Below are positions 1 through 64,000 of a DNA stretch of 64,000 nt, piece after piece. The DNA lies in assembly GCF_004310685.1 (NCBI RefSeq), contig NZ_SISG01000001.1:2852001-2916000 (forward strand), written 5' to 3'. The position numbers were made by a program, and so were the translations under genes. Every line of letters begins with the position of its first letter. The first letter of the stretch is position 1. The notes under the pieces were generated by a model. The model had not been told where the DNA came from. It made no database searches and worked only from the letters and a program-made list of their open reading frames with translations. This DNA is from Glaciihabitans arcticus (GTDB lineage Bacteria; Actinomycetota; Actinomycetes; Actinomycetales; Microbacteriaceae).

Positions 1-369
1 GAGGCGTACGTTCACGGCTCCACCGCGAAGATGGCCGTGGTCGAGGGATTCCATGCTGGACGCGCGGTTGTCACGGCGGCGGCTCTCATCATGATTTCGG
101 TCTTCGGCGGGTTCATCTTCTCCGAGTCGGCGATGATCCGCTCGGTCGGGTTCGGTCTCGCGATCGGTGTGCTCTTTGACGCCTTCATCGTGCGCATGCT
201 GCTGATGCCCGCGTTGATGCTCCTGCTCGGTCGTTCGGCCTGGTGGCTTCCGCGCTGGCTCGACCGCCTGCTGCCGAACGTCGACGTCGAGGGTGCTGCT
301 CTCGAACGTCGGCACCACGCGGTGGCCCCAACCGAAACACCGGAGCCGGTCACTGCACCGTCGCGCTAG
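1..369 (+). CDS. MMPL-family membrane exporter, C-terminal fragment
   Basis: The frame is open from the first base and stops at 367-369, so only the last 122 residues of a longer gene are visible. The hydrophobic run and the motif GFGLAIGVLFDAFIVRMLL are typical of the final transmembrane helices of MMPL/RND-type exporters, where the conserved Asp lies in a helix near the C-terminus. The tail after about residue 95 is hydrophilic and probably cytoplasmic. MMPL proteins export lipids, siderophores or drugs using the proton gradient, and the substrate cannot be told from this fragment. Its stop codon overlaps the stop of the convergent gene on the other strand through a shared CTAG. Confidence 0.85.
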   Translation, partial: EAYVHGSTAKMAVVEGFHAGRAVVTAAALIMISVFGGFIFSESAMIRSVGFGLAIGVLFDAFIVRMLLMPALMLLLGRSAWWLPRWLDRLLPNVDVEGAALERRHHAVAPTETPEPVTAPSR

Positions 370-614
370 AAAGGGCCGAACCTCGCGGCATACGCCTCGA
401 GTTCGCTGCGGCGATGCTGATCGAAGAAGAACGAATGCTGGCCGAGGCCCTCGGTGCGAATGGTCACCATCTTCTTGCCGACGGTGATGGTCGGCTTGTG
501 GGCAACGTGGTACCGCGCGGTGTCAGAGAACCCGAACACCTCCAGGACCCGTCCATCGAAGCTGAGAAGCGTTGTGTCACTCGCCCACACGTCGCGAAAT
601 TCGTCAGTGGTCAT
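366..614 (-). CDS. Hypothetical protein, 82 aa
   Basis: An 82-residue hydrophilic protein that I do not recognise. It starts with MTTDEFRDVWASD and has a beta-rich look (alternating TTLLSF, GRVLEVFGF, PTITVGKKMVTI), without a signal peptide, membrane segment or Cys cluster. It converges on the MMPL exporter and the two stop codons share the palindrome CTAG at 366-369. Codon choice is GC-rich at third positions, which supports real coding. No function can be assigned from sequence. Confidence 0.6.
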   Translation of the reverse strand: MTTDEFRDVWASDTTLLSFDGRVLEVFGFSDTARYHVAHKPTITVGKKMVTIRTEGLGQHSFFFDQHRRSELEAYAARFGPF

Positions 615-722
615 GCGCGGACTCTAAATGCCCAGGGCGAACGACCGATGAACAGCTCCCGGCGGCCCATCAGCGCGGCCTTCTGGTAACCGCGTGCGCA
701 CCGCCCAAGGCTCGTTGTTAGC

Positions 723-752
723 AAAAACCCGCGCGGATGAAGCTACCGCGGG
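723..752 (-). terminator. Rho-independent terminator of the TetR gene
   Basis: On the minus strand a CCCGCG...CGCGGG stem at 752-728 is followed by five T residues (727-723). It lies three bases beyond the stop of the TetR gene at 756, the expected place for an intrinsic terminator. Confidence 0.75.
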
Positions 753-755
753 CAA

Positions 756-1319
756 CTAGCGGAGCAGCCCCTCGAGCCCGTCGAGCACGTCGTGCAGAAC
801 GGCCTCGAGGGTACGCTCGCCGCCCGCGTCGAGCCAGCGGTCGATGGAGACGTTGAAGGCGGTGGTTGCGACGTGGGCGCCGAGCGTCGCAGTGAGTTCG
901 TCGCAGCCGCGGGCGAGGAACCCGAGCCGGGTCGCCTCGGCGAGGATCGAGTGCTTGCGTAGTTCCCGTTCGCGCAGGCCGCCGTCCGACTGCACGATCG
1001 AGCGGTGCAGTTCGAGGTGCTCGCGCTGGCCAACCAGGTTGACGGTCGCCACGGTTTCGAGCGCCGACCGGATGACGCCCATCGCGCTCAGGCCGGGCGC
1101 TGCCTCGGCCATCAGCCTCTCGACGATCCCGGGCAGCTGAGTGTCGAAGGCGAAAAGCACTTCCCGCTTGTCGGGGAAGTGTCGGAAGAACGTGCGGGTG
1201 GTGAGGCCGGCGCGTTCGGTGATCTGCGGCACCGTCGTCTCGGCGAAGCCCTGTTCGATGAACAGTTCGAGGGCGGCGCGCTCAAGGCGTGATCCCGCGT
1301 CCGGTTGCCATCTACTCAC
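756..1319 (-). CDS. TetR-family transcriptional regulator
   Basis: A 187-residue one-component repressor. Residues about 10-55 form the TetR helix-turn-helix, with the signature ending GLTTRTFFRHFPDKREVLF, followed by a helical ligand-binding domain typical in length. It starts at a GTG at 1319; an ATG just inside is out of frame. It is transcribed away from a medium-chain dehydrogenase, and the 81-bp gap holds two near-identical 17-bp inverted repeats, so it most likely represses both itself and that enzyme. The inducer is unknown, but the arrangement suggests sensing of an electrophile or carbonyl compound handled by the dehydrogenase (inference). Confidence 0.88.
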   Translation of the reverse strand: MSRWQPDAGSRLERAALELFIEQGFAETTVPQITERAGLTTRTFFRHFPDKREVLFAFDTQLPGIVERLMAEAAPGLSAMGVIRSALETVATVNLVGQREHLELHRSIVQSDGGLRERELRKHSILAEATRLGFLARGCDELTATLGAHVATTAFNVSIDRWLDAGGERTLEAVLHDVLDGLEGLLR

Positions 1320-1337
1320 GGGTTCATCCTAGCGGTG

Positions 1338-1384
1338 ATGACATTGTGTGTCATAACCCGTACAGTGATGACACGCAATGTCAT
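1338..1384. promoter_or_regulatory. Paired TetR operator between divergent genes
   Basis: Two 17-bp perfect inverted repeats, ATGACA-N5-TGTCAT, lie at 1338-1354 and 1368-1384, with centres 30 bp apart. The second is nearly the reverse complement of the first (one base differs in the spacer). They fill the space between the TetR gene (start 1319) and the dehydrogenase (start 1401), where a repressor would block both promoters. Confidence 0.75.
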
Positions 1385-1400
1385 AACGAACGGATCACCC

Positions 1401-2516
1401 ATGAACAGCAACTCAGCAGCCTTCCTCCGCGAGCCCTACGGCGACCTTGTGGTCGGCGATGCTCCGATGCCGATCGCCGGTCCTGGCGAGATCGTCATCC
1501 AGAACCGCGCCATCGCCGTCAACCCGCTCGACGCCATCAAGCAGACGACAGGGCAGATGATGTACGGCTGGCTGCCGCACCCCGCCATACTCGGCGAGGA
1601 CGTCGCCGGCGAAGTGGCCGAGGTTGGACCGGGCGTCTCGCGGTTCGCCGTCGGCGACCGGGTTCTCGGTTATGCCGTCGGCATGGAGAAGGGGCGTAAC
1701 CACGCGGCCGAGGGAGGTTTTCAGCGCTACACGGTGGTGCGCGCGCTGCTTGCAGCGCCGATACCCGCCACCATGGCATTCGAGGATGCGGCAGTCCTTC
1801 CGCTCGCGATCTCGACGGCAGCGTCCGCGCTGTTCCAGCGGGACCAGCTTGGCCTCCGGCACCCCACGGCGACGTCACCCGCCGCCGTCGAGACCGTGGT
1901 CGTCTGGGGCGGATCGACGAGCGTGGGCAGCAACGCCATCCAGCTCGCGGTAGCGGCCGGCTATCGGGTCGTGACTACAGCGTCACCGCGCAACCACGGC
2001 CGCATGCGCGAGCTCGGTGCCGCCGAAGTCTTCAACTATGCGAGTCCCACGGTCGTCTCCGACATCGTCCGCTTCGCCGCTGATTCACGAGTTGTCGGCA
2101 TTCTCGCCGTGGGCACCGGGTCAGCCGAGCCGGCCGTCGCGATCGCGGCTGCCACCGGTGCGAAGCGTGTGAGCATGGCGAGCCCGTCGGTGTCGTTCGG
2201 CGATCTGCCCCGCCGCCGCGGTCTTAACGCGACCTTCGTGCGCACCATGACGCGGCTTGTGGCGGCGAATGTCGCGCTCCAGGTGCGATGCCTGCGCCAC
2301 GGCGTTCGGGCTCGTTTCGTCTGGGGCAGCACGCTCATGAACAACGAGGTCGGACCAATGCTCTGGCAGGACTTCCTGCCCGCGGCCCTCGCCGACGGAC
2401 GCTACCTGCCCGCGCCCGCCGCCGAAGTCGTCGGGTCGGGACTCGAGAACGTGCAGGTCGCCTTGGACCGCCTGCGCGGAGGAGTCTCCGCGAAGAAACT
2501 CGTGGTCACGCTGTAG
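1401..2516 (+). CDS. Zinc-independent medium-chain alcohol dehydrogenase / quinone reductase-like
   Basis: A 371-residue member of the MDR superfamily. The N-terminal GroES-like domain (about 1-130) contains LGEDVAGEVAEVGPGVSRF, and the Rossmann domain begins near VVVWGGSTSVGSNAIQLA, which replaces the usual GxGxxG with the pattern seen in enoyl-reductase-like members. I see no Cys/His set for catalytic or structural zinc. The ATG at 1401 is preferred over upstream in-frame starts because they would put the operator pair inside the coding region. It probably reduces a carbonyl or quinone with NADPH under control of the divergent TetR protein. The substrate is not predictable. Confidence 0.85.
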   Translation: MNSNSAAFLREPYGDLVVGDAPMPIAGPGEIVIQNRAIAVNPLDAIKQTTGQMMYGWLPHPAILGEDVAGEVAEVGPGVSRFAVGDRVLGYAVGMEKGRNHAAEGGFQRYTVVRALLAAPIPATMAFEDAAVLPLAISTAASALFQRDQLGLRHPTATSPAAVETVVVWGGSTSVGSNAIQLAVAAGYRVVTTASPRNHGRMRELGAAEVFNYASPTVVSDIVRFAADSRVVGILAVGTGSAEPAVAIAAATGAKRVSMASPSVSFGDLPRRRGLNATFVRTMTRLVAANVALQVRCLRHGVRARFVWGSTLMNNEVGPMLWQDFLPAALADGRYLPAPAAEVVGSGLENVQVALDRLRGGVSAKKLVVTL

Positions 2517-2522
2517 GCGTCT

Positions 2523-3494
2523 TTACCCGGAGGCTGTCCGGTAGCGCTCGGCCAGTACGCCGAAGGCTTCCGTCAGCTCCGGTGGACCGACAACCTCCAT
2601 TGCTGTCTCGAAGCGTCCGAAGGAGGCCGCAAGGGCGCCCCACGACCACGACCCGAGCTCGAGGCTGCAGCGATCGGCGCCGAGCTCGACCACGGTTCCG
2701 TCTCCGGCGAACTGCAGCACTCGACTGGCCGGCAGGTTCAGGATGACGGTGCCCACACACGGCCAGCGGTTCTCGGCCGCCCCCTTGAAGCGCGCCGACA
2801 CGTACTCGCCCACGTCGCCGCCCGGGATCTCGCGCGGCGTGAACCGCGGGCCGGTCGGCGTGCGCGGGATGATGCGGTCGGCACGGAAGATGCGCCAGTC
2901 GCCCAGGTCGAGATCCCACGCGACGAGGTACCATCGGCTGCCCGACGTCACCACGTGGTGGGGTTCGACGCGGCGGGGAGGGCGGACGGTGACGTCATCC
3001 TCTTCTGAAATGGTGCTCGCGTAGTCGAAGCGCAGTACCTCCCGGGCGTGAATGGCCGTGGACAGCGCGACGAGGACATCGGGGTCCGCCTCGCCCCGAC
3101 CGCTGGGCAGCGTCGTGAACCGCAGGGCGTCGAGGCGGTGTCGCAGGCGCGAGGGCATCACCTGACGAACCGTGGTGAGCGCGCGCACCGCTGCTTCCTC
3201 GATGCCGGCACCCGCGGCGGTCGCGCCCTGAAGCGCAACGGCCAGCGCGATCACCTGTTCATCGTCGAAGAGCAGGGGCGGCAGTTCGGATCCCGCGTCG
3301 AGGCGATACCCGCCGTCCGGTCCCATGGCGGCCTGGATGTTGTAGCCCATGTCGCGCAGGCGGTCGACATCGCGGCGGACGGTGCGGGAGCTGACGTCGA
3401 GGCGGTCGGCGAGCAGGGTGCCCGGCCAGTCCCGTCGGGTCTGCAGCAGCGACAGCAGGCGCAGAAGGCGCGAAGTTGTGGATGCCGAACTCAT
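2523..3494 (-). CDS. WYL-domain transcriptional regulator
   Basis: A 323-residue regulator with an N-terminal HTH_11-type winged helix (RLLRLLSLLQTRRDWPG then LDVSSRTVRRDVDRLRDMG), a middle helical segment, and a WYL domain at about 140-230 with SRWYLVAWDLDLGDWRIFR. A WCX-like C-terminal domain follows. WYL proteins bind nucleotides or other small ligands and often act as activators or repressors of a neighbouring gene. This one is divergent from a VOC-family gene, and two inverted repeats lie right at its start, so autoregulation and control of the VOC gene are likely. Confidence 0.9.
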   Translation of the reverse strand: MSSASTTSRLLRLLSLLQTRRDWPGTLLADRLDVSSRTVRRDVDRLRDMGYNIQAAMGPDGGYRLDAGSELPPLLFDDEQVIALAVALQGATAAGAGIEEAAVRALTTVRQVMPSRLRHRLDALRFTTLPSGRGEADPDVLVALSTAIHAREVLRFDYASTISEEDDVTVRPPRRVEPHHVVTSGSRWYLVAWDLDLGDWRIFRADRIIPRTPTGPRFTPREIPGGDVGEYVSARFKGAAENRWPCVGTVILNLPASRVLQFAGDGTVVELGADRCSLELGSWSWGALAASFGRFETAMEVVGPPELTEAFGVLAERYRTASG

Positions 3495-3496
3495 GG

Positions 3497-3534
3497 CTCA
3501 ACACTAGGTTGAGTCTAGGACGATAACTGTCCTA
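3497..3534. promoter_or_regulatory. Tandem inverted repeats in the WYL/VOC divergent region
   Basis: CTCAAC-N5-GTTGAG lies at 3497-3513, two bases from the WYL start codon, and TAGGAC-N7-GTCCTA lies at 3516-3534. Both are perfect. Their position on the WYL gene's side of the intergenic region fits an autoregulatory operator; two different half-sites suggest two binding modes or two proteins. Confidence 0.6.
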
Positions 3535-3593
3535 CACGGCTGAAAGGGTGGATTCTGCCCGGAGAAAGCCCGGCTCACCACACAGGAGTACAC

Positions 3594-4019
3594 ATGACCG
3601 TCATCACCACACCCCACCTCAACTTCCGCGGTACCGCCAAGGGCGCCCTCGACTTCTACCATTCAGTGTTCGGCGGCCAGTTGGTCGCCGTCACTAACGA
3701 GCAGGCGTACAGCGCCGAGATCCCCGAAGAAGCCCAGCAGATCAAATTCGGCCAGGTAATCGGCGAGAACGGCTTTCAGGTCATGGCGTACGACGTGCCC
3801 GCCAGCGTGCCCTACGACCAGGGAGACAAGTCGCTGTTCGTCTCGGTGCGCGGTGACTCCGTTGACGAGATCAGCGAACTGTGGGGCAAGCTCGCGGTTG
3901 GCTCGACCATCCTCGCCGACCTCGCGCCCTCGATGTTCTCTCCGGCCTACGGAATGCTCAAGGACGCCTTCGGTGTCGTCTGGGTGCTCGACGTCGCGGT
4001 CGCCTACGACCCGTCGTAG
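3594..4019 (+). CDS. VOC-family (PhnB/glyoxalase-like) protein
   Basis: A 141-residue single-chain vicinal-oxygen-chelate protein of the PhnB subgroup. It begins TPHLNFRGTAKGALDFYHSVFGG, the family's usual N-terminal strand and helix, and ends with a DAFGVVWVLDV strand, the typical second-module close. Proteins like this are often annotated as bleomycin-resistance or demethylubiquinone-methyltransferase-like, but most have no proven activity. A good Shine-Dalgarno (CAGGAG) precedes the ATG. Its divergent WYL neighbour is the probable regulator. The substrate is unknown. Confidence 0.85.
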   Translation: MTVITTPHLNFRGTAKGALDFYHSVFGGQLVAVTNEQAYSAEIPEEAQQIKFGQVIGENGFQVMAYDVPASVPYDQGDKSLFVSVRGDSVDEISELWGKLAVGSTILADLAPSMFSPAYGMLKDAFGVVWVLDVAVAYDPS

Positions 4020-4030
4020 TGCGCCATCCG

Positions 4031-4090
4031 CGCGGGCCCTTGCTAGCCGCGAGCGTTCCACCATGGGCGCACTGTTAGCAGAGGCCCGCG
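4031..4090 (+). terminator. Long stem-loop after the VOC gene
   Basis: CGCGGGCC at 4031-4038 pairs with GGCCCGCG at 4083-4090, and TGCTA/TAGCA extends the stem after a small mismatch. It lies 12 bp after the VOC stop and before the next gene. There is no T tract, which is common for high-GC terminators. Confidence 0.45.
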
Positions 4091-4114
4091 CTGATGCGGT
4101 GGTTGACTGGGGGC

Positions 4115-4615
4115 ATGACATCCGCGCCCAGCGACCGACAGGAAATCACCGAGCGCCTCAAGGAGCGCATCTACGTGACCTTCACGGCGCTCGCCGTCAT
4201 CCTCGCGATGATGTCGCATGGCGAGGTGACCGCCGGTGAGGCGATCGGAACACTCGCGATCGCTGTCGTCGGAACGCTGCTCGCCGTATTCATCGCCGAC
4301 ATCATCGCGCGCATCGCTGCCAACGAGCGCCTGCTCTCGAGGCAGGAGTTCGCGCACGTCGCCGGCGTCTCTCTCGGCGCGATCGGCGCGGTCGCCTTGC
4401 CGATCGTCTTCCTCGGTGTGAGTGCGTTCGGCGTGTGGGAGCCGACCAGCGCCCTGCGCGCCTCGGCGATCGCGCTGGTGATCGCCCTCGTGTTCTTCGG
4501 CTTCCTTGCTGTGCGCCGGGCGCGCATCCCCTGGTGGCAGCGAGGCCTCGTGCTGCTGGCGCTCGGAGTGCTCGGTCTCGCGGTGATCGGACTGGAGCTG
4601 CTCGCGCACGGGTGA
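4115..4615 (+). CDS. Integral membrane protein, about five helices
   Basis: A 166-residue very hydrophobic protein with predicted membrane segments near residues 20-36, 41-65, 84-107, 113-134 and 143-163. The amphipathic start (SDRQEITERLKERIY) is probably cytoplasmic. The start at 4115 is chosen over an in-frame ATG 21 bp upstream because it is preceded by a G-rich stretch and gives a sensible N-terminus. No transport or enzyme motif is visible, so I assign no function. Confidence 0.65.
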   Translation: MTSAPSDRQEITERLKERIYVTFTALAVILAMMSHGEVTAGEAIGTLAIAVVGTLLAVFIADIIARIAANERLLSRQEFAHVAGVSLGAIGAVALPIVFLGVSAFGVWEPTSALRASAIALVIALVFFGFLAVRRARIPWWQRGLVLLALGVLGLAVIGLELLAHG

Positions 4616-4677
4616 CCTCTCAGGATGAGCCGCCGGTCGTTGCCTAAAATCGGAGCGCAACCACCTCTGGAGGAATC

Positions 4678-5007
4678 ATGAAGTGCCCCAACGACTCCGC
4701 GACCCTCGTCATGAGCGAGCGCAGCGGCGTAGAGATCGACTACTGCCCCGAGTGCCGCGGAGTGTGGCTCGACCGTGGCGAGCTCGACAAGATCCTCGAG
4801 CGCGCAGCCGGCGAGTTCACCCGGGCGGCCGAGGACTTCAACCGTGCGGCGGCAGCTCCGCAGCAGCCTCAGTTCCCGGCCCAGCAGCCGCAGTACCGCG
4901 CTCCCGAGTCGCAGTACGGACAGCGCGACTCCGACCGCGGCTATAACAACGGCTACAACCAGCGCCCCAAGAAGAAGGAGAGCTGGCTCAGCGACCTGTT
5001 TGACTAG
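4678..5007 (+). CDS. zf-TFIIB zinc-ribbon protein with Q/P/Y-rich tail
   Basis: A 109-residue protein whose first half is a zf-TFIIB (COG3809-type) zinc ribbon: CPND at the start and CPECRGVWLDRGELDKI at about 23-39 give four zinc-binding cysteines. The second half (about 60-95) is low complexity and rich in Gln, Pro, Tyr, Asn and Arg, then ends KKKESWLSDLFD. Family members are widespread and poorly understood. A clear Shine-Dalgarno (TGGAGGAATC) precedes the ATG. The next gene begins four bases after the stop, so the two are likely co-transcribed. Confidence 0.8.
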   Translation: MKCPNDSATLVMSERSGVEIDYCPECRGVWLDRGELDKILERAAGEFTRAAEDFNRAAAAPQQPQFPAQQPQYRAPESQYGQRDSDRGYNNGYNQRPKKKESWLSDLFD

Positions 5008-5011
5008 GCGC

Positions 5012-5722
5012 ATGACCTTCGAGCCCTGGATCCACGGAGCCCCCGGCGAGCCACCTCTCCAGGCGCAGCGCGTCGACGACGCGACCTGGGTGCTGCGGCA
5101 GGGCAAGGCGGTCGACTACGAGGCGCCGTTCCTCTACCTGTTGCTCGGAATATCCAAGGCGCTGCTGCTCGACACGGGTGCGACCGTCGAGGCGCCACTC
5201 CTTCGCCAGACCGTCGACGACATCATCGGCTCGCGCGAACTCGTCGTCGCGCACAGTCACGAGCACGGCGACCACATCGCGGGCGACCCGCAGTTCGCGG
5301 GGCTGGTCACATCGCTCGGTGACACGCTCGATCTGGGTGACCGCGTGCTCGAGGTGCTGCGCATCCCGGGGCACGATGCGACGTCAATAGCGATCTTCGA
5401 CCCGGTGACCGGTTGGCTGCTGACGGGCGACACGGTGTATCCGGGCCGGCTCTACGTCGACGACGCCCCGGCCTGGATCGCGAGTATCGCCCTGCTCGAC
5501 GACTTCGCGCGGTCGCACGACGTGACCGCGCTGATGGGCTGCCACATCGAGATGACGAACCAGTCGGGTGTCGACTACCCGACCGGCACGCTCTTTCAAC
5601 CGGATGAACCGGCTCTTCCTATGACGCCGGCCCAGCTTTCCCGGCTCCGGTCGGTGTCCCACGTCGCGCTCGAGCCCGGGCGACACGTGTTCGACGACTT
5701 CGTGATTGTGGCAGGTCAATAG
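5012..5722 (+). CDS. Metallo-beta-lactamase-fold hydrolase
   Basis: A 236-residue MBL-fold protein with the dinuclear metal motif HxHxDH as HEHGDH at about residues 83-88, a third metal His in IPGHDATS, an Asp in LLTGDTVYPG and a final His in MGCHIEM. These are all ligands needed for a glyoxalase II-like hydrolase. The start at 5012 directly follows the zinc-ribbon gene, which supports an operon. The substrate could be a thioester or a lactone and cannot be chosen from sequence. Confidence 0.88.
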   Translation: MTFEPWIHGAPGEPPLQAQRVDDATWVLRQGKAVDYEAPFLYLLLGISKALLLDTGATVEAPLLRQTVDDIIGSRELVVAHSHEHGDHIAGDPQFAGLVTSLGDTLDLGDRVLEVLRIPGHDATSIAIFDPVTGWLLTGDTVYPGRLYVDDAPAWIASIALLDDFARSHDVTALMGCHIEMTNQSGVDYPTGTLFQPDEPALPMTPAQLSRLRSVSHVALEPGRHVFDDFVIVAGQ

Positions 5723-5812
5723 TTCCCTCGAACCTGTAGCGGAACCACAGCCAACCTCCGGGCAGTCCCCAGTTTCACACGCAACGTTCCCACATTTGCG
5801 ACAGTGGAAGGC

Positions 5813-6709
5813 ATGAGCGACGACCAGTACACCTTCGACAACCCGGCCGAGAAGTTCTCCGACATCGAGACCAAGGCGAAGCCGCAGGAGGCCCCCGGTC
5901 TCGACACGAAGCTCGATGACAAAGCCGATCTCGGCGAGCACAGCTACCGCGGATCCGGCAGGCTCACGGGTCGCAAGGCCCTGATCACCGGCGGTGATTC
6001 CGGCATCGGAGCGGCCGTTGCGATCGCCTACGCGCGCGAGGGCGCGGATGTCGCGATCAGCTACCTTCCCGAAGAAGAAGAGGATGCGCACCGCATCATC
6101 GGGCTCATCGAGGCCGAGGGTCGCACGGCTCACGCCATCCCGGGCGACATCAGCTCCCACGACTTCGCGGTCAGCGTCATCGACGTCGCCGTCGCCGCAC
6201 TCGGCGGGCTCGACATTCTCGTCAACAACGCCGCCAAGCAGGTGTTCGTGCCGAAGCTCGCCGACCTCAGCGACGAGCAGTTCGATCTCACCTTCAAGAC
6301 GAACGTCTACGCGATGTTCTGGCTGACCAAGGCAGCGCTCCCGCACCTGTCGCCGGGCTCAACGATCATCAACACGACTTCGCAGCAGGCTTACAGCCCA
6401 TCAGCCGAACTGGTGGATTACGCGTCCACCAAGTACGCGATCAACGGATTCACCAAAGCACTCGCGCAGCAGCTCGCGCCGGAGGGGATCCGCGTCAACG
6501 CTGTGGCTCCTGGTCCGATCTGGACGCCGCTCCAGGCCTCCGGCGGCCAGCCGCCCGAGGCGCTCCCCGAGTTCGGTCAGGACAGCCCCCTGGGTCGCGT
6601 CGGTCAGCCCGCAGAGCTCGCACCCGCCTTCGTGTTTCTCGCGTCGGGGGAGTCGAGCTACGTTGTGGGCGAGACCCTGAACGTGAACGGCGGGTCGCCG
6701 ACGCCCTAG
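5813..6709 (+). CDS. SDR oxidoreductase, general-stress-protein-39 type
   Basis: A 298-residue short-chain dehydrogenase with an extra N-terminal ~45 residues (DNPAEKFSDIETKAKPQEAP), which is characteristic of the YdaD/YhdF/GSP39 subgroup. The cofactor motif is TGGDSGIG, followed by NNAAKQ and the catalytic YASTKYA. It probably uses NAD(P)H on a sugar or alcohol in stress metabolism, but the substrate is unproven. An ATG at 5813 is taken as the start; a GTG three codons upstream is possible. Its stop overlaps the stop of the convergent PIN gene. Confidence 0.9.
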   Translation: MSDDQYTFDNPAEKFSDIETKAKPQEAPGLDTKLDDKADLGEHSYRGSGRLTGRKALITGGDSGIGAAVAIAYAREGADVAISYLPEEEEDAHRIIGLIEAEGRTAHAIPGDISSHDFAVSVIDVAVAALGGLDILVNNAAKQVFVPKLADLSDEQFDLTFKTNVYAMFWLTKAALPHLSPGSTIINTTSQQAYSPSAELVDYASTKYAINGFTKALAQQLAPEGIRVNAVAPGPIWTPLQASGGQPPEALPEFGQDSPLGRVGQPAELAPAFVFLASGESSYVVGETLNVNGGSPTP

Positions 6710-7104
6710 TCGGTGAGGGACTCGAAGGGCGCGAGCTCGACGACTCCGTCGAGCTCGCGGGCGAGGTCGTCATCCACCGTGACGAAGGCGTCGGCCTGTA
6801 ACAACGCGACCGCCACGTATTCGGCGCGCGCGGTATCGGGCCAGTCGAGTTGTGTCGCCACCTTCCAGGCGTTAGCTCGCGAGACGCGGTCTCCGAGCAG
6901 GCGGATCTTCATCGTAGTGATTCCGAGCAGCACGGCGTGTGCGTCTTTCTCGGTGATCTCGCCCCGCCGTACGGCGGTGTAGAGCTGGTAGAGCGCCTCG
7001 GAGTGAAGCATCTTGGGCGCGACGAGCTGGTGGTGTGCGGGCACGTCGATGCCGTCGCGCACGATGCGGATGGCCGTGGTGGCGTCAATCGCGTAGCGGG
7101 TCAT
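6706..7104 (-). CDS. PIN-domain protein (VapC-like), no adjacent antitoxin
   Basis: A 132-residue PIN-fold protein with the first acidic residue in YAIDAT (D7), a second in HSEALYQLY (E36) and the late acidic group in TARAEYVAVALLQADAFVTVDDDL. These match the metal site of VapC-type ribonucleases. VapC toxins are usually preceded by a small VapB antitoxin, but the ~50 bp upstream hold no gene before the divergent NTF2-like protein. It may therefore be an orphan or act outside a classic toxin-antitoxin pair. Confidence 0.75.
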   Translation of the reverse strand: MTRYAIDATTAIRIVRDGIDVPAHHQLVAPKMLHSEALYQLYTAVRRGEITEKDAHAVLLGITTMKIRLLGDRVSRANAWKVATQLDWPDTARAEYVAVALLQADAFVTVDDDLARELDGVVELAPFESLTD

Positions 7105-7158
7105 GGCTCCATTCTCGCCCTCTCGACTGACACCGCAAGCGGGCGTAACGTGGCTGCC

Positions 7159-7491
7159 ATGTCAGACATCGATGTCGCCAAAGCCTCGTTCGACGCCTAC
7201 CGGCGGCAGGACGCCGACGCCATGCTGCGGGTGCTCTCACCCGACTATCGCTTCACGAGCCCGCAGGACGATCACATCGACCGCGACGCATTCATGGAGC
7301 GCTGCTTTCCGACCGCGGACCGTTTCTCGACGAGCACCGTGCTAGAACTCGTGTCCACCCCGACCGGCGTGCTTTATGTCTACGAGTACGAACTTACCGA
7401 CGGCGGGCGCTACCGCAATGTCGAGCTGATTCGCGTCGAGGGCGACCAGCTCGTCGAGACGCAGGTGTTCTTCGGCGGGCAGGTCGGGTAA
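7159..7491 (+). CDS. NTF2-like / SnoaL-like small protein
   Basis: A 110-residue protein of the nuclear-transport-factor-2 fold: the N-terminal helix AKASFDAYRRQDADAMLRVL and strand DYRFTSPQDDHIDRDAFMER are typical, and it ends with strands that would form the cone-shaped sheet (VLYVYEYEL, YRNVELIRVEGDQLVETQVF). Members act as small-molecule isomerases or binding proteins. The start at 7159 sits after the divergent PIN gene. The TetR gene follows after 40 bp of operator-like sequence. Confidence 0.75.
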   Translation: MSDIDVAKASFDAYRRQDADAMLRVLSPDYRFTSPQDDHIDRDAFMERCFPTADRFSTSTVLELVSTPTGVLYVYEYELTDGGRYRNVELIRVEGDQLVETQVFFGGQVG

Positions 7492-7495
7492 CAAA

Positions 7496-7547
7496 TTGCA
7501 CTCGTAGCCATATAGTGCAATACTGCACTTTATGACCGAGAGTGCAA
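7496..7547 (+). promoter_or_regulatory. TetR operator with four TGCACT half-sites and a probable leaderless promoter
   Basis: Half-sites TTGCACT (7496-7502), AGTGCAA (7514-7520), TGCACT (7524-7529) and AGTGCAA (7541-7547) alternate in orientation. The first pair is a 7-11-7 inverted repeat. TTGCAC at 7496 and AATACT at 7519-7524 are 17 bp apart and could be the -35 and -10 boxes, which would put the transcript start next to the ATG at 7532. The last half-site lies inside the coding sequence. Confidence 0.6.
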
Positions 7548-8140
7548 CCCTCACGCGAGCCGAGCAGCGCCGGCTCGAGACGTCGTCGCGCCTCAGCTCC
7601 GTGAGCCGTCGGCTCACCGCAGCGCGCGGACTGAGCGGATTCACCATCGAGGAGGTCTGCGACGAAGTCGGCGTATCCCGTCGCACCTTCTTCAACTACT
7701 TCCCCTCGAAAGAGCAGGCCGTGCTCGGCGTCGATGAGGCCGAGGAGACCCGCGCGCTCGGCGAGGTTTTCCTTGCCCGCGGCTCGCGTGGCTGGCCCGA
7801 CGTGATCGACGACCTCGTCGACATCGTTTCCGGATACGTCACCTCCGCCGGCCTCAGCGTCGAGGACCACCTCGAGGTCATGGCCGCCGTCGAACGCGAA
7901 CCCAAACTTCTCGCCCGCTTCATCGGCATGGGCAAGGAACGTGAGGGCCAGATCCTGGCCCTCATAGCAACGAGGGAGGGCGTCGGAGTGGACGACACTC
8001 GAGCCCGCGCAGCCGTCGACGTGCTCGGTACGCTGATGCGCTCCGCCGCCGGGCGACTGCTCGAACCGAATGGCGCGGAGAACTTCGGTTCCGCGCTCAC
8101 CGAATCACTCACCGCGCTCCGTGCGGTGCTGAACCCCTAA
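7532..8140 (+). CDS. TetR-family regulator of the adjacent exporter
   Basis: A 202-residue TetR protein with a DNA-binding domain near residues 15-65 (TIEEVCDEVGVSRRTFFNYFPSKEQAVLG). It is followed after 18 bp by a 14-helix MFS exporter on the same strand, the standard layout of a drug-responsive repressor and its pump. Four alternating half-sites around its own start suggest autorepression of the whole operon. The ligand is probably a pump substrate (inference). Confidence 0.9.
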   Translation: MTESATLTRAEQRRLETSSRLSSVSRRLTAARGLSGFTIEEVCDEVGVSRRTFFNYFPSKEQAVLGVDEAEETRALGEVFLARGSRGWPDVIDDLVDIVSGYVTSAGLSVEDHLEVMAAVEREPKLLARFIGMGKEREGQILALIATREGVGVDDTRARAAVDVLGTLMRSAAGRLLEPNGAENFGSALTESLTALRAVLNP

Positions 8141-9799
<1,659 letters not shown>

Positions 9800-9805
9800 C
9801 TGCGC

Positions 9806-10024
9806 CTAGGAACGGGTCCCGAGGTCGACGATCTCGGCGATCCGCCCCTGCAGCTCTTCTTCGTCGATCATGTCGCTGTTGAAGTCGGTCTGGGCTTCGA
9901 GCAGCCGCAGCCGCAACTGTGCCGAACGCTTCGGGTGCTTCTTCGCGAGGCCGCTCAGCAGGCGGCGGGCATCAAGCAGCCCGGTCACGGTGCTCGCGTC
10001 GGAATAGTCGCGGGGTCGGCTCAT
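9806..10024 (-). CDS. Small helical hypothetical protein, 72 aa
   Basis: A 72-residue charged protein, rich in Arg, Leu and Glu, predicted mostly helical (LLDARRLLSGLAKKHPKRSAQLRLRLLEAQ). It has no membrane segment, signal or cysteine. It converges on the MFS exporter with a six-base gap. I do not recognise the family. GC-rich third codon positions suggest that it is real. Confidence 0.5.
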   Translation of the reverse strand: MSRPRDYSDASTVTGLLDARRLLSGLAKKHPKRSAQLRLRLLEAQTDFNSDMIDEEELQGRIAEIVDLGTRS

Positions 10025-10136
10025 GCGGGCACGATACGCAGCGAAGGTTAACTGCGGGAGAACAGTTACAGGCGTAGGCTCGTCGACGTGAGATTCCCCC
10101 AGTCGTTCCCGGAGCCCTCAGGGCGTTCGGAGGTCA

Positions 10137-10231
10137 CCGGCGCTTCACGCGCCGGCTCGAGATAGCCCTGCCCTCGCGCGGATGCCCCAGCTCCGCGCGC
10201 CCCGCACGCTATTTCCAGCCCTCAAGGGCTG
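10137..10231 (+). promoter_or_regulatory. Structured leader of the FBP gene
   Basis: Two strong hairpins precede the FBP gene: CCGGCGC-N5-GCGCCGG at 10137-10155 and CAGCCC-TCAA-GGGCTG at 10216-10231, the latter 19 bp before the start codon. A 25-codon reading frame with GTG start at 10088 and TAG at 10163 ends just after the first hairpin. This is the kind of layout used for translational attenuation, but it is unproven here. Confidence 0.35.
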
Positions 10232-10250
10232 TAACGACTGGAGAACAACC

Positions 10251-10739
10251 ATGCTCGCTCTGAGCGACACGACCATCCGCGCATCCTTCGCCAACGCGAC
10301 GAAGCGCGAACTGAACGACCTGACCCTGCCCGACCTGAGCGCCATCGCCTGGGACAAGATCGACTACCTCGGCTGGCGCGATCTTCGCCTGGCTCGCCGC
10401 GCGTACGTCGTGGTTCCCGTGGGCGATGAGATTGTGGGCGTCATCCTCAAGCAGGCGGAGTCTGCACCGCGCAGCCGCGCACAGTGCACGTGGTGTGAGG
10501 ATGTGCACCTGCCCAACGACGTCCTGCTCTACGCAGCTCGCCGTGCGGGTGCCGGCGGTCGCAACGGCAACTCGGTGGGCACGCTGCTCTGTGCGAACTT
10601 CGAGTGCTCGGCGAACGTGCGCAAGACGCCGCCGATGGCCTACATCGGGTTCGACGTCGAGGCGGCTCGCGAAAAGCGCATCGCCACGCTGCGGGTGCGG
10701 GCCTCCGACTTCGCTGCAGGAGTGGCGAGCGTCGAATAA
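10251..10739 (+). CDS. FBP-domain (FusB/EF-G-binding-like) protein
   Basis: A 162-residue protein of the FBP family. The C-terminal half carries a treble-clef zinc finger with CTWC at about 77-80 and C-N4-C (CANFEC) at about 112-117. FusB proteins bind elongation factor G and rescue ribosomes stalled by fusidic acid, and actinobacterial relatives share the zinc finger but are mostly untested. The start at 10251 is chosen because it follows the hairpin leader and matches the family N-terminus (TIRASFANATKREL). It may help translation recycle EF-G (inference). Confidence 0.8.
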   Translation: MLALSDTTIRASFANATKRELNDLTLPDLSAIAWDKIDYLGWRDLRLARRAYVVVPVGDEIVGVILKQAESAPRSRAQCTWCEDVHLPNDVLLYAARRAGAGGRNGNSVGTLLCANFECSANVRKTPPMAYIGFDVEAAREKRIATLRVRASDFAAGVASVE

Positions 10740-10749
10740 GCACCGAGGA

Positions 10750-11820
10750 CTAGCGCTGCAGGTCGAGCCCGAGCCACCCGGCGAACTGCTCGATCTGCTC
10801 GTCGACGTCCGCTCGGACTCTCGCGCTGAAGGGCTCGTCTTCGTGCACACGGTGCACGAGGAAGCGCCCCGAGTCGTGATCTGAGCGGGCGTCGAGCTTG
10901 CCGATCAGCCGGTCGCCGTGCAGGATCGGCAGGGCGAACTGTCCCCAGATTCTCGACCGCGCCGGCTTGTAGGTCTCGAGCAGGTAGTCGAACTCGAACA
11001 GCCTGGCCACCCGGTACGGGTCGGTCATCAGCCGGTCGAAGGGGGAGACGAGCGTCGCGCGCCCCTCGAACGGTAGGTCGAGCTGGGCGGGGTCGACGCG
11101 CCACTTGCCTCTCACGCCCTCGATGGTTGCGGCCTCTCCGACGGGCACGATCCCATGCAGTTCGGTCGGGGCCACGGCGATGCTGTCGCGCATGATGCCG
11201 CACGCAGCGAGCAACTGCTGGCTGCGCACCAGTCGCGCCTCGTCGGCCGGCACCTCGGGCACCTCCGGGTAGACGCGTTCGGCAAGATCCCAGACGCGCA
11301 GCCGCCCGACCCGCCCGACGACCGCGAGCCGGCCGCTCATGTGCAGCAGCTCGAGCATCTGGGTGACGTTGCGGTTGTTGGTCCAGCCGGTCGACGGCCA
11401 GGGCACCGCCGCCTCGTCGGGGATCGCGCGGGACGTCTGCGGCCCCTCGTCTTCGATGCGATCGAGCACCGACTGCGCGAAGTCTTCGTTGGCATCGAAC
11501 CAGCCGCGGGCGCTCGCGCGGTCGAGCCAGGTACGCATGCCGGCGAGGAAGAGCGGCAGGTCGGACATGGGTCGCAGCATCCAGCCCCGCTCGAAGAGCA
11601 GGCCCGAGCTGATGGCGCCGGTCAGGTCGGGGGGCTCGTAGGACGCCCCGAGCCGCGACCAGGCGATGTGGTCGGCGGAGGGGGCGACGGTCGGCGTCTG
11701 CTCGATGCGCAGCATGGCCGTCTGCCGCACCATGCCGACTACGTCGTGGGGGCGACGGGCGTCGAGCCCGGCCGCGCGCACCGCGATGCGCCTCGCCTGC
11801 TCACGGGTCAGCTCGTGCAT
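10750..11820 (-). CDS. Winged-helix protein of the YcaQ/AlkX (HTH_42) family
   Basis: A 356-residue protein of the HTH_42 family, which includes DNA glycosylases that open interstrand crosslinks or release azinomycin-type adducts. Near residues 30-60 the segment MLRIEQTPTVAPSADHIAWSR takes the place where characterised members carry their catalytic QxQ or QxD-type motif, and I cannot confirm the exact catalytic residues. Three winged-helix repeats and a C-terminal beta-barrel-like region with DRLIGKLDARSDHD are typical. It lies 19 bp after metI on the same strand and may be read through from the sulfur operon. Confidence 0.82.
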   Translation of the reverse strand: MHELTREQARRIAVRAAGLDARRPHDVVGMVRQTAMLRIEQTPTVAPSADHIAWSRLGASYEPPDLTGAISSGLLFERGWMLRPMSDLPLFLAGMRTWLDRASARGWFDANEDFAQSVLDRIEDEGPQTSRAIPDEAAVPWPSTGWTNNRNVTQMLELLHMSGRLAVVGRVGRLRVWDLAERVYPEVPEVPADEARLVRSQQLLAACGIMRDSIAVAPTELHGIVPVGEAATIEGVRGKWRVDPAQLDLPFEGRATLVSPFDRLMTDPYRVARLFEFDYLLETYKPARSRIWGQFALPILHGDRLIGKLDARSDHDSGRFLVHRVHEDEPFSARVRADVDEQIEQFAGWLGLDLQR

Positions 11821-11839
11821 GCCCTCACCCTACGACCTG

Positions 11840-12502
11840 CTACCGGCGCAGCACCTTCTTCGCCCACGCGTTGCCCAGCGTCTGAATGACCTGCACGAGG
11901 ATGACGATGAGCAGCACGGCCGTCCACGTGACGGCCGGGTTGAACTGCTTGTAGCCGTAGCTCAGCGCGAACGCACCGAGGCCGCCACCGCCGACGAGGC
12001 CGGCGACCGTCGCCATGTCGACGAGCGCCACGAACACGAACGCGTAACCGAGGATGAGCGGCCCGAACGCCTCGGGCAGCAGCACGGTGCGGATGATGCG
12101 GAACGGGCCCGCGCCGACCGAGCGAGCCGCCTCGATGACGCCCGGCTGCACGGTGAGCAGGTTCTGTTCGACCACCCGGCTGATGCCGAACGAGGCGGCG
12201 ATCGAAATGGTGACGATGATCGCCGTATTTCCGATGCCCGTTCCGATCAGCTGGCGGATCAGTGGCTGCACCGCAACCAGGAAGATGATGAACGGAATGG
12301 GTCGGATCGTGTTCACCAGCACGTTGAGCACCGCGAAGACCGAGCGGTTGGGCAGCAGGCTGCCGGAGCGGGTCACGTACAGGCCGAGGCCGACCACGAG
12401 TCCGCCGAATCCGCCGAACAGCAGGGTCAGGCCGACGATGTACAGGGTCTCCCACGCGCTCTGCCAGAGCAGCGGCTGCAGGTCGTTGATGAGGCGGTCC
12501 AT
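11840..12502 (-). CDS. metI: Methionine ABC transporter permease MetI
   Basis: A 220-residue permease with five membrane helices and the cytoplasmic EAA loop EAARSVGAGPFRIIRTVLLP, which docks on the ATPase. Length and sequence (ETLYIVGLTLLFGG at the start, TMVAGLVGGGGLG-like segment near the end) are those of MetI. The start codon overlaps the last base of metN, so the two are translationally coupled. With MetN and MetQ it imports methionine or related organosulfur compounds. Confidence 0.95.
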   Translation of the reverse strand: MDRLINDLQPLLWQSAWETLYIVGLTLLFGGFGGLVVGLGLYVTRSGSLLPNRSVFAVLNVLVNTIRPIPFIIFLVAVQPLIRQLIGTGIGNTAIIVTISIAASFGISRVVEQNLLTVQPGVIEAARSVGAGPFRIIRTVLLPEAFGPLILGYAFVFVALVDMATVAGLVGGGGLGAFALSYGYKQFNPAVTWTAVLLIVILVQVIQTLGNAWAKKVLRR

Positions 12503-13530
12503 TACTTCACCTCCGTGACGACGACGGAGTTGCGCACGATCTCGAGCGCGGCGTCGATGGTCGAGTCCTCGCCGGTGAGAGCGAGGGTCAGGTGGCCGAA
12601 GGTGCGCCCCTGCACGTCGTTGATGCCGCCGTAGATGAGTTCGAAGCCAACGCCCTTGCGCCCGAACTCGAGGAAGACGGCGGCCTGGGAGACGTTGCCG
12701 TCGGCGAAGGAGAGGGTCACGATGCGGCCCGGGTGCTTCGCGCGCAGCACGGCGAGCTCGTCGGCCTCGGGCACGGCTCGCACCACGGTCGAGACGAAAC
12801 GTTTGCTGGCCGGGGTCTGCGGATCGGAGAACACGTCGAACACGGTTCCGGTCTCGATCACGCGGCCCTGCTCCATCACGGCGACCTTGTGGGCGATGGT
12901 CTTGATGACGTCCATCTCGTGGGTGATGACGATGATGGTGGTTCCGAATTCCTCGTTCACGCGCTTGAGCAGCGCGAGCACCTCGAGCGTGGTCTCGGGG
13001 TCGAGCGCGCTGGTCGCCTCGTCAGCGAGCAGGATGCTCGGGCTCGTGGCGAGCGCTCGCGCGATGCCCACGCGCTGCTTCTGCCCGCCCGAGAGTTGGT
13101 CGGGGTAGTTGCCCGCCTTGTCGGCGAGACCCACGAAGTGCAGCAGGTCGGAGATGCGCGCATTGCGCTCGGCGACCGGCACCCCGGCGACCTCGAGCGG
13201 GTACTCGATGTTCTTCCACACGGTCTTCGAGTTGAACAGGTTGAACTGCTGAAAGATCATCCCGATGCCCAGTCGCAGTTTGCGCAGCTCACGTTCGGGC
13301 AGCGTGGTGATCTCCGTGCCGTTCACCTGAATGCTTCCGGATGTCGCGCGCTCGAGCGCATTGACCAGCCTGACCAGCGTGCTCTTGCCCGCCCCCGAAT
13401 AACCGATGATCCCGTAGATCTCACCCGCCTCGATGTCGAGGTCGACGGACTGGATCGCCCGTACCTCCTTCTCGTTGCGTCCCCGAGCGGGATAGGTCTT
13501 CGAGACGTCGCGTAGGGCAACGATGGGCAT
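12502..13530 (-). CDS. metN: Methionine ABC transporter ATPase MetN with NIL domain
   Basis: A 342-residue ATPase. Walker A is GYSGAGKST at about 43-51, the ABC signature is LSGGQKQR and Walker B is ILLADEATSALD. The C-terminal ~75 residues form a NIL domain (VTLSFADGN to FGHLTLALTG), which senses internal methionine and closes the transporter in known MetN proteins. It sits seven bases after metQ and overlaps metI by one base. Confidence 0.96.
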   Translation of the reverse strand: MPIVALRDVSKTYPARGRNEKEVRAIQSVDLDIEAGEIYGIIGYSGAGKSTLVRLVNALERATSGSIQVNGTEITTLPERELRKLRLGIGMIFQQFNLFNSKTVWKNIEYPLEVAGVPVAERNARISDLLHFVGLADKAGNYPDQLSGGQKQRVGIARALATSPSILLADEATSALDPETTLEVLALLKRVNEEFGTTIIVITHEMDVIKTIAHKVAVMEQGRVIETGTVFDVFSDPQTPASKRFVSTVVRAVPEADELAVLRAKHPGRIVTLSFADGNVSQAAVFLEFGRKGVGFELIYGGINDVQGRTFGHLTLALTGEDSTIDAALEIVRNSVVVTEVK

Positions 13531-13537
13531 AAGCCGG

Positions 13538-14527
13538 TTAGCCCTGGGCCTTGTTGTCGGCGATGACCTTCTCGAGCGATGCCTCGAGGTCGGCGACCGC
13601 GGTCTTCAGGAAGACAGCAGTTCCGCCGGAGGTCTCCAGCACGCCATCGAGCACGTCCTGGTTGGTCTGGTAGATCTCCACGAGCTTGAGCAGCACCTCG
13701 TTGTCCTTGTCCTTCGCGTTCGCTGCCCAGATGTTCACGTAGGGGAGCGCGTTGGGGTCGGAGGGGTCGTCCTGGGCGATCGCGTCCGAGGCGGTGAGTC
13801 CCGCATCGGTCACGAAGTCGTTGTTGATGATCGCGGCGGCGACATCGGGCAGCGACGTGACGGTGAGTGCCGCGTCGAGGGTCGTGACCGTGACCTTCGA
13901 GTCGGCGCTGACCTCGTCGAGGGTCGAGAAGATGCTTCCGCCGCCTTCGAGGGTGATGAGGCCGGCCGACTGCAGGATGAGCAGGCCGCGCGCGAGGTTG
14001 GAGGGGTCGTCCGGGATGGCGACGGTGTCACCGGCCTGGATCTCCTCGACCGAGCCGTACTTCGTCGAGTACAGGCCGAGCGGGTAGATGGCGGTTGCGC
14101 CGATCGGAACGATGTCATCACCGGTTGCGGCGTTGTGCTCGCCGAGGTAGACGATGTGCTGGAACTGGTTGAGGTCGAGGTCTCCCGCGGCGAGTGCAGG
14201 GTTCGGCTCCGGGTAGGAGGCGAAGTCGATCACGTCGATCGAGATGCCCTCCTCGAGAGCCGCGCCCTTGAACGTGGTCCACCAGGGCTCGCTCGCGCCG
14301 ACGGTACCGATGCGCACGGGCTGCTCGGGCGAGCCGAGTCCGCTCGTGATGGCGTTCGACCCCTCGGCTGCCGGGGCATCCTTCGGGGCGTTGATGTTCA
14401 CGATGATGAGCACCGCGGCAATGATCGCGGCTATGGCGACGATGATGCCGCCGACGATCAGGCCGGTGCGGCTCTTCTTCGGGGGCGCGATGACCGGGTT
14501 GGCACCGGCGGGAGGTGTTGCAGACAT
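13538..14527 (-). CDS. metQ: MetQ/NlpA-type substrate-binding protein, membrane-anchored
   Basis: A 329-residue solute-binding protein. The NlpA/MetQ domain starts near VRIGTVGASEPWW and includes FASYPEPNPALAAGDLDLNQF and DDPSNLARGLLIL, all typical. Unlike usual MetQ, it has no lipobox Cys: residues 22-46 form an uncleaved transmembrane helix (LIVGGIIVAIAAIIAAVLII) preceded by a positively charged cytoplasmic segment. It should therefore be tethered by a protein anchor rather than a lipid. It delivers methionine or another organosulfur substrate to MetNI. Confidence 0.9.
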   Translation of the reverse strand: MSATPPAGANPVIAPPKKSRTGLIVGGIIVAIAAIIAAVLIIVNINAPKDAPAAEGSNAITSGLGSPEQPVRIGTVGASEPWWTTFKGAALEEGISIDVIDFASYPEPNPALAAGDLDLNQFQHIVYLGEHNAATGDDIVPIGATAIYPLGLYSTKYGSVEEIQAGDTVAIPDDPSNLARGLLILQSAGLITLEGGGSIFSTLDEVSADSKVTVTTLDAALTVTSLPDVAAAIINNDFVTDAGLTASDAIAQDDPSDPNALPYVNIWAANAKDKDNEVLLKLVEIYQTNQDVLDGVLETSGGTAVFLKTAVADLEASLEKVIADNKAQG

Positions 14528-14644
14528 GGCTGTGCTCTCTGGCTGTGTGGACAGGGGATGGGATCGGCACTCTCTCGTGGAGGGCCGTTACCAGTGTGTG
14601 TCGCCCAGCTGGGGATACGAAAACGTGTTGAGAAGTGTGACGTT

Positions 14645-15961
14645 CTAGAAGTCGCTGAGGTTGCCGCGCAGGCCGCCGCCGCCGAACTCGGTGCGCAGGA
14701 TGCCGCGGCGACGCAGGATTGGCACGAGTTCGTCGAGAATGCGGTGCACGGTCACCGGGTGCAGGTCGCCCCAGAGCAGCACGCCGTCGTTGTCGGCCGT
14801 CTCGCCCAGGTTTTCGATGAGATCGGCGAACTCCTCGGCGGTTCCGACAAAGCCGCCCTGCCCGATGCGGCCGAGCTTCGCCTGCTTGGCCAGCATTGCG
14901 CGCAGGGGGGTGGTGGCGGGGTCGTAGCCGCCGAGCAGGCGCTTGATGCTCCCCTGCGACACATGGTCGCCGAAGATAGACAGGTCCAACGGGGCGTCGA
15001 GGTCCTGCTGCGTGAGGTCGGTCTCGAGGTCGCTCGACTGGCGCTCGGCGATGTGCAGGAGTGCTGCGTCATCCGGATTCGCGGAGGCAGCGACGAGCCG
15101 GTCGGCCTCTTCGGCGCTCGAGACGAGCACGGGCTGGATCGCGAACAGGATCTTCACGTCGCTGGGGTTGCGACCCCGCTCGACTGCCGCGGCGTGGATC
15201 TTCGCGCGGTACTCGCGAATGGAGTCGGGGTCGAGCGGCGCGAGCGCGAGCTGCACCTCGGAGTTGGCGCCGGCGAAGCCGAGGCCGCGCCCCGAACCGC
15301 CGGGCGAGACGATGACCGGTTCCCCATCGGTGAACGGGATGGCGTTGAGCGGCCCGTCGAAATCGAAGTACTCGCCGCGGTGCTGCACGGAGGTCAGCTT
15401 CGAGCCGTCGGCGTAGCGGCCGGCCGCAGGGTCGGCGATGAGGGCGCCGTCGCCCCAGCTGCGCCAGAGGTCGCGGATGCCGCCCAGCCACTCCTCAGCG
15501 CGGTCGTAGGCGGCGTCGTGCGAGAGGGGGCCGGCGCTGCCGAAGTGACGCGCGCTGCCGGTGTCGGTGACGACGTTGAGGCCGAGGCGGTGACCGCTCA
15601 GGTGCTGCAGCGTCGCGAACTGGCGAGCCGCGGTGTACGGCAGGTACGCGGCCGGATTCACCGTCGGCACCACGCCGATGTGCGACGTCGCCCCGAACAG
15701 GTACGGCGCGAGCAGCAGTGGATCGTGCTTCGGGCCGCCGAAGGCCTGGCGGATGCGTAGATCGATCGTCGACGCGTTACCCAGGGACGGGGCATCCTCG
15801 ATGATCAGCAGGTCGAAGCCGGCCTGCTCCAACTCGCGGATCGACTGCTGGTAGAGCTCGGGCTCGGTCCAGCGGTAGTTCCAGTCGAGGTACGGGTGGC
15901 CCCAGCCGTGTGGGCCGAAGCCGCGGGCGAGGAACCAGCCGAAATGCTGCAGCTTGCTCAT
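14645..15961 (-). CDS. NtaA/SnaA/DszA-family FMNH2-dependent monooxygenase
   Basis: A 438-residue bacterial-luciferase-like monooxygenase. The N-terminus (FGPHGWGHPYLDWNY) and the blocks TIDLRIRQAF, FGATSHIGVVPTVNP and GLNVVTDTGSARHFG are characteristic of the NtaA/SnaA/SoxA(DszA) subfamily, which cleaves C-N or C-S bonds using FMNH2 supplied by a separate reductase. Its ATG overlaps the metY stop codon by four bases, so it is coupled to MetY, and metQNI follow downstream. In this setting a sulfur-containing substrate is likely (inference). Confidence 0.92.
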   Translation of the reverse strand: MSKLQHFGWFLARGFGPHGWGHPYLDWNYRWTEPELYQQSIRELEQAGFDLLIIEDAPSLGNASTIDLRIRQAFGGPKHDPLLLAPYLFGATSHIGVVPTVNPAAYLPYTAARQFATLQHLSGHRLGLNVVTDTGSARHFGSAGPLSHDAAYDRAEEWLGGIRDLWRSWGDGALIADPAAGRYADGSKLTSVQHRGEYFDFDGPLNAIPFTDGEPVIVSPGGSGRGLGFAGANSEVQLALAPLDPDSIREYRAKIHAAAVERGRNPSDVKILFAIQPVLVSSAEEADRLVAASANPDDAALLHIAERQSSDLETDLTQQDLDAPLDLSIFGDHVSQGSIKRLLGGYDPATTPLRAMLAKQAKLGRIGQGGFVGTAEEFADLIENLGETADNDGVLLWGDLHPVTVHRILDELVPILRRRGILRTEFGGGGLRGNLSDF

Positions 15962-17271
15962 GCAACAACCGTACGGGTTGCGGCGAGACCGCGTTCGAGG
16001 TCTGTGAGGAGGTCGGCGAGGTCCTCGATGCCGATCGAGAGGCGCAGGGTTCCGGGCCAGATGCCGGACTGGCTGAGCTCGTCGTCGGTGCGGGCATTGT
16101 GGCTCGTGGTGCCGGGGTGAAGGATCAACGAGCGCACGTCACCGAGGTGGGTCATGTGGGTGAAGGTCTCGAGGGCGTTCACGAAGTCGCGCGCCGCGTC
16201 GAGTCCGCCGCGCAGGGTGAAGGAGAACACCGAGCCCTGCCCACGCGGCAGGTACTTGAGCGCGAGCGGGTGGAACGGGTTCGACTCGAGCCCCGAGTAG
16301 TCGACCGAGTGCACCTCGGGCTGCTGCTCGAGCCAGCGGGCCACGCCGAGGGCGTTCTGCGACTGGCGCTCGACCCGGAGCGAGAGAGTCTCGATGCCCT
16401 GGTTGATGAGGAACGCATTGATCGGTGACGGCGTCGGTCCGAAACGCAGGGCCATGACCTCGCGCAGGTAGGCGATGCGGGCGAGGCCGCCGGAGCGCTC
16501 CGCGAAGCTCGGGTTGCCGTGGCGGTCGCGCGTGGTCAGGTGAAGGAAGAGGTCGCCCGAGCGCTCGACGTCGAACAGGCCGTTGTCCACGATCACCCCG
16601 CCCAGGGCGGCACCGTGCCCGGCGAGGAATTTGCTGGCCGAGTGGATGACGATGTCCGCCCCGAAGTCGAGCGGACGCAGCAGGTACGGCGTCGCGAGCG
16701 TCGAATCGATGATGAGCGGAATGCCGTGACGGTGCGCAACCTCCGCGATCGCCTCTATGTCGAACACGTCGTTCTTCGGGTTCGGGATCGACTCGGCGAA
16801 GAGGGCGCGGGTTGAGGGCAGGATGGCTCGTTCCCACGCTTCGGGGGAGTTCGCGTCATCCACAAAATCGGTGGTGATGCCGTAGCGCGAGAGGTTGTCG
16901 ATGAGGAAGCCGCGGGTGCCCTCGTAGAGGGAGCTCGCCGACAGCAGGTGGTCGCCGGCCTGCAGCAGGCCGAGCAGCGTGACGGCAACCGCCGCCTGGC
17001 CGCTGCCCACGAGCAGCGCCTCAGCGCCGTTCTCGAGATGCGCAACGGTGCGCTCGACGGCCTCTGCGGTGGGGTTGGCGACGCGCGTGTACGAGTAACC
17101 CTCCGCACCGTTGAAGATGTCGCCCGCGTGGTCGAAGTCGTCGATGACAAAACCGGCGGTCATGTAGATCGGGGTGACTCGCGGATTCACCGTGGTTCCG
17201 GGGCGCGCGCCGGCGTGCAGCTGGCGGGTCGAGAACCCGACAGCCGTGTCGAGCGGGCGATGGAGAGTCAT
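15958..17271 (-). CDS. metY: O-acetylhomoserine sulfhydrylase (MetY-type)
   Basis: A 437-residue PLP enzyme of the Cys/Met metabolism family. Conserved blocks include TPIYMTAGFVIDDFDHAG, YTRVANPTAEAVERTVAHLE, and the PLP lysine in IHSASKFLAGHG. Length and the long C-terminal domain match O-acetylhomoserine sulfhydrylase rather than cystathionine gamma-synthase. The enzyme joins sulfide or methanethiol to O-acetylhomoserine, making homocysteine or methionine. The ATG at 17271 is preferred to a start 20 codons upstream because the extra stretch does not match the family. It is the first gene of the sulfur operon and is divergent from the FMN reductase. Confidence 0.92.
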   Translation of the reverse strand: MTLHRPLDTAVGFSTRQLHAGARPGTTVNPRVTPIYMTAGFVIDDFDHAGDIFNGAEGYSYTRVANPTAEAVERTVAHLENGAEALLVGSGQAAVAVTLLGLLQAGDHLLSASSLYEGTRGFLIDNLSRYGITTDFVDDANSPEAWERAILPSTRALFAESIPNPKNDVFDIEAIAEVAHRHGIPLIIDSTLATPYLLRPLDFGADIVIHSASKFLAGHGAALGGVIVDNGLFDVERSGDLFLHLTTRDRHGNPSFAERSGGLARIAYLREVMALRFGPTPSPINAFLINQGIETLSLRVERQSQNALGVARWLEQQPEVHSVDYSGLESNPFHPLALKYLPRGQGSVFSFTLRGGLDAARDFVNALETFTHMTHLGDVRSLILHPGTTSHNARTDDELSQSGIWPGTLRLSIGIEDLADLLTDLERGLAATRTVVA

Positions 17272-17371
17272 GCGATACAGGGTGACACGGACGACCCCGT
17301 TTGGGCTCTGCCGCGCTTCACACTTCGTCATGCGGGATGACCGCTCGCGGCCCCCTCCCTAGGCTCGGAGG

Positions 17372-17974
17372 ATGACCACATCATCGAGGGCACTGCGCGT
17401 CGTCGCCGTCTCCGGCAGTCTCACCGACCCGTCCCGCACGACAGCGCTCGTCGAGGCCATCGCCGAGGCCTTCGGAAAGGTCATCCCCGTCGAGATCCGC
17501 GTGATCAAGCTGCACGAGCTGGGACCGCACTTCGCCGGCACCCTGTCCCGCAAGGGGCTACCCGCCGAGGTCGAGGCCGAGCTGCAGGTCGTGGAGAACG
17601 CCGACCTCCTCATTGTCGCGACACCCGTGTACCGGGCATCCTTCACCGGGCTGTTCAAGCACTTCTTCGACTTCGTCGACCAATACGCGCTCGTGGACAC
17701 CCCCGTGCTGCTCGCGGCGACCGGTGGCAGCGAGCGCCACGCGCTCATCATCGAGCACCAGCTGCGTCCGCTGTTCGGCTTCTTCCAGTCGCTCGCGCTG
17801 CCGGTCGGCGTGTACGCGCACGACTCCGACTTCACCGACTACCGCATCTCGAACGAGCAGCTCACCGAGCGCATCGACAAGGCGATCGCCCGGGCGTTGC
17901 CGCTCGTGCGCTCCAGCCTCATCGAGAAGGAGAGCATTGAGCGCACCCTCGCGGGCGAAGAGGCCGAGCTCTAG
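17372..17974 (+). CDS. NAD(P)H-dependent FMN reductase (MsuE/SsuE-like)
   Basis: A 200-residue flavodoxin-fold reductase. It starts RVVAVSGSLTDPSRTTALVE, the FMN phosphate loop, and contains TPVYRASFTGLFKHFFDFVD and LLAATGGSERHALIIEHQLRP, typical of MsuE/SsuE-type reductases. It is divergent from metY by only 100 bp, so both promoters share one control region. It most likely supplies FMNH2 to the NtaA-type monooxygenase of that operon. A clear terminator follows at 17981-18002. Confidence 0.92.
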   Translation: MTTSSRALRVVAVSGSLTDPSRTTALVEAIAEAFGKVIPVEIRVIKLHELGPHFAGTLSRKGLPAEVEAELQVVENADLLIVATPVYRASFTGLFKHFFDFVDQYALVDTPVLLAATGGSERHALIIEHQLRPLFGFFQSLALPVGVYAHDSDFTDYRISNEQLTERIDKAIARALPLVRSSLIEKESIERTLAGEEAEL

Positions 17975-17980
17975 CTCGCG

Positions 17981-18002
17981 CGCCGCATCCGCGCGGCGTT
18001 TT
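17981..18002 (+). terminator. Rho-independent terminator of the FMN reductase gene
   Basis: CGCCGC at 17981-17986 pairs with GCGGCG at 17993-17998 and is followed by TTTT, seven bases after the stop codon. Confidence 0.75.
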
Positions 18003-18075
18003 GCGATCGGCGCTGCCCGGCGGGAGTGCGCGCGGTTGGCAGAACCCCGCGCTGATTCGGGATGTGTTCCGCACA

Positions 18076-18113
18076 CGCAGAAGGCCCCACGCCGAAGCGC
18101 GGGGCCCTCTGCG
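18076..18113 (-). terminator. Terminator of the secreted repeat-protein gene
   Basis: A 13-bp stem with one mismatch (CGCAGAAGGCCCC against GGGGCCCTCTGCG) lies 17 bp downstream of the stop at 18130 on the minus strand. It also faces the convergent reductase gene. Confidence 0.65.
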
Positions 18114-18129
18114 GGACTACTGGGAGGAA

Positions 18130-18618
18130 TTAGTCGCCGAGGATCGAGTTGAGGTCGACGTCGTTAAGCACGTCGTCGACGAGGCCGTCGACGTCAACGA
18201 CGCCATCAACCAGGTCGCCTACCTCGGAACCGACGGAGGTGTCTCCACCGACCGAGTTGCCGTTTCCGCTGTTGTTTCCCACAGCGGTGTCGTTGCCCGA
18301 ACCAACGGCGGTGTCGTTGCCCGAAGCGATCGGTGCGGTGATCGGGGCCGTGATGTCGTTGCCCGATCCGATGGCGTTTCCGCTGCCGATGTCACCGACC
18401 TCCGGTGCTACAACGACGGGGGAGGAGTTGGAGATGTCGCCGACCATGGCCGACACGTTGTCGAGGAGGCTCGTGGTGGTCTGTGTCCAGGACGACGTGG
18501 TGTCGTGGCTGGAGGTGGTGTCAGCCATTGCGGGGGCTGCAAAGCCACCCACCATAAGAGCTGCTGCTGCAACGCCGGTCGTGCCGAGGATGGTCTTCTT
18601 CGTGATGTTGTTCATCAT
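18130..18618 (-). CDS. Secreted Gly/Ser/Asn-repeat protein
   Basis: A 162-residue exported protein. A canonical signal peptide runs from MMNNITKKTILG to about APAMA-D, leaving a mature protein of ~130 residues. Its middle is low complexity with repeats of the type GSGND-T/I-A (GSGNAIGSGND, GSGNDTAVGSGNDTAVG), and the end is acidic with VDGLVDDVLNDVDLNSILGD. The ATG at 18618 is preceded by a perfect AAGGAG at six bases. An upstream in-frame extension is rejected for that reason. The repeats resemble small secreted actinobacterial surface proteins; function is unknown. Confidence 0.7.
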   Translation of the reverse strand: MMNNITKKTILGTTGVAAAALMVGGFAAPAMADTTSSHDTTSSWTQTTTSLLDNVSAMVGDISNSSPVVVAPEVGDIGSGNAIGSGNDITAPITAPIASGNDTAVGSGNDTAVGNNSGNGNSVGGDTSVGSEVGDLVDGVVDVDGLVDDVLNDVDLNSILGD

Positions 18619-18904
18619 GGTGAACTCCTTCAATCGTTTGTCCATGGGACTCCCCGAACCTGCTTGGTCCGGTCGTTCCCTGGTGCAATAGGACTCCGGG
18701 GCGACCCCCGATTTCGGATTGCGGCGCTCGCTGAAATGGCCCCCGAATGGGTGCAGAGGTGTCAGATTCGGGATGTCCCGATCCCCGGCTTTCCGCGACG
18801 GGACCGAGCTGTCCATCCCTAACCTCAAAGAAAGCTGGCAGGCAACCGGAGTTGGCTGGGTGGCCCGGAAAGTCGTCCGGGCTGTCCACCCATACGATGG
18901 AGCC

Positions 18905-19138
18905 ATGACCTCAACCACCCAGCTGCCCCCCAAGGATGTCGGCACCGCCTACCTCTTCTGGCTCGCCTCGTTCGTTCTCGTCTGCGGTCTGCAGCACTTC
19001 TACCTGGGCAAGATCGCGCGCGGCGTGATCTGGATCCTCACTGCGGGGCTCTTCGGCATCGGCACGATCATTGACCTGTTCACGCTGGCCGGCCAGACCC
19101 GCGAGGTCAACCGACTCCGTGCTGCGGGCATCCAGTGA
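18905..19138 (+). CDS. TM2-domain membrane protein
   Basis: A 77-residue protein with two transmembrane helices joined by a short turn: the motif GLQHFYLGKIARGVIWILT and the DLF at the end of the second helix are TM2-domain hallmarks. TM2 proteins are common in bacteria and mostly uncharacterised. Its TGA overlaps the psuG GTG start by four bases, so it is translationally coupled to pseudouridine breakdown genes, though no functional link is known. Confidence 0.85.
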   Translation: MTSTTQLPPKDVGTAYLFWLASFVLVCGLQHFYLGKIARGVIWILTAGLFGIGTIIDLFTLAGQTREVNRLRAAGIQ

Positions 19139-20043
19139 GCTTCGTCGTCTCCACCGAGGTAGCCGAGGCCCTCGCCGCCAACAAGCCCGTCGTCGCCCTC
19201 GAGTCGACCATCATCTCCCACGGCCTGCCGCGCCCGCGCAACCACGAGGCCGCCATCGAGTTCGAGAACATCCTGCGCGAGCAGGGCGTCACCCCGGCCA
19301 CGATCGCGGTGCTCGACGGTGTCGCGCAGATCGGCCTCGACGCCGAGGGCGTGCGCCGCATCTCCGAAGAGCAGCTCGCCAAAGCGAGCGTGCGCGACCT
19401 GCCGATCATTGCGGGTGCGGGATCGAGCGCCGCGACCACCGTCGCCGCGACGTCTCACCTTGCCGCACTGGCCGGGATCCGGGTCTTCGCCACCGGCGGC
19501 CTGGGAGGCGTGCACCGTGGAGCGTCATCCACTTTCGACGAATCTGCCGACCTGTCGACTCTCGCCGTCACGCCGATCACCGTGGTGTCGGCCGGTGTGA
19601 AGTCGGTGCTCGACATCGCGGCGACCCTCGAGCGTCTCGAGACGCTGAGCGTGCCGGTTCTCGGTTACGGCACAAAGACCTTCCCAAGCTTTTGGCTGCG
19701 CGAGTCGGCATTCCAGCTGGACTGGTCGGTCGAGAACGCGGCCCAGGTCGCCGACGTGATGTTCGCGCAGGACTCCCTCGGCCACGGCCAGGGCATCGTG
19801 GTCGCGAACCCGATTCCGCTCGACCAGCAGTGGGATCCTGCCGAGCACAACCGTGTGCTCGAGATCGCGCTCGCCGAGGCCGACGAAAAGGGCATCAGCG
19901 GCAAGGCCGTGACGCCGTTCCTGCTGCTTCGCATCGTGGAGCTCTCCGAGGGCCGCAGCCTCGAGGTGAACCTCGACCTCGCACGCAACAACGTGCGGGT
20001 CGCCGGCGAGATCGCGACCGCCTGGTCCGCGCTGCATGCCTAG
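19135..20043 (+). CDS. psuG: Pseudouridine-5'-phosphate glycosidase PsuG
   Basis: A 302-residue enzyme that splits pseudouridine 5'-phosphate into uracil and ribose 5-phosphate. Conserved blocks are VVALESTIISHGLPRPRN (catalytic Glu), AGVKSVLDI (the Lys that forms the Schiff base), GYGTKTFPSFW, DSLGHGQGIVVANPIP and EVNLDLARNNVRVAGEIA (conserved Asn). It starts at a GTG overlapping the TM2 gene and overlaps the kinase psuK by eight bases. Confidence 0.96.
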   Translation: MSFVVSTEVAEALAANKPVVALESTIISHGLPRPRNHEAAIEFENILREQGVTPATIAVLDGVAQIGLDAEGVRRISEEQLAKASVRDLPIIAGAGSSAATTVAATSHLAALAGIRVFATGGLGGVHRGASSTFDESADLSTLAVTPITVVSAGVKSVLDIAATLERLETLSVPVLGYGTKTFPSFWLRESAFQLDWSVENAAQVADVMFAQDSLGHGQGIVVANPIPLDQQWDPAEHNRVLEIALAEADEKGISGKAVTPFLLLRIVELSEGRSLEVNLDLARNNVRVAGEIATAWSALHA

Positions 20044-20914
20044 AATTCTGGTCTTCGGCGACATTATCGACGACGTGGTCGCGGTGCCGAGCGGTCCCAT
20101 CCGCACGGACACCGACACCGTCTCGTCGATCCGCTTCCGCCCGGGCGGGTCGGCCGCGAACACCGCGAGCTGGCTCGGCTCGGTCGGAGCGGACGTCACC
20201 TTCATCGGCATCGTCGGTGAGGATGACGCGGCCCGCCACACCCTCGAACTCGAGCGCCACGGCGTCACGTCCCGGCTGCAGACGCACGCGTCGCTGCCGA
20301 CCGGCGCCATCGTGGTCATTGTGGAGGGTGAGAAGCGCACCATGCTCACCGAACGGGGCGCGAACGCGGTTCTGGATCCTGCTCTCGTCACCGACGAGCT
20401 GCTCGCCAGCGTCGACCTGCTACACCTGACCGGGCACACCCTGTTCGGCATGGACGCCCCCGAGCGCTTCACCGCACTGATGGCGCGCGCTCGAGCCGCC
20501 GGGGTTCAGGTCTGCCTCGACCCGGGCTCGGCCGGCTACATCGCCGACTTCGGGGTCGAGCAGGCGCTCGGCTTCTTCGAGGGCGCCTCGATCCTCGTGC
20601 CCAACCTCGAGGAGGGCAGGGCGCTGACGGGCCTCGTGGAACCCGTGGCCGTGGCATCCGCTCTTGCAGAATCGTTCGAGATCGTGGCGCTCACCCTCGA
20701 CGCGGACGGCGTGGTCGTCGCCCGCCGGGGAAGCGCACCCGTGGTCATTCCCGCGGTCGCGACGACGATCCTCGACCCGACCGGCGCCGGCGACGCGTTC
20801 ACGGCTGGCTTCCTGCACACGCTGCTGGTCTCCCATGATCTGGATGCCGCGGCGCGCGCCGGGGAATCCCTCGCGTCCCGCGCCGTGTCGTCCCTCGGCG
20901 CCCGCCCGCACTAG
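20036..20914 (+). CDS. psuK: PfkB-family kinase, probable pseudouridine kinase
   Basis: A 292-residue ribokinase-like kinase. N-terminal motif GGSAANTASWLGSVGADVTFIG and the C-terminal ATP/anion-hole motif DPTGAGDAFTAGFL are both complete. Overlap with psuG strongly supports the role of phosphorylating pseudouridine before PsuG cleavage. PfkB members vary in substrate, so the exact sugar or nucleoside is an inference from context. Confidence 0.85.
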   Translation: MPRILVFGDIIDDVVAVPSGPIRTDTDTVSSIRFRPGGSAANTASWLGSVGADVTFIGIVGEDDAARHTLELERHGVTSRLQTHASLPTGAIVVIVEGEKRTMLTERGANAVLDPALVTDELLASVDLLHLTGHTLFGMDAPERFTALMARARAAGVQVCLDPGSAGYIADFGVEQALGFFEGASILVPNLEEGRALTGLVEPVAVASALAESFEIVALTLDADGVVVARRGSAPVVIPAVATTILDPTGAGDAFTAGFLHTLLVSHDLDAAARAGESLASRAVSSLGARPH

Positions 20915-20930
20915 AGCGTCCCCGGCGGGG

Positions 20931-23093
20931 CTACTTCTTCTTCGGCGACGCCGCCTTGCGTGCCGCCTTCTCGGCGGCCTTGCGATCCGCGAGGATCTGC
21001 TTCTCGTCGAGGGGCGCGGTTCCCGAAGCGCGGGCCGCTGCGTAGTATGCGCGCGCCTCGTCCTGGCGAGCACGCTCGGCGCCGGTCGCGATGGGCGCGC
21101 GCACGTGGGCGTCCGTGTAGCCGTAGGCCTTGACCAGGTCGAGGGCGTGCGGACGCAGTCGGGCGATGAGGCGGTCGATGTACGCGGTCACGGCCTGGGC
21201 GCGACGCGGCGAGAGGCGGCCGGCCATGAGGTACCAGGCGAGGTGCTTCTCGATGAGGCCGAGTCCGAACAGGTCGCGCAGCCAGGTGAGCACAGTGACG
21301 TTGTTGGGGTCGGCGGCCGCGATCGCGCGGGTGAAGGCCTCCCATTGCAGCAGTTCGCCGTGTGCGCGGGCGACCTCGATGAGCTCGTTCTGCTGCGAGT
21401 TGAAGACGGCGGCGGCGTCCGCCTTCGAGAGGTGACGCGCATCCCGCAGTCGACCGGCGATCTCGGCGATCATGGTCTCGACGCGATCCGTCAGCAGCTC
21501 GCGCTGTACCTGGGTCTCGCGCAGCTGGCCGACGGAGCGGGCGACGCGACCGAAGTCGCCGATGGTCTGGGCCAGTGAGCGCAGGCCGGAACCGTTGTAG
21601 GCGCGCTCGGCGACGTGCTCGACGACGTAGCGGGCGAGCACACCGGGCTCCGCGCCGACGAACTTGCGGGAGTAGTCGGTGAGCAGGCGCTTGGCGACGA
21701 GCTGCAGCAGCACGTTGTTGTCGCCCTCGAACGTCGCGTAGATATCGAGGTCGGCGCGCAGTCCGACGAGGCGGTTCTCAGCGAGGAAGCCGGACCCGCC
21801 GCAGGCCTCGCGGGCCTCCTGCAGGGTGTCGAGCGCGTGCCAGGTGCTGAGCGGCTTCAGGGCTGCGGCGAGAGTCTCGAGGTCCTGGCGGTCGTCGTCG
21901 GTGTCGGCCTTGCCACTGAATACGGCGTCGAACTTCACGAGGAACTCGTCGTGGGCGAAGGTCTGGGCGAAGGTCGTTGCGAGGTGGGGGATGAGGCGGC
22001 GCTGGTGACGCTGGTAGTCAAGCAGCACCTCCTCGTCGGTGTCACTGCCCGCGGTGAACTGCCGACGCTCGCTGCCGTAGGTGAGTGCAATCTGCAGGCC
22101 GATGGCGGATGCCGCGGTCGCAGCTCCATCGAGTGACACCCGCCCCTGCACCAGGGTTCCGAGCATGGTGAAGAACCGGCGGCCGGGCGACTCGATCGAG
22201 CTCGAGTACGTGCCATTCTCGGAGACGTCGCCATAGCGGTTGAGCAGGTTGATGCGGGGGACCCGCACGTTGTCGAAGTGCAGGCGGCCGTTGTCGATGC
22301 CGTTGAGGCCACCTTTGAGGCCGTCGTCCTCGCCGCCGACTCCGGGCAGGAAGCCCTCGGCGGTGCGGATCGGAACATAGAACGCGTGCACACCGTGGTT
22401 GACCCCGCGGGTGATGAGCTGCGCGAAGACGACGGCTGCGGTGCCGTGCAGGGCCGCGTTGCCGAGGTAGTCCTTCCACGCGCCACGGAACGGGGTGTGG
22501 ATGACGAACTCGTCGGTGGCCTCGTCATAGGTCGCGGTGGTGCCGATGCTCGCGACGTCCGAACCGTGACCGGTCTCGGTCATCGCGAATGCGCCCGGAA
22601 CCTCGAGGCTCATCGCGCCCGGCAGGAATGCCTTGTGGGCACGCTCGGTGCCGAGGTGCAGGATTGCCGCGGCGAAGAGGCCCCACTGCACGCCCGCCTT
22701 GATCTGCAGCGAGGGGTCTGCGCTGACCAGCTCTTCGAAGGCGGCGATATTGCCGCCGTGGTTGTCCTGGCCGCCGAGCTCCTTGGGGAAGGACAGGTTG
22801 ACCTGGCCGTCCGCGACGAGCAGGTGCAGCTGGCCGAGCACACGCTCGCGGTGCTCCGCCATCGAGAGGCCCTCAATGCGGTGCAGGTCGGGGTTGGCGG
22901 CGAGCTTGCGGGCGCCGGAGCGGATCTCCGCCCAGGTGCCGAGCAGCTGTCGGCCGAGAGCCTCGGAGTCGAATACCGCGCCCGAGATGTCGATGGGTCC
23001 GGTGTCGACGCGCTCGATGGGCTCATCCGGAGCGCCGTGGCCGACTGGTGCCGCGGCACCGGATGTGGGCATGGAGGTAGCTGTGTCGACCAT
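20931..23093 (-). CDS. Acyl-CoA oxidase / dehydrogenase family protein
   Basis: A 720-residue flavoprotein of the acyl-CoA oxidase type. FAD-binding blocks include AMTETGHGSDVASIGTTA and KDYLGNAALHGTAAVVFAQL, and the late EACGGSGFLAENRLVGLRAD and YATFEGDNNVLLQLVAKRLL are oxidase-like. The C-terminal tail is rich in Lys and Ala and ends KKK. It oxidises the alpha-beta bond of acyl-CoA in fatty-acid beta-oxidation. The start is the ATG at 23093, preceded by the usual weak Shine-Dalgarno; an upstream open stretch is non-coding. It converges on psuK. Confidence 0.92.
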   Translation of the reverse strand: MVDTATSMPTSGAAAPVGHGAPDEPIERVDTGPIDISGAVFDSEALGRQLLGTWAEIRSGARKLAANPDLHRIEGLSMAEHRERVLGQLHLLVADGQVNLSFPKELGGQDNHGGNIAAFEELVSADPSLQIKAGVQWGLFAAAILHLGTERAHKAFLPGAMSLEVPGAFAMTETGHGSDVASIGTTATYDEATDEFVIHTPFRGAWKDYLGNAALHGTAAVVFAQLITRGVNHGVHAFYVPIRTAEGFLPGVGGEDDGLKGGLNGIDNGRLHFDNVRVPRINLLNRYGDVSENGTYSSSIESPGRRFFTMLGTLVQGRVSLDGAATAASAIGLQIALTYGSERRQFTAGSDTDEEVLLDYQRHQRRLIPHLATTFAQTFAHDEFLVKFDAVFSGKADTDDDRQDLETLAAALKPLSTWHALDTLQEAREACGGSGFLAENRLVGLRADLDIYATFEGDNNVLLQLVAKRLLTDYSRKFVGAEPGVLARYVVEHVAERAYNGSGLRSLAQTIGDFGRVARSVGQLRETQVQRELLTDRVETMIAEIAGRLRDARHLSKADAAAVFNSQQNELIEVARAHGELLQWEAFTRAIAAADPNNVTVLTWLRDLFGLGLIEKHLAWYLMAGRLSPRRAQAVTAYIDRLIARLRPHALDLVKAYGYTDAHVRAPIATGAERARQDEARAYYAAARASGTAPLDEKQILADRKAAEKAARKAASPKKK

Positions 23094-23251
23094 CGTTGGT
23101 GTCCTTTGTCTCGCTGTGGCTCTCACTCCACACGGTACGAGCGTCGTCAGCCGACACGAAACAGTGCGTGAAGGGGCTATAACGCTATGCCGCGAGCGGG
23201 TGATCGGGCTGTAGGTTTCCACAGTCGAGCCCGCCCAAACGGCAGCACTGC

Positions 23252-24619
23252 CTACAACGGCTGGGCGGCCTTGACCGCCTCGTACGCGGCGAGTGCGTCG
23301 TTGCGGGACTTCTTCAGGTCGACGATCGGCTCGGGGTACTCGGGCGAATCGATCTCCGGTACCCAGCGCCGCACGTAACGGCGGCCCTTGTCGAACTTCT
23401 CCTCCTGCAGGATCGGGTTGAACACCCGGAAGTAGGGGGCGGCATCCGCGCCGCTGCCCGCGACCCACTGCCAGTTGCCCGGGTTGCTCGCCTCGTCGGC
23501 GTCGACCAGGGTGTCCCAGAACCACGCCTCGCCCACCCGCCAGTCGACCAGCAGGTTCTTAATGAGGAAGCTCGCGACGACCATGCGCACCCGGTTGTGC
23601 ATCGACCCCGAGTGCCACAGCTCGCGCATTCCCGCATCGACCAGGGGGATGCCCGTGTGCCCGCTCTTCCAGGCCGCAAGCTCGGCGGGGTCGGGTTCGT
23701 CCCAGGGGAACGCGTCGAACGCCGGGCGGTAGTTCTTCTTATGGAGTTCCGGAAAACCGTAGAGGATGCTCCAGTTGAACTCGCGCCAGCCGATCTCGCT
23801 GAGGAACTTGGCGGTATTCGGCTGGGGCCGCGCGCGCAGGTAGTGCCAGACCTGGAACGGGCTCACCTCGCCGAATCTCAGGTGCGGGCTGAGCCCGCTC
23901 GTGGACTCGATGCCCGGTTCGTCGCGGCGGTGATAGTCCTCGAGGATGTCCTCGGCAAAGCGCTCCAGCCTCTCGCGCCCACCCTGCTCGCCGGGAGTCC
24001 ACGTGTCTCTCAGGCCTCCGGCCCAGTCGGGCCGCGTGGGCAGCAGGGTCCAGTCGTCGAGCGTGTCGCTCGGGACATCCAGACCCTGAATCGCGGTCGG
24101 GGCAGGCAGCGGCTGGCGATCCACGCCGCGCTCGAGGCAGGCACGCCAGAACGGCGTGAACACGCGGTAAGGGTTGCCCTCGCCGGTGGTGACGGTCCAC
24201 GGCTCGAACAGCAGGTTCGCGTGGAAGCTCGTGACCTCGAGACCGTCGTCCCGAAGCCGGGTCTTCAGGCGTGCGTCGATCTCGCGGGCGGCGCCGTAGC
24301 GGCGGTTCCAGAACACGGCTCCAGCCCCGACCTCGGCGACGAGGGCGGGCAGCACCTCTTCGGCCGCGCCGCTGCGCAGCGTGAGTTCGGCACCGAGGAC
24401 GCGCAACGACTCGGTCAGCGAGACGAGACTGTGGTGCAGCCACCACCTCGTCGCAGAACCGAGCGGCCGGATGCCCGGACTCACGTCATCCCGCAGATAG
24501 AGCACAACGACCGGAGCGCCCCGTTCAACGGCCGCGGCCAGGGCCGGGTTGTCAGCGATGCGCAGGTCGTCACGTAGCCAAACGATCGAGGGGGAGAGCA
24601 CCGCGGAGTTCATGTTCAT
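23252..24619 (-). CDS. phr: Deoxyribodipyrimidine photolyase / cryptochrome, class I
   Basis: A 455-residue photolyase-family protein. The N-terminal antenna domain begins SIVWLRDDLRIADNPAL, and the FAD domain contains GLSPHLRFGEVSPFQVWHYL, IGWREFNWSILYGFP and the strongly conserved LWHSGSMHNRVRMVVASFL then WQWVAGSGADAAPYFRVFNP. These are the FAD and lesion-binding segments of CPD class I photolyases. It repairs UV-induced pyrimidine dimers with blue light. The start at 24619 (MNMNSAV) is close to a divergent gene. Confidence 0.95.
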   Translation of the reverse strand: MNMNSAVLSPSIVWLRDDLRIADNPALAAAVERGAPVVVLYLRDDVSPGIRPLGSATRWWLHHSLVSLTESLRVLGAELTLRSGAAEEVLPALVAEVGAGAVFWNRRYGAAREIDARLKTRLRDDGLEVTSFHANLLFEPWTVTTGEGNPYRVFTPFWRACLERGVDRQPLPAPTAIQGLDVPSDTLDDWTLLPTRPDWAGGLRDTWTPGEQGGRERLERFAEDILEDYHRRDEPGIESTSGLSPHLRFGEVSPFQVWHYLRARPQPNTAKFLSEIGWREFNWSILYGFPELHKKNYRPAFDAFPWDEPDPAELAAWKSGHTGIPLVDAGMRELWHSGSMHNRVRMVVASFLIKNLLVDWRVGEAWFWDTLVDADEASNPGNWQWVAGSGADAAPYFRVFNPILQEEKFDKGRRYVRRWVPEIDSPEYPEPIVDLKKSRNDALAAYEAVKAAQPL

Positions 24620-24677
24620 ACGATAAGTGCCGCGCCTGACAGCCCGAGTAGGGTGGTATCGCTTACCGGGAGGGAAC

Positions 24678-25583
24678 GTGGGCCGACGTAGTGAGAGTGA
24701 TGGTTCCGCGCGGGGTGTTGCGCTCCGTGCGAGCAAGGATCGCCTGCTGGCTCTCGTCGCGCTCGAAACCGCGCAGGCCGGCATTCGCGCGGTCGCCGGG
24801 GGCGGAAGTGTCTTCCCCGTTCACGGCCTGATCTCGCCGCGCGTCTCGCGTGCAGTCTCGGTCATTGTCGCGCCGTCGGACCTGTCCGCCTTTGTGCGCG
24901 TGCTTCGGGCGCGCGGGTGGGTGCTCGAACAGCCTCGCCGTGGCCTTGCGCTGCTACCGCGAGCGACCCTCGGCCTCACGCACGTCGGGTGGCCCTGCTC
25001 GCTTCGGGTGCACTCGGTGATCCCCGGCTTCTTCACCGACCCGCGGCACGCGTTCGACGAGTTGTGGGAGCGTCGCACGTTCATGACCCTGCACGGCATC
25101 GAGGTGCCGGTGCTCGACAAGATCACGACGGTGATGTTCGCGGCGCACGACCGGCTCACGGGGGATCGGATTCGCCCCTCCGCCGACAGCAACCTCGAGT
25201 ATTTCCTCGGTCAGTTCCGCGAGGCGCTGGATCCGGCCGAGTGCCGGTCACTGCTCGAGCTCGTCCAGCGGGTCGGCGGCGGAGAGGAGTTGCGTCCGCT
25301 GCTCGAGGGTCTCGGGCTCGATCCGGGGGAGACCGTGCTGCCCGATGACGAGTACACCCGATGGCGGCTCGGGCTTCATCGCGTCACCCAGGCGGACTGC
25401 TGCCTGCTCGCCTTCATCGAACTGCCACCGGCGAAGCGCCCCGAGCTCGTGCGGGCGAAGATGCCGCGCACGCTGGGCGGCATGATCGGTGCCTACGGTG
25501 CCGGCGTCGCATCACTCGTGCGGCTCCGCGGCGCGGGTCGGCGCCTCGCTGCCCTGCTGCCGGAGTCTTCGAGAAGCGGTTAG
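24678..25583 (+). CDS. Possible nucleotidyltransferase-like (NTP_transf_5-type) protein
   Basis: A 301-residue protein that I match only tentatively to the NTP_transf_5 group. The layout SLRVHSVIPGFFTDPRHAFD then LWERRTFMTLHGIEVPVLD and a following AHDRL is reminiscent of it. The typical GS...DxD catalytic site is not clear in the N-terminal half, which makes the call weak. It starts at GTG 24678 after GGGAGG, is divergent from the photolyase and ends overlapping the stop of the MarR gene. Confidence 0.5.
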   Translation: MGRRSESDGSARGVALRASKDRLLALVALETAQAGIRAVAGGGSVFPVHGLISPRVSRAVSVIVAPSDLSAFVRVLRARGWVLEQPRRGLALLPRATLGLTHVGWPCSLRVHSVIPGFFTDPRHAFDELWERRTFMTLHGIEVPVLDKITTVMFAAHDRLTGDRIRPSADSNLEYFLGQFREALDPAECRSLLELVQRVGGGEELRPLLEGLGLDPGETVLPDDEYTRWRLGLHRVTQADCCLLAFIELPPAKRPELVRAKMPRTLGGMIGAYGAGVASLVRLRGAGRRLAALLPESSRSG

Positions 25584-26014
25584 GGCTGCAGCCGCAGCTT
25601 CTCGGTCAACGCGGTGAGCTGGCGCAGTTCTGCGGCGCTGAGCGCTCCGCCCACGCGGCGCGAGATGGAGTCGGCGTGCACAACCGCAACCCGACGGAAC
25701 AGATCGTAGCCCTCGTCGGTGAGGCACACGATGGTGCCGCGGCCGTCGCCCGGGTCGCTCTCCTTGCGCACGAGCTCGCGCTGCACGAGGCGGTCGACAA
25801 GTCTGCTCACGCTCGGCTGGGTGAGCAGCAGGTGACGGTTCAGGTCCCGGATGCGCAGCCGGTGCTCGGGCTGGCGGGACAGGTTGAACAGCACGTCGTA
25901 TTCATTGAACGACAGCTTGTCGGTGGGGAACTCCGTGTTGAGGGTTCGTAGCACCGTGACCTGCGCCCGGAACAGGGACTCCCAGGCATCGACGGCCAGC
26001 GATTTGTCACTCAC
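25580..26014 (-). CDS. MarR-family transcriptional regulator
   Basis: A 144-residue MarR protein: the winged helix covers HRLRIRDLNRHLLLTQPSVSRLVDRLVQRELV, followed by the wing with SDPGDGRGTIVCLTDEG and a C-terminal dimerisation helix. GTG at 26014 is taken as the start; a GTG at 26038 would add eight residues. No target gene is adjacent in divergent orientation, since the next 865 bp hold no clear gene. Ligands of MarR proteins are usually phenolics or oxidants. Confidence 0.85.
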   Translation of the reverse strand: MSDKSLAVDAWESLFRAQVTVLRTLNTEFPTDKLSFNEYDVLFNLSRQPEHRLRIRDLNRHLLLTQPSVSRLVDRLVQRELVRKESDPGDGRGTIVCLTDEGYDLFRRVAVVHADSISRRVGGALSAAELRQLTALTEKLRLQP

Positions 26015-26086
26015 GCGGCTAACTCTATGCACGCGCACCGACTTCGCGAAAATCGGGTGAAGAGGAGTTGACGTATTAAAAGGATT

Positions 26087-26120
26087 GAGGGCCGGTTTCA
26101 GAGGCTAGAAACCGACCCTC
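26087..26120. terminator. Orphan hairpin near the MarR promoter region
   Basis: GAGGGCCGGTTTC at 26087-26099 pairs with GAAACCGACCCTC at 26108-26120 with one internal mismatch. It lies upstream of MarR on its strand, so it is not that gene's terminator; a nearby TTGACG at 26069-26074 suggests it could end a short plus-strand transcript. Confidence 0.35.
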
Positions 26121-26269
26121 TCCCTTGCACCAAGAGTGTCCTGCAATCACATTCCGCATCAGCTGCCACAGCAAACAACTTCTGCTGCAACGAATATATA
26201 ACGGTGAGGTAACGGAGCGCTAGTTATACAAACGTTATTTTTCTGCGAGTTTGCTGGGGCCGGGTAGAC

Positions 26270-26297
26270 AGCCCGGATTTCCGCGGAAATCCGGGCT
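26270..26297. terminator. 28-bp perfect palindrome followed by T residues
   Basis: AGCCCGGATTTCCG at 26270-26283 is exactly mirrored by CGGAAATCCGGGCT at 26284-26297, and TTT follows on the plus strand. It would form a very stable terminator-type hairpin, but no gene precedes it on the plus strand within 250 bp. Confidence 0.5.
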
Positions 26298-26714
26298 TTC
26301 CGGCGTCAAAGAATTTCCTGCGGACTGGAATTAGCTGACGGCGGTCTGCGAAACCGTTCCGATCGCGCGGCCCTCGCATTCTCTTTGGGGTGTCGTTCAG
26401 GGGCACCGTGCAAACAGCGACCGAGGGAGCTAGAGATGTCTGAGACAGGAACCTGCGACGACCATGTGGTCCGGCGGTTCTGCGGCACCTGTCGAGGGCG
26501 TCTGCGAACGTGGATCGATCCCACACAACGACGCGCGCCTGGGCGGGCGCATCCTCATCACCATGAAAGCTCCCGCCGAGTATGGCGGGTTCGAGCAGCA
26601 CAGCAGGAGGACCTTCAGCGAGCTCGCTGGCCAGCCTCGAGCAGTGTCTCGACAAGATGGCGACGCTGGTCGAAAAACGACGATAGCGGTCGCGCTGTCC
26701 GTCAGGGGAACCAT

Positions 26715-26755
26715 GAATCGTGGCACGATTCGTCTACTCCCGCTTGGGGGTAGAC
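26715..26755 (+). promoter_or_regulatory. Two abutting hairpins upstream of the secreted hydrolase
   Basis: GAATCGTG-G-CACGATTC (26715-26731) is directly followed by GTCTACTCCC-GCTT-GGGGGTAGAC (26732-26755). They lie about 125 bp before the start codon at 26880 and are probably part of its 5' leader. The preceding AGGGGAACC is a sequence also seen in ydaO-type riboswitches, but the rest of that consensus is not evident. Confidence 0.35.
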
Positions 26756-26879
26756 GAGGATGTCGCTATGCCGATAGGTTCTACGCCGGGGGAGTCGTGA
26801 GGGGTCTTCAAATTCGAAAGATGTCGAGCAGGAGACCTCTGTGTCGCTTTCCTTTCCACCCATCGAAACTGGAGAGAAA

Positions 26880-27635
26880 ATGAGAATTTCCAAGTTGTTT
26901 ACGGCCAGCGTCACCTGCGCTGCAATGCTTGCAGTGGGCCTGGCCGCCCCCGCTATTGCCGCGCCGACGCAGGATTCGCTCGATCGGCTGGTCGAGCTGA
27001 ATCCCGGATCGACCGAGGCGCTGCTGACCGAGTCCATCGCCGATTACTCTGCGACGTCCGGACAATCCTTCGACGCGGTGCTGGCGCAAGCCCTCCGCGA
27101 GGCTGAGGTCTCTGCCGCGGCGGCTGCAGCCCCTGCGGTGACCGTCACCGGACCCGGCAAGGTCGGTGTGCTTTCCAGCCCCGGTGGAGGGAGCTATAGC
27201 CTCGGACTGGCCAACAACCGTGGCGACGTCTTTGTCACGCCGGCCTATACCGGACCCATCAATCACGGCCATGCGGGAATCTTCTTCACCACGGGTACGC
27301 TCATCGAGGCTCCGGGGCTCGGCAAGAAGAGCCGCTCGATCACCGTTGCCGACTATAAGGTGGCCAAGACCAGCGTCAAGCAGTCCGTGAAGGTGACGAC
27401 CACAAAGCGTAACGCTGCGGGTGCCTACGCGCAGACGAATCTGCGCGGCAAGGACTACAACCCCAACTTCGCCATCAACCGAGACGCGAATGGCGACGAC
27501 ATGAACTGCTCGCAGCTGGTGTGGGCGGCCTACAAAAAAGCCGGCGGAATCGACATTGACGGAAACGGCGGGACCGGCGTGTACCCGTACGACATCAAGG
27601 ACTCGACCTACACGACCACGTACAAAACCTTCTGA
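26880..27635 (+). CDS. Secreted permuted papain-like (YiiX/YebB-type) hydrolase
   Basis: A 251-residue exported protein. Signal peptide: KLFTASVTCAAMLAVGLAAP followed by AIAAP. The mature part has a permuted NlpC/P60-like core: the catalytic His in NHGHAGIFFTTG (about residue 135) precedes the catalytic Cys in MNCSQLVWAAYKKAG (about residue 220). This order is the mark of the permuted papain fold. It probably cleaves a peptidoglycan or lipid amide bond outside the cell. GGAGAG precedes the ATG. A strong terminator follows. Confidence 0.75.
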   Translation: MRISKLFTASVTCAAMLAVGLAAPAIAAPTQDSLDRLVELNPGSTEALLTESIADYSATSGQSFDAVLAQALREAEVSAAAAAAPAVTVTGPGKVGVLSSPGGGSYSLGLANNRGDVFVTPAYTGPINHGHAGIFFTTGTLIEAPGLGKKSRSITVADYKVAKTSVKQSVKVTTTKRNAAGAYAQTNLRGKDYNPNFAINRDANGDDMNCSQLVWAAYKKAGGIDIDGNGGTGVYPYDIKDSTYTTTYKTF

Positions 27636-27644
27636 AAGGAATAG

Positions 27645-27672
27645 GGCGGGCAGGGATTCCTTGCCCGCCTTT
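27645..27672 (+). terminator. Rho-independent terminator of the secreted hydrolase gene
   Basis: GGCGGGCA at 27645-27652 pairs with TGCCCGCC at 27662-27669 around a nine-base loop, followed by TTT. Confidence 0.85.
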
Positions 27673-27680
27673 ACTCACCC

Positions 27681-28865
27681 ATGCACTCTCTCCCCCGGCT
27701 CCTGGGAGCCCTCGTGCTGTCCTGCATCGCGCTCACAGCCTGTTCCGGCCCTGATCCGACAGCAGGCAGTGTCTTCGTCGACCCGGACAAGGCTTCTCTC
27801 GATGGCGTTACCGCAGCGCTGGTGCTGAGCCCGCAGACCGCTGGAATCGATGAAGGAAAACCCGGCTACATCGCTCTCGCCGCGAGCGACGGATCCTTGA
27901 GCCTGCTTCCCACCAAGGGCATGGACCGCGGACTCCTCGAATTCGCGGATTCTGAACTGTTCTTCTCCGACTTCGATAACGACTATGTGCTGGCAGATCG
28001 TCTGGTGAGTTCCCCCAGCCCGAAGCCGAATGTGCAGGAGGCCCTGTACGTCATCGACGACGAGGCGGTCGGCCTCTACAACGACGGTTTCACCGACGAT
28101 GGCTACAACGAAGTCGTTGTGACGTCCGGGGCGGGGGAGAGTGCGCGGACCGACGTGCAGGGCGCGTACGCGGTCACCGCACGCTGCGGCGACGCGATCT
28201 TCGGCATCGCGCCGACTTCGGGACCATACCTCACCGGCGAGGCACGCGAACGGTTCGACGCGGGAGACGGGGCGGTGGGACAAATGCTCACCCGGATTTC
28301 CCCAGGCGATTCGGAACTCCTGATCGGCACGGTCGGTGTCGTCGACTCTCTGCAACCCGGCGGTGCCGCTGCGTGTGTCAACGACGGTGTGAGCTACCCG
28401 AGTTTCAACGTCTCCGGCGGCGAGAGTGGTGACGGCGCCGCCGTTCTCAAGACCTGGAACATCGCAAGCGGCGTCCTGATCGAAAAGCCGCTCGTGACCG
28501 AAACGGGAGAGCCGTTTCCGATGACGGCTGAGGACATGCTGTTTGCACAGATGGCTCCCGAACCCGTCGATGACGGAGTCGTCTGGATCGTCCCAGGCGG
28601 TCGAATCCTCAGCACCGATCTCGAGACCGGAGTCACCGATGTGGTTTCGACCGTCGCGCACGAGTCGGAGGAAGCGAGCCTTTTTCTCGACCAACGCGGC
28701 AACGTCATGTGGACAGCCGAAGAACCCTTCGGCGACAATGTCGACTTCGTGATCACTGAAACCGACCTTCTTTCGGGCACGAGCACGGAGGCGCTGCGAA
28801 TCGACAATCTCGGCGGGATACTCAGTCCCGACCTGTTCGTTCGCGACTTCGTGCTGCTCGACTGA
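27681..28865 (+). CDS. Lipoprotein of unknown function, 394 aa
   Basis: A 394-residue predicted lipoprotein: the signal peptide ends at the lipobox LTAC-S, so Cys21 would be acylated. The mature part is acidic and beta-rich, with repeated strand patterns (TLIEKPLV-like, DGVVWIVPGG, STDLETGVTDVV, FLDQRGNVMWTAEEP) suggesting a beta-propeller or similar repeat fold. No catalytic motif is visible. It sits behind the terminator of the secreted hydrolase, so it probably has its own promoter. I do not recognise the family. Confidence 0.7.
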   Translation: MHSLPRLLGALVLSCIALTACSGPDPTAGSVFVDPDKASLDGVTAALVLSPQTAGIDEGKPGYIALAASDGSLSLLPTKGMDRGLLEFADSELFFSDFDNDYVLADRLVSSPSPKPNVQEALYVIDDEAVGLYNDGFTDDGYNEVVVTSGAGESARTDVQGAYAVTARCGDAIFGIAPTSGPYLTGEARERFDAGDGAVGQMLTRISPGDSELLIGTVGVVDSLQPGGAAACVNDGVSYPSFNVSGGESGDGAAVLKTWNIASGVLIEKPLVTETGEPFPMTAEDMLFAQMAPEPVDDGVVWIVPGGRILSTDLETGVTDVVSTVAHESEEASLFLDQRGNVMWTAEEPFGDNVDFVITETDLLSGTSTEALRIDNLGGILSPDLFVRDFVLLD

Positions 28866-28894
28866 GCTGCAGGGGAGGCGGGTAGCGTGGAACC

Positions 28895-30958
28895 ATGACC
28901 TCCCCCTATTCGGACCTGAACGACTTCATCGCTCTCTCCCGCGTCGACGGCATCGCGCTCTCCCCGAACGGCGAGCGCGCCATCCTGACCGTCGCGACGC
29001 TGAATCGGGATGCCACGGCCTACGAACGGGCCCTGTGGTCGGTTCCGGCCGACGGTTCGGGCGCGCCCGTGCGCCTCACCCGCTCGGCCAAGGGCGAGTC
29101 GGGTGTGGGCTTCACCGGCTCGGGAGACATCCTGTTCGTGTCTGCGAGACCGGATGCCGCGGCCGACAAGGATCCCGAAGCACCCCAGCTCTGGCTGCTC
29201 CCCGCCGCCGGGGGCGAGGCTCGCGCGGTCACGCGCCTTGCGGGCGGAGTCTCGTCGATCGCGGCAACCGCGTCCGGCTCCGATGTCGTGGTGCTCGCCG
29301 CCGACCTGCTGGCAAGCTCGGACACGCTCGAGTCCGACGCCAAGCTGCGCGGCAAGCGCAAGGACAAGAAGGTCTCGGCGATCCTGCACGAGGGGTATCC
29401 GGTGCGGTACTGGGACGCCGACCTCGGCCCCGCCGAACCGCACCTGCTCGCGCTGGACCTGTCCGAGCTGCCCGAGACCGCGGTTGCACGGGCCGCCGTG
29501 GCGCCGGACGCCGAACCGAGCTACCCCGCCGACCTCCCGCGACCGACTGACCTGACCCCCGCGCCCGGCCGCACCGCTGACACCGCCGGACAGGCACTCA
29601 CCCCCGACGCGAGCACGCTCATCGTCGCCCTCCAGGTGCGCGAGCGTCGGGCGGGACGGTTCGCGCTGGTGTCCGTTCAGGTTGCGACGGGCATCCAGAC
29701 GGTGATTGTCGAGGAGGACGGTGTCGACTTCGAGTCGCCCGCCGTGAGCCGCGACGGAACCCGCATCGCCTACACGCGTCTGGTGCGTAGCACGCCCGCC
29801 GGCCCGGAGGACGTCGAGCTGTGGATCGCGGGCATCGACGGCAGTGACCCGCGCCGGCTCGCCGCCGACTGGGATCGCTGGCCGACGAGCATCGCCTTCG
29901 CGGCGGATGACGCCTCGCTGATCGTGACGGCGGACCACGACGGTCGCGGGCCGGTGTTCCGGGTGCCGCTCGATGGACCGGTCGAGCAACTCACCCACGA
30001 CGAGTTCACGTACACGAACGTGACCGTCGACACCGTCAGCGGTGACCTCGTGGCGCTCCGGTCTTCCTGGGTCTCTCCGCCGCATCCCGTGCGCATCGCA
30101 CTATCGGGTGAGGTCACACCGCTCGCCAACCCCGCGGCGGCACTGGAGGCGCCCGGCAGCATCACCGCGGTCGAGGCGACGGCGGAAGACGGCGCACGCG
30201 TTCGCGGCTGGCTGCTGCTGCCCGAGGGCGCGTCCGCGTCGACGCCCGCCCCGCTACTGCTCTGGGTTCACGGTGGCCCGCTCGGCAGCTGGAACGCGTG
30301 GAGCTGGCGTTGGGCGCCGCTGCTCGCCGTGCAGCGCGGCTACGCGGTGCTGCTGCCCGATCCCGCGCTGTCGACCGGTTACGGGCTCGACTTCATCGCC
30401 CGTGGATGGAACTCGTGGGGCGCGAAGCCGTACACCGACCTGCTGTCGATCACGGATGCGGTGGAAGCGCGCGACGACATCGACGAGACGAAGACCGCGG
30501 CAATGGGCGGCTCGTTCGGCGGCTATATGGCCAACTGGGTCGCGGGGCACACCGACCGCTTCCGCGCGATCGTGAGCCACGCGAGCCTGTGGGCACTCGA
30601 CCAGTTCGCGGGAACCACCGACCACTCGCAGTACTGGCAGGAGATCTTCACCGCAGAGGCGATGGAGGAGTTCTCACCGCACCACAGCGTGCGCGACATT
30701 GTCACGCCAATGCTGGTCATCCACGGCGACCACGACTACCGGGTGCCGATCGGTGAGAGCCTGCGCCTGTGGAGCGAGCTCGCCGAGCACCATGCTCTGG
30801 ATGACGGCAGCACCAAGCACAGGTTCCTGCTCTTCCCCGACGAGAACCACTGGGTTCTGAAGCCCCAGCACTCGGTCGTCTGGTACGAGACGGTCTTCGC
30901 GTTCCTTGACCAGCACGTGCACGGTGCTGAGTGGAAGCGCCCCGAGCTGCTCGGCTAG
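28895..30958 (+). CDS. S9-family prolyl oligopeptidase-like serine peptidase
   Basis: A 687-residue S9C-type peptidase (acylaminoacyl peptidase-like). The N-terminal ~420 residues form a seven-bladed beta-propeller with WD40-like SPNGERAILTV and SRDGTRIAYTRL repeats. The C-terminal alpha/beta hydrolase domain has the nucleophile GGSFGGYM, the Asp in HGDHDYRVP and the His in DENHWVL. No signal peptide, so it is cytoplasmic and probably trims short or N-acylated peptides. Confidence 0.95.
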   Translation: MTSPYSDLNDFIALSRVDGIALSPNGERAILTVATLNRDATAYERALWSVPADGSGAPVRLTRSAKGESGVGFTGSGDILFVSARPDAAADKDPEAPQLWLLPAAGGEARAVTRLAGGVSSIAATASGSDVVVLAADLLASSDTLESDAKLRGKRKDKKVSAILHEGYPVRYWDADLGPAEPHLLALDLSELPETAVARAAVAPDAEPSYPADLPRPTDLTPAPGRTADTAGQALTPDASTLIVALQVRERRAGRFALVSVQVATGIQTVIVEEDGVDFESPAVSRDGTRIAYTRLVRSTPAGPEDVELWIAGIDGSDPRRLAADWDRWPTSIAFAADDASLIVTADHDGRGPVFRVPLDGPVEQLTHDEFTYTNVTVDTVSGDLVALRSSWVSPPHPVRIALSGEVTPLANPAAALEAPGSITAVEATAEDGARVRGWLLLPEGASASTPAPLLLWVHGGPLGSWNAWSWRWAPLLAVQRGYAVLLPDPALSTGYGLDFIARGWNSWGAKPYTDLLSITDAVEARDDIDETKTAAMGGSFGGYMANWVAGHTDRFRAIVSHASLWALDQFAGTTDHSQYWQEIFTAEAMEEFSPHHSVRDIVTPMLVIHGDHDYRVPIGESLRLWSELAEHHALDDGSTKHRFLLFPDENHWVLKPQHSVVWYETVFAFLDQHVHGAEWKRPELLG

Positions 30959-30964
30959 AGCCGT

Positions 30965-31030
30965 TCGGGCACGTGCCCGAGTCCCGGGCGCGTGTTCGAA
31001 CACTCGCCGGAAAATCGGACACGTGCCCGA
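30965..31030. repeat. Three palindromes between convergent genes
   Basis: TCGGGCACGTGCCCGA (30965-30980, perfect), GTGTTCGAACAC (30992-31003, perfect) and TCGGACACGTGCCCGA (31015-31030, one mismatched pair) lie between two convergent genes. The outer two are near-copies 50 bp apart. They may form a bidirectional terminator or a protein-binding cluster. Confidence 0.6.
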
Positions 31031-31036
31031 GGCGCA

Positions 31037-31417
31037 CTAGTTGGACTTGGACGACGCCAGGATGCCGGTGCCGCCGAGCGCGGTGCTCAGGGCAGCCGCG
31101 GTGTCGACGAACTTGTTGTTCGTCATGTTGGCGCCGATCGCGCCGCCCTTGAGGGCTCCGGCAGCGATGTCGCGGCTGAGGCGCGCGACGAGCTGGCCGC
31201 TCTCGTCGACGAGGTACTCGACGGTGAAGGTGACCTGGAAGTTCTTGCCGGCCATCGCGCCGAGCAGCAGCGTGATCGGCATGCTGCCGCGCTTGGCGAG
31301 CAGTCCGCCCTTGGGGGTGGGGGTGATGGCGAAGCCCTCGGCCTGGAGCGCTGACGCGACCTGGGCTTTGGCGGCGTCGTGGTCGCCGGTCAGAAAGAAG
31401 TCGTGAACTGATGCCAT
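31037..31417 (-). CDS. Hypothetical protein, 126 aa
   Basis: A 126-residue protein that I do not recognise. It has a mixed alpha/beta pattern (DAAKAQVASALQAEGFAITP, then KRGSMPITLLLGAMAGKNF and FTVEYLVDESGQLVARLSR) and a Gly/Ala-rich hydrophobic stretch near 85-100, not long enough to be a clear membrane helix. It converges on the S9 peptidase over the palindrome cluster at 30965-31030. Confidence 0.6.
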   Translation of the reverse strand: MASVHDFFLTGDHDAAKAQVASALQAEGFAITPTPKGGLLAKRGSMPITLLLGAMAGKNFQVTFTVEYLVDESGQLVARLSRDIAAGALKGGAIGANMTNNKFVDTAAALSTALGGTGILASSKSN

Positions 31418-31564
31418 GGGGTCGCTCCTCAGCGAGTGGGGGTGATCGGCTCGATTCGAGCCCGACTCAGGCTAGCGGCAGAACGCGGCGTGTCGCATGC
31501 CTTTCTTACCGCACTAGTGTGCAGACCGTAGTAGTGTCACAACCGTCATAGAGGAAGGACGAGC

Positions 31565-31924
31565 GTGGATACCACCCAACTGCTCAAAGGTGTTCTGGAT
31601 GTCGCGGTGCTCGCGGTCATCCGCGACGACGACGGTTACGGCTACGACATCGTGCGCCGACTGCGCGCGGCCGGCATCGACGAGATCGGGGATGCGTCGG
31701 TGTACGGCACCCTGCGTCGCCTGTTCGCGGCCGGCATGCTGACGAGTTACGTCGTGCCGTCCGAAGGCGGCCCGCACCGCAAGTACTACGGCATCAACCC
31801 GCAGGGTCGGGCCATGCTCGCAGCCCACACCACCGACTGGAACCGCTTCGCCGGCACCATGTCCACACTGCTCGACGAACCCGTCGCAGCCACGCGCGTC
31901 CGCAAGATCGGGGAGAAGAAATGA
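31565..31924 (+). CDS. PadR-family transcriptional regulator
   Basis: A 119-residue PadR repressor with the winged helix typical of the family: KGVLDVAVLAVIRDDDGYGY, then DASVYGTLRRLFAAGMLTSY and the wing PHRKYYGINPQG. A GAGGAAGGA sequence precedes the GTG start, and CACTAGTG (31512-31519) lies upstream where an operator is expected. Its stop overlaps the next start (ATGA), so it is coupled to the HAAS-domain membrane protein, a recurring PadR partner. Confidence 0.92.
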   Translation: MDTTQLLKGVLDVAVLAVIRDDDGYGYDIVRRLRAAGIDEIGDASVYGTLRRLFAAGMLTSYVVPSEGGPHRKYYGINPQGRAMLAAHTTDWNRFAGTMSTLLDEPVAATRVRKIGEKK

Positions 31925-32946
31925 CGACGATGACAGCCACCGACCCGGCCATCGAGGAGTTCGCGGCTGCAGTGCGAGCTGCGCTCGATGACCTCCCTGC
32001 TGACGATGTCGACGACCTGACCGACGGTCTCGAGGCCGATCTCACCGAGCGGGCAGCCGACGGCGGTCCCGCCCTCGGTGATCCCGCCGCCTATGCGGAA
32101 GAGCTCCGCGCCGCTGCGGGTCTGCCCGTCCGAGGTCCGACCCAGCACCGTGGCCTGGTCGACGTCGACTTGATTCGCCACAACCTGCGACAGCTTCGGG
32201 ATGACACCGCTCGCGTCATCCGCTCGAATCCGTTCCTCAGCGGCACCGCCGACCTGCTCGCGTCCATGCGGCCGGCGTGGTGGGTCGCGCGAGGCCTGCT
32301 GCTGTTCGGCCTGTTCAGCATCAGCTGGTTGAACTCCTCAGGGGAGAGCATCCCCGAAGCCATCTGGCTGGTGGCTGCAGCCTGGGTCGTGGTCAGCGTG
32401 CAGTGGGGCCGCGGTCGATGGTTGCCCAAAACCGGTCGTCGCGTGATCCCGGTCATCGCGACGATCTTCGCCCTTCTCTCGATCGGACCGGTGTGGGTGG
32501 CCATCAACACCTACAACACCCAGCAGGACTACTACCGCTACGGCGAAGAGGTTGAAGGCCCGCTCGGCCTGCAGCGGGAGGGGCAGACGGTGAGCAACGT
32601 CTTCGCCTACGGCGCGGACGGCGAACTGCTCACCGACGTGCAACTGTTCGACCAGAACGGCGAGCCCCTCAACATCACGGATCCCCGATACGGCGAGAGC
32701 TTCTTCGAGGGCAACCAAGGCGATGAATACGTCATTCTCGTTCCGCGTGACTCGGCACCCGGTGCGGGGGGATGGAACGTCTTTCCGCTGATGCAGCGCG
32801 AGGCCGACTGCTATGACGAGACGCTGGCCTGCGCTCGACGCTCGAGCGACACCACCCCGCCGTTCGAGCGCGTGCAGCCGCTCATCGGAGCGACGCTGCC
32901 GATGTCACCGACGAACGTGCCGACAGCCGACGACGACGACAAGTAA
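31921..32946 (+). CDS. HAAS-domain membrane protein coupled to PadR
   Basis: A 341-residue protein. The first ~65 residues (EEFAAAVRAALDDLPADDVD to YAEELRAAAG) are a HAAS/DUF1700-type domain, a short helical module that often pairs with PadR regulators. Three transmembrane helices follow (LLLFGLFSISWL, AIWLVAAAWVVVSV, VIPVIATIFALLSIGPVWV), and the last ~150 residues face outside, with two cysteines (about 293 and 299) that could form a disulfide. It likely senses or transmits an envelope signal to PadR (inference). Confidence 0.75.
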   Translation: MTTMTATDPAIEEFAAAVRAALDDLPADDVDDLTDGLEADLTERAADGGPALGDPAAYAEELRAAAGLPVRGPTQHRGLVDVDLIRHNLRQLRDDTARVIRSNPFLSGTADLLASMRPAWWVARGLLLFGLFSISWLNSSGESIPEAIWLVAAAWVVVSVQWGRGRWLPKTGRRVIPVIATIFALLSIGPVWVAINTYNTQQDYYRYGEEVEGPLGLQREGQTVSNVFAYGADGELLTDVQLFDQNGEPLNITDPRYGESFFEGNQGDEYVILVPRDSAPGAGGWNVFPLMQREADCYDETLACARRSSDTTPPFERVQPLIGATLPMSPTNVPTADDDDK

Positions 32947-32990
32947 CACCCCCCCTTCCGCCACGGCGCGGCCGGGAGCAGACTGGAGAC

Positions 32991-33770
32991 ATGTCAGCTC
33001 CCGGCCTCACCGTGTTCCAGGGTCTCGCGGGTGACCGCAACGTTCGTGGATGGGAGGGTGCCGCCGCACTCGGCGCGGAGCTCGCCACCCGATTGGCGAC
33101 CGACGTGGTCACCGTGGGCACGCGCGGCACCCCCATCGGCGCCGACTGGCGCACGGAACTCGATGCGGCGAGTGACGGATTCCGATCCCTCGCCGAGCGC
33201 TACGTCGAAGTGTTCGAGGGCGGCCGTCGCCCGATCACCGCGCTCAATCGCTGCGCCGCGGCCATCGCAACGCTGCCGATCGTCGCGCGCTACCGCCCCG
33301 ACGCGGTCGTGGTCTGGTTCGACGGCCATGCCGATATCAACCTTCCCGGCCATCCCGACACCTGGTACCTCGGTGGCATCGCCTTCTCCGCGAGCCTGGG
33401 GCTGTGGGACAGCGGCTTCGGAGCCGGAGTCTCCGCCGATCGCGCGATCCTCGTCGGCGCTCGCGATATCGATCCGCCCGAGCAGGAGTTGATCGCTGGC
33501 GGAGCTGTGCAGCTCGTCGCGCCCGAGGATCTCGAGGCGGCCATCGCCGGTCGGCCCGTCTACGTGCACATCGATTGCGACGTACTCGAGCCCGGCCAGG
33601 TCGCGACCGAATACCGGGTTGCCGACGGGTTCACGCTTGATGAACTCGGCGAGCTGTGCGGGATTCTGGCGCGCACCGAACTCGTTGGACTCGAGGTCGC
33701 CGAGCTCGAGTCGGCCGCGGACGCGACGAAGCTTGCGGACGCGCTGCAGCCCTTGCTTGCGTTGCACTAG
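32991..33770 (+). CDS. Arginase-family protein with altered metal site
   Basis: A 259-residue ureohydrolase-fold protein. It keeps WFDGHADIN (family DAHxD) and VHIDCDVLEPG (family SxDxDxxDP), which supply most manganese ligands. The first metal motif, usually GGDH, appears as ALNRC, with Cys in place of His and no Gly-Gly-Asp. Activity on arginine or agmatine is therefore doubtful, and it could act on another guanidino or formimino compound. It is not clearly tied to its neighbours. Confidence 0.78.
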   Translation: MSAPGLTVFQGLAGDRNVRGWEGAAALGAELATRLATDVVTVGTRGTPIGADWRTELDAASDGFRSLAERYVEVFEGGRRPITALNRCAAAIATLPIVARYRPDAVVVWFDGHADINLPGHPDTWYLGGIAFSASLGLWDSGFGAGVSADRAILVGARDIDPPEQELIAGGAVQLVAPEDLEAAIAGRPVYVHIDCDVLEPGQVATEYRVADGFTLDELGELCGILARTELVGLEVAELESAADATKLADALQPLLALH

Positions 33771-33829
33771 CGGCACTTTCGCAAGTTCTGCAAGAAATCA
33801 ACAAAACGACGGCAATTCATCACAAAGCC

Positions 33830-33859
33830 TTGTGCGTCGAGCGGACACGGTTCTACAGT
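33830..33859 (+). promoter_or_regulatory. Probable promoter of the beta-helix glycosidase gene
   Basis: TTGTGC (33830-33835) and TACAGT (33854-33859) are separated by 18 bp and match housekeeping -35/-10 boxes well enough. The start codon is 70 bp downstream. Confidence 0.4.
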
Positions 33860-33928
33860 GGCGGCACTCGGCGTCCCCCGCGCCACGGGCGCAACGGTGC
33901 GCTCCCCTCAACGAGGAACGAGTCGACG

Positions 33929-35935
33929 ATGACTTCGAGAAGACTGACCCGCGGCGTGGCCGCACTTGCCGCCGTGGCCCTGGCCGCCGGGATCGTGGGT
34001 GTGAGCGGTGAGGCGGCTGCCGCAGCTGCTGCCCCGGTCGTCACACGGGCCGCACTCGATCCCGTGCTTGTCGCCGGACGCGGAGCCGCCGTCGACTTCC
34101 TCGAGCAGGAGGCCGAGAACGCCACCACTACCGGCTCGATCATCGGTCCGGACCGCATGGCATACTCGCTCGCGGCAGAGGCCTCCGGTCGCAAGGCCGT
34201 GAAACTGCTCCCCGGCCAGTACGTCGAATTCACCCTGCCGAAGAACGCGAACGCCATCACCGTGCGATACAGCATCCCGGACTCGACGACCGGCGGCGGC
34301 ATCGAATCACCCCTTTCCGTGTCAATCAAGGGCAGCACCAAGAGGATGACGCTCACGTCGAAATACTCATACCTCTACAACCAGTACCCCTTCACGAACG
34401 ACCCGAACGCGGGGCTGCTGCACCCCGACTGGTGGATCACCGAGTGCGCCTGTGTGCCCACGCAGACCACCCCGACACCGCAGATCACGAAGCCGTTCCG
34501 GCCGATGCACTTCTACGACGAGCAGCGCCTGCTGCTCGGAAAGACGTATCGCGCGGGCGACGTCATCCGGCTTACCGCGCCGGCGAACGCAGCGGCGTGG
34601 ACCGTCATCGACCTGCTCGACTCGCAGCAGGTCGGCTCCCCGCACGTGCGGCTCGTCGCCTCGAACGTGCTGCTGTTCGGTGCCGACCCGACCGGTAGGC
34701 GCGACTCCGCAGTCGCCTTCGACAAGGCCATCGCCTTCGCAAAGGCGAAGAAGCTGAAGGTCTACGTGCCGCCGGGGCGGTATCAGGTCAACCGCCACGT
34801 GATCGTCGATAACGTCACCATCGAGGGTGCCGGCAGTTGGTACACCACGATCTTCGGCAAGGAAGTCGCGCTGACGACCCCGGCGCCCGACGGATCCGTG
34901 CACACCGGTGTCGGTTTCTACGGCAAGGACGCCGCGGCCGGTGGCAGTGCGAACGTGCGCCTCTCCGGCTTCACGATCCAGGGCGACGTGCGTGAGCGCA
35001 TCGATACCGACCAGGTCAACGGCATCGGCGGAGCGCTCAGCAACTCGGTGATCGAGGGGCTGTACATCCAGCACACCAAGGTCGGCATCTGGCTCGACGG
35101 CCCGATGAAGAACCTGAAAATCAGCAACACCCAGATCGTGGACCAGATCGCGGACGCCGTGAACTTCCACACCGGGGTCACGAACTCGAGCGTCACGAAC
35201 AGCTTCATCCGCAACACGGGGGATGACGGCCTCGCCATGTGGGCTGAGACGACCACCAACTCGGGCAACACCTTCGACCGCAACACTGTGCAGACCCCGA
35301 CGCTCGCCAATGGCATCGCGATCTACGGCGGCACTGACAACACCGTCTCGAACAACCTGATCGCCGACCCGATTCGCGAGGGCAGCGGCATCCAGGTCGG
35401 ATCGCGGTTCGGTGCCGAGCCGTTTGCGGGCTTCCTCGACATCACCAACAACACGACCGTGCGCGCAGGCACCTACGAGCTCAACTGGAACATCGGGCTC
35501 GGCGCCATCTGGTTCTTCGCCCTCGAGCGCAACATTGATGCCGCGATCACTGTGAGCGGAGACCACTATCTCGACAACACCTACAACGCGATCATGCTCG
35601 TCACCGACTGGCCGGTGAAGGACCTCTACTCGATCAGCAATGTCGTGTTCCGCGATGTGCGGGTCGACGGCACGGGCACCTCCGTGGTGAGCGCACGTTC
35701 CGCCGGCTCGGCCGTGTTCGAGAATGTGGATGCCCGGGGCGTCGGTGCCGTCGGCATCAACAACTGCGGCTCATTCGGCTTCGGTCCCGCAGGATCGGAG
35801 TTCTCGTTGAGCGGCAGTGGCAACGATGGAGGGGGAACGACGGGTCCGTGGTTCGGAGCGTGGCAGCTGCCGAACACGATCACCTGCGACGACCGCCCGC
35901 CGGTGGTCGCGCCGCCGGCCCCGAGCCCGTGGTGA
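33929..35935 (+). CDS. Secreted right-handed beta-helix glycosidase, mycodextranase-like (GH87-like)
   Basis: A 668-residue exported protein. Signal peptide: RGVAALAAVALAAGIVGVSG to about AAAAA. The CBM35-like first part (VDFLEQEAENATTTG, SGRKAVKLLPGQYVEFTL, VRYSIPDSTTGGG) matches the N-terminus of mycodextranase/alpha-1,3-glucanase-type proteins. The second part opens with the pectate-lyase-superfamily start FGADPTGRRDSAVAFDKAIA and continues as parabolic-coil repeats with many Asn turns (SNTQIVDQIADAVNFHTG, NTGDDGLAMWAET). Acidic DD motifs are candidate catalytic residues. Substrate is probably an alpha-glucan, but this is inferred. Confidence 0.8.
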   Translation: MTSRRLTRGVAALAAVALAAGIVGVSGEAAAAAAAPVVTRAALDPVLVAGRGAAVDFLEQEAENATTTGSIIGPDRMAYSLAAEASGRKAVKLLPGQYVEFTLPKNANAITVRYSIPDSTTGGGIESPLSVSIKGSTKRMTLTSKYSYLYNQYPFTNDPNAGLLHPDWWITECACVPTQTTPTPQITKPFRPMHFYDEQRLLLGKTYRAGDVIRLTAPANAAAWTVIDLLDSQQVGSPHVRLVASNVLLFGADPTGRRDSAVAFDKAIAFAKAKKLKVYVPPGRYQVNRHVIVDNVTIEGAGSWYTTIFGKEVALTTPAPDGSVHTGVGFYGKDAAAGGSANVRLSGFTIQGDVRERIDTDQVNGIGGALSNSVIEGLYIQHTKVGIWLDGPMKNLKISNTQIVDQIADAVNFHTGVTNSSVTNSFIRNTGDDGLAMWAETTTNSGNTFDRNTVQTPTLANGIAIYGGTDNTVSNNLIADPIREGSGIQVGSRFGAEPFAGFLDITNNTTVRAGTYELNWNIGLGAIWFFALERNIDAAITVSGDHYLDNTYNAIMLVTDWPVKDLYSISNVVFRDVRVDGTGTSVVSARSAGSAVFENVDARGVGAVGINNCGSFGFGPAGSEFSLSGSGNDGGGTTGPWFGAWQLPNTITCDDRPPVVAPPAPSPW

Positions 35936-35951
35936 CGACGCCCGCCGAATA

Positions 35952-35993
35952 GCGAAAAGTGCTCCAAACCAGAAAGTTTGGAGCACTTTTCGC
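35952..35993 (+). terminator. Very strong rho-independent terminator
   Basis: A perfect 17-bp stem (GCGAAAAGTGCTCCAAA at 35952-35968 against 35977-35993) with an eight-base loop lies 16 bp after the glycosidase stop and 15 bp before the convergent gene's stop. The A- and T-rich stem bases could serve as T tracts in both directions. Confidence 0.85.
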
Positions 35994-36007
35994 CGGTTGG
36001 TGCCTGT

Positions 36008-36724
36008 TTAGAAGTCGGGCGAGGGCGTGGTGGCCTGGCGGATCGACACGTCGGCGTGACGGTCGAAGCGGTAGCCGACTCCGCGCACGGTGCGCACGAT
36101 GTCCTCGTAGGCGCCGAGCTTGGAACGCAGGCGACGAACGTGCACGTCGATGGTTCGCTCGTTGGGGATCTCGTCGTCGTTCGCGTTCCAGAGTGAGGCG
36201 ATCAGCTCGGCACGGTCGATCGTGCGGCCCTCGCGGAGGACGAGGTACTGCAACAGCTCGAACTCCTTGTAGGTGAGGCCGGCGGTCTCGCCGTCGAGCG
36301 CAACACGCTTTCGGGAGATGTCGATGACGACGCCGCCGCGCGGCTTGACGAGCTCGGGGGCGGGGGTCTGGCGCTGGCGGGCGAGTGCTGCCGGGTCCTG
36401 CAGGGCGAGGCGCACAACGTCCACGTCGCGTCCACCGGCACCCTGGGGGGCGAGGGCGACAGCCGCGTGGGTCTCGGCGGAGGGGACGAGCTGCGCGACG
36501 AGCTGCTTGAGCTGCTCGACGAGGTGGCCGAGGTCGGTGCCGGCCGCTTCGGCCTTCAGCTCATCGACGCCAACGTAGAGCACAAAGCCGCGAGCTTCGG
36601 TGCCGGCGGGTACCGCGCGAAGGCGGGGAGCCGCTGCATCCGGAGTCGGGGTTTCGGTCGGAACCGCTACCGGTCGCGGTGCGGAGAAGGAAGTGGTGGG
36701 ACGGTCAAGGGTTGCAAGTGACAT
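36008..36724 (-). CDS. OmpR-type winged-helix regulator without receiver domain
   Basis: A 238-residue DNA-binding protein. The last ~95 residues are an OmpR/PhoB winged helix (LTYKEFELLQYLVLREGRTI, ERTIDVHVRRLRSKLG, VRTVRGVGYRF). The N-terminal ~115 residues are not a receiver: a Pro/Ala-rich start followed by a small alpha/beta segment (GFVLYVGVDELKAEAAGTDL, GRDVDVVRLALQDP) with no phosphorylatable Asp pattern. Regulation must come from another signal or from protein partners. Similar receiver-less regulators occur widely in actinobacteria. Confidence 0.82.
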   Translation of the reverse strand: MSLATLDRPTTSFSAPRPVAVPTETPTPDAAAPRLRAVPAGTEARGFVLYVGVDELKAEAAGTDLGHLVEQLKQLVAQLVPSAETHAAVALAPQGAGGRDVDVVRLALQDPAALARQRQTPAPELVKPRGGVVIDISRKRVALDGETAGLTYKEFELLQYLVLREGRTIDRAELIASLWNANDDEIPNERTIDVHVRRLRSKLGAYEDIVRTVRGVGYRFDRHADVSIRQATTPSPDF

Positions 36725-36967
36725 GGTGGAGTCCTTGGGGACTGGGGGTGAAGGGCCTCTGATGATGAGGGGGTGATTCCTTCTGGATACTTCGGTGTGT
36801 CAAAGGCGAACGCCGTAATGAAAGGCGTCACCCGGGAGTTCTACGCAGTTGCCTGCGGATCTCGGCGAAGGGTGGCAGTTACGCACACATTCGACAACAC
36901 ATCACCGCAGACCCGCTCACCACAAGGGTGGTCTGGGCGTACGCGTGAACAGTCATACAGCAACTAT

Positions 36968-36983
36968 CTTGCATCGATGCAAG
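36968..36983. promoter_or_regulatory. 16-bp palindrome, LacI-type operator shape
   Basis: CTTGCATCGATGCAAG is a perfect palindrome with a central CG, the shape of LacI-family operators. It lies directly behind the upp stop codon and about 245 bp upstream of the winged-helix gene, and no LacI gene is in the window. Confidence 0.4.
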
Positions 36984-36988
36984 ATTTG

Positions 36989-37621
36989 TCAAACGGTGCC
37001 GTACAGGCGATCTCCCGCGTCGCCCAGCCCGGGCACGATGTAGCCGACGTCGTTGAGCTTCTCGTCGAGGGCGCCGAGCACGATGGTCACGTCGCGACCT
37101 TCGGTGGCCGCCTCGACTGCTTCGAGACCCTCGGGCGATGCGATGAGGCAGACGGCCGTGACATCCACTGCGCCTCTCGCGAAGAGGAAGTCGATCGCGG
37201 CGATGAGGGAGCCGCCGGTTGCGAGCATCGGGTCAAGAACGAAGCACTGGCGGTTCGACAGGTCGTCAGGCAGTCGCTCGGCGTAGGTCTCGGGCTGCAG
37301 GGTCTCCTCGTTGCGAACCATGCCCAGGAAGCCGACCTCGGCCGTCGGGATGAGCTTGACCATGCCCTCAAGCATGCCGAGCCCGGCGCGCAGGATGGGC
37401 ACCACGAGGGGGCGGGGCGAGGAGATTGCGAGGCCCTGGGTCTCGGCGACCGGGGTCTGGATCGTGACGGTCTCGACCCGCACGTTGCGCGTCGCCTCGT
37501 AGGCGAGCAGCGTCATGAGTTCCTCGGCGAGCGCACGGAACGTCGGCGACGGGGTGGTCTTGTCGCGCAGCACGGTGAGCTTGTGCGTGATGAGCGGGTG
37601 GTCGGCAACGTGTACTCGCAT
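36989..37621 (-). CDS. upp: Uracil phosphoribosyltransferase
   Basis: A 210-residue enzyme that makes UMP from uracil and PRPP. The PRPP loop is [20 protein letters not shown] and the C-terminal uracil-binding [17 protein letters not shown] is exact. The middle block [20 protein letters not shown] is also typical. It is divergent from tadA. Confidence 0.97.
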
Positions 37622-37645
37622 AGGCTCAATCTACTGGAGGTCAGG

Positions 37646-38098
37646 ATGCCCGACTACGAGCAGCTCATGCGCGATGCGATTCAGGATGCCCGGCTCGCGC
37701 TCGCGACCGACGACGTTCCCGTCGCAGCCTTTGTGCTCGACGCCGCGGGCAACCGCATCGGCTCGGGTCGCAACGAGCGCGAGTTGCTGCACGATCCAAC
37801 GGCTCACGCGGAAGTGCTGGCCATTCGCGAGGCGGCCGCGGCCCTCGGCGACAAGCACCTGTTGGGAACGACCCTCGTCGTCACGCTCGAGCCGTGCGTG
37901 ATGTGCGCGGGCGCGATCCTCAACGCCCGCATCCCGCGCGTGGTGTTCGGCGCGTGGGACGAGAAGGCCGGCGCGGTCGGCAGCGTGCACGACCTGCTGC
38001 GCGATCGGCGGCTGGGCCACCAGGTGGAGGTGTTCGCCGGCGTCGAAGCGGAGGCCTGTGCCGACCTGCTGCTCGAGTTCTTCCGCGCGCGCCGCTAA
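37646..38098 (+). CDS. tadA: tRNA-specific adenosine(34) deaminase
   Basis: A 150-residue deaminase with the zinc motifs HAEVLAIREAAAAL (HAE) and LEPCVMCAGAILNARI (PCxxC). It converts A34 to inosine in tRNA-Arg(ACG). The start at 37646 follows GGAGGTC. A free nucleoside or guanine deaminase is less likely because of the length and the FFRARR-type C-terminus. Its stop overlaps the stop of the convergent CDF gene. Confidence 0.93.
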   Translation: MPDYEQLMRDAIQDARLALATDDVPVAAFVLDAAGNRIGSGRNERELLHDPTAHAEVLAIREAAAALGDKHLLGTTLVVTLEPCVMCAGAILNARIPRVVFGAWDEKAGAVGSVHDLLRDRRLGHQVEVFAGVEAEACADLLLEFFRARR

Positions 38099-39057
38099 TC
38101 CGCGGCCTTGATGACGAACGCATCGGTCGCGGGGTTCGCCTCGTTCGGTGCGGAGTAGACATCCGGCTCGATGTAGATGACCCGGGCAGCGGGGACCACG
38201 GCCCGGATGCTTCCCTCGAGTTCGTTGATCGCCGTCGCGACATCGACGAGGCGCTCGGCCCGACCGAAGGCGACCTTGGCGGCGACGAGCAGTTCGTCCG
38301 GGCCGAGGTAGAGGGTCTTCATGTGGATGAGCGCCTCGACCTGCGGCTGCGCGTTGATCGCATCCCGAATCGCCGTCGTGTCGTGGGCACTAGCGCCCTC
38401 ACCGACCAGCAGGCTCTTGGTCTCGATGCCGAGCACGATCGCGACGAGTACAAGCAGCACGCCGATCGCGATGGTGCCGATGGCGTCGAAGGTCGAGTTG
38501 CCGGTGATCACGGTGAGGCCCACGCCGACGAGGGCGAGGATCAGGCCGATGAGGGCTGCGAAGTCCTCGAGCAGCACAACGGGAAGTTCGGGGGCCTTCG
38601 CGTGGCGGATGAAGTTCACCCAGCTCTCCTTGCCGCGCACGTGGTTCGACTCGATGATCGCGGTGCGGAACGAGAAGCTCTCGAGCACGATCGCAATGAG
38701 CAGAACGGTGATCGGGATCCACCAGTTCTCGAGCGGGTGCGGGTGCTGCAGCTTGTCGATTCCCTCGTAGAGCGAGAACACGCCACCGACGGAGAACAGG
38801 ATGATCGAGACGACGAAGGCGTAGACGTAGCGCTCTCGACCGAAGCCGAAGGGGTGGGTGGCGTCGGCCTTCTTCTTGGCCTGGCGACCGCCGAGCAGCA
38901 ACAGTGCCTGGTTGCCGGTGTCGGCGAGCGAGTGCACACCCTCGGCGAGCATCGAGCTCGAGCCCGAGAAGGCCGCGGCCACGAACTTGGTCACGGCGAT
39001 TCCCGCGTTCGCGAGCATTGCCGCGACGATTGCCCTGGTTCCACCTGATGCGCTCAT
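38095..39057 (-). CDS. Cation diffusion facilitator (CDF) transporter, ZnT9-like
   Basis: A 320-residue metal transporter with six membrane helices and a cytoplasmic C-terminal domain of ~90 residues. Helix II has AEGVHSLADTGNQ, the HxxxD metal site. In helix V the usual HxxxD is LLEDFAALIG, so the metal site differs from YiiP-type zinc exporters, as in the ZnT9-like subgroup. Exported metal is probably Zn or another divalent ion. Confidence 0.9.
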   Translation of the reverse strand: MSASGGTRAIVAAMLANAGIAVTKFVAAAFSGSSSMLAEGVHSLADTGNQALLLLGGRQAKKKADATHPFGFGRERYVYAFVVSIILFSVGGVFSLYEGIDKLQHPHPLENWWIPITVLLIAIVLESFSFRTAIIESNHVRGKESWVNFIRHAKAPELPVVLLEDFAALIGLILALVGVGLTVITGNSTFDAIGTIAIGVLLVLVAIVLGIETKSLLVGEGASAHDTTAIRDAINAQPQVEALIHMKTLYLGPDELLVAAKVAFGRAERLVDVATAINELEGSIRAVVPAARVIYIEPDVYSAPNEANPATDAFVIKAAD

Positions 39058-39071
39058 GGCCCAATCCTAGA

Positions 39072-39908
39072 ATGTCCTTCGTGAGCACAACTCTTCCTTC
39101 CATCGCCATCCTCGGAACCGGGTCGATGGGAGGCGCCATCCTCGCCGGGCTGCTCGATCCGGACGTGACGGTGAGCGGTGGCATCCGGGTCACCAACCGC
39201 ACTGCTGTGAAAGCGGATGCCCTCGCCTCCAATCGCGTCACGTCGCTGTCGACCGAGCGCGACCCCGACGCGAACCGTGCCGCCGTCGCCGGAGCGCGAA
39301 TCGTGCTCGTCGGGGTGAAGCCCGCCATGGTTCCCGACCTGCTGCGCGAGGTCGCGGATGCGCTCGAGCCGGACGCGATCATCGTGAGCGTTGCCGCCGG
39401 CGTCACGATCGCGACCATGGAGTCGCTCGTTCCGGGCGCCGTGCTGCGGGCGATGCCGAACACGCCGTCCGTCGTCGGCCGCGGGGTGACCGGCCTCTCG
39501 GCGGGCACCCGCTCGACCCCCGAGGATTTCGACCTGGCCCGCGCGCTCTTCGCGACGGTCGGAGATGTGCTCGCCGTTCCGGAGGAGAAGATCGACGCGC
39601 TCTCGACCATCTCCGGATCCGGTCCTGCCTACGTCTTCCTCCTCATCGAGGAGCTCACCCGCACGGCTGTCGGCATGGGCTTCACGCCCGAGGAGGCAGC
39701 GGTGATGGTGAACGGGACCTTCCGCGGGGCATCGGAGCTGCTCGCGCACTCCGACGAGGATCCCGCCGAGCTGCGCCGCCGCGTCACGAGCCCCAAGGGC
39801 ACAACGGAGCGGGCGATCGCCGTGCTGCAGGACGCGAACCTCAGCGAGGTGTTCGACCGTGCAACGACCGCCGCGCTCGCCCGGGCGAAGGAACTCGCCG
39901 CCGGCTGA
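39072..39908 (+). CDS. proC: Pyrroline-5-carboxylate reductase
   Basis: A 278-residue reductase that performs the last step of proline synthesis with NAD(P)H. Motifs: cofactor loop IAILGTGSMGGAIL, VGVKPAMVPDLLREV and the C-terminal ISGSGPAYVFLLIEEL with TSPKGTTERAI. The ATG at 39072 is taken as the start. An in-frame GTG nine bases later is possible. Confidence 0.96.
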   Translation: MSFVSTTLPSIAILGTGSMGGAILAGLLDPDVTVSGGIRVTNRTAVKADALASNRVTSLSTERDPDANRAAVAGARIVLVGVKPAMVPDLLREVADALEPDAIIVSVAAGVTIATMESLVPGAVLRAMPNTPSVVGRGVTGLSAGTRSTPEDFDLARALFATVGDVLAVPEEKIDALSTISGSGPAYVFLLIEELTRTAVGMGFTPEEAAVMVNGTFRGASELLAHSDEDPAELRRRVTSPKGTTERAIAVLQDANLSEVFDRATTAALARAKELAAG

Positions 39909-40020
39909 GCCTCGCACGACGAGGGGCAACCCGCAGCCCGTTCATAGGGTCCTGATAGCCGCGACCTCCAGAGTCGTTTCCACGAGATGGCGCCACGAGG
40001 CGCCCGATGGAGGAACGAAC

Positions 40021-40530
40021 ATGGCAGCCAAGAAGCCGGGCCCCGCGACCGAACCCACCCCCGACGATGCCGTCGCCACGACCCCGATCGTCGAGTCGGC
40101 GGCAATAGCTCCCGCGGCTGCGACGCCGATCGAGCCTGCAGCGATAGCTGCTCCGGATGCCCCGACCGCCGCCCCCGCGGCTGCGACTGTCGCGGCTCCG
40201 GCTCGCCCCCGCCTCGCGAAGAAGGTGATAGCCGCGATAGCCGTCGGATTCGTGCTCGCGGCCGGACTCCTGTTCGGCGGTGGCCTGGCCGTGGGCCTCG
40301 CGATACCTGACGGCGGTCGCGGACCGGGCAGCGCCCAGCAGGGCGGCTTCCCCGGCGGCGGACCCGGCCAGGGCACCACGCCCGGCCAGGGTGGACCGCA
40401 GTCCGGCCAGGGCGGCCGCGGCGGCGCCGAGCAGGGCACGCGCCCGACGCGACCCGGCAACGGCTCGACCGATGGCGGTAGCGGCTCCGACGACGGCACC
40501 ACCGAGGAGACGACGCCCGAGGAGGGCTAA
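40021..40530 (+). CDS. Single-pass membrane protein with Gly/Gln-rich exterior
   Basis: A 169-residue protein: a Pro/Ala-rich cytoplasmic start (~65 residues), one transmembrane helix (VIAAIAVGFVLAAGLLFGGG), and a low-complexity Gly/Gln/Pro-rich outside segment (GGFPGGGPGQGTTPGQGG) ending acidic. GGAGGA stands six bases before the ATG, and a GGCGCC-ACGA-GGCGCC hairpin lies just upstream (39989-40004). It is probably a disordered cell-envelope protein, and no function can be assigned. Confidence 0.65.
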   Translation: MAAKKPGPATEPTPDDAVATTPIVESAAIAPAAATPIEPAAIAAPDAPTAAPAAATVAAPARPRLAKKVIAAIAVGFVLAAGLLFGGGLAVGLAIPDGGRGPGSAQQGGFPGGGPGQGTTPGQGGPQSGQGGRGGAEQGTRPTRPGNGSTDGGSGSDDGTTEETTPEEG

Positions 40531-40540
40531 GCTCCGGAAT

Positions 40541-40588
40541 TGCCCACTTCTGTTGCCTCGAACCACCTTCGAGGCACGGAAGTGGGCA
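40541..40588. terminator. Two-tier hairpin between convergent genes
   Basis: TGCCCACTTC (40541-40550) pairs with GAAGTGGGCA (40579-40588), and an inner stem TGCCTCGAA/TTCGAGGCA continues it. It lies between the membrane-protein gene and trkA, which converge here. Confidence 0.75.
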
Positions 40589-40597
40589 CCTCGGCGG

Positions 40598-41269
40598 TCA
40601 GCTCTGCAGGCTCGCGAATTTCTCGATGTCGGCCGAGTTGCCGCTCACGATGATCAGGTCGTGGTTCGAGATCACCGTCTCGGGGGTCGCGTAGGTGAAG
40701 TCCTTACCCGGAGCCTTTACCCCGACGACCGTTATCCCGTATTTTCTGCGCACCTGCGATTCTGCGAGCGGGATGCCACGGATCGGCTTCGGCGGATACA
40801 TCTTGACCAACGCGAAGTCGTCGTCGAACTCGATGAAGTCGATCATGCGACCCGAGACGAGGTGGGCCACGCGCTCGCCGGCCTCGGCCTCGGGATAGAT
40901 CACGTGGTTGGCGCCGATGCGCGACAGGATCTTGCCGTGCGACTGGCTGATCGCCTTCGCCCAGATCTGCGGGATCTTGAGGTCGACGAGGTTCGCGGTG
41001 ATGAGCACCGACGCCTCAATGGATGACCCGACCGCTACGACCGCGATCGCGAACTCCTGCGCACCGATCTGGCGCAGTGCGTCGATGTTGCGGGCGTCGG
41101 CCTGGACCGCGTGGGTCACGCGCTCCGACCACTTCTGCACGAGGCCCTGGTCTTCGTCGACGGCGAGCACCTCGCGGTCGAGGCGGTCGAGCTGTCCGGC
41201 CGTTGCAGCGCCAAAGCGCCCGAGGCCGATCACCAGCACCGGTGCGTCGTGGGGAATCCTGTCAACCAA
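40598..41269 (-). CDS. trkA: Potassium uptake regulatory subunit TrkA/KtrA
   Basis: A 223-residue RCK protein: N-terminal Rossmann domain with VIGLGRFGAATAGQLD binding NAD(H) or ATP, and a C-terminal TrkA_C domain (ESQVRRKYGITVVGVKAPG). It gates the TrkH/KtrB channel encoded next to it. Its start overlaps the trkH stop by eight bases, so both are expressed together. Confidence 0.95.
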   Translation of the reverse strand: MVDRIPHDAPVLVIGLGRFGAATAGQLDRLDREVLAVDEDQGLVQKWSERVTHAVQADARNIDALRQIGAQEFAIAVVAVGSSIEASVLITANLVDLKIPQIWAKAISQSHGKILSRIGANHVIYPEAEAGERVAHLVSGRMIDFIEFDDDFALVKMYPPKPIRGIPLAESQVRRKYGITVVGVKAPGKDFTYATPETVISNHDLIIVSGNSADIEKFASLQS

Positions 41270-42683
41270 CGATGGGCCTCTCTTCTGCTCTCGTAAACAA
41301 CTGCCTGCGCTGGCTCGCCGCGAGGGCCGCCGCGAAGGTCACGGTTCCCACGCGCCCCAGGAACATGGTCGCAGCCAAAACGTATACCCCCGAGTCGGGA
41401 AGTGACGCAGTGAGTCCCGTGCTGAGGCCGGAGGTCGCGAAGGCGGAGATCACCTCGAAGAGCACAACGTCGAGCGTCGCCCCCGAAATCTGCAGCAGGA
41501 TGATGCACGCTGTGGCCACGGTCGTGGCCCCCCAGAGCACCACGCTGACCGCGAGGCGCAGCACGTCGCCGGGGATGCGGCGGTCGAACGCCTCCATGGC
41601 GACGTTTCCCCGGGCCTCGGCAAAGGACGCGAGGAACAGCACGGCCAGGGTGGTGACCTTGATGCCGCCGGCGGTCGAGGCGGAGCCGCCGCCGATGAAC
41701 ATCAGCATGTCGCCGACCAGAAGGCTCGAGCCGTTGAGCTCCGCGATGTCGATGGTCGAGAAGCCGCCCGAGCGGGTCATCATCGACAGGAAGAACGGTT
41801 GGAAGAAACGCTGGCCGGGATCAAGGCCGGCAAAGGTGCGCGGGTTGTTGAACTCGAGAACGAAGAAGGCGAGTCCACCGAGCGCGAACAGCAGCAGAGT
41901 TGTGGCGAGGGTGAGCTTGACGTGCACCGACCAGCGCTTCGGGCGGCGAAGGTTGCGCATCAGCACGTAGATCACCGGGAAGCCGACGGCCCCGAGGAAG
42001 ACGCCGAGCATCAGCACGCTGAGAAACCAGTAGTCGGACGCGTAGGGCGCGATGCCCTCGACGGTCGGCGAGAATCCGGTGTTCGTGAATGCCATGAAGG
42101 AGTACCAGAACGACTGGTAGACCGCGCCCCCGAGCGGCACGCCTTCGGCCAGGATGCGGGGGAACAGCAGTATCGCGATGAACAGCTCGATCACCAGAAC
42201 GCTCAGCGCGACGGTGATGAGCAGCTGCCCGATCTCGCCGAGGCGCACGGCCTGGCTCTCGGCCACTCCCTTGTTCATGCGCAGGGGATTCGAGTCGCTC
42301 GCCGCGAGGAGTCGCTGGCGCAGCCCGAGCTTGCGGGAGATGACGAGGCCGAGGATGGACGCGAGCGTCAGTACCCCGATGCCACCGATCTGCACACCGA
42401 GCATGATCATCGCGTGCCCGAACGGCGACCAGTAGGTGGCCATGTCCACGGTCGCCAGACCCGTGACGCAGATGACCGACACCGCGGTGAACAGCGCGTC
42501 GGCGAGCGGGGGGACCTCGCCCGTCGCCGTCGAGATCGGCAGCAGGAAGATCGCGGTGAAGACGAGCACGAATCCCGCGAAGATGAGGATCGCGAAGCGG
42601 GCGGGCGTTGCCGCCGCAAAGTGCTCGAAATAGTCACGCGTGCGCGCGAAGATCGAGTCACGCGACACAGGCTTCGTGCGCAT
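41262..42683 (-). CDS. trkH: Potassium transporter TrkH/KtrB
   Basis: A 473-residue membrane transporter with four M1-P-M2 repeats. Filter-like segments include VICVTGLATVDMATYW and AFTNTGFSP. The ATG at 42683 follows AAGGAAG. An upstream open stretch has no such signal and is not included. Together with TrkA it takes up potassium using the ion gradient. Confidence 0.94.
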   Translation of the reverse strand: MRTKPVSRDSIFARTRDYFEHFAAATPARFAILIFAGFVLVFTAIFLLPISTATGEVPPLADALFTAVSVICVTGLATVDMATYWSPFGHAMIMLGVQIGGIGVLTLASILGLVISRKLGLRQRLLAASDSNPLRMNKGVAESQAVRLGEIGQLLITVALSVLVIELFIAILLFPRILAEGVPLGGAVYQSFWYSFMAFTNTGFSPTVEGIAPYASDYWFLSVLMLGVFLGAVGFPVIYVLMRNLRRPKRWSVHVKLTLATTLLLFALGGLAFFVLEFNNPRTFAGLDPGQRFFQPFFLSMMTRSGGFSTIDIAELNGSSLLVGDMLMFIGGGSASTAGGIKVTTLAVLFLASFAEARGNVAMEAFDRRIPGDVLRLAVSVVLWGATTVATACIILLQISGATLDVVLFEVISAFATSGLSTGLTASLPDSGVYVLAATMFLGRVGTVTFAAALAASQRRQLFTRAEERPIVG

Positions 42684-42755
42684 GAACTTCCTTTCGCTGC
42701 AGACGCCGAACTGGATGTCATGGTACCCCCAGCCGGTCATCGCTAACCTGTTGCC

Positions 42756-43226
42756 ATGGCCGACATCTTCGACGCGATCTCCAACCCCGCCCGCCGCAGC
42801 ATCCTGCAGGTGCTTCTCGAGGGCGACGCGTCCAGTTCGGCCATCGCCGCGGCCGTGCCGCTCGAGGCCGCCGAGGTCACCCGACAGCTCGCCATCCTGC
42901 GCAAGGCCGGGCTCGTGGTGTCGACCGGCGAGGGCGCGAAGAAGACGCACCACCTCGACCCCGCGCCCCTGCAGGAGCTTGATGGATGGCTCGTTCCGTT
43001 CCTCGACGCGGCGGGCTCGTTCCACGGCTCCGGTGAGCCCTCGGTCTTCGGCGCATGGTCGGGCGCCGACGTCGGTGGCACCATCGGACGGGCGGCCGCG
43101 GACCGTTCGCATCAGGCGCGCACGGTCATCCAGGACGTATCGGATATCGTCTCGAGCAAGCTGCCGAAGACCGTCACCGAACGCTTCGCCCGCATGGGCT
43201 CGAAGGATGCCCCGAAAGGGTCGTAG
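42756..43226 (+). CDS. ArsR-type winged-helix regulator
   Basis: A 156-residue regulator. The N-terminal ~75 residues are a winged helix (MADIFDAISNPARRSILQVL, VTRQLAILRKAGLVVSTGEG), typical of ArsR/HTH_20 proteins that respond to small ligands. No metal-binding Cys pair is present. The C-terminal half is unlike ArsR and may bind a ligand or partner. It is divergent from trkH with a 72-bp gap. Confidence 0.8.
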   Translation: MADIFDAISNPARRSILQVLLEGDASSSAIAAAVPLEAAEVTRQLAILRKAGLVVSTGEGAKKTHHLDPAPLQELDGWLVPFLDAAGSFHGSGEPSVFGAWSGADVGGTIGRAAADRSHQARTVIQDVSDIVSSKLPKTVTERFARMGSKDAPKGS

Positions 43227-43315
43227 ACACGGGGTTGCGCGAACCCCTATTCTTACGTCTCAGCACACCAGTAACACTGGTAACACGTGCGCGGAACGGG
43301 AAACGGGGTGGGTCG

Positions 43316-43510
43316 ATGTCGGGAGATCTCTCCGACGTACGGTTCCTGACTGTCGCTGAAGTCGCCGACATGATGCGCGTCTCCAACATGACCGTCTACC
43401 GGCTCGTGCACGCCGGCGAGTTGCCGGCGATCCGCTTCGGCCGGTCGTTCCGCATCCCGGAGTCTGCTGTCGCGACCGCGATCCAGACCCCGATTTCACA
43501 GGTCGGCTGA
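43316..43510 (+). CDS. BldC-like helix-turn-helix protein
   Basis: A 64-residue MerR-type HTH protein: FLTVAEVADMMRVSNMTVYR, then LVHAGELPAIRFGRSFRIPE. It resembles excisionase/BldC-like proteins of actinobacteria. The neighbouring small ribosomal protein gene and nearby proC form the same neighbourhood known in mycobacteria, which supports a conserved core gene. BldC controls development in Streptomyces; here its role is unknown. Confidence 0.9.
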   Translation: MSGDLSDVRFLTVAEVADMMRVSNMTVYRLVHAGELPAIRFGRSFRIPESAVATAIQTPISQVG

Positions 43511-43617
43511 CCCCCGGAGTTTCCGCCCTTGCTTCGTGCGCTAGACTTGCGCAGTATATTTTCCACGGTTCTGTAAGCGGACCGATTGGTCCGTTCCGAA
43601 AAACCAGTGAGGTCCCT

Positions 43618-43716
43618 ATGGGTTCAGTCATCAAGAAGCGCCGCAAGCGTATGGCGAAGAAGAAGCACCGCAAGCTGCTTCGCAAGACGCGTCACCAGCG
43701 TCGTAACAAGAAGTAG
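43618..43716 (+). CDS. Small ribosomal protein bS22
   Basis: A 32-residue, very basic protein (GSVIKKRRKRMAKKKHRKLL) matching the AURKAIP1/COX24-like bS22 of actinobacterial 30S subunits. It is below usual gene-finding thresholds. The upstream -10-like TATATT (43555-43560) and hairpin CGGACC-GATT-GGTCCG (43578-43593) give a short structured leader, and a terminator follows at 43729-43757. Confidence 0.9.
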   Translation: MGSVIKKRRKRMAKKKHRKLLRKTRHQRRNKK

Positions 43717-43728
43717 AGATTTTCCACG

Positions 43729-43757
43729 AACAGCGTCAGGCATCGCCTGGCGCTGTT
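43729..43757 (+). terminator. Terminator of the bS22 gene
   Basis: AACAGCG and CAGGC pair with GCCTG and CGCTGTT around a three-base loop, with TTTG after the stem. Confidence 0.75.
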
Positions 43758-43779
43758 TGTCGTTAACTAGGCTTGTCCC

Positions 43780-44034
43780 GTGTCCGCCGCGAAACTCACC
43801 CTCATCGGTAAGCCCGGTTGTCACCTCTGTGACGACGCCCGCGCGGTGGTCACCACGGTGCTCGCGGACTTCGAGTCCGTGACGCTCGACGAACTGTCGA
43901 TACTGGATGACGCCGCACTGCACGAGCAATACGTCGAAGAAATACCCGTACTGCTGCTGAACGGCCGCGTGCACAACATCTGGCGAGTGGATGCCGACCG
44001 GCTCCGCCGCTCCCTCGAGGAGGCAACCGCATGA
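43780..44034 (+). CDS. Glutaredoxin-family (DUF836-type) protein
   Basis: An 84-residue thioredoxin-fold protein with the redox motif CHLC at about 14-17 and the cis-Pro in EEIPVLLL. It starts at GTG 43780. A similar gene occurs near this conserved locus in mycobacteria. It reduces disulfides or glutathione/mycothiol mixed disulfides. The next start overlaps its stop (ATGA). Confidence 0.88.
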   Translation: MSAAKLTLIGKPGCHLCDDARAVVTTVLADFESVTLDELSILDDAALHEQYVEEIPVLLLNGRVHNIWRVDADRLRRSLEEATA

Positions 44035-44330
44035 TCAGGCACGTCGTTTCATGGAAGCTCGCGGCAACGGACGCGGCGCAGCGCGAGCTGGATGCCGCCG
44101 CGATCATCGAGGGCCTCGAGTCGCTGCCCGCGTTGATCCCCGAGATTCTGTTCTTCCAGGTCGGCCGCAATGTGGCGCCGTACGCCGACAACTGGGATCT
44201 CACGCTCGTCGCCGACTACGACTCGCTCGACGCACTCGAGGCGTACCAGGTGCATCCCGAGCACCAGCGGGTCGTGGCGATTGTGAAGCCCCGCGTCGGG
44301 GCGCGCTCGAACGTCGACTTCGAGGTCTAG
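44031..44330 (+). CDS. Dabb-domain (stress-responsive A/B barrel) protein
   Basis: A 99-residue dimeric alpha/beta-barrel protein. IRHVVSWKLAATDAAQREL at the start and YDSLDALEAYQVHPEHQRVV in the second half are the Dabb signature. Members bind or convert small aromatic compounds, often with stress induction. It is coupled to the glutaredoxin gene. Its stop shares a CTAG with the convergent YegP-like gene. Confidence 0.88.
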   Translation: MIRHVVSWKLAATDAAQRELDAAAIIEGLESLPALIPEILFFQVGRNVAPYADNWDLTLVADYDSLDALEAYQVHPEHQRVVAIVKPRVGARSNVDFEV

Positions 44331-44506
44331 TCGACCTCGACGGTCTCCGCACCGGGCGCGTTCGTCTTGACCGACTCGATGCCGTTCTGGGCGCTCGCCT
44401 TCGATGAGTACCCTTCGGATATCGCGATGACCTGGCCGTTTCCGGCCTTCAGGCGAAAGCGGTACTCGCCCCTGCTGTCCTTATAGAGCTCGAACGTTCC
44501 AGCCAT
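44327..44506 (-). CDS. YegP-like DUF1508 protein, 59 aa
   Basis: A 59-residue protein: GTFELYKDSRGEYRFRLKAG, then NGQVIAISEGYSSKASAQNG and SVKTNAP. This is the DUF1508 repeat, here in a single copy. AAAGGAG stands six bases before the ATG. Function is unknown; members are small cytoplasmic beta-alpha proteins. Confidence 0.88.
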   Translation of the reverse strand: MAGTFELYKDSRGEYRFRLKAGNGQVIAISEGYSSKASAQNGIESVKTNAPGAETVEVD

Positions 44507-44557
44507 GGCGCACTCCTTTGTGGGTGAAGTGGCTCCCGATGTGGAGTCGAGACCAGT

Positions 44558-44573
44558 GTGCTCCGAAGAGCAC
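44558..44573 (-). terminator. UUCG-loop hairpin after aspS
   Basis: On the minus strand GTGCTC-TTCG-GAGCAC forms a very stable tetraloop hairpin nine bases beyond the aspS stop. There is no T tract. Confidence 0.55.
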
Positions 44574-44581
44574 CCGACACG

Positions 44582-45907
44582 CTAGGGCAGCAGGCGCGTC
44601 GGTCCGCGGAACAGGTAGGTCGCCTCGCGGATGTTCGGCATCTTCAGCAGCAGCATCAGCACGCGGCTGAGGCCCATGCCGAAACCACCGTGCGGGGGAA
44701 CGCCGTAGCGGAAGAAGTCGAGGTAGAAGTCGAGCTCCTCGGGCTCGAGGCCCTTCTCCTTTGCCTGCTCGATCAGCACGTCGATGCGGTGCTCGCGCTG
44801 GGCTCCGGTCGAGATCTCGACGCCGTTGAAGATGAGGTCGTAGCTGTTGGTCAGTGCAGCATCGCCCTCGTGGCGCATGTGATAGAACGGGCGGATGCTC
44901 GAGGCGTAGTCGGTCAGGAACACGAACTCGTGGCCGTAGGTCTCCAGCGCCCAGGCGGCGATCTGGCGCTCACCCTCGGGGTCCATGTCGTCATCCGCTC
45001 TCGGCACCTCGTAGCCGCGCTCGGCGACGATGCGCTTCGCCTCGGCGAGCGGCACGCGCGGGAACGGCACGGTCGGCACAACGACATCGACGTCGTAGAG
45101 TGCCTTGATCTCGTCGCCGTGCTTGTCCTTGATGGCCTGAAAGCCGGCCACAAGAAGTTCCTCGTGCACCTTCATCACGTCTTCGTGGCTGTCGATCCAG
45201 CTGAACTCGGTGTCGACACTCGTGAACTCGGTGGCGTGACGGCTCGTGAAGGAGGGGTCGGCGCGGAAGGCCGGCCCGACCTCGAAGATCTTGCCGAAGC
45301 CGGCGGGCTGCGCCATCTGCTTGAAGAACTGCGGGCTCTGGGCGAGGTACGCCTTGCGCTCGAAGTAGTCGACCTCGAACAGCTCGGCCTTCGACTCGCT
45401 CGCCGAGGCCATGAGCTTCGGGGTGTGGATCTCGATGAAGTCGCGCTCGACCCAGTAGGTGCGCAGCGCGTGCAGGAAGGTGGTCTGCACCTTGAAGACG
45501 AGCGAGTTCTTCGGAACCCGCAGGTCGAGGAAGCGCCAGTCCATGCGCTTGTCGCCGCTGGAGTCCTCGGCGATGGGGGAGACGGCTGCCTCGGAGACGA
45601 CGGCGAGACCATCGAGCTTGATCTCGACTCCGCCGAGCTTCACGCGCTCGTCGTGCTTGAGCTCACCGGTCGCGGTGAGGAAGGTGCCGACCGTGAGGGC
45701 GCTGATCGTGTCGGCCAGCTCATCGGCGAGCGGCGTGCCATCCTCAGCAAAGTTCTTCGGGTGCACCAGCTGGGTGGCACCCGACTCGTCGCGCAGCACA
45801 ACGAACTGCACCTTCTTCTGGTCCCGGATCGTGTCGACCCAGCCGGATACGGAGATGGCGCCGTCGGATGCCGCGGCGAGGTCCTTGATGAGGGTGCGTT
45901 CAGTCAC
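44582..45907 (-). CDS. aspS: Aspartyl-tRNA synthetase, archaeal type (Asp/Asn)
   Basis: A 441-residue class II synthetase without the GAD insertion of typical bacterial AspRS, so it belongs to the archaeal-type AspRS2 group. Motif 2 region EVGPAFRADPSFTSRHATEF and motif 3 GFGMGLSRVLMLLLKMPNIR are intact. Such enzymes often also charge tRNA-Asn with aspartate for later amidation, but that specificity cannot be read from sequence here. Confidence 0.94.
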   Translation of the reverse strand: MTERTLIKDLAAASDGAISVSGWVDTIRDQKKVQFVVLRDESGATQLVHPKNFAEDGTPLADELADTISALTVGTFLTATGELKHDERVKLGGVEIKLDGLAVVSEAAVSPIAEDSSGDKRMDWRFLDLRVPKNSLVFKVQTTFLHALRTYWVERDFIEIHTPKLMASASESKAELFEVDYFERKAYLAQSPQFFKQMAQPAGFGKIFEVGPAFRADPSFTSRHATEFTSVDTEFSWIDSHEDVMKVHEELLVAGFQAIKDKHGDEIKALYDVDVVVPTVPFPRVPLAEAKRIVAERGYEVPRADDDMDPEGERQIAAWALETYGHEFVFLTDYASSIRPFYHMRHEGDAALTNSYDLIFNGVEISTGAQREHRIDVLIEQAKEKGLEPEELDFYLDFFRYGVPPHGGFGMGLSRVLMLLLKMPNIREATYLFRGPTRLLP

Positions 45908-45941
45908 CCCAAGAGTTTACTCGGGTGGCGCGCTCGTCTTC

Positions 45942-45956
45942 TCTACAGGCTGTAGA
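45942..45956. promoter_or_regulatory. 15-bp palindrome in the promoter of the cytochrome c operon
   Basis: TCTACAG-G-CTGTAGA is perfect. A -10-like TAGACT (45960-45965) lies just downstream, and the GTG start at 45972 is seven bases after that box, so transcription may be leaderless. The palindrome occupies the -35/-10 spacer, a classic repressor position. It resembles the TACA-N-TGTA sites of BlaI/CopY proteins, with a three-base spacer instead of two. Confidence 0.5.
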
Positions 45957-45971
45957 ACGTAGACTCGTGGG

Positions 45972-46610
45972 GTGCCAGCAACGCTCCTGCATCTCGTCCG
46001 TCACGGCGAGGTCCACAACCCTGATCGTGTGCTCTACGGGCGTATCCCGGGCTTCCACCTCAGCGGACTGGGTGTGCGCATGGCGACCCTTGCGGCCGAG
46101 TCCCTCGCCGGCAACAACGTGACCGCCCTGTATGCGAGCCCGCTCGAGCGAGCGCAGGAGTCCGCCGCCCCCTGGGCCAAGAACTTCGGACTCGAGATCC
46201 AGACCGAAGAACGCATCATCGAGCCCACCAACAAGTTCGAGGGCCAGAGCACGGCCTTCGGCCCCAAGATGCTCACCCAGCCGCGCAACTGGCCGTTTGT
46301 GGTCAACCCGTTCCTGCCGAGCTGGGGCGAGCCCTTCGTCACCGTTGCCGCCCGGGTCATGGCAGCGATGCACGACGCGTGGGAGAAAGCGGACGGCGGC
46401 GAGGTTGTCATGGTCAGCCATCAGATGCCGATCTGGATGATCGCCCGCACCGTCGCCGGAAAACCCCTGTACCACGACCCCCGCAAACGCCGTTGCTCGC
46501 TCTCGAGCATCACGACCCTCGAGCACCGGGATGGCCGCTTCGTCGAGGTCAACTATCAGGATCCTGCGCGAGAGTTGCTGGCAGCATCCGTCGATCTTGG
46601 AGCAGTGTGA
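45972..46610 (+). CDS. Histidine phosphatase-family protein
   Basis: A 212-residue phosphoglycerate-mutase-like phosphatase with LLHLVRHGEVHNPDRVLYG (catalytic His), the Glu-containing core near ASPLERAQESAAPW and the second His in VVMVSHQMPIWM. It starts the operon with the thioredoxin-like, CcdA, ResB and CcsB proteins, and its stop overlaps the next start. The link to cytochrome assembly is synteny only; it may be a small-molecule phosphatase. Confidence 0.88.
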   Translation: MPATLLHLVRHGEVHNPDRVLYGRIPGFHLSGLGVRMATLAAESLAGNNVTALYASPLERAQESAAPWAKNFGLEIQTEERIIEPTNKFEGQSTAFGPKMLTQPRNWPFVVNPFLPSWGEPFVTVAARVMAAMHDAWEKADGGEVVMVSHQMPIWMIARTVAGKPLYHDPRKRRCSLSSITTLEHRDGRFVEVNYQDPARELLAASVDLGAV

Positions 46611-47200
46611 AACGCCCCCTCCCGACCGTGGCCCTCCTTGCCGCGGCAGCCCTCTTTCTCGCGGGCTGTGCCAACGACCCCCTCGCCGAGCAATACCGCG
46701 AGGGCACCGAGCAGAACTACATCTCGGGTGACGGCACGGTCACCGAGATAGCCGTCGACGAGCGCGAGTCGGCCGTCGACTTCGAGGCGACGACCGACAC
46801 CGGCGAGACGGTGTCCTCCGAGGACTACCGCGGCGAGGTGCTGGTGCTCAACTTCTGGTACGCCGGCTGCCCGCCGTGCCGCGCCGAGGCTCCCGACCTG
46901 CAGGAGCTCAACGAGCTGTTCGGTTCCGACGGTGCGTCCTTCCTCGGCGTGAACACCCGCGACCAGGCGGCGAACTCCCTGACCTTCGCCGAGAAGTACG
47001 GCATCACCTACCCCTCGGTGCTCGACGCCGAGGACGGCAACCTGCTGCTCGCGTTCTCCGGAACGGTCGCCGCGAACGCCGTGCCCACCACGCTCGTGAT
47101 CGACCGCGAGGGTCGGGTCGCCGCGCGCATCCTCGGCCGTCTCGACGGTCCGTCGACGCTCAAGACCCTCATCCGCGACGCCCTCGCGGAAGAGGGCTGA
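46607..47200 (+). CDS. Thioredoxin-like lipoprotein (ResA/TlpA type)
   Basis: A 197-residue exported lipoprotein: lipobox LAGC-A after a short signal peptide, then a TlpA/ResA thioredoxin fold with WYAGCPPCRAEAP and the cis-Pro in NAVPTTLVIDREG. In ResA-type systems it reduces apocytochrome c cysteines for heme attachment, with electrons from CcdA encoded next. It overlaps the preceding gene by four bases (GTGA). Confidence 0.93.
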   Translation: MKRPLPTVALLAAAALFLAGCANDPLAEQYREGTEQNYISGDGTVTEIAVDERESAVDFEATTDTGETVSSEDYRGEVLVLNFWYAGCPPCRAEAPDLQELNELFGSDGASFLGVNTRDQAANSLTFAEKYGITYPSVLDAEDGNLLLAFSGTVAANAVPTTLVIDREGRVAARILGRLDGPSTLKTLIRDALAEEG

Positions 47201-47202
47201 CC

Positions 47203-47934
47203 GTGGGGGAGCTCGTCGGCGACGGACAGCTGCTTGTCGCCATACCCATAGCCGTGCTCGCAGGGCTCATCTCGTTCCTGTCACCGTGCATCCTTCCGCT
47301 GGTGCCGGGCTACCTCGGTTACGTCGGGGGACTCGCCGACTCCGACGGCAAGGCCGGGCGCCGTCGACTCCTGCTGGGTGTCGGCCTGTTCATCCTCGGC
47401 TTCATGGTCGTCTTCACCGTGATGAATGCGCTGTCGGGCGCGGCCGGGCTGTGGCTCGTCATCCACCGCGAACTGATCACCCGCATCGCCGGGGTCATCG
47501 TCATCGCCCTCGGCCTCGTCTTTATCGGGCAGTTCGGCTTTATGCAGCGCACGGTGAAGCCCCGCTGGGCGCCCGCGACGGGCCTCGCCGGCGCACCGCT
47601 GCTCGGCATCGTGTTCGGCATCGGCTGGACGCCGTGCCTCGGCCCGACCCTCACCACCATCACCCTGATGAGCCTCGACAGCGGGTCGGCCGCCCAGGGC
47701 GCCCTGCTCGGGGTCTTCTATTCCCTCGGGCTCGGAATCCCGTTCCTTCTTGTCGCGCTCGGCTTCGGCTGGGTCGCGACGAGCGTCGCCTGGGTGAAGC
47801 GCAACATCCGCATCGTCAACATCGTGGGCGGCTCCATCCTGATCCTCATCGGCGTGCTCATGGTTTCCGGCCTGTGGTCGCTGTGGCTCAACTCTCTGCA
47901 GGCGGTGATCCTTGGCTTCCTCCCGGCCCTCTGA
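47203..47934 (+). CDS. ccdA: Cytochrome c biogenesis protein CcdA
   Basis: A 243-residue membrane protein with six helices and both reactive cysteines: SFLSPCILPLVPGYLGY and GIGWTPCLGPTLTT. It carries reducing equivalents from cytoplasmic thioredoxin to the outer thioredoxin-like lipoprotein. It starts at GTG 47203, two bases after the preceding stop. Confidence 0.95.
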   Translation: MGELVGDGQLLVAIPIAVLAGLISFLSPCILPLVPGYLGYVGGLADSDGKAGRRRLLLGVGLFILGFMVVFTVMNALSGAAGLWLVIHRELITRIAGVIVIALGLVFIGQFGFMQRTVKPRWAPATGLAGAPLLGIVFGIGWTPCLGPTLTTITLMSLDSGSAAQGALLGVFYSLGLGIPFLLVALGFGWVATSVAWVKRNIRIVNIVGGSILILIGVLMVSGLWSLWLNSLQAVILGFLPAL

Positions 47935-49504
47935 CCACATCGATTCCCCGGCTCCCGACCCGGGCATCGCCCAGCCGCGCCTCGGCGTCATCGGCTACCT
48001 GCGCTTCTTCTGGCGCCAGCTCACGAGCATGCGCACGGCGCTGTTCCTTCTGCTCCTGCTCGCGTTCGCCGCGATCCCGGGATCGCTCGTTCCGCAGCGC
48101 TCCGCGGACCCGAATGGCGTTATCGCCTACCAGGCCGCCTACCCCGATCTGTTCCCTGTGCTCGACGCCCTGCAGGTATTCGACACCTACAGCTCGGTCT
48201 GGTTCTCGAGCATCTACCTGCTGTTGTTCGTCTCGCTCATCGGCTGCATCATCCCGCGCACCAAATTCCACCTGAACGCGCTGCGTGCTCGCCCGCCCAA
48301 GACTCCCGCGCGCCTCGAACGTCTCGCCGGCTTCACGACCAGAACAACGGATGCCACTCCCGAGGCAGCCCTCGCAAGCGCTCGCGCCCTGCTGCGCAAG
48401 TCGGGGTACCGCGTCGAACAATACGGATCCAGCGTCAGCGCGGAGCGCGGCTACCTGCGCGAGACCGGCAACCTGGTCTTCCACACCGCACTGGTCGGCA
48501 TCCTCGTCGCGGCCGGCATCGGAGGCGGGTTCGTCTACACCGGCCAGCGTGTCATCGTTGAGGGCCAGAAGTTCGTCAACGTGCGCGCCGACTATGACGC
48601 GTTCAACCCGGGACGCTTCGTGACGAGTGCTGTCGGGCTGCAGCCTTATCGCATCAGCCTCGACCGCTTCGAGTCGGTCTATGAGCTGGAGAATCAGGAC
48701 GCGGTCGGGCAAGCCACCGACTACACGGCTTACATCTCTACGACGGTGCCCGGCCAGAAGGACGCCACGGCGACCATCAAGGTCAACGAACCACTGCGCA
48801 TCCAGGACACCGACGTCTACCTGCTCGGCAACGGCTACGCGCCCACCGTCGTTGTGCGCGACCCCGAGGGCAAAGTCGTCTGGACCGACTCGACGCCGTT
48901 CCTCCCGCAGGACGCCAAGCTCACCTCGAGCGGCGTCATCAAGATCCCCGACGGACTTGCCGAGCAGGTCGGCATGATCGGGTTCTTCTACCCGACCGCG
49001 GCGAAGCTCGACACCGGGGCGTTCACCTCCGGATTTCCCGGCCTGCTCAACCCCATGCTGAGTCTGCGCGTCTACACCGGCGACCTCGGCCTCGACGACG
49101 GCGTGGGTCGCTCGGTATACCAGCTCAACCCGACCGGACTCACACCGATCGCCGGCGACGGCGCCGATGTGCCCGCCATCCAGCTCGGCCTCGGCGACAA
49201 AGTCGACCTGCCGGGCGGCCTCGGCAGCATCGAGCTCACCGAGGTCAAGCGCTTCGCATCGTTCGACATCCATCACGACCCGACCCAGATCTGGGTGCTC
49301 GTGTTCGCGCTGCTGATCCTCGGCGGCCTGCTCACGGGACTCTTCATCCCGCGCCGTCGCGTCTGGGTGAAGGCGAAGCAGCAGGCCGACGGAACAACCC
49401 TCCTCGAGTACGCGGGGCTCGCCCGCGGCGAGGACCCCCGCTTGGATGAAGCTGTGGCCGACCTCGCGACGGCGCACGCCGCGAACTTCCCGAATAAGGT
49501 GTAA
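47912..49504 (+). CDS. resB: Cytochrome c biogenesis protein ResB
   Basis: A 530-residue protein: three N-terminal helices (RTALFLLLLLAFAAIPGSL is the first), a large outer domain and a C-terminal helix. It matches ResB/Ccs1 of system II. Together with CcsB it delivers heme to apocytochromes. The start is a TTG at 47912, inside the ccdA 3' end (23-bp overlap). Confidence 0.93.
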   Translation: MASSRPSDHIDSPAPDPGIAQPRLGVIGYLRFFWRQLTSMRTALFLLLLLAFAAIPGSLVPQRSADPNGVIAYQAAYPDLFPVLDALQVFDTYSSVWFSSIYLLLFVSLIGCIIPRTKFHLNALRARPPKTPARLERLAGFTTRTTDATPEAALASARALLRKSGYRVEQYGSSVSAERGYLRETGNLVFHTALVGILVAAGIGGGFVYTGQRVIVEGQKFVNVRADYDAFNPGRFVTSAVGLQPYRISLDRFESVYELENQDAVGQATDYTAYISTTVPGQKDATATIKVNEPLRIQDTDVYLLGNGYAPTVVVRDPEGKVVWTDSTPFLPQDAKLTSSGVIKIPDGLAEQVGMIGFFYPTAAKLDTGAFTSGFPGLLNPMLSLRVYTGDLGLDDGVGRSVYQLNPTGLTPIAGDGADVPAIQLGLGDKVDLPGGLGSIELTEVKRFASFDIHHDPTQIWVLVFALLILGGLLTGLFIPRRRVWVKAKQQADGTTLLEYAGLARGEDPRLDEAVADLATAHAANFPNKV

Positions 49505-49506
49505 AC

Positions 49507-50472
49507 GTGACCGAACTCTACGCAACGATCTCCCTCATCTCCGTGTACTCGGCGATGGCGGTGTACACGTTCGCCTTCATCGCGTTCACGGTCGACCTCG
49601 CCCGCCGGTCGGCGCCCGCACCCGAGCTTGTCGGGGCGACACCCGTTGCTGCAGCGGTGGGACAGAACGGCCGCACCGGCCTCCTCACGCGACTCGCGAC
49701 GGACGTACCGGCCGAGGCGACCCCGAAGGGCTCGCGCTCTCTTCGCGTCGCCATGGCCCTCACGGTCGTTGGATGGCTCCTCCACGTCGCTGGAATCATC
49801 ACTCGCGGCATCGCTGCCGGCTATGTGCCCTGGTCGAACATGTACGGGTTCGCGCTCACCGCCACGGGTATCGCCGTCGGAGTGTTCCTCGCCGTGCAGT
49901 TCTGGCAGGATCTGCGCTTCCTCGGCGCGTACATCATCGGCTTCGCCCTAGTCTTCCTCGGGCTCGGCACGGTCAACTTCTACGTCGCCATCGTTCCGCA
50001 GCCGGTTCCCCTGCAGTCGGTCTGGCTCGTCATCCACGTGTTCGTGGCGACCCTCGGGACGGCATTCTTCGCAATCGGCGCGGGCCTGTCCCTCGTACAG
50101 CTGCTGCAGGACCGGCGCGAGCGCACCGGCGCCGGGCCCCGCTTTCTCGAAACGCTGCCGACCGCGACCCAGCTCGAGAATCTCGCCTACCGCGTCATCC
50201 TCATCGGATTCGTGTTCTGGACCTTCACCCTCATCGCCGGCGCCATCTGGGCGGAGCGCGCGTGGGGCCGCTACTGGGGCTGGGACACCAAGGAGGTCTG
50301 GACGTTCATCATCTGGGTCATCTTCGCCGGCTACATCCACGCGCGAGCGACCCGCGGCTGGCGAGGCTCGCGATCGGCCTGGCTCGCGCTGGTCGGGTTC
50401 GGTGCCGTGCTCTTCAACTTCACCATCGTGAACCTCTTCTTCAAGGGGCTCCACTCGTACAGCGGGCTCTAA
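49507..50472 (+). CDS. ccsB: Cytochrome c biogenesis protein CcsB/ResC
   Basis: A 321-residue membrane protein with the heme-handling WWD-type motif as WGRYWGWDTKEVWTFIIWV and conserved His residues in adjacent loops (for example VIHVFVATLG). It forms the system II cytochrome c synthetase with ResB. It starts at GTG 49507, two bases after resB. Confidence 0.95.
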   Translation: MTELYATISLISVYSAMAVYTFAFIAFTVDLARRSAPAPELVGATPVAAAVGQNGRTGLLTRLATDVPAEATPKGSRSLRVAMALTVVGWLLHVAGIITRGIAAGYVPWSNMYGFALTATGIAVGVFLAVQFWQDLRFLGAYIIGFALVFLGLGTVNFYVAIVPQPVPLQSVWLVIHVFVATLGTAFFAIGAGLSLVQLLQDRRERTGAGPRFLETLPTATQLENLAYRVILIGFVFWTFTLIAGAIWAERAWGRYWGWDTKEVWTFIIWVIFAGYIHARATRGWRGSRSAWLALVGFGAVLFNFTIVNLFFKGLHSYSGL

Positions 50473-50684
50473 CCGCATACCCGGTTTCGGCCGATTCTGC
50501 CCCAGAGCGGGGGCCAAAACGCTGTGCGCATCCCCCAAGAGGACGACTTTTTTCGGCGTAGGGGCGACAAAACGGCCCAAAGTGCGTACCGTGGATGAGT
50601 CCGACGATTCGTAACTGTTGCTGGCCGGTGCCTCCCTAGAGGTGCGCGAGCCAATGCTTGTATCTTTAAGTTGTTAGGAAACCC

Positions 50685-51569
50685 GTGCTCTTTAAGCGTT
50701 CCCCTGCGAGAAGGCGAGCCCTCTCGAAGCCCGATAAGGCCGCGCTCGCGCTGCCCATTCCCGCGGCTCCCACGGCTCAGTCCACCTCGACCGTGGCGCC
50801 TGCAAACGCAGCGTATCCGACCCGCTCCTCCCGCTCCGCGACCCCGGTCAGGCGTGTTGTCCCCGCCAAGCGCCAGGGCCCCAAGAAGCTCCTCGGTCTC
50901 CTGACCGTCATCGTCATCCCCGGTTTCCTCGCCGCCACCTCCATCCCCGCCTTCGCGATCGGAACCCCGCCCAGCTTCGGTGAGGCCGAGCTGCTCTCCG
51001 CCGAAGGCCACGTCGACCCGATCGACCTGCAGGCGGTCAGCGTGAGCGCTTCCGCTGAGATCGCCGTCGAACGCCAGGCATTCACCGCCGAGACTCACGC
51101 CCAGCTCATGTCGCGCAAGGCCGCGACTCTGCGCGCCACGGCCCGTGCGGGGGCCTTCGGTGTCGTCGGACCGCGCCAGGCCGGCGACGATTACCCGTTC
51201 CGCGGCCAGTACGGCCTCACCTCGCTGCGCTACGTCGGCAGCCAGTGCACCGACTTCGTCGCCTGGCGAATCAACCGCGACAAGGGCGTCACCGGTGAGC
51301 CGTGGGCCTACACCTGGGCAAACATGACCCCCGGCGGCGGTTCGGCCTCCGCGTGGGCGCGCGCTTGGGCCAACAACGGCTGGAAGACGAGCACGACCCC
51401 AGTGGTAGGTGCCGTCGCCTGGTTCAACGGAAACCATGTCGCCTACGTCAAGTCCGTCTCCGGTGGCTCCGTGTTCCTCGAGGAGTACAACTGGAACGGC
51501 TCCGCGTCGTACCACACGCGAACGATCCCCTCGAGTTCCGTCGCACTCTTCCTGTACCCGCCTCCCTGA
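50685..51569 (+). CDS. Secreted CHAP-domain peptidoglycan hydrolase
   Basis: A 294-residue protein with an unusually long, basic, Pro/Ala-rich cytoplasmic stretch (~68 residues) before a single hydrophobic segment (LLGLLTVIVIPGFLAATSIP). The CHAP domain (about 180-294) has the catalytic Cys in GSQCTDFVAWRIN and the His in NGNHVAYVKSV. It likely cleaves an amide bond in peptidoglycan at or outside the membrane. AGGAAA precedes the GTG start. The 212-bp upstream gap has a TTTTTT tract and no clear riboswitch. Confidence 0.85.
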   Translation: MLFKRSPARRRALSKPDKAALALPIPAAPTAQSTSTVAPANAAYPTRSSRSATPVRRVVPAKRQGPKKLLGLLTVIVIPGFLAATSIPAFAIGTPPSFGEAELLSAEGHVDPIDLQAVSVSASAEIAVERQAFTAETHAQLMSRKAATLRATARAGAFGVVGPRQAGDDYPFRGQYGLTSLRYVGSQCTDFVAWRINRDKGVTGEPWAYTWANMTPGGGSASAWARAWANNGWKTSTTPVVGAVAWFNGNHVAYVKSVSGGSVFLEEYNWNGSASYHTRTIPSSSVALFLYPPP

Positions 51570-51585
51570 TCGGCGGCGTGACCAC

Positions 51586-51615
51586 CGGCCATCGAACCCT
51601 CGGGTGAGATGGCCG
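51586..51615. terminator. Hairpin between CHAP gene and menC
   Basis: CGGCCATC (51586-51593) pairs with GATGGCCG (51608-51615), with an inner CCCTCGGG stem in the loop. It lies between convergent genes and could act in both directions. Confidence 0.65.
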
Positions 51616-51622
51616 TTGTGGT

Positions 51623-52603
51623 TTAAGCGGTCAGCTCGTCCCAGACGCGGATCAATCGCGCGTACCACCACGACGTGCGCTCTGCGGAGGCCGCGTGCAG
51701 CTCGAGCAGCGCGGGGCTCGGCGTCACGCGCCGCACTGGCAGCTCGCCGTCGACGGGCAGGAGCGGTTCATCCGTCACATCTGCGGCGAGGAGGGCGGCG
51801 GTGCCGAGACCGCAGTCGTAGTCGAGCCGGGGAATGGTCGCCGCGAGGTGCAGGCCCATGGAGATGCCGATGGATGTGTCGAGCGCGCTCGAGATGACCG
51901 CGGGCAGGCCGGCCTCGGCGACGATGCGACCGGCGCTCACGATGCCCCCGAGTGGCTGGGCCTTGATCACGAGCAGGTCGGCGGCCCCGGCCCGTGCGAC
52001 GGCGAGTGGATCGACGGCCCTGCGCACGCTCTCGTCCGCGGCGATCGGCACACCCATGTACTTCACGCGCTCGCGGATCTCGGCGAGCTCCGGCACGGTG
52101 GCGCACGGCTGCTCGACGTACTCGAGGTCCAACGATGCGAGCGCGTGGATGGCGTGCTCGGCCTCGTCGACGTTCCAGGCGCCGTTCGCGTCGACACGGA
52201 TGCGGCCCTCCGGCCCGAGGATGCGGCGCACCTCCTCGACGCGGGCGACGTCATCTGCAAGCGACTGCCCGGGCTCGGCGACCTTCACCTTGACGGTGCG
52301 GCACGAGCCGAAGCGCGCGAGCACGGCGGCGACCTCGGCGACGGCAACGGCGGGCAGTGTCGCGTTCACGGGGATACTCGAACGCAGCAGCGGGGGAGTG
52401 GGGTTCCAGGCGAAGTCGATGCCGGCGGCGAGCCAGGCTGTGGCTTCGGTGTCGTCGTACTCGGCGAAGGGGGAGAACTCGCTCCAGCCTTCGGGCCCGC
52501 GGAACAGCAGGGCTTCGCGACTGTCGATGCCCCGGAAACGGGTGGCGAGGGGGAGTGACACAACTCGGGCCGTCGCGAACAGGTCGGAAAGCTGAGGAAT
52601 CAT
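51623..52603 (-). CDS. menC: o-Succinylbenzoate synthase
   Basis: A 326-residue enolase-superfamily enzyme that makes o-succinylbenzoate in menaquinone synthesis. Catalytic lysine motif VKVKVAEPG and metal ligands in RVDANGAW, LEYVEQPC and AADESVRR are present, as is LVIKAQPLGG. The ATG at 52603 is preferred, since the 18 extra upstream residues are not family-like. Confidence 0.93.
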   Translation of the reverse strand: MIPQLSDLFATARVVSLPLATRFRGIDSREALLFRGPEGWSEFSPFAEYDDTEATAWLAAGIDFAWNPTPPLLRSSIPVNATLPAVAVAEVAAVLARFGSCRTVKVKVAEPGQSLADDVARVEEVRRILGPEGRIRVDANGAWNVDEAEHAIHALASLDLEYVEQPCATVPELAEIRERVKYMGVPIAADESVRRAVDPLAVARAGAADLLVIKAQPLGGIVSAGRIVAEAGLPAVISSALDTSIGISMGLHLAATIPRLDYDCGLGTAALLAADVTDEPLLPVDGELPVRRVTPSPALLELHAASAERTSWWYARLIRVWDELTA

Positions 52604-52672
52604 GTCCCCAGTCTCGCAAGGTTCGGCTGGGAAAGGGTGGACTAGGGTGAAGCGCACAGGGGAGGCACAAAC

Positions 52673-53047
52673 ATGGCACAGCGAACCGCAGGCATCGAGG
52701 TGTTCCGTCCCCTGTCCCGCAGCGTGACCTCGCGCAGCGCCGCCCCCGCCGAGCAGTCGGACAGCGGCACCTGGCTGATGGGCGCGTGTGCCGCCCTTCT
52801 CGCCCTTCTCTTCGCGGCCGTGCAGGGCTACGCGATCGTTGCGGTCGGCGGCGGGGACTACTCGATAGCCCGCACCCTCGCCACGGTCGCGATCGTCGGC
52901 ACGGTGATCACCGGCCTGCTCGGGCTCGTCGCCCTGCTATTCGGCTTCGGCCGTCGCTGGGGCGCGATCGCCGTGGTGCTCAGTATTCTGGCCAACCCCC
53001 TGGCCCTCACCCGCATTCTTGGGGTTCTCGACACGATCAGTTCCTAG
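52673..53047 (+). CDS. Membrane protein, 124 aa
   Basis: A 124-residue protein with about three transmembrane helices (LMGACAALLALLFAAVQGYA, TLATVAIVGTVITGLLGLVA, WGAIAVVLSILANPLALTRI) after a Ser/Ala-rich start. It has no motif I can assign. It is next to a second small membrane protein and upstream of menB, and may be co-transcribed with it. Confidence 0.6.
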   Translation: MAQRTAGIEVFRPLSRSVTSRSAAPAEQSDSGTWLMGACAALLALLFAAVQGYAIVAVGGGDYSIARTLATVAIVGTVITGLLGLVALLFGFGRRWGAIAVVLSILANPLALTRILGVLDTISS

Positions 53048-53061
53048 AACGAGGCAGAGCG

Positions 53062-53277
53062 ATGGCAGGCTACCGGCAGGAAACGCTCGAACAGACGCAG
53101 CAGCGCCTCGCGCTCGGCATGCAGACGACGCTGCCCCTCGCCGAGAAGGGCACGTGGGCTTCGGATGCCGCGGCTCGCCAGAAGCGCTCCGGCTCGTTGG
53201 GCAGCATCGTGGTCGGCGTGATCGGCCTTGTGGTCGTCGCTCTCGGCATCGTGGTCATCGCCGGGGTGCTGAACTAA
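53062..53277 (+). CDS. Small membrane protein, 71 aa
   Basis: A 71-residue protein: a soluble Gln/Arg-rich start (YRQETLEQTQQRLALGMQTT) and one transmembrane helix near the C-terminus (IVVGVIGLVVVALGIVVIAG). It is 14 bp after the preceding membrane-protein gene and 16 bp before menB. Unknown function. Confidence 0.6.
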   Translation: MAGYRQETLEQTQQRLALGMQTTLPLAEKGTWASDAAARQKRSGSLGSIVVGVIGLVVVALGIVVIAGVLN

Positions 53278-53293
53278 CACCTAGGCTGGCAGC

Positions 53294-54190
53294 ATGGCCG
53301 CCCAGGGTTTTGTCTCCGAACTGTTCGACGCCGACACCTGGCGCGAGGTGGAGGGGTTCACCGACCTCACCGACCTCACCTATCACCAGGATGTCGCGGG
53401 GCGGGTCGCCCGCATCGCGTTCAACCGGCCCGAAGTGCGCAACGCGTTCCGCCCGCACACGGTCGACGAGCTGTACCGTGCTCTCGACGACGCCCGGCAG
53501 AACCCGCGCATTGGCGTAGTGCTGCTGACTGGAAACGGTCCGAGCCCCAAGGATGGCGGCTGGGCGTTCTGCTCCGGGGGAGACCAGCGCATCCGGGGCC
53601 GGGACGGGTACCAATACCCTGACGGCACCACGAGCACCGGACGCCTGCACATCCTCGAGGTGCAGCGACTCATCCGCTTTATGCCCAAGGTAGTCATCGC
53701 GGTCATCCCGGGCTGGGCTGCGGGCGGCGGTCACTCGCTGCACGTGGTCTGCGACCTGTCGATCGCCTCGCTCGAGCACGGAAAGTTCAAGCAGACCGAT
53801 GCCGACGTCGGCTCGTTCGACGCCGGCTACGGCAGCGCCTACTTCGCTCGACAGGTCGGCCAGAAGTTCGCCCGCGAGGTGTTCTTCCTGGCCCGCGAGT
53901 ACAGCGCCGAGCGCGCGCTCGACACCGGGGCGATCAACGCCGCGGTGCCGCACGCCGAGCTCGAGACGACCGCCTACGAGTGGGCGCAGGATATCCTCAC
54001 GAAGTCGCCGACCGCCATCCGCATGCTGAAGTTCGCTTTCAATGCGGTGGATGACGGCATGGTCGGCCAGCAGGTCTTCGCGGGAGAGGCCACGCGGCTC
54101 GCCTACGGCACCGACGAAGCAGTCGAGGGCAAGAACGCCTTCCTCGAGAAGCGCGAGCCCGACTGGTCGCCCTACCCCTGGCACTACTGA
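53294..54190 (+). CDS. menB: 1,4-Dihydroxy-2-naphthoyl-CoA synthase
   Basis: A 298-residue crotonase-fold enzyme of the MenB group. The crotonase helix FNRPEVRNAFRPHTVDELY, the MenB-specific FCSGGDQRIRGRDGYQYPD and the oxyanion segment PGWAAGGGHSLHVVCDLSIAS are present, as is the TDADVGSFDAGYGSAY region. It cyclises o-succinylbenzoyl-CoA. It overlaps the convergent membrane-protein gene by seven bases. Confidence 0.95.
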   Translation: MAAQGFVSELFDADTWREVEGFTDLTDLTYHQDVAGRVARIAFNRPEVRNAFRPHTVDELYRALDDARQNPRIGVVLLTGNGPSPKDGGWAFCSGGDQRIRGRDGYQYPDGTTSTGRLHILEVQRLIRFMPKVVIAVIPGWAAGGGHSLHVVCDLSIASLEHGKFKQTDADVGSFDAGYGSAYFARQVGQKFAREVFFLAREYSAERALDTGAINAAVPHAELETTAYEWAQDILTKSPTAIRMLKFAFNAVDDGMVGQQVFAGEATRLAYGTDEAVEGKNAFLEKREPDWSPYPWHY

Positions 54191-55203
54191 CCCAGGTAGG
54201 TCACCTCGACCTCGTCGAGTCCGACGACGATGCGCCGGAAGACGCCATCCTCATCAACGACGATCGTGGCGACGTCCTCGCGGCCGTAGGGGCTCAGGCG
54301 GGCCGTGATGGTGCCGCCGGCGCTCGCGTGCAGCTCGGCGATCAGGGCGTTCTCGACGCGCTCGCGGTCGCCGTCGACGAGTTCTTCGCCGCGGTCGTCG
54401 AGCAGCACAACGTGCAGGCCGCGCTCGCGGGCTGCGCGGGTCTCAGCGGCGAGACGCTCGCTACTGAACCCGGCGGCCCGGATGCCGTCGCGCAGGGTCG
54501 CCTCGAGCAGATCGAAGTCGAGCAGCTCGCGGTCGGTGAAGGTCTTGTTCGCGAGGATCTGTTCGAGCGCAGGGCGGGCGTTGCGCTCGAGTCGCTCGAC
54601 CTGCAGCTCGCGCTCCTCGACCTCGGCGGCGCGGGCGGCGTGCTGCGCAGTACCGGTGAGCTGCTTCGACTGGATGGCGGTGATCGTCTCGCTGGCTCGC
54701 ACGAGGAAGCGGGCGAACAGGGTTCCGATCAGCAGGTTGGCGCCCTGCCGCAGCACGTTCTCGACCCCGGAGATGAGTGCCTGGTCGGTGGACACCGTCC
54801 AGAACAGCGTGAGGGCAGTAAAAAGCCCGAAGCCGAGCCAGGCGAATCCGGGCCGACCGCGCAGCGCGAGCACGAGCAGGATGAAGGTCACCGTGCCCAT
54901 GTGCCAGGTCGCGTAGCCGGGGTTGGCGAGGTCCCTGATGCTCCACGGCGAGATGAGTGAGATAAGGGTGGTGAGCACCACGAGCGCGATGGTCGGCGGC
55001 AGCGAGAACGGCTGCAGGCCGGGCAGGCCCAGCAGCACGAGCGAGACCCAGAGCATCACGAGTGCGGCGATGCCGGTCACCGGCCAGTGCAGGCCCGGGA
55101 GGTTGAGGATCGCTACCAGGGTCGTGGCGAGACCGTAGAAGGCGAGCAGCAGCCGGCCGCTGAAGTCGGTCAGCCGCAGGATTGCCGTTGTGTCATTCGG
55201 CAC
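54184..55203 (-). CDS. Membrane protein with degenerate kinase-like C-terminus
   Basis: A 339-residue protein: about five N-terminal helices (to residue ~155), a coiled-coil-like stretch (EVEERELQVERLERNARPA) and a C-terminal soluble domain with DFDLLEATLRDGIRAAGFSS and ERGLHVVLLDDRGEELVDG. The latter is reminiscent of degenerate actinobacterial sensor-kinase outputs; I see no phosphorylatable His or ATP-binding G box. It starts at GTG 55203 inside the end of the histidine-kinase gene (11-bp overlap), so the two proteins are made together. Confidence 0.6.
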   Translation of the reverse strand: MPNDTTAILRLTDFSGRLLLAFYGLATTLVAILNLPGLHWPVTGIAALVMLWVSLVLLGLPGLQPFSLPPTIALVVLTTLISLISPWSIRDLANPGYATWHMGTVTFILLVLALRGRPGFAWLGFGLFTALTLFWTVSTDQALISGVENVLRQGANLLIGTLFARFLVRASETITAIQSKQLTGTAQHAARAAEVEERELQVERLERNARPALEQILANKTFTDRELLDFDLLEATLRDGIRAAGFSSERLAAETRAARERGLHVVLLDDRGEELVDGDRERVENALIAELHASAGGTITARLSPYGREDVATIVVDEDGVFRRIVVGLDEVEVTYLGQ

Positions 55204-56434
55204 CGTAGGCCCCCTCCGCCGTCCAGGACAGCCGCACGGTAGTGCCGTGTCCGCGCGAGGAGTCGACCGAGGCGAAGCCGCCGGTCTGCGAGTTGACCCG
55301 CTTGAGGATGCTGACCCGGATGCCGAGCCGGTCGAGGCCGACGCGGCGCGCGAGGAAGCCGCGACCGTCGTCGGAGATCTCGATGTCGACCCCGGCCGGG
55401 CGGAACGTGGCCTGCGCGCGGCGAGTGACGGGGCGTCCGTCCGGCCAGTCGGCGTGCCGAACGCTGTTGCGCAGGGCCTCAGCGAGCGCCTCGGCGAGCG
55501 CGTCACCGGTGTCGACGGGGATCGTGAGTGACGAGGCATCCGCCCGGGAGATCACCTCGAGCTCGTGACCGGAGCGCTGGGCAGAACTTCGCAGGTGACT
55601 CTCGAGCTCCTCCGCAGTGAACTGCGAGTGGGTCGGGGTGCCGTCGCGGAACTCGTCGAGCTTGTCGAGCGCGAGCTGGGCACTGCGCTGGGTGAGCTCC
55701 ATGGTTCCGGGCACGTTGCGGGAGGCCGCGTGCAGGGTCGCGAGTACGTCATCGTGCATAAATGCCTGGTAGCGGGCGCGCTGGCTCTCGAGGGTCTGCA
55801 CCGTGGCGACCCGGGCGACGGCGTCGTGCGCTTTCGCGGCCGCCGCGTCCTGGTCCCGCCCGGCGCGCAGCGCGAGGATGATAAGCGAGAGCATGACCCC
55901 GCTGATCAGCGTGATCATCACGGCGTCCTGGAAGGCGAGCGAGGCATCGTCGCTGCTGTAGGCGAGGAACCGCACCACGCCGCTCTCGGCCGCGAGCACG
56001 ATGAGGAACAGCCACGCCACCACCGGCCGCAGCACCAACCCGGCGACGCAGGCCGAGATGGTGATGATGTTGATGATCCACGGGATGCGGTCGCCCGGCA
56101 GGTACTCGCTGACCATCGACGGCTTCCACAACGCGAGGAAGACAACGGCCGAGGTTGCCTGAGTGACCGCGAGCACGCGCAGCACCCGTACGGGAGCGCG
56201 GAACGCGATGGTCGCCATCAGCGGCGGCAGCCCCAGGTAGATGGTGATCGCGAGGATCGAGAAGGCCGGGTGCAGGTAGTAGTGCTGCTCGATCACCCCG
56301 GGTAGTCCGAGCAGCGTGAACACGACACTGCCGAGCCCGATCGACAGCACAAGAATACGGAAGATGCGGTCGTACGCACTTTCGATGACCACGCGCACCC
56401 CCACTCCGCTGACGTTCGGCAACAAGCGTGTCAC
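55193..56434 (-). CDS. Membrane sensor histidine kinase
   Basis: A 413-residue kinase: about six membrane helices, a linker coiled coil (QDAAAAKAHDAVARVATVQT), a HisKA_3-like region with MHDDVLATLHAASR (probable phospho-His) and an ATP-binding domain with EALRNSVRHA (N box), DDGRGF (G box) and GHGTTVRLSW. No response regulator lies next to it. Start codon is uncertain: GTG 56434 or GTG 56392 (after GGAGTGGGG). Its membrane partner overlaps its 3' end. Confidence 0.8.
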   Translation of the reverse strand: MTRLLPNVSGVGVRVVIESAYDRIFRILVLSIGLGSVVFTLLGLPGVIEQHYYLHPAFSILAITIYLGLPPLMATIAFRAPVRVLRVLAVTQATSAVVFLALWKPSMVSEYLPGDRIPWIINIITISACVAGLVLRPVVAWLFLIVLAAESGVVRFLAYSSDDASLAFQDAVMITLISGVMLSLIILALRAGRDQDAAAAKAHDAVARVATVQTLESQRARYQAFMHDDVLATLHAASRNVPGTMELTQRSAQLALDKLDEFRDGTPTHSQFTAEELESHLRSSAQRSGHELEVISRADASSLTIPVDTGDALAEALAEALRNSVRHADWPDGRPVTRRAQATFRPAGVDIEISDDGRGFLARRVGLDRLGIRVSILKRVNSQTGGFASVDSSRGHGTTVRLSWTAEGAYGAE

Positions 56435-56489
56435 AGATCGGTCTACCGTGACACGTTTCGCTACCAGCCAAGGTGGTTACAGTTGCTGG

Positions 56490-57596
56490 ATGACGAGACC
56501 TTTGCGCGCGGTCTCCGGACCGGACTTCGTTCCTGCCCTGCGTGCGGCACTCGACGGCTCCGGCCCCGCCGTGTTCGCGGGCGAGGCTCCCGCCGGTCTC
56601 CCGGCCGAGGTCGCGCGCCGCGTGAGCGTGGTCGTGCAGTCGAGTGGCTCGAGCGGCAGGCCCAAGCGCGTCGCCCTCTCCGCGGATGCCCTGCTCGCGA
56701 GCGCAGCCGCCTCCGAGTCCGCCCTCGGCGGCCCCGGGCAGTGGCTGCTCGCCCTGCCCACCACCTACATCGCGGGCATCAACGTGCTCGTGCGCTCGGC
56801 CGCCGCCGACACCGAGCCGGTGATCCTCGACCCGTCGGGCTTCACCGCTGAGCGCTTCGCCGAGGCCGCTGCGCGACTCGACCAGCCATTGCGCTTCACG
56901 TCGCTGGTCCCCACCCAGCTGCACCGTCTTCTCGAATCGGATGCCGCGACCGCCGCCCTGCGCCGGTTCGACCGTGTGCTGCTCGGCGGCCAGGCGACTC
57001 CCGCCGCGCTGCTGGAGCTCGCCACCGAACGCGGGATCCGGGTGACCCGCACCTACGGCTCGAGCGAGACTTCGGGCGGCTGCGTGTACGACGGTGTCCC
57101 GATCGGATCGACCCAGGTGCGGATCGTCGACGGCGAGATCCAGCTCGCGGGGCCGGTTCTCGCGGAGGGCTACCTCGACGACCCCGAGCGTACCGACGCT
57201 ACGTTCCTCGTGGATGCGGGCCAGCACTGGTACCGCACGGGCGACGCGGGGACCCTCGTCGACGGTGTGCTCGCGGTCACCGGCCGGCTCGACGACGTGA
57301 TCATCTCCGGGGGGCTGAAGGTGTCGCTCGGTGAAGTCGAGGCCGTGGTGCGTTCCCTGCCCGGACTCGGAGACGCCGTTGTGGTCGCGGCGCCGAGCGA
57401 CGAGTGGGGCGAGACTCCCGTGGTCGTCACGACGGCGGACGGTGCCTCTCTCGAGGACGTGCGGGCCGCCGTGGCCGAAGCGCTCGGGCGGCATGCGGCA
57501 CCCGCGCGGATCGTGAGCGTTGCGGGCATCCCGCAGCTGTCATCGGGCAAGCCCGATCGGGTCGCGCTGAGGCTGCTCGCAGCGCCGCCTCGCTAG
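56490..57596 (+). CDS. menE: o-Succinylbenzoate--CoA ligase
   Basis: A 368-residue ANL-family ligase, the compact form common in actinobacteria. Motifs: P-loop SSGSSGRPKRVAL, TYGSSETSGGCVYDG, YRTGDAGTLVDG, GRLDDVIISGGLKVS and the final catalytic-Lys segment LSSGKPDRVAL. It activates o-succinylbenzoate with CoA for MenB. ATG at 56490; the divergent kinase gene begins 55 bp upstream. Confidence 0.93.
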   Translation: MTRPLRAVSGPDFVPALRAALDGSGPAVFAGEAPAGLPAEVARRVSVVVQSSGSSGRPKRVALSADALLASAAASESALGGPGQWLLALPTTYIAGINVLVRSAAADTEPVILDPSGFTAERFAEAAARLDQPLRFTSLVPTQLHRLLESDAATAALRRFDRVLLGGQATPAALLELATERGIRVTRTYGSSETSGGCVYDGVPIGSTQVRIVDGEIQLAGPVLAEGYLDDPERTDATFLVDAGQHWYRTGDAGTLVDGVLAVTGRLDDVIISGGLKVSLGEVEAVVRSLPGLGDAVVVAAPSDEWGETPVVVTTADGASLEDVRAAVAEALGRHAAPARIVSVAGIPQLSSGKPDRVALRLLAAPPR

Positions 57597-57605
57597 AATC
57601 GGGCC

Positions 57606-58580
57606 GTGGCTACACCGAAGAAGACCGAGGTCCGACTTCCCCCCAAGCGTGGCGTGAGCGGACGCCCCGGCGGACGACCGCCCGGCGCCCCCGTCGTGAA
57701 GAAGGCGACCGCTCGCGACTGGATCGCCGGAGCCCGCCTGCGCACCCTGCCGCTGGCGATCGCGCCGGTCGCCGTCGGAACGGCGGTCGCGTACATCCTC
57801 GGTGACAACGGCGAGTTCCACTGGCGTCGCGCCCTGCTCTGCCTGATCGTCGCGCTCTCGATCCAGATCGCCGTCAATTACGCCAACGACTACTCGGACG
57901 GAGTGCGCGGAACCGACAAGCACCGCGTCGGTCCGTCCCGCCTCACCGGGTCGGGAGCCGCGAAGCCGCGCACCGTACTCACCGTCGCCCTCGCGTTCTT
58001 CGGCATCGCCGCGGTCGCCGGCCTCGTGCTCGCGATCGGCACCGGCTACTACTGGCTCATCGCCGTGGGCGCTGTCTGCATCGTCGCCGCCTGGTTCTAC
58101 ACGGGTGGAAAGCGGCCCTACGGCTACAACGCACTCGGCGAGGTCTTCGTCTTCGTCTTCTTCGGGCTGGTCGCCACCGCCGGCACCACCTTCGTGCAGG
58201 CCGGCACCGTGAGTGTCGAGGCGTGGGCGGGCGGCACCGCGCTCGGCTTCTTCGCCTGTGCCGTGCTCATCGTGAACAATCTGCGCGACATCGAGCAGGA
58301 TCGCATCGCCGGCAAGCGCACCCTGAGTGTGCTGATCGGTGCGCGCGCGTCACGCATCCTCTTCGGCATTTTTATGATTCTGCCGTTCGTGATCCTCGTC
58401 GGCTTCACGCTGCTCTACTTCAACACCGCCTATGGGTTCGTCGCGCTGATGCTCGCCCTGCCCGCGGTCATCATCGTGTCCACCGCCAAAACGCCGCCCG
58501 AGTTCATCCTCGCGCTCAAGCTCGCCAGCCTCGCGTCGCTCGTATACGGGATCGTGCTGGCGCTCGCCATCGCACTGTAG
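57606..58580 (+). CDS. menA: 1,4-Dihydroxy-2-naphthoate polyprenyltransferase
   Basis: A 324-residue UbiA-type membrane prenyltransferase with both Asp-rich motifs: NYANDYSDGVRGTD and DIEQDRIAGKRTL. The ~35-residue hydrophilic start (LPPKRGVSGRPGGRPPGAPV) is longer than in most MenA proteins. It attaches the isoprenoid tail to the naphthoquinone ring. GTG start at 57606. Confidence 0.95.
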   Translation: MATPKKTEVRLPPKRGVSGRPGGRPPGAPVVKKATARDWIAGARLRTLPLAIAPVAVGTAVAYILGDNGEFHWRRALLCLIVALSIQIAVNYANDYSDGVRGTDKHRVGPSRLTGSGAAKPRTVLTVALAFFGIAAVAGLVLAIGTGYYWLIAVGAVCIVAAWFYTGGKRPYGYNALGEVFVFVFFGLVATAGTTFVQAGTVSVEAWAGGTALGFFACAVLIVNNLRDIEQDRIAGKRTLSVLIGARASRILFGIFMILPFVILVGFTLLYFNTAYGFVALMLALPAVIIVSTAKTPPEFILALKLASLASLVYGIVLALAIAL

Positions 58581-58600
58581 CCAGCTGTGCGGCTGTTTAT

Positions 58601-58855
58601 TCAGCTGCGCGGCTCCGGCGCATCCTCGATGGCCTCGTCCGACTTCGCGTCGATTCCGGCGGCTCTGCGCGCCTGCAGGTCGGTCACCAGCTCATCCCGG
58701 CGACCTCGCAGGAAGAGGTAGGAGAAGCACAGGTTGAACACGGCGGCGATGATCGCCGCCAGCCAGAACGGCGTATTCGCCACCATGAGGATCGCGAACA
58801 CCCCGAAGAAAAGCGCGACGCGGATGATGCTGTAGACGACCCAGGACTTCACCAT
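58601..58855 (-). CDS. DUF4229 small membrane protein
   Basis: An 84-residue protein with two helices (YSIIRVALFFGVFAILMV, FWLAAIIAAVFNLCFSYLFL) and a charged tail with RGRRDELVTDL. It matches DUF4229, found in actinobacteria beside men genes. Function unknown. Confidence 0.85.
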   Translation of the reverse strand: MVKSWVVYSIIRVALFFGVFAILMVANTPFWLAAIIAAVFNLCFSYLFLRGRRDELVTDLQARRAAGIDAKSDEAIEDAPEPRS

Positions 58856-58891
58856 CCCAGTGTAAGGACGCGCTCACTTAGAATTGACCGT

Positions 58892-59254
58892 ATGCTCCGC
58901 ATCCTGTTCCCGTTCCTCGTGATCGCCTTCGACATCTTCTGCATCGTCGACGTGATCCTCTCGAAGAGCTGGCAGATCAAGACGCTGAACAAGGTCTTCT
59001 GGATCATCATCATCCTGCTCCTTCCCGTCATCGGCGGAATCCTCTGGTTCATCTTCGGAAAGGACCGCGGCCAGGACTCGGCGCAGGGTTCAGCGCCCCG
59101 TCGTACCGTCGCGCCCGACGACGACCCGGCCTACCTGAGCAAGCTCGCCCGCGAGCAGGAGCAGCAGGATCGCATCCGCGACCTCGAAGCCCAGCTCGGC
59201 GACCTGGACGACCCCGACGAGAAGCCCGGCGATGACCGCAGCACGCGGGGCTAG
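58892..59254 (+). CDS. PLDc_N-domain membrane protein
   Basis: A 120-residue protein: two transmembrane helices ([40 protein letters not shown]) with the PLDc_N end FGKDRG, then a charged tail with [20 protein letters not shown]. PLDc_N proteins lack the catalytic part of phospholipase D. It overlaps menD by 23 bp. Confidence 0.8.
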
Positions 59255-61019
59255 CGCGCCCGCCACGGACTTCGCTGCAGCCCTGCTCGACGAGTTCGTC
59301 AGGCTCGGCGTGCGCGACGTCGTCCTCAGCCCGGGATCCCGCTCGCAGGCTCTCGCCCTCGTCGCCGCCGACCGCGCCCGCACCGGCTCGCTGCGCCTGC
59401 ACGTGCGTATCGACGAACGCGTCGGCGGATTTCTCGCGCTCGGCCTCGCGGTGGAGACGGCGGCCCCCGTGCTGATCATCACCACCTCGGGAACGGCCGT
59501 CGCGAACCTGCACCCGGCCGTGCTTGAGGCGCACCACTCGGGCGTGCCGCTCATCGTGCTCTCTGCCGACCGACCTGCCGAGTTGCGCGGCATCGGCGGC
59601 AACCAGACCACGCAGCAGCCGGGCATCTTCGGTGCGGCCGTCCGTGCCGAATGGGACGTCCCCGCCCCCGTTGGAAATTCAGGACTCTTGCCATCGGGCT
59701 CATCGGGCTCATCGGGCGCTGTTGGCAATTCAGGAGAACGGGATGCCGCGGCCTCCCTCGCCCGTGACGCCTTCGCCGCGGCGGCGCGCGGTCCCGTGCA
59801 CCTCAACCTCGCGTTCACCGAGCCGCTCTCGGGCGCCGTGCCGCCGGCCCCGGTCGACCAAAGTCCTGAAGTTCCAACGCCAGCCGCTGCGGAGCCAACG
59901 GAAGCTTCTGACCAAAGCCCTGAATTGCCAACGGCCACAGGCGTCCGGATCGCCGACCTCGCCTACGCCCCCGGCACCGTCGTCGTCGCAGGCACAGGCG
60001 CCGGCCAGCGTGCCGAGGCCGTCGCCCGCGCACTCGGCGCACCGCTGCTCGCTGAGGTCGCGAGCGGTGCGCACTTCGGCCCCAACCTCGTCGTGAACTA
60101 CCGCGCCCTGCTCGACCGCGCCAACTTCGGTGACCGGGTCGAGCGCGTGATCGTGTTCGGGCATCCGACGCTGAGCCGCCAGGTGCCGGCGCTCATCCAG
60201 CGCGAGGGCGTGCAGACGATCGTCGTGAGCTCCGCCGCCCCCGACGACTACAACCCCGGCCACCGCGTCCATACGTTTGTCGATGACGTGCGCGTCACGA
60301 CCGCGCCGGACGACTCGCCCGCCGCGCGGTCGTGGCTCGGGCGCTGGGTGACGACATCCCGCAACGAACTGGAACAGCACGATGCCCCCGACATCGCGAT
60401 CGCGATCTCTAGCGAACCGGCCGACCAGGCCGCGTTCAACCGCGCCGTGCTCGCCGGTCTCAAAGCGCCGGTGACGAGGCGTGCGCTGGTCGAAGCCGTG
60501 TGGCGGATGACCTGGCCGCACGATCGGCTGGTGCTCGGGGCATCCCGCCTCATCCGCGAAACGGACACCGTGGTGCCGGGCAAGAAGGTCCGCGTGCACG
60601 CCAACCGCGGACTCGCCGGCATCGACGGCACGATCTCGACGGCGGTCGGCATCGCCCTTGCCAGCCAATCCCGCGAGGGCGCCCCGGCGAGCGGTGTCAC
60701 CCGGGTGCTACTCGGCGACCTGGCCCTGCTGCACGATGTCGGTGCGCTGCTGATCGGGGCCGGGGAGACGCGTCCCCGCATCCAGGTGATCGTCGGCAAC
60801 GACGGTGGCGGAACCATCTTCGACGGGCTCGAGGTGGCGGCATCCGCGAACGCCGAGGACCTCGACCGCGTGCTGCTCACCCCGCACGATGCGTCGATCG
60901 AGAACCTCGCGAAGGCCTACGGCTGGGAGTACCGCCGCGTCGAGAACCGTGGCCAGCTCGACGAGAAGCTCACCCCCGGCAACCTCCCGACCATCGTGGA
61001 AGTGCCGCTGCCGCGCTAA
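59232..61019 (+). CDS. menD: SEPHCHC synthase MenD, with repeat-containing insertions
   Basis: A 595-residue ThDP enzyme that joins 2-oxoglutarate to isochorismate. The N-terminal Pyr domain has [20 protein letters not shown] and [11 protein letters not shown] (ThDP Glu); the C-terminal domain has [17 protein letters not shown] and [11 protein letters not shown]. The length is normal to slightly long. Two stretches, about residues 147-169 ([20 protein letters not shown]) and about 209-236 ([20 protein letters not shown]), are unusual low-complexity segments. They carry a short DNA repeat in four copies yet keep the frame. The gene should still be functional because all catalytic blocks lie outside. 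Confidence 0.93.
59670..59932. repeat. Four copies (two per orientation) of a ~20-bp element inside menD
   Basis: Direct copies: GTTGGAAATTCAGGACT at 59670-59686 and GTTGGCAATTCAGGAG at 59721-59736. Inverted copies: 59858-59878 and 59912-59932, whose complements begin GTTGGAACTTCAGGACTTTG and GTTGGCAATTCAGGGCTTTG. In protein they read VGNSG, VGNSG, QSPEVPT and QSPELPT. The direct and inverted copies could pair in single-stranded DNA or RNA. Confidence 0.75.
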
Positions 61020-61029
61020 CCTGAACCGC

Positions 61030-61848
61030 ATGGAAGAGCTGCTGCGGGCCAACGAAGGATTCGACCTCTCGACACTGGACGCCGGCTCGACGCCCGGCTT
61101 CACCGGCAAGAAGGCCGACGGCGAGAAGGCTCTCGAGCTCGGCTCGGGCGAACTCGCGACGCTGCAGGAGAAGCTCTTTGCCGAGAGCCGCTTCGGCGGG
61201 CAGAAGAGCGTGCTACTCGTGCTGCAGGCGATGGACACGGCGGGTAAGGGCGGCATTGTCGACCACGTGCTCGGCGACACCAACCCGCAGGGCGTCAAGG
61301 CGTTCGCGTTCAAGGCGCCCACCGACGAGGAGAAGCAGCACGACTTCCTCTGGCGCATCCGCAAGCAGCTTCCGCCGGCGGGCTACATCGGTGTCTTCGA
61401 CCGCTCGCACTACGAGGACGTGCTGATCCACCGCGTCCGCGGCTTCTCCACACCGGAGGCGATCGAGGAGCGGTATGGGCTCATCAACGAGTTCGAGGCC
61501 GAGCTGGTGGCATCCGGAACCACCCTGATCAAGGTGATGCTGCACATCTCGAAGGACGAGCAGAAGGAGCGCCTTGAGGCCCGCCTCGACGACCCGACCA
61601 AGCACTGGAAGTTCAACCCCGGCGACCTCGACGAGCGCGCCCTGTGGGCCGACTACCAGCAGGCCTACCAGGTCGCGATCGAGCGAACGGGGGATGTCCC
61701 GTGGCACGTCATTCCCGCGAACCACAAGTGGTACGCCCGCCTCGCGGTGCAGCGCCTGCTCCTCGAGAAGATGCGCGAACTGAAGCTGGACTGGCCGAAG
61801 GCCGACTACGACGTGGACGAGCAGAAGGCGCGGCTCGCGGATAGCTAG
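61030..61848 (+). CDS. Polyphosphate kinase 2 (PPK2) family protein
   Basis: A 272-residue PPK2-domain protein. The Walker A-like AMDTAGKGGIVDHVLGDTN, lid-type KQHDFLWRIRKQLPPAGYIG and Walker B-like FDRSHYEDVLIHRVRG are present. PPK2 enzymes use polyphosphate to phosphorylate nucleoside mono- or diphosphates. The class (I, II or III) cannot be fixed from sequence alone, although a single domain of this length fits several. It starts 10 bp after menD. Confidence 0.93.
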   Translation: MEELLRANEGFDLSTLDAGSTPGFTGKKADGEKALELGSGELATLQEKLFAESRFGGQKSVLLVLQAMDTAGKGGIVDHVLGDTNPQGVKAFAFKAPTDEEKQHDFLWRIRKQLPPAGYIGVFDRSHYEDVLIHRVRGFSTPEAIEERYGLINEFEAELVASGTTLIKVMLHISKDEQKERLEARLDDPTKHWKFNPGDLDERALWADYQQAYQVAIERTGDVPWHVIPANHKWYARLAVQRLLLEKMRELKLDWPKADYDVDEQKARLADS

Positions 61849-61862
61849 CGGTAAGCCCCGCG

Positions 61863-63113
61863 CTACCTAAAGGCCTCGACGATCGGCCGGAACTTCATCT
61901 TCGTCTCGGCGAGCTCCCGCTCGGGCTCGGACCCGACCACGATGCCGGCGCCCGCGTAGGCGGTGATGCGTCCGGTGCTCGACACGTGAGCGCAGCGCAA
62001 CGCTACGGCCCACTCGCCGTCGCCATTCGCGCCGACCCAGCCGACCGGTCCGGCGTAGCGTCCGCGGTCGAAGGGTTCGAGCTGCTCGATGAGGTCCATC
62101 GCCTCACCGGTCGGCGCGCCCGCGACCGCGGCCGTCGGGTGCAGTGCCGCAATCAGATCGAGCGAGCTGGATCCGTCGCTCAGGCGTCCCTCGACGTCGC
62201 TTGCGAGGTGCCACAGGTTGGGTAGTTTGAGGGTGAACGGCAGTTCGCTCGCCATGAGCGTGTTGCTGTGCGGTTCGAGCACGCGCAGCACGCTGGCGAG
62301 GGCGAACGCGTGCTCGTCCAGGTCTTTGGTGGATGTCGCGAGCGCAACGGCCGCGTCCTGATCACTGTCGGCGTCGCTGCCCCGCCCGATGCTCCCGGCG
62401 AGAACGCGAGCGCTGACCTCGCCGTGATCGACGCGCACCAGCGTCTCGGGGCTGGAACCGATGAAGCCGTTCACGGAGTAGGTGAAGCAGTCCGGGTAGC
62501 CGACCGCGAGGTCGCTGAGCACGCGGCGCAGGTCGGCGCCCTCGGGCAGGTGGCCCACGAGGTCGCGGGCGATGACGACCTTGCGCACGGTACCGGCGGC
62601 GATGGCCGCGATCGCGGAGTCCACGGCGGCAGTGAAGGCTTCGGCCTTCATGGCCCCCGGCAGCAGGGAGATACGGTACTCAGGCCCGAATGCGGTGGGA
62701 GTGGGGACCGGGGCATCCGGAGCATCGGAGCCGGTGGTCACGATCCGGGTGATCCAGGCCTTGCCGTCACGGCGACCCACGATCACCGACGGAACGATCA
62801 GCACGCTTGTCGCGGCCGAGTCACGGGAGAAGGCGAAGGAGCCGAGCGCGATGAGGCCGGTGCCCGGCAGATCCACAGCATCGCTGACTTCCGACAGGGA
62901 GACCAGTTCGCGCCAGGCTGCGGAGGCCTCGCGCATTCGGTCCTCGCCGGTGAATTCGAGGCGAACGGCCTCGCCGAAGCCAGCCACGCCCTGTCCGCGG
63001 CGCACAAACAGCAGCGGATCGCGGGGATCGAGGAGCGGGACGAGTGGTCCGATCTCGTCGAGCGCGAGGGTTCGGACGGTGAGGGCGGGTAGGACTGCCG
63101 CTGGTTCGCTCAC
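61863..63113 (-). CDS. menF: Isochorismate synthase
   Basis: A 416-residue chorismate-binding enzyme. The C-terminal core has FIGSSPETLVRVDHGEVSAR, the HPTAAVAGAPTGEAMDLI and GPVGWVGANGDGEWAVALRC motifs, and the final TAYAGAGIVVGSEPERELAE. These fit isochorismate synthase (MenF/EntC/DhbC); men context points to menaquinone. It is convergent with PPK2 and divergent from menG. Confidence 0.92.
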   Translation of the reverse strand: MSEPAAVLPALTVRTLALDEIGPLVPLLDPRDPLLFVRRGQGVAGFGEAVRLEFTGEDRMREASAAWRELVSLSEVSDAVDLPGTGLIALGSFAFSRDSAATSVLIVPSVIVGRRDGKAWITRIVTTGSDAPDAPVPTPTAFGPEYRISLLPGAMKAEAFTAAVDSAIAAIAAGTVRKVVIARDLVGHLPEGADLRRVLSDLAVGYPDCFTYSVNGFIGSSPETLVRVDHGEVSARVLAGSIGRGSDADSDQDAAVALATSTKDLDEHAFALASVLRVLEPHSNTLMASELPFTLKLPNLWHLASDVEGRLSDGSSSLDLIAALHPTAAVAGAPTGEAMDLIEQLEPFDRGRYAGPVGWVGANGDGEWAVALRCAHVSSTGRITAYAGAGIVVGSEPERELAETKMKFRPIVEAFR

Positions 63114-63165
63114 CTCTCCAGCGTACTCCCCGCTTGGCGAACAGCTTTCTCACTAGACTTGGGGG

Positions 63166-63933
63166 GTGACGAAAGCCGACTTGAACAAGGAGCCCGACGA
63201 GGTCGCGGGAATGTTCGACGGCGTTGCACGCCACTATGACCGCACCAACGATGTGCTCTCGGCGGGCAACGCTGTTCTGTGGCGTTTCGCGACCGTGCGG
63301 GCGATCGACCCGCAGGAGGGCGAGCGCATCCTGGATATCGCTGCGGGCACGGGAACGTCATCCATAGCCCTCACGAAGACCGGCGCTCGCGTCGTCGCCG
63401 TCGACTTCTCGGCCGGCATGGTCGCCGAGGGTCGCCGCAAGCACCCGATGCTCGAGTTTATCGAAGCCAACGCCGAGAAGCTGCCGTTCGGCGACAACGT
63501 GTTCGACGCCGTCACCATCAGCTTCGGACTGCGCAACATCAACGACCCGCGCGCCGCGCTCGCCGAGATGTACCGCGTGCTCAAGCCCGGTGGCCGCCTC
63601 GTCATCTGCGAGTTCTCAAAACCGCCGCGTGCGATCCTCCGCGCCGGCTACGGCGCATACATGAAGTACGTGATGCCGACCATCGTGCGCGTTACGAGCT
63701 CCAACGCCGAGGCGTACACCTACCTCAACGAGTCGATCAAGGCGTGGCCCGACCAGGGCGAGCTCAGCCGCTGGATCCGCGGTGTCGGATTCACCCGCGT
63801 CGCCTACCGCAACCTCACTGCCGGCGTCGTCGCCCTGCACCGCGGTCGCAAGCCGATCGAGGCCACGGTTCTCGCCTCCGTCGCCAAGCGCAAGAGCGCC
63901 GTCACCCGTCCTGTGAAGACCCAGGCGTCCTAG
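63166..63933 (+). CDS. menG: Demethylmenaquinone methyltransferase
   Basis: A 255-residue UbiE/MenG-type SAM-dependent methyltransferase. Motifs: MFDGVARHYDRTNDVLSAG, the SAM site ILDIAAGTGTSSIAL, post-I VVAVDFSAGMV and ISFGLRNINDPRAALAEMYR. It methylates demethylmenaquinone as the last step. It starts at GTG 63166, and its 52-bp upstream gap to menF probably has both promoters. Confidence 0.95.
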   Translation: MTKADLNKEPDEVAGMFDGVARHYDRTNDVLSAGNAVLWRFATVRAIDPQEGERILDIAAGTGTSSIALTKTGARVVAVDFSAGMVAEGRRKHPMLEFIEANAEKLPFGDNVFDAVTISFGLRNINDPRAALAEMYRVLKPGGRLVICEFSKPPRAILRAGYGAYMKYVMPTIVRVTSSNAEAYTYLNESIKAWPDQGELSRWIRGVGFTRVAYRNLTAGVVALHRGRKPIEATVLASVAKRKSAVTRPVKTQAS

Positions 63934-64000
63934 AACTTCCACCCACCGAGGCCGTCGCGGCTTCCCTGCAGATCGGCCAGAGAGTGAATTCGAGCGTTCC

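Follow-up and report, generated by a model that had tools for sequence, protein, structure and literature searches.

Phased pairs of half-sites in Microbacteriaceae genomes, their putative cognate AbiEi-nuclease and an outlying array inside menD

Introduction

Dispersed chromosomal sites that occupy one region and are served by one protein are known from the parS-ParB and matS-MatP systems. The sites described here, four copies of which lie inside the menD gene of Glaciihabitans arcticus, differ from these in that the protein is unrelated and the cluster of sites tracks its gene rather than the origin or terminus. By layout, the closest analogue is the REPIN-RAYT system, in which short inverted doublets with a preferred spacing and a less conserved spacer are accompanied by a single nuclease gene that lies in the chromosome next to doublets of its own kind (PMC3116915), an arrangement that is also seen here. 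However, the RAYT nuclease is a Y1/HUH tyrosine transposase, whereas the nuclease considered here is of a predicted AbiEi-EDxHD type, and the present sites are further set apart by helical-turn spacing with a central palindrome, by clustering centred on the gene, and by the presence of some of them in conserved coding sequence.

AbiEi proteins bind cooperatively to 23-bp inverted-repeat sites, bend DNA and regulate their own genes (PMC7319586). The operators of AbiEi and Rv2827c resemble the present system in the two-domain N-terminal fold of the protein and in the 22-23-bp inverted repeats beside the gene (PMC7319586), yet those repeats are local and lie 3 or 13 bp apart, while the arms described here are tens of bp apart and dispersed; moreover, the protein here carries a predicted nuclease domain, and nothing resembling an AbiEii (DUF1814) toxin was seen among the neighbours of its gene. 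A further likeness, in predicted catalytic-domain fold and in the E, D, H and D residues, is to the EDxHD homing endonuclease I-Bth0305I (PDB 3r3p), which is described as binding its target of nearly 60 bp as a dimer (PMC3943268). In contrast to that enzyme, the protein here has a DNA-binding part that is AbiEi-like, and its gene, apparently passed on vertically at one constant locus, has many chromosomal sites and is no intron or intein passenger.

Searches of the open-licence literature returned no paper on DUF559 and inverted repeats, which is weak evidence of absence, and only papers with unrelated titles for the core sequence; within that limited literature, which is likewise weak evidence, no earlier description of an AbiEi-nuclease with paired sites was found.

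Results

The menD array

The window, i.e., the whole 64-kb stretch of DNA analysed, contains the core GGAAATTCAGG four times when up to one mismatch is allowed, all four in menD, against an expectation of 0.31, and none of 100 shuffles reached that number. The sequence-only reading had described these as four copies of GTTGGNANTTCAGG, two per orientation, and had held that they enter the coding sequence in frame and can be read in either direction; both statements were confirmed, at the positions given in Table 1, the peptides being GNSG or SPE(F/L/V)P. Permutation of the synonymous codons of menD produced at most one copy per trial in 5000 trials, and the copies use codons that are rare in this genome (for example AAT, TCA, TTG and AGT, which make up 9%, 6%, 2% and 5%, respectively, of the codons for their own amino acid).

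Table 1. Positions of the menD features (in the window) and of the nuclease gene (in the genome)
Feature	Position	Strand	Remark
menD ORF, 595 aa	59232..61019	+	host of all four half-sites
Half-site 1, full length GTTGGAAATTCAGGACTCTTGCC	59670..59692	+	peptide VGNSGLLP; one mismatch against the genome consensus GTTGGNAATTCAGGNNTCTTGTC
51-bp repeat unit	59670..59720	+	same length as the 17 residues by which the first menD loop exceeds that of seven relatives; insertion point approximate
Half-site 2 GTTGGCAATTCAGG	59721..59734	+	51 bp past half-site 1; without inner extension
Half-site 3, minus-strand CGTTGGAACTTCAGGACTTTGGTC	59856..59879 (short copy 59865-59878)	-	plus-strand peptide DQSPEVPT
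Half-site 4, minus-strand CGTTGGCAATTCAGGGCTTTGGTC	59910..59933 (short copy 59919-59932)	-	54 bp from half-site 3; plus-strand peptide DQSPELPT
Nuclease gene, own genome	C1:1204529-1205410	-	pairs at 1204448-1204538 and 1205509-1205598

Homologs of menD are present in all 30 relatives. An alignment with the menD proteins of seven relatives, a check that the sequence-only reading had suggested, shows both loops to be 17 residues (51 bp) longer in this lineage alone. The tandem unit measures 51 bp in the plus-strand pair of copies and 54 bp in the minus-strand pair. Copies 2 and 3 are separated by ordinary menD sequence, native and conserved in the eight-protein alignment, so that the copies bracket native sequence. 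Inspection by eye at 80, 91 or 102 bp from the menD half-sites revealed no canonical partner arms; menD holds half-sites alone, with no canonical pair. The array lies approximately 1.5-1.7 Mb from the nuclease gene described below, and it is best read as a peripheral, lineage-specific outlier, i.e., half-sites in tolerant loops, possibly without any role in menD.

Dispersal of the repeat and anatomy of a pair

The repeat is not confined to menD, and the refuting case named in the sequence-only reading, a repeat present there alone, therefore does not hold. Pattern searches of whole genomes returned eight copies of the 14-mer in the own genome and none of its reversed control, while the 11-bp core is present in 18 exact copies in this genome and in 45, 38 and 27 copies in three congeners (reversed control, zero), which answers in favour of a dispersed element the question that the sequence-only reading had posed about its frequency. 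Other sampled genomes contain 0-5 copies of the core. When 84,980 species genomes were scanned, almost all of the matches listed fell in Microbacteriaceae, namely in Salinibacterium, Glaciihabitans, Rhodoglobus, Galbitalea, Lacisediminihabitans and relatives.

Most copies of the core form inverted pairs with the plus-strand copy first. The 231 distinct pairs have total lengths of 79-81, 90-92 or 101-102 bp, with almost none in between, each step corresponding to one helical turn. Their arms read TTTCGGAAATTCAGGANWT, the unit presumably recognised is of approximately 22 bp (TTTCGGAAATTCAGGANWTCNNG), and the information in a half-site spans 22 bp, from position -4 to +17. A central palindrome, CCGCGNAATNCGCGG, is situated 46 bp from an arm end in most pairs of the two longer classes (92 bp, 63 of 72; 102 bp, 11 of 15), and most frequently at about 35 bp in the 80-bp class. 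Spacing and centre together represent the geometry that would be expected for proteins bound on one face of B-DNA.

The arms are complementary, and interiors and flanks are otherwise unrelated between copies. At an orthologous site adjacent to leuA in four congeners, for example, the arms are 95-100% identical and the interior is at random level. Furthermore, the inner part of the arm changes in concert between congeners, and arm sequence is concerted within genomes. Tandem doublets also occur, and same-strand half-sites are spaced by 51-55 bp in 8 of 19 cases, a count that includes menD with two such spacings. Pairs are over-represented between convergent genes and under-represented between divergent ones, neighbourhoods and gene orientation being taken from a crude gene caller that is liable to misplace some starts.

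Two unusual arrangements were also observed. Beside a response-regulator gene in a congener, three same-strand half-sites lie 42 and 45 bp apart (locus L186, 5092-5189; G001:C1:2943092-2943189), with a short ORF resembling a DUF559 fragment nearby. Loci L259 and L260 (genomes G107 and G266) carry dense tandem clusters of CAATTCAGGA half-sites at intervals of approximately 21 bp, a layout that differs from that of the usual pairs, and these arrays are possibly a derived form of the same system.

A putative nuclease gene flanked by pairs

In three congeneric genomes a gene of about 300 codons is located between two pairs, an arrangement that recurs at approximately 20 loci. Each of the 30 homolog loci examined has an adjacent pair, with pairs to both sides in 26 and to one side in four. 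One set of 300 genomes of the family was searched both with a profile of 18 orthologs, the gene being called at 346 bits or above, and with the exact pair pattern: 21 genomes had exact pairs, 22 had the gene and 19 had both (Fisher, 6e-25). Where the gene occurs without an exact pair, in three genomes, the pairs that flank it carry one or two mismatches in each arm, and two genomes have exact pairs with the gene undetected. One of these two is G068 (JAHBTA010000001-3; loci L101, L127 and L134), a genome 98% complete; its gene has possibly been lost, with the sites remaining.

Lower-scoring homologs (240-335 bits) also adjoin pairs, albeit in other dialects of the arm, GGCAATTCAGG in one genus and CCACAATTCAGG in another. 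The CAATTCAGGA dialect is itself dispersed, with 8-11 pairs in each of three genomes of one genus, near the gene; ten genomes with this dialect, in which seven candidates were scored per genome, returned no homolog at E 1e-60. Residues of the winged helix vary with the dialect (AQKQ, LHKR and LDRR), a suggestive link between dialect and protein that is confounded by phylogeny.

The sites also cluster around the gene. With the flanking pairs left out, 7 of 9 places in the own genome, and 11 of 20, 9 of 17 and 6 of 9 in three others, lie within 100 kb of it (p from 1e-5 to 1e-9 across the four genomes). The neighbours of the gene resemble frnE/DsbA and glyS, and a frnE/DsbA-like gene adjoins it at 24 of 30 loci, which suggests vertical descent at a constant place in the chromosome. 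A protein search of 50,697 phage and 72,556 plasmid records did not find the gene, and the pair pattern is absent from viral contigs. One genome, G026, has two copies of the nuclease gene (C1:1664489 and 3277120).

Taken together, co-occurrence, flanking, dialect and clustering give good support to the prediction that the sites are the recognition sites bound by this protein, and they lead us to infer strongly that the binding is direct.

Predicted structure of the protein

AbiEi sequence models (PADLOC) match 15 of 15 members scanned, with a best E value of 4e-5, and 11 of the 15 match the REase family MTES_1575 with scores that are below its cut-off where shown; the Pfam matches are below curated cut-offs. 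An AlphaFold2 model was obtained with pLDDT 84.8 and pTM 0.80. Its best Foldseek match is the AbiEi antitoxin 6y8q (E 1.6e-5), which aligns with residues 1-185 (Z 8.2); residues 186-285 compare with the endonuclease-like 3hrl (Z 8.9), I-Bth0305I 3r3p (Z 8.4) and Vsr 1vsr (Z 6.1). These Z values are moderate and near the general background of the tool, and the 6y8q match agrees with the sequence models. Residues E193, D221, H238 and D245 (numbering of the own protein) are invariant in 30 of 30 homologs. The predicted fold is thus that of an AbiEi-type module, i.e., a winged helix and an antitoxin fold, fused to an EDxHD/Vsr-like endonuclease domain. By analogy, the arms, spacing and centre of the pairs would fit a combination of AbiEi and I-Bth0305I.

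Pairs within coding sequence

A gene for a P-loop kinase holds a pair in two congeners, G005 (L071) and G001 (3502272-3502363, within the kinase match), as well as in another genus (L091 and L169). In a further genus an orthologous pair is present in another dialect, CAATTC (L264, G215). The arms enclose native kinase sequence, arm 1 falls in a loop of variable length, and arm 2 (SPEFP) lies over native codons (PPEL, QPEV) with no indel. The pair therefore arose, or is maintained, in place rather than as an inserted cassette. An 81-bp pair with GGC variant arms, situated in a ketopantoate-reductase-like gene of the own genome, looks like the kinase case.

The sequence-only reading had also proposed that an element of the palindromic-unit type had inserted itself into menD. 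This is contradicted by the anatomy of the sites, the unit being a non-palindromic half-site of about 22 bp that forms helically phased inverted pairs with unrelated interiors, by the coding pair that encloses native protein, and by the lack of a RAYT.

Discussion

The copies in menD are probably half-sites of a chromosomal site-plus-nuclease system that extends across Microbacteriaceae, with the AbiEi-nuclease as its putative cognate protein. In the mechanism that we propose, one AbiEi module would bind each arm, and the phased spacing would bring the nuclease domains to the middle of the pair, on the same face of the DNA. Pairs flanking the nuclease gene would allow it to be regulated by its own product, and autoregulation of this kind is likely by analogy with AbiEi proteins. 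Cutting and the repair-driven spread of sites are hypothetical: local binding, followed by nicking or cutting and by repair, could maintain, homogenise and spread the sites near the gene. For menD, half-sites might have reached two tolerant loops and multiplied there, in this lineage, as tandem 51- and 54-bp units.

In its fullest form, this proposal describes a paired-arm nuclease, with AbiEi modules on 22-bp arms and EDxHD domains at the phased centre, which writes, homogenises and keeps its own cloud of sites around its gene, in cis, even in menD, over the age of several genera; we put this forward tentatively, as a scheme that is less likely than not to hold in full. An enzyme that cut the chromosome carrying its gene at 20 or more sites would impose a heavy cost, unless it nicks, is regulated or is weak, and this would count against the nuclease reading. 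The invariant catalytic residues and the concerted change of the arms favour nuclease activity, while the orthologous retention of sites in coding sequence favours constraint.

Constraint is also at the heart of the alternative that comes nearest to an even chance, namely that a DNA-looping or bridging protein acts on the phased pairs, using its nuclease domain for DNA binding only, and that the sites are operators or domain anchors under host selection; their clustering near the gene would then reflect local search by a scarce protein. The persistence of orthologous sites with conserved arms, including that in the kinase gene of several genera, agrees with such a role, as do the preference of pairs for convergent over divergent genes and the description of AbiEi proteins as DNA-bending autoregulators (PMC7319586). 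The invariance of the EDxHD residues in all 30 homologs nevertheless argues for catalysis in use, and the inner part of the arm changes in concert between congeners, which also speaks against a purely regulatory role. It is unlikely that the pairs are instead transposed units of a REPIN- or MITE-like mobile element of miniature size, moved by the nuclease or by a transposase since lost. A lone nuclease gene in the chromosome, accompanied by doublets with a favoured spacing, does resemble REPIN-RAYT, and tandem doublets and arms concerted within genomes are in keeping with mobility, but the RAYT domain (Y1_Tnp, PF01797) returned no match in the own genome and five congeners in a search whose controls were positive, no target-site duplication was seen, interiors are unrelated between copies, and the kinase-gene pair encloses native protein with its second arm over native codons.

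A tag for DNA uptake or self-recognition, or a decoy that sequesters the nuclease, is a rather improbable explanation: the sites are short and oriented and are often paired near gene ends, but they number in the tens and cluster near one gene, unlike uptake sequences. Least credible is that the menD copies are ordinary peptide repeats that belong to no wider system. The loops are of low complexity and a 9-bp TCATCGGGC run lies between copies 1 and 2, which would suit such an origin; the same DNA core, however, is found in other genes and in intergenic regions on both strands, one DNA sequence encodes different peptides according to its orientation, the synonymous-codon control yielded no comparable array, and the genome-wide counts refute this reading.

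Several established identities were considered and rejected. A classical REPIN-RAYT system is ruled out by the absence of the defining RAYT, and a MITE by interiors that are conserved neither between copies nor at orthologous sites. The recurrent frnE/DsbA neighbour and the lack of phage and plasmid matches exclude a mobile homing gene, just as the lack of a protein match and of pairs in viral contigs excludes a phage or plasmid origin. Terminus-domain sites are ruled out by the position of dif, some 380-430 kb from the gene and to one side of the cluster. A DNA uptake sequence would require hundreds to thousands of copies, as against the 18-45 clustered copies present here, and integron attC sites are incompatible with the opposite arm order (+ then -) and with the lack of a GTTRRRY box.

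The preferred reading, that of a site-plus-nuclease system, links uncharacterised actinobacterial proteins, with an AbiEi-like N-terminus and a Vsr-like nuclease, to predictable DNA sites, and so makes their function testable. If true, it would represent a second, independently built and long-lived population of sites tied to one chromosomal nuclease, after REPIN-RAYT, and one with a clear helical geometry. It also indicates that such sites can enter protein-coding sequence and stay there.

Other repeats in the window

Two further repeats were observed in the window. At 35952-35993, GCGAAAAGTGCTCCAAAC and GTTTGGAGCACTTTTCGC form a perfect 18-bp inverted repeat around a 6-nt loop; it is the sole copy in the window and is probably a terminator-like hairpin, with no clear T-run. 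At 18278-18325, a 24-bp unit, CCCACAGCGGTGTCGTTGCCCGAA, is followed in tandem by a close variant of itself, amid similar GTCGTTGCCCGA repeats.
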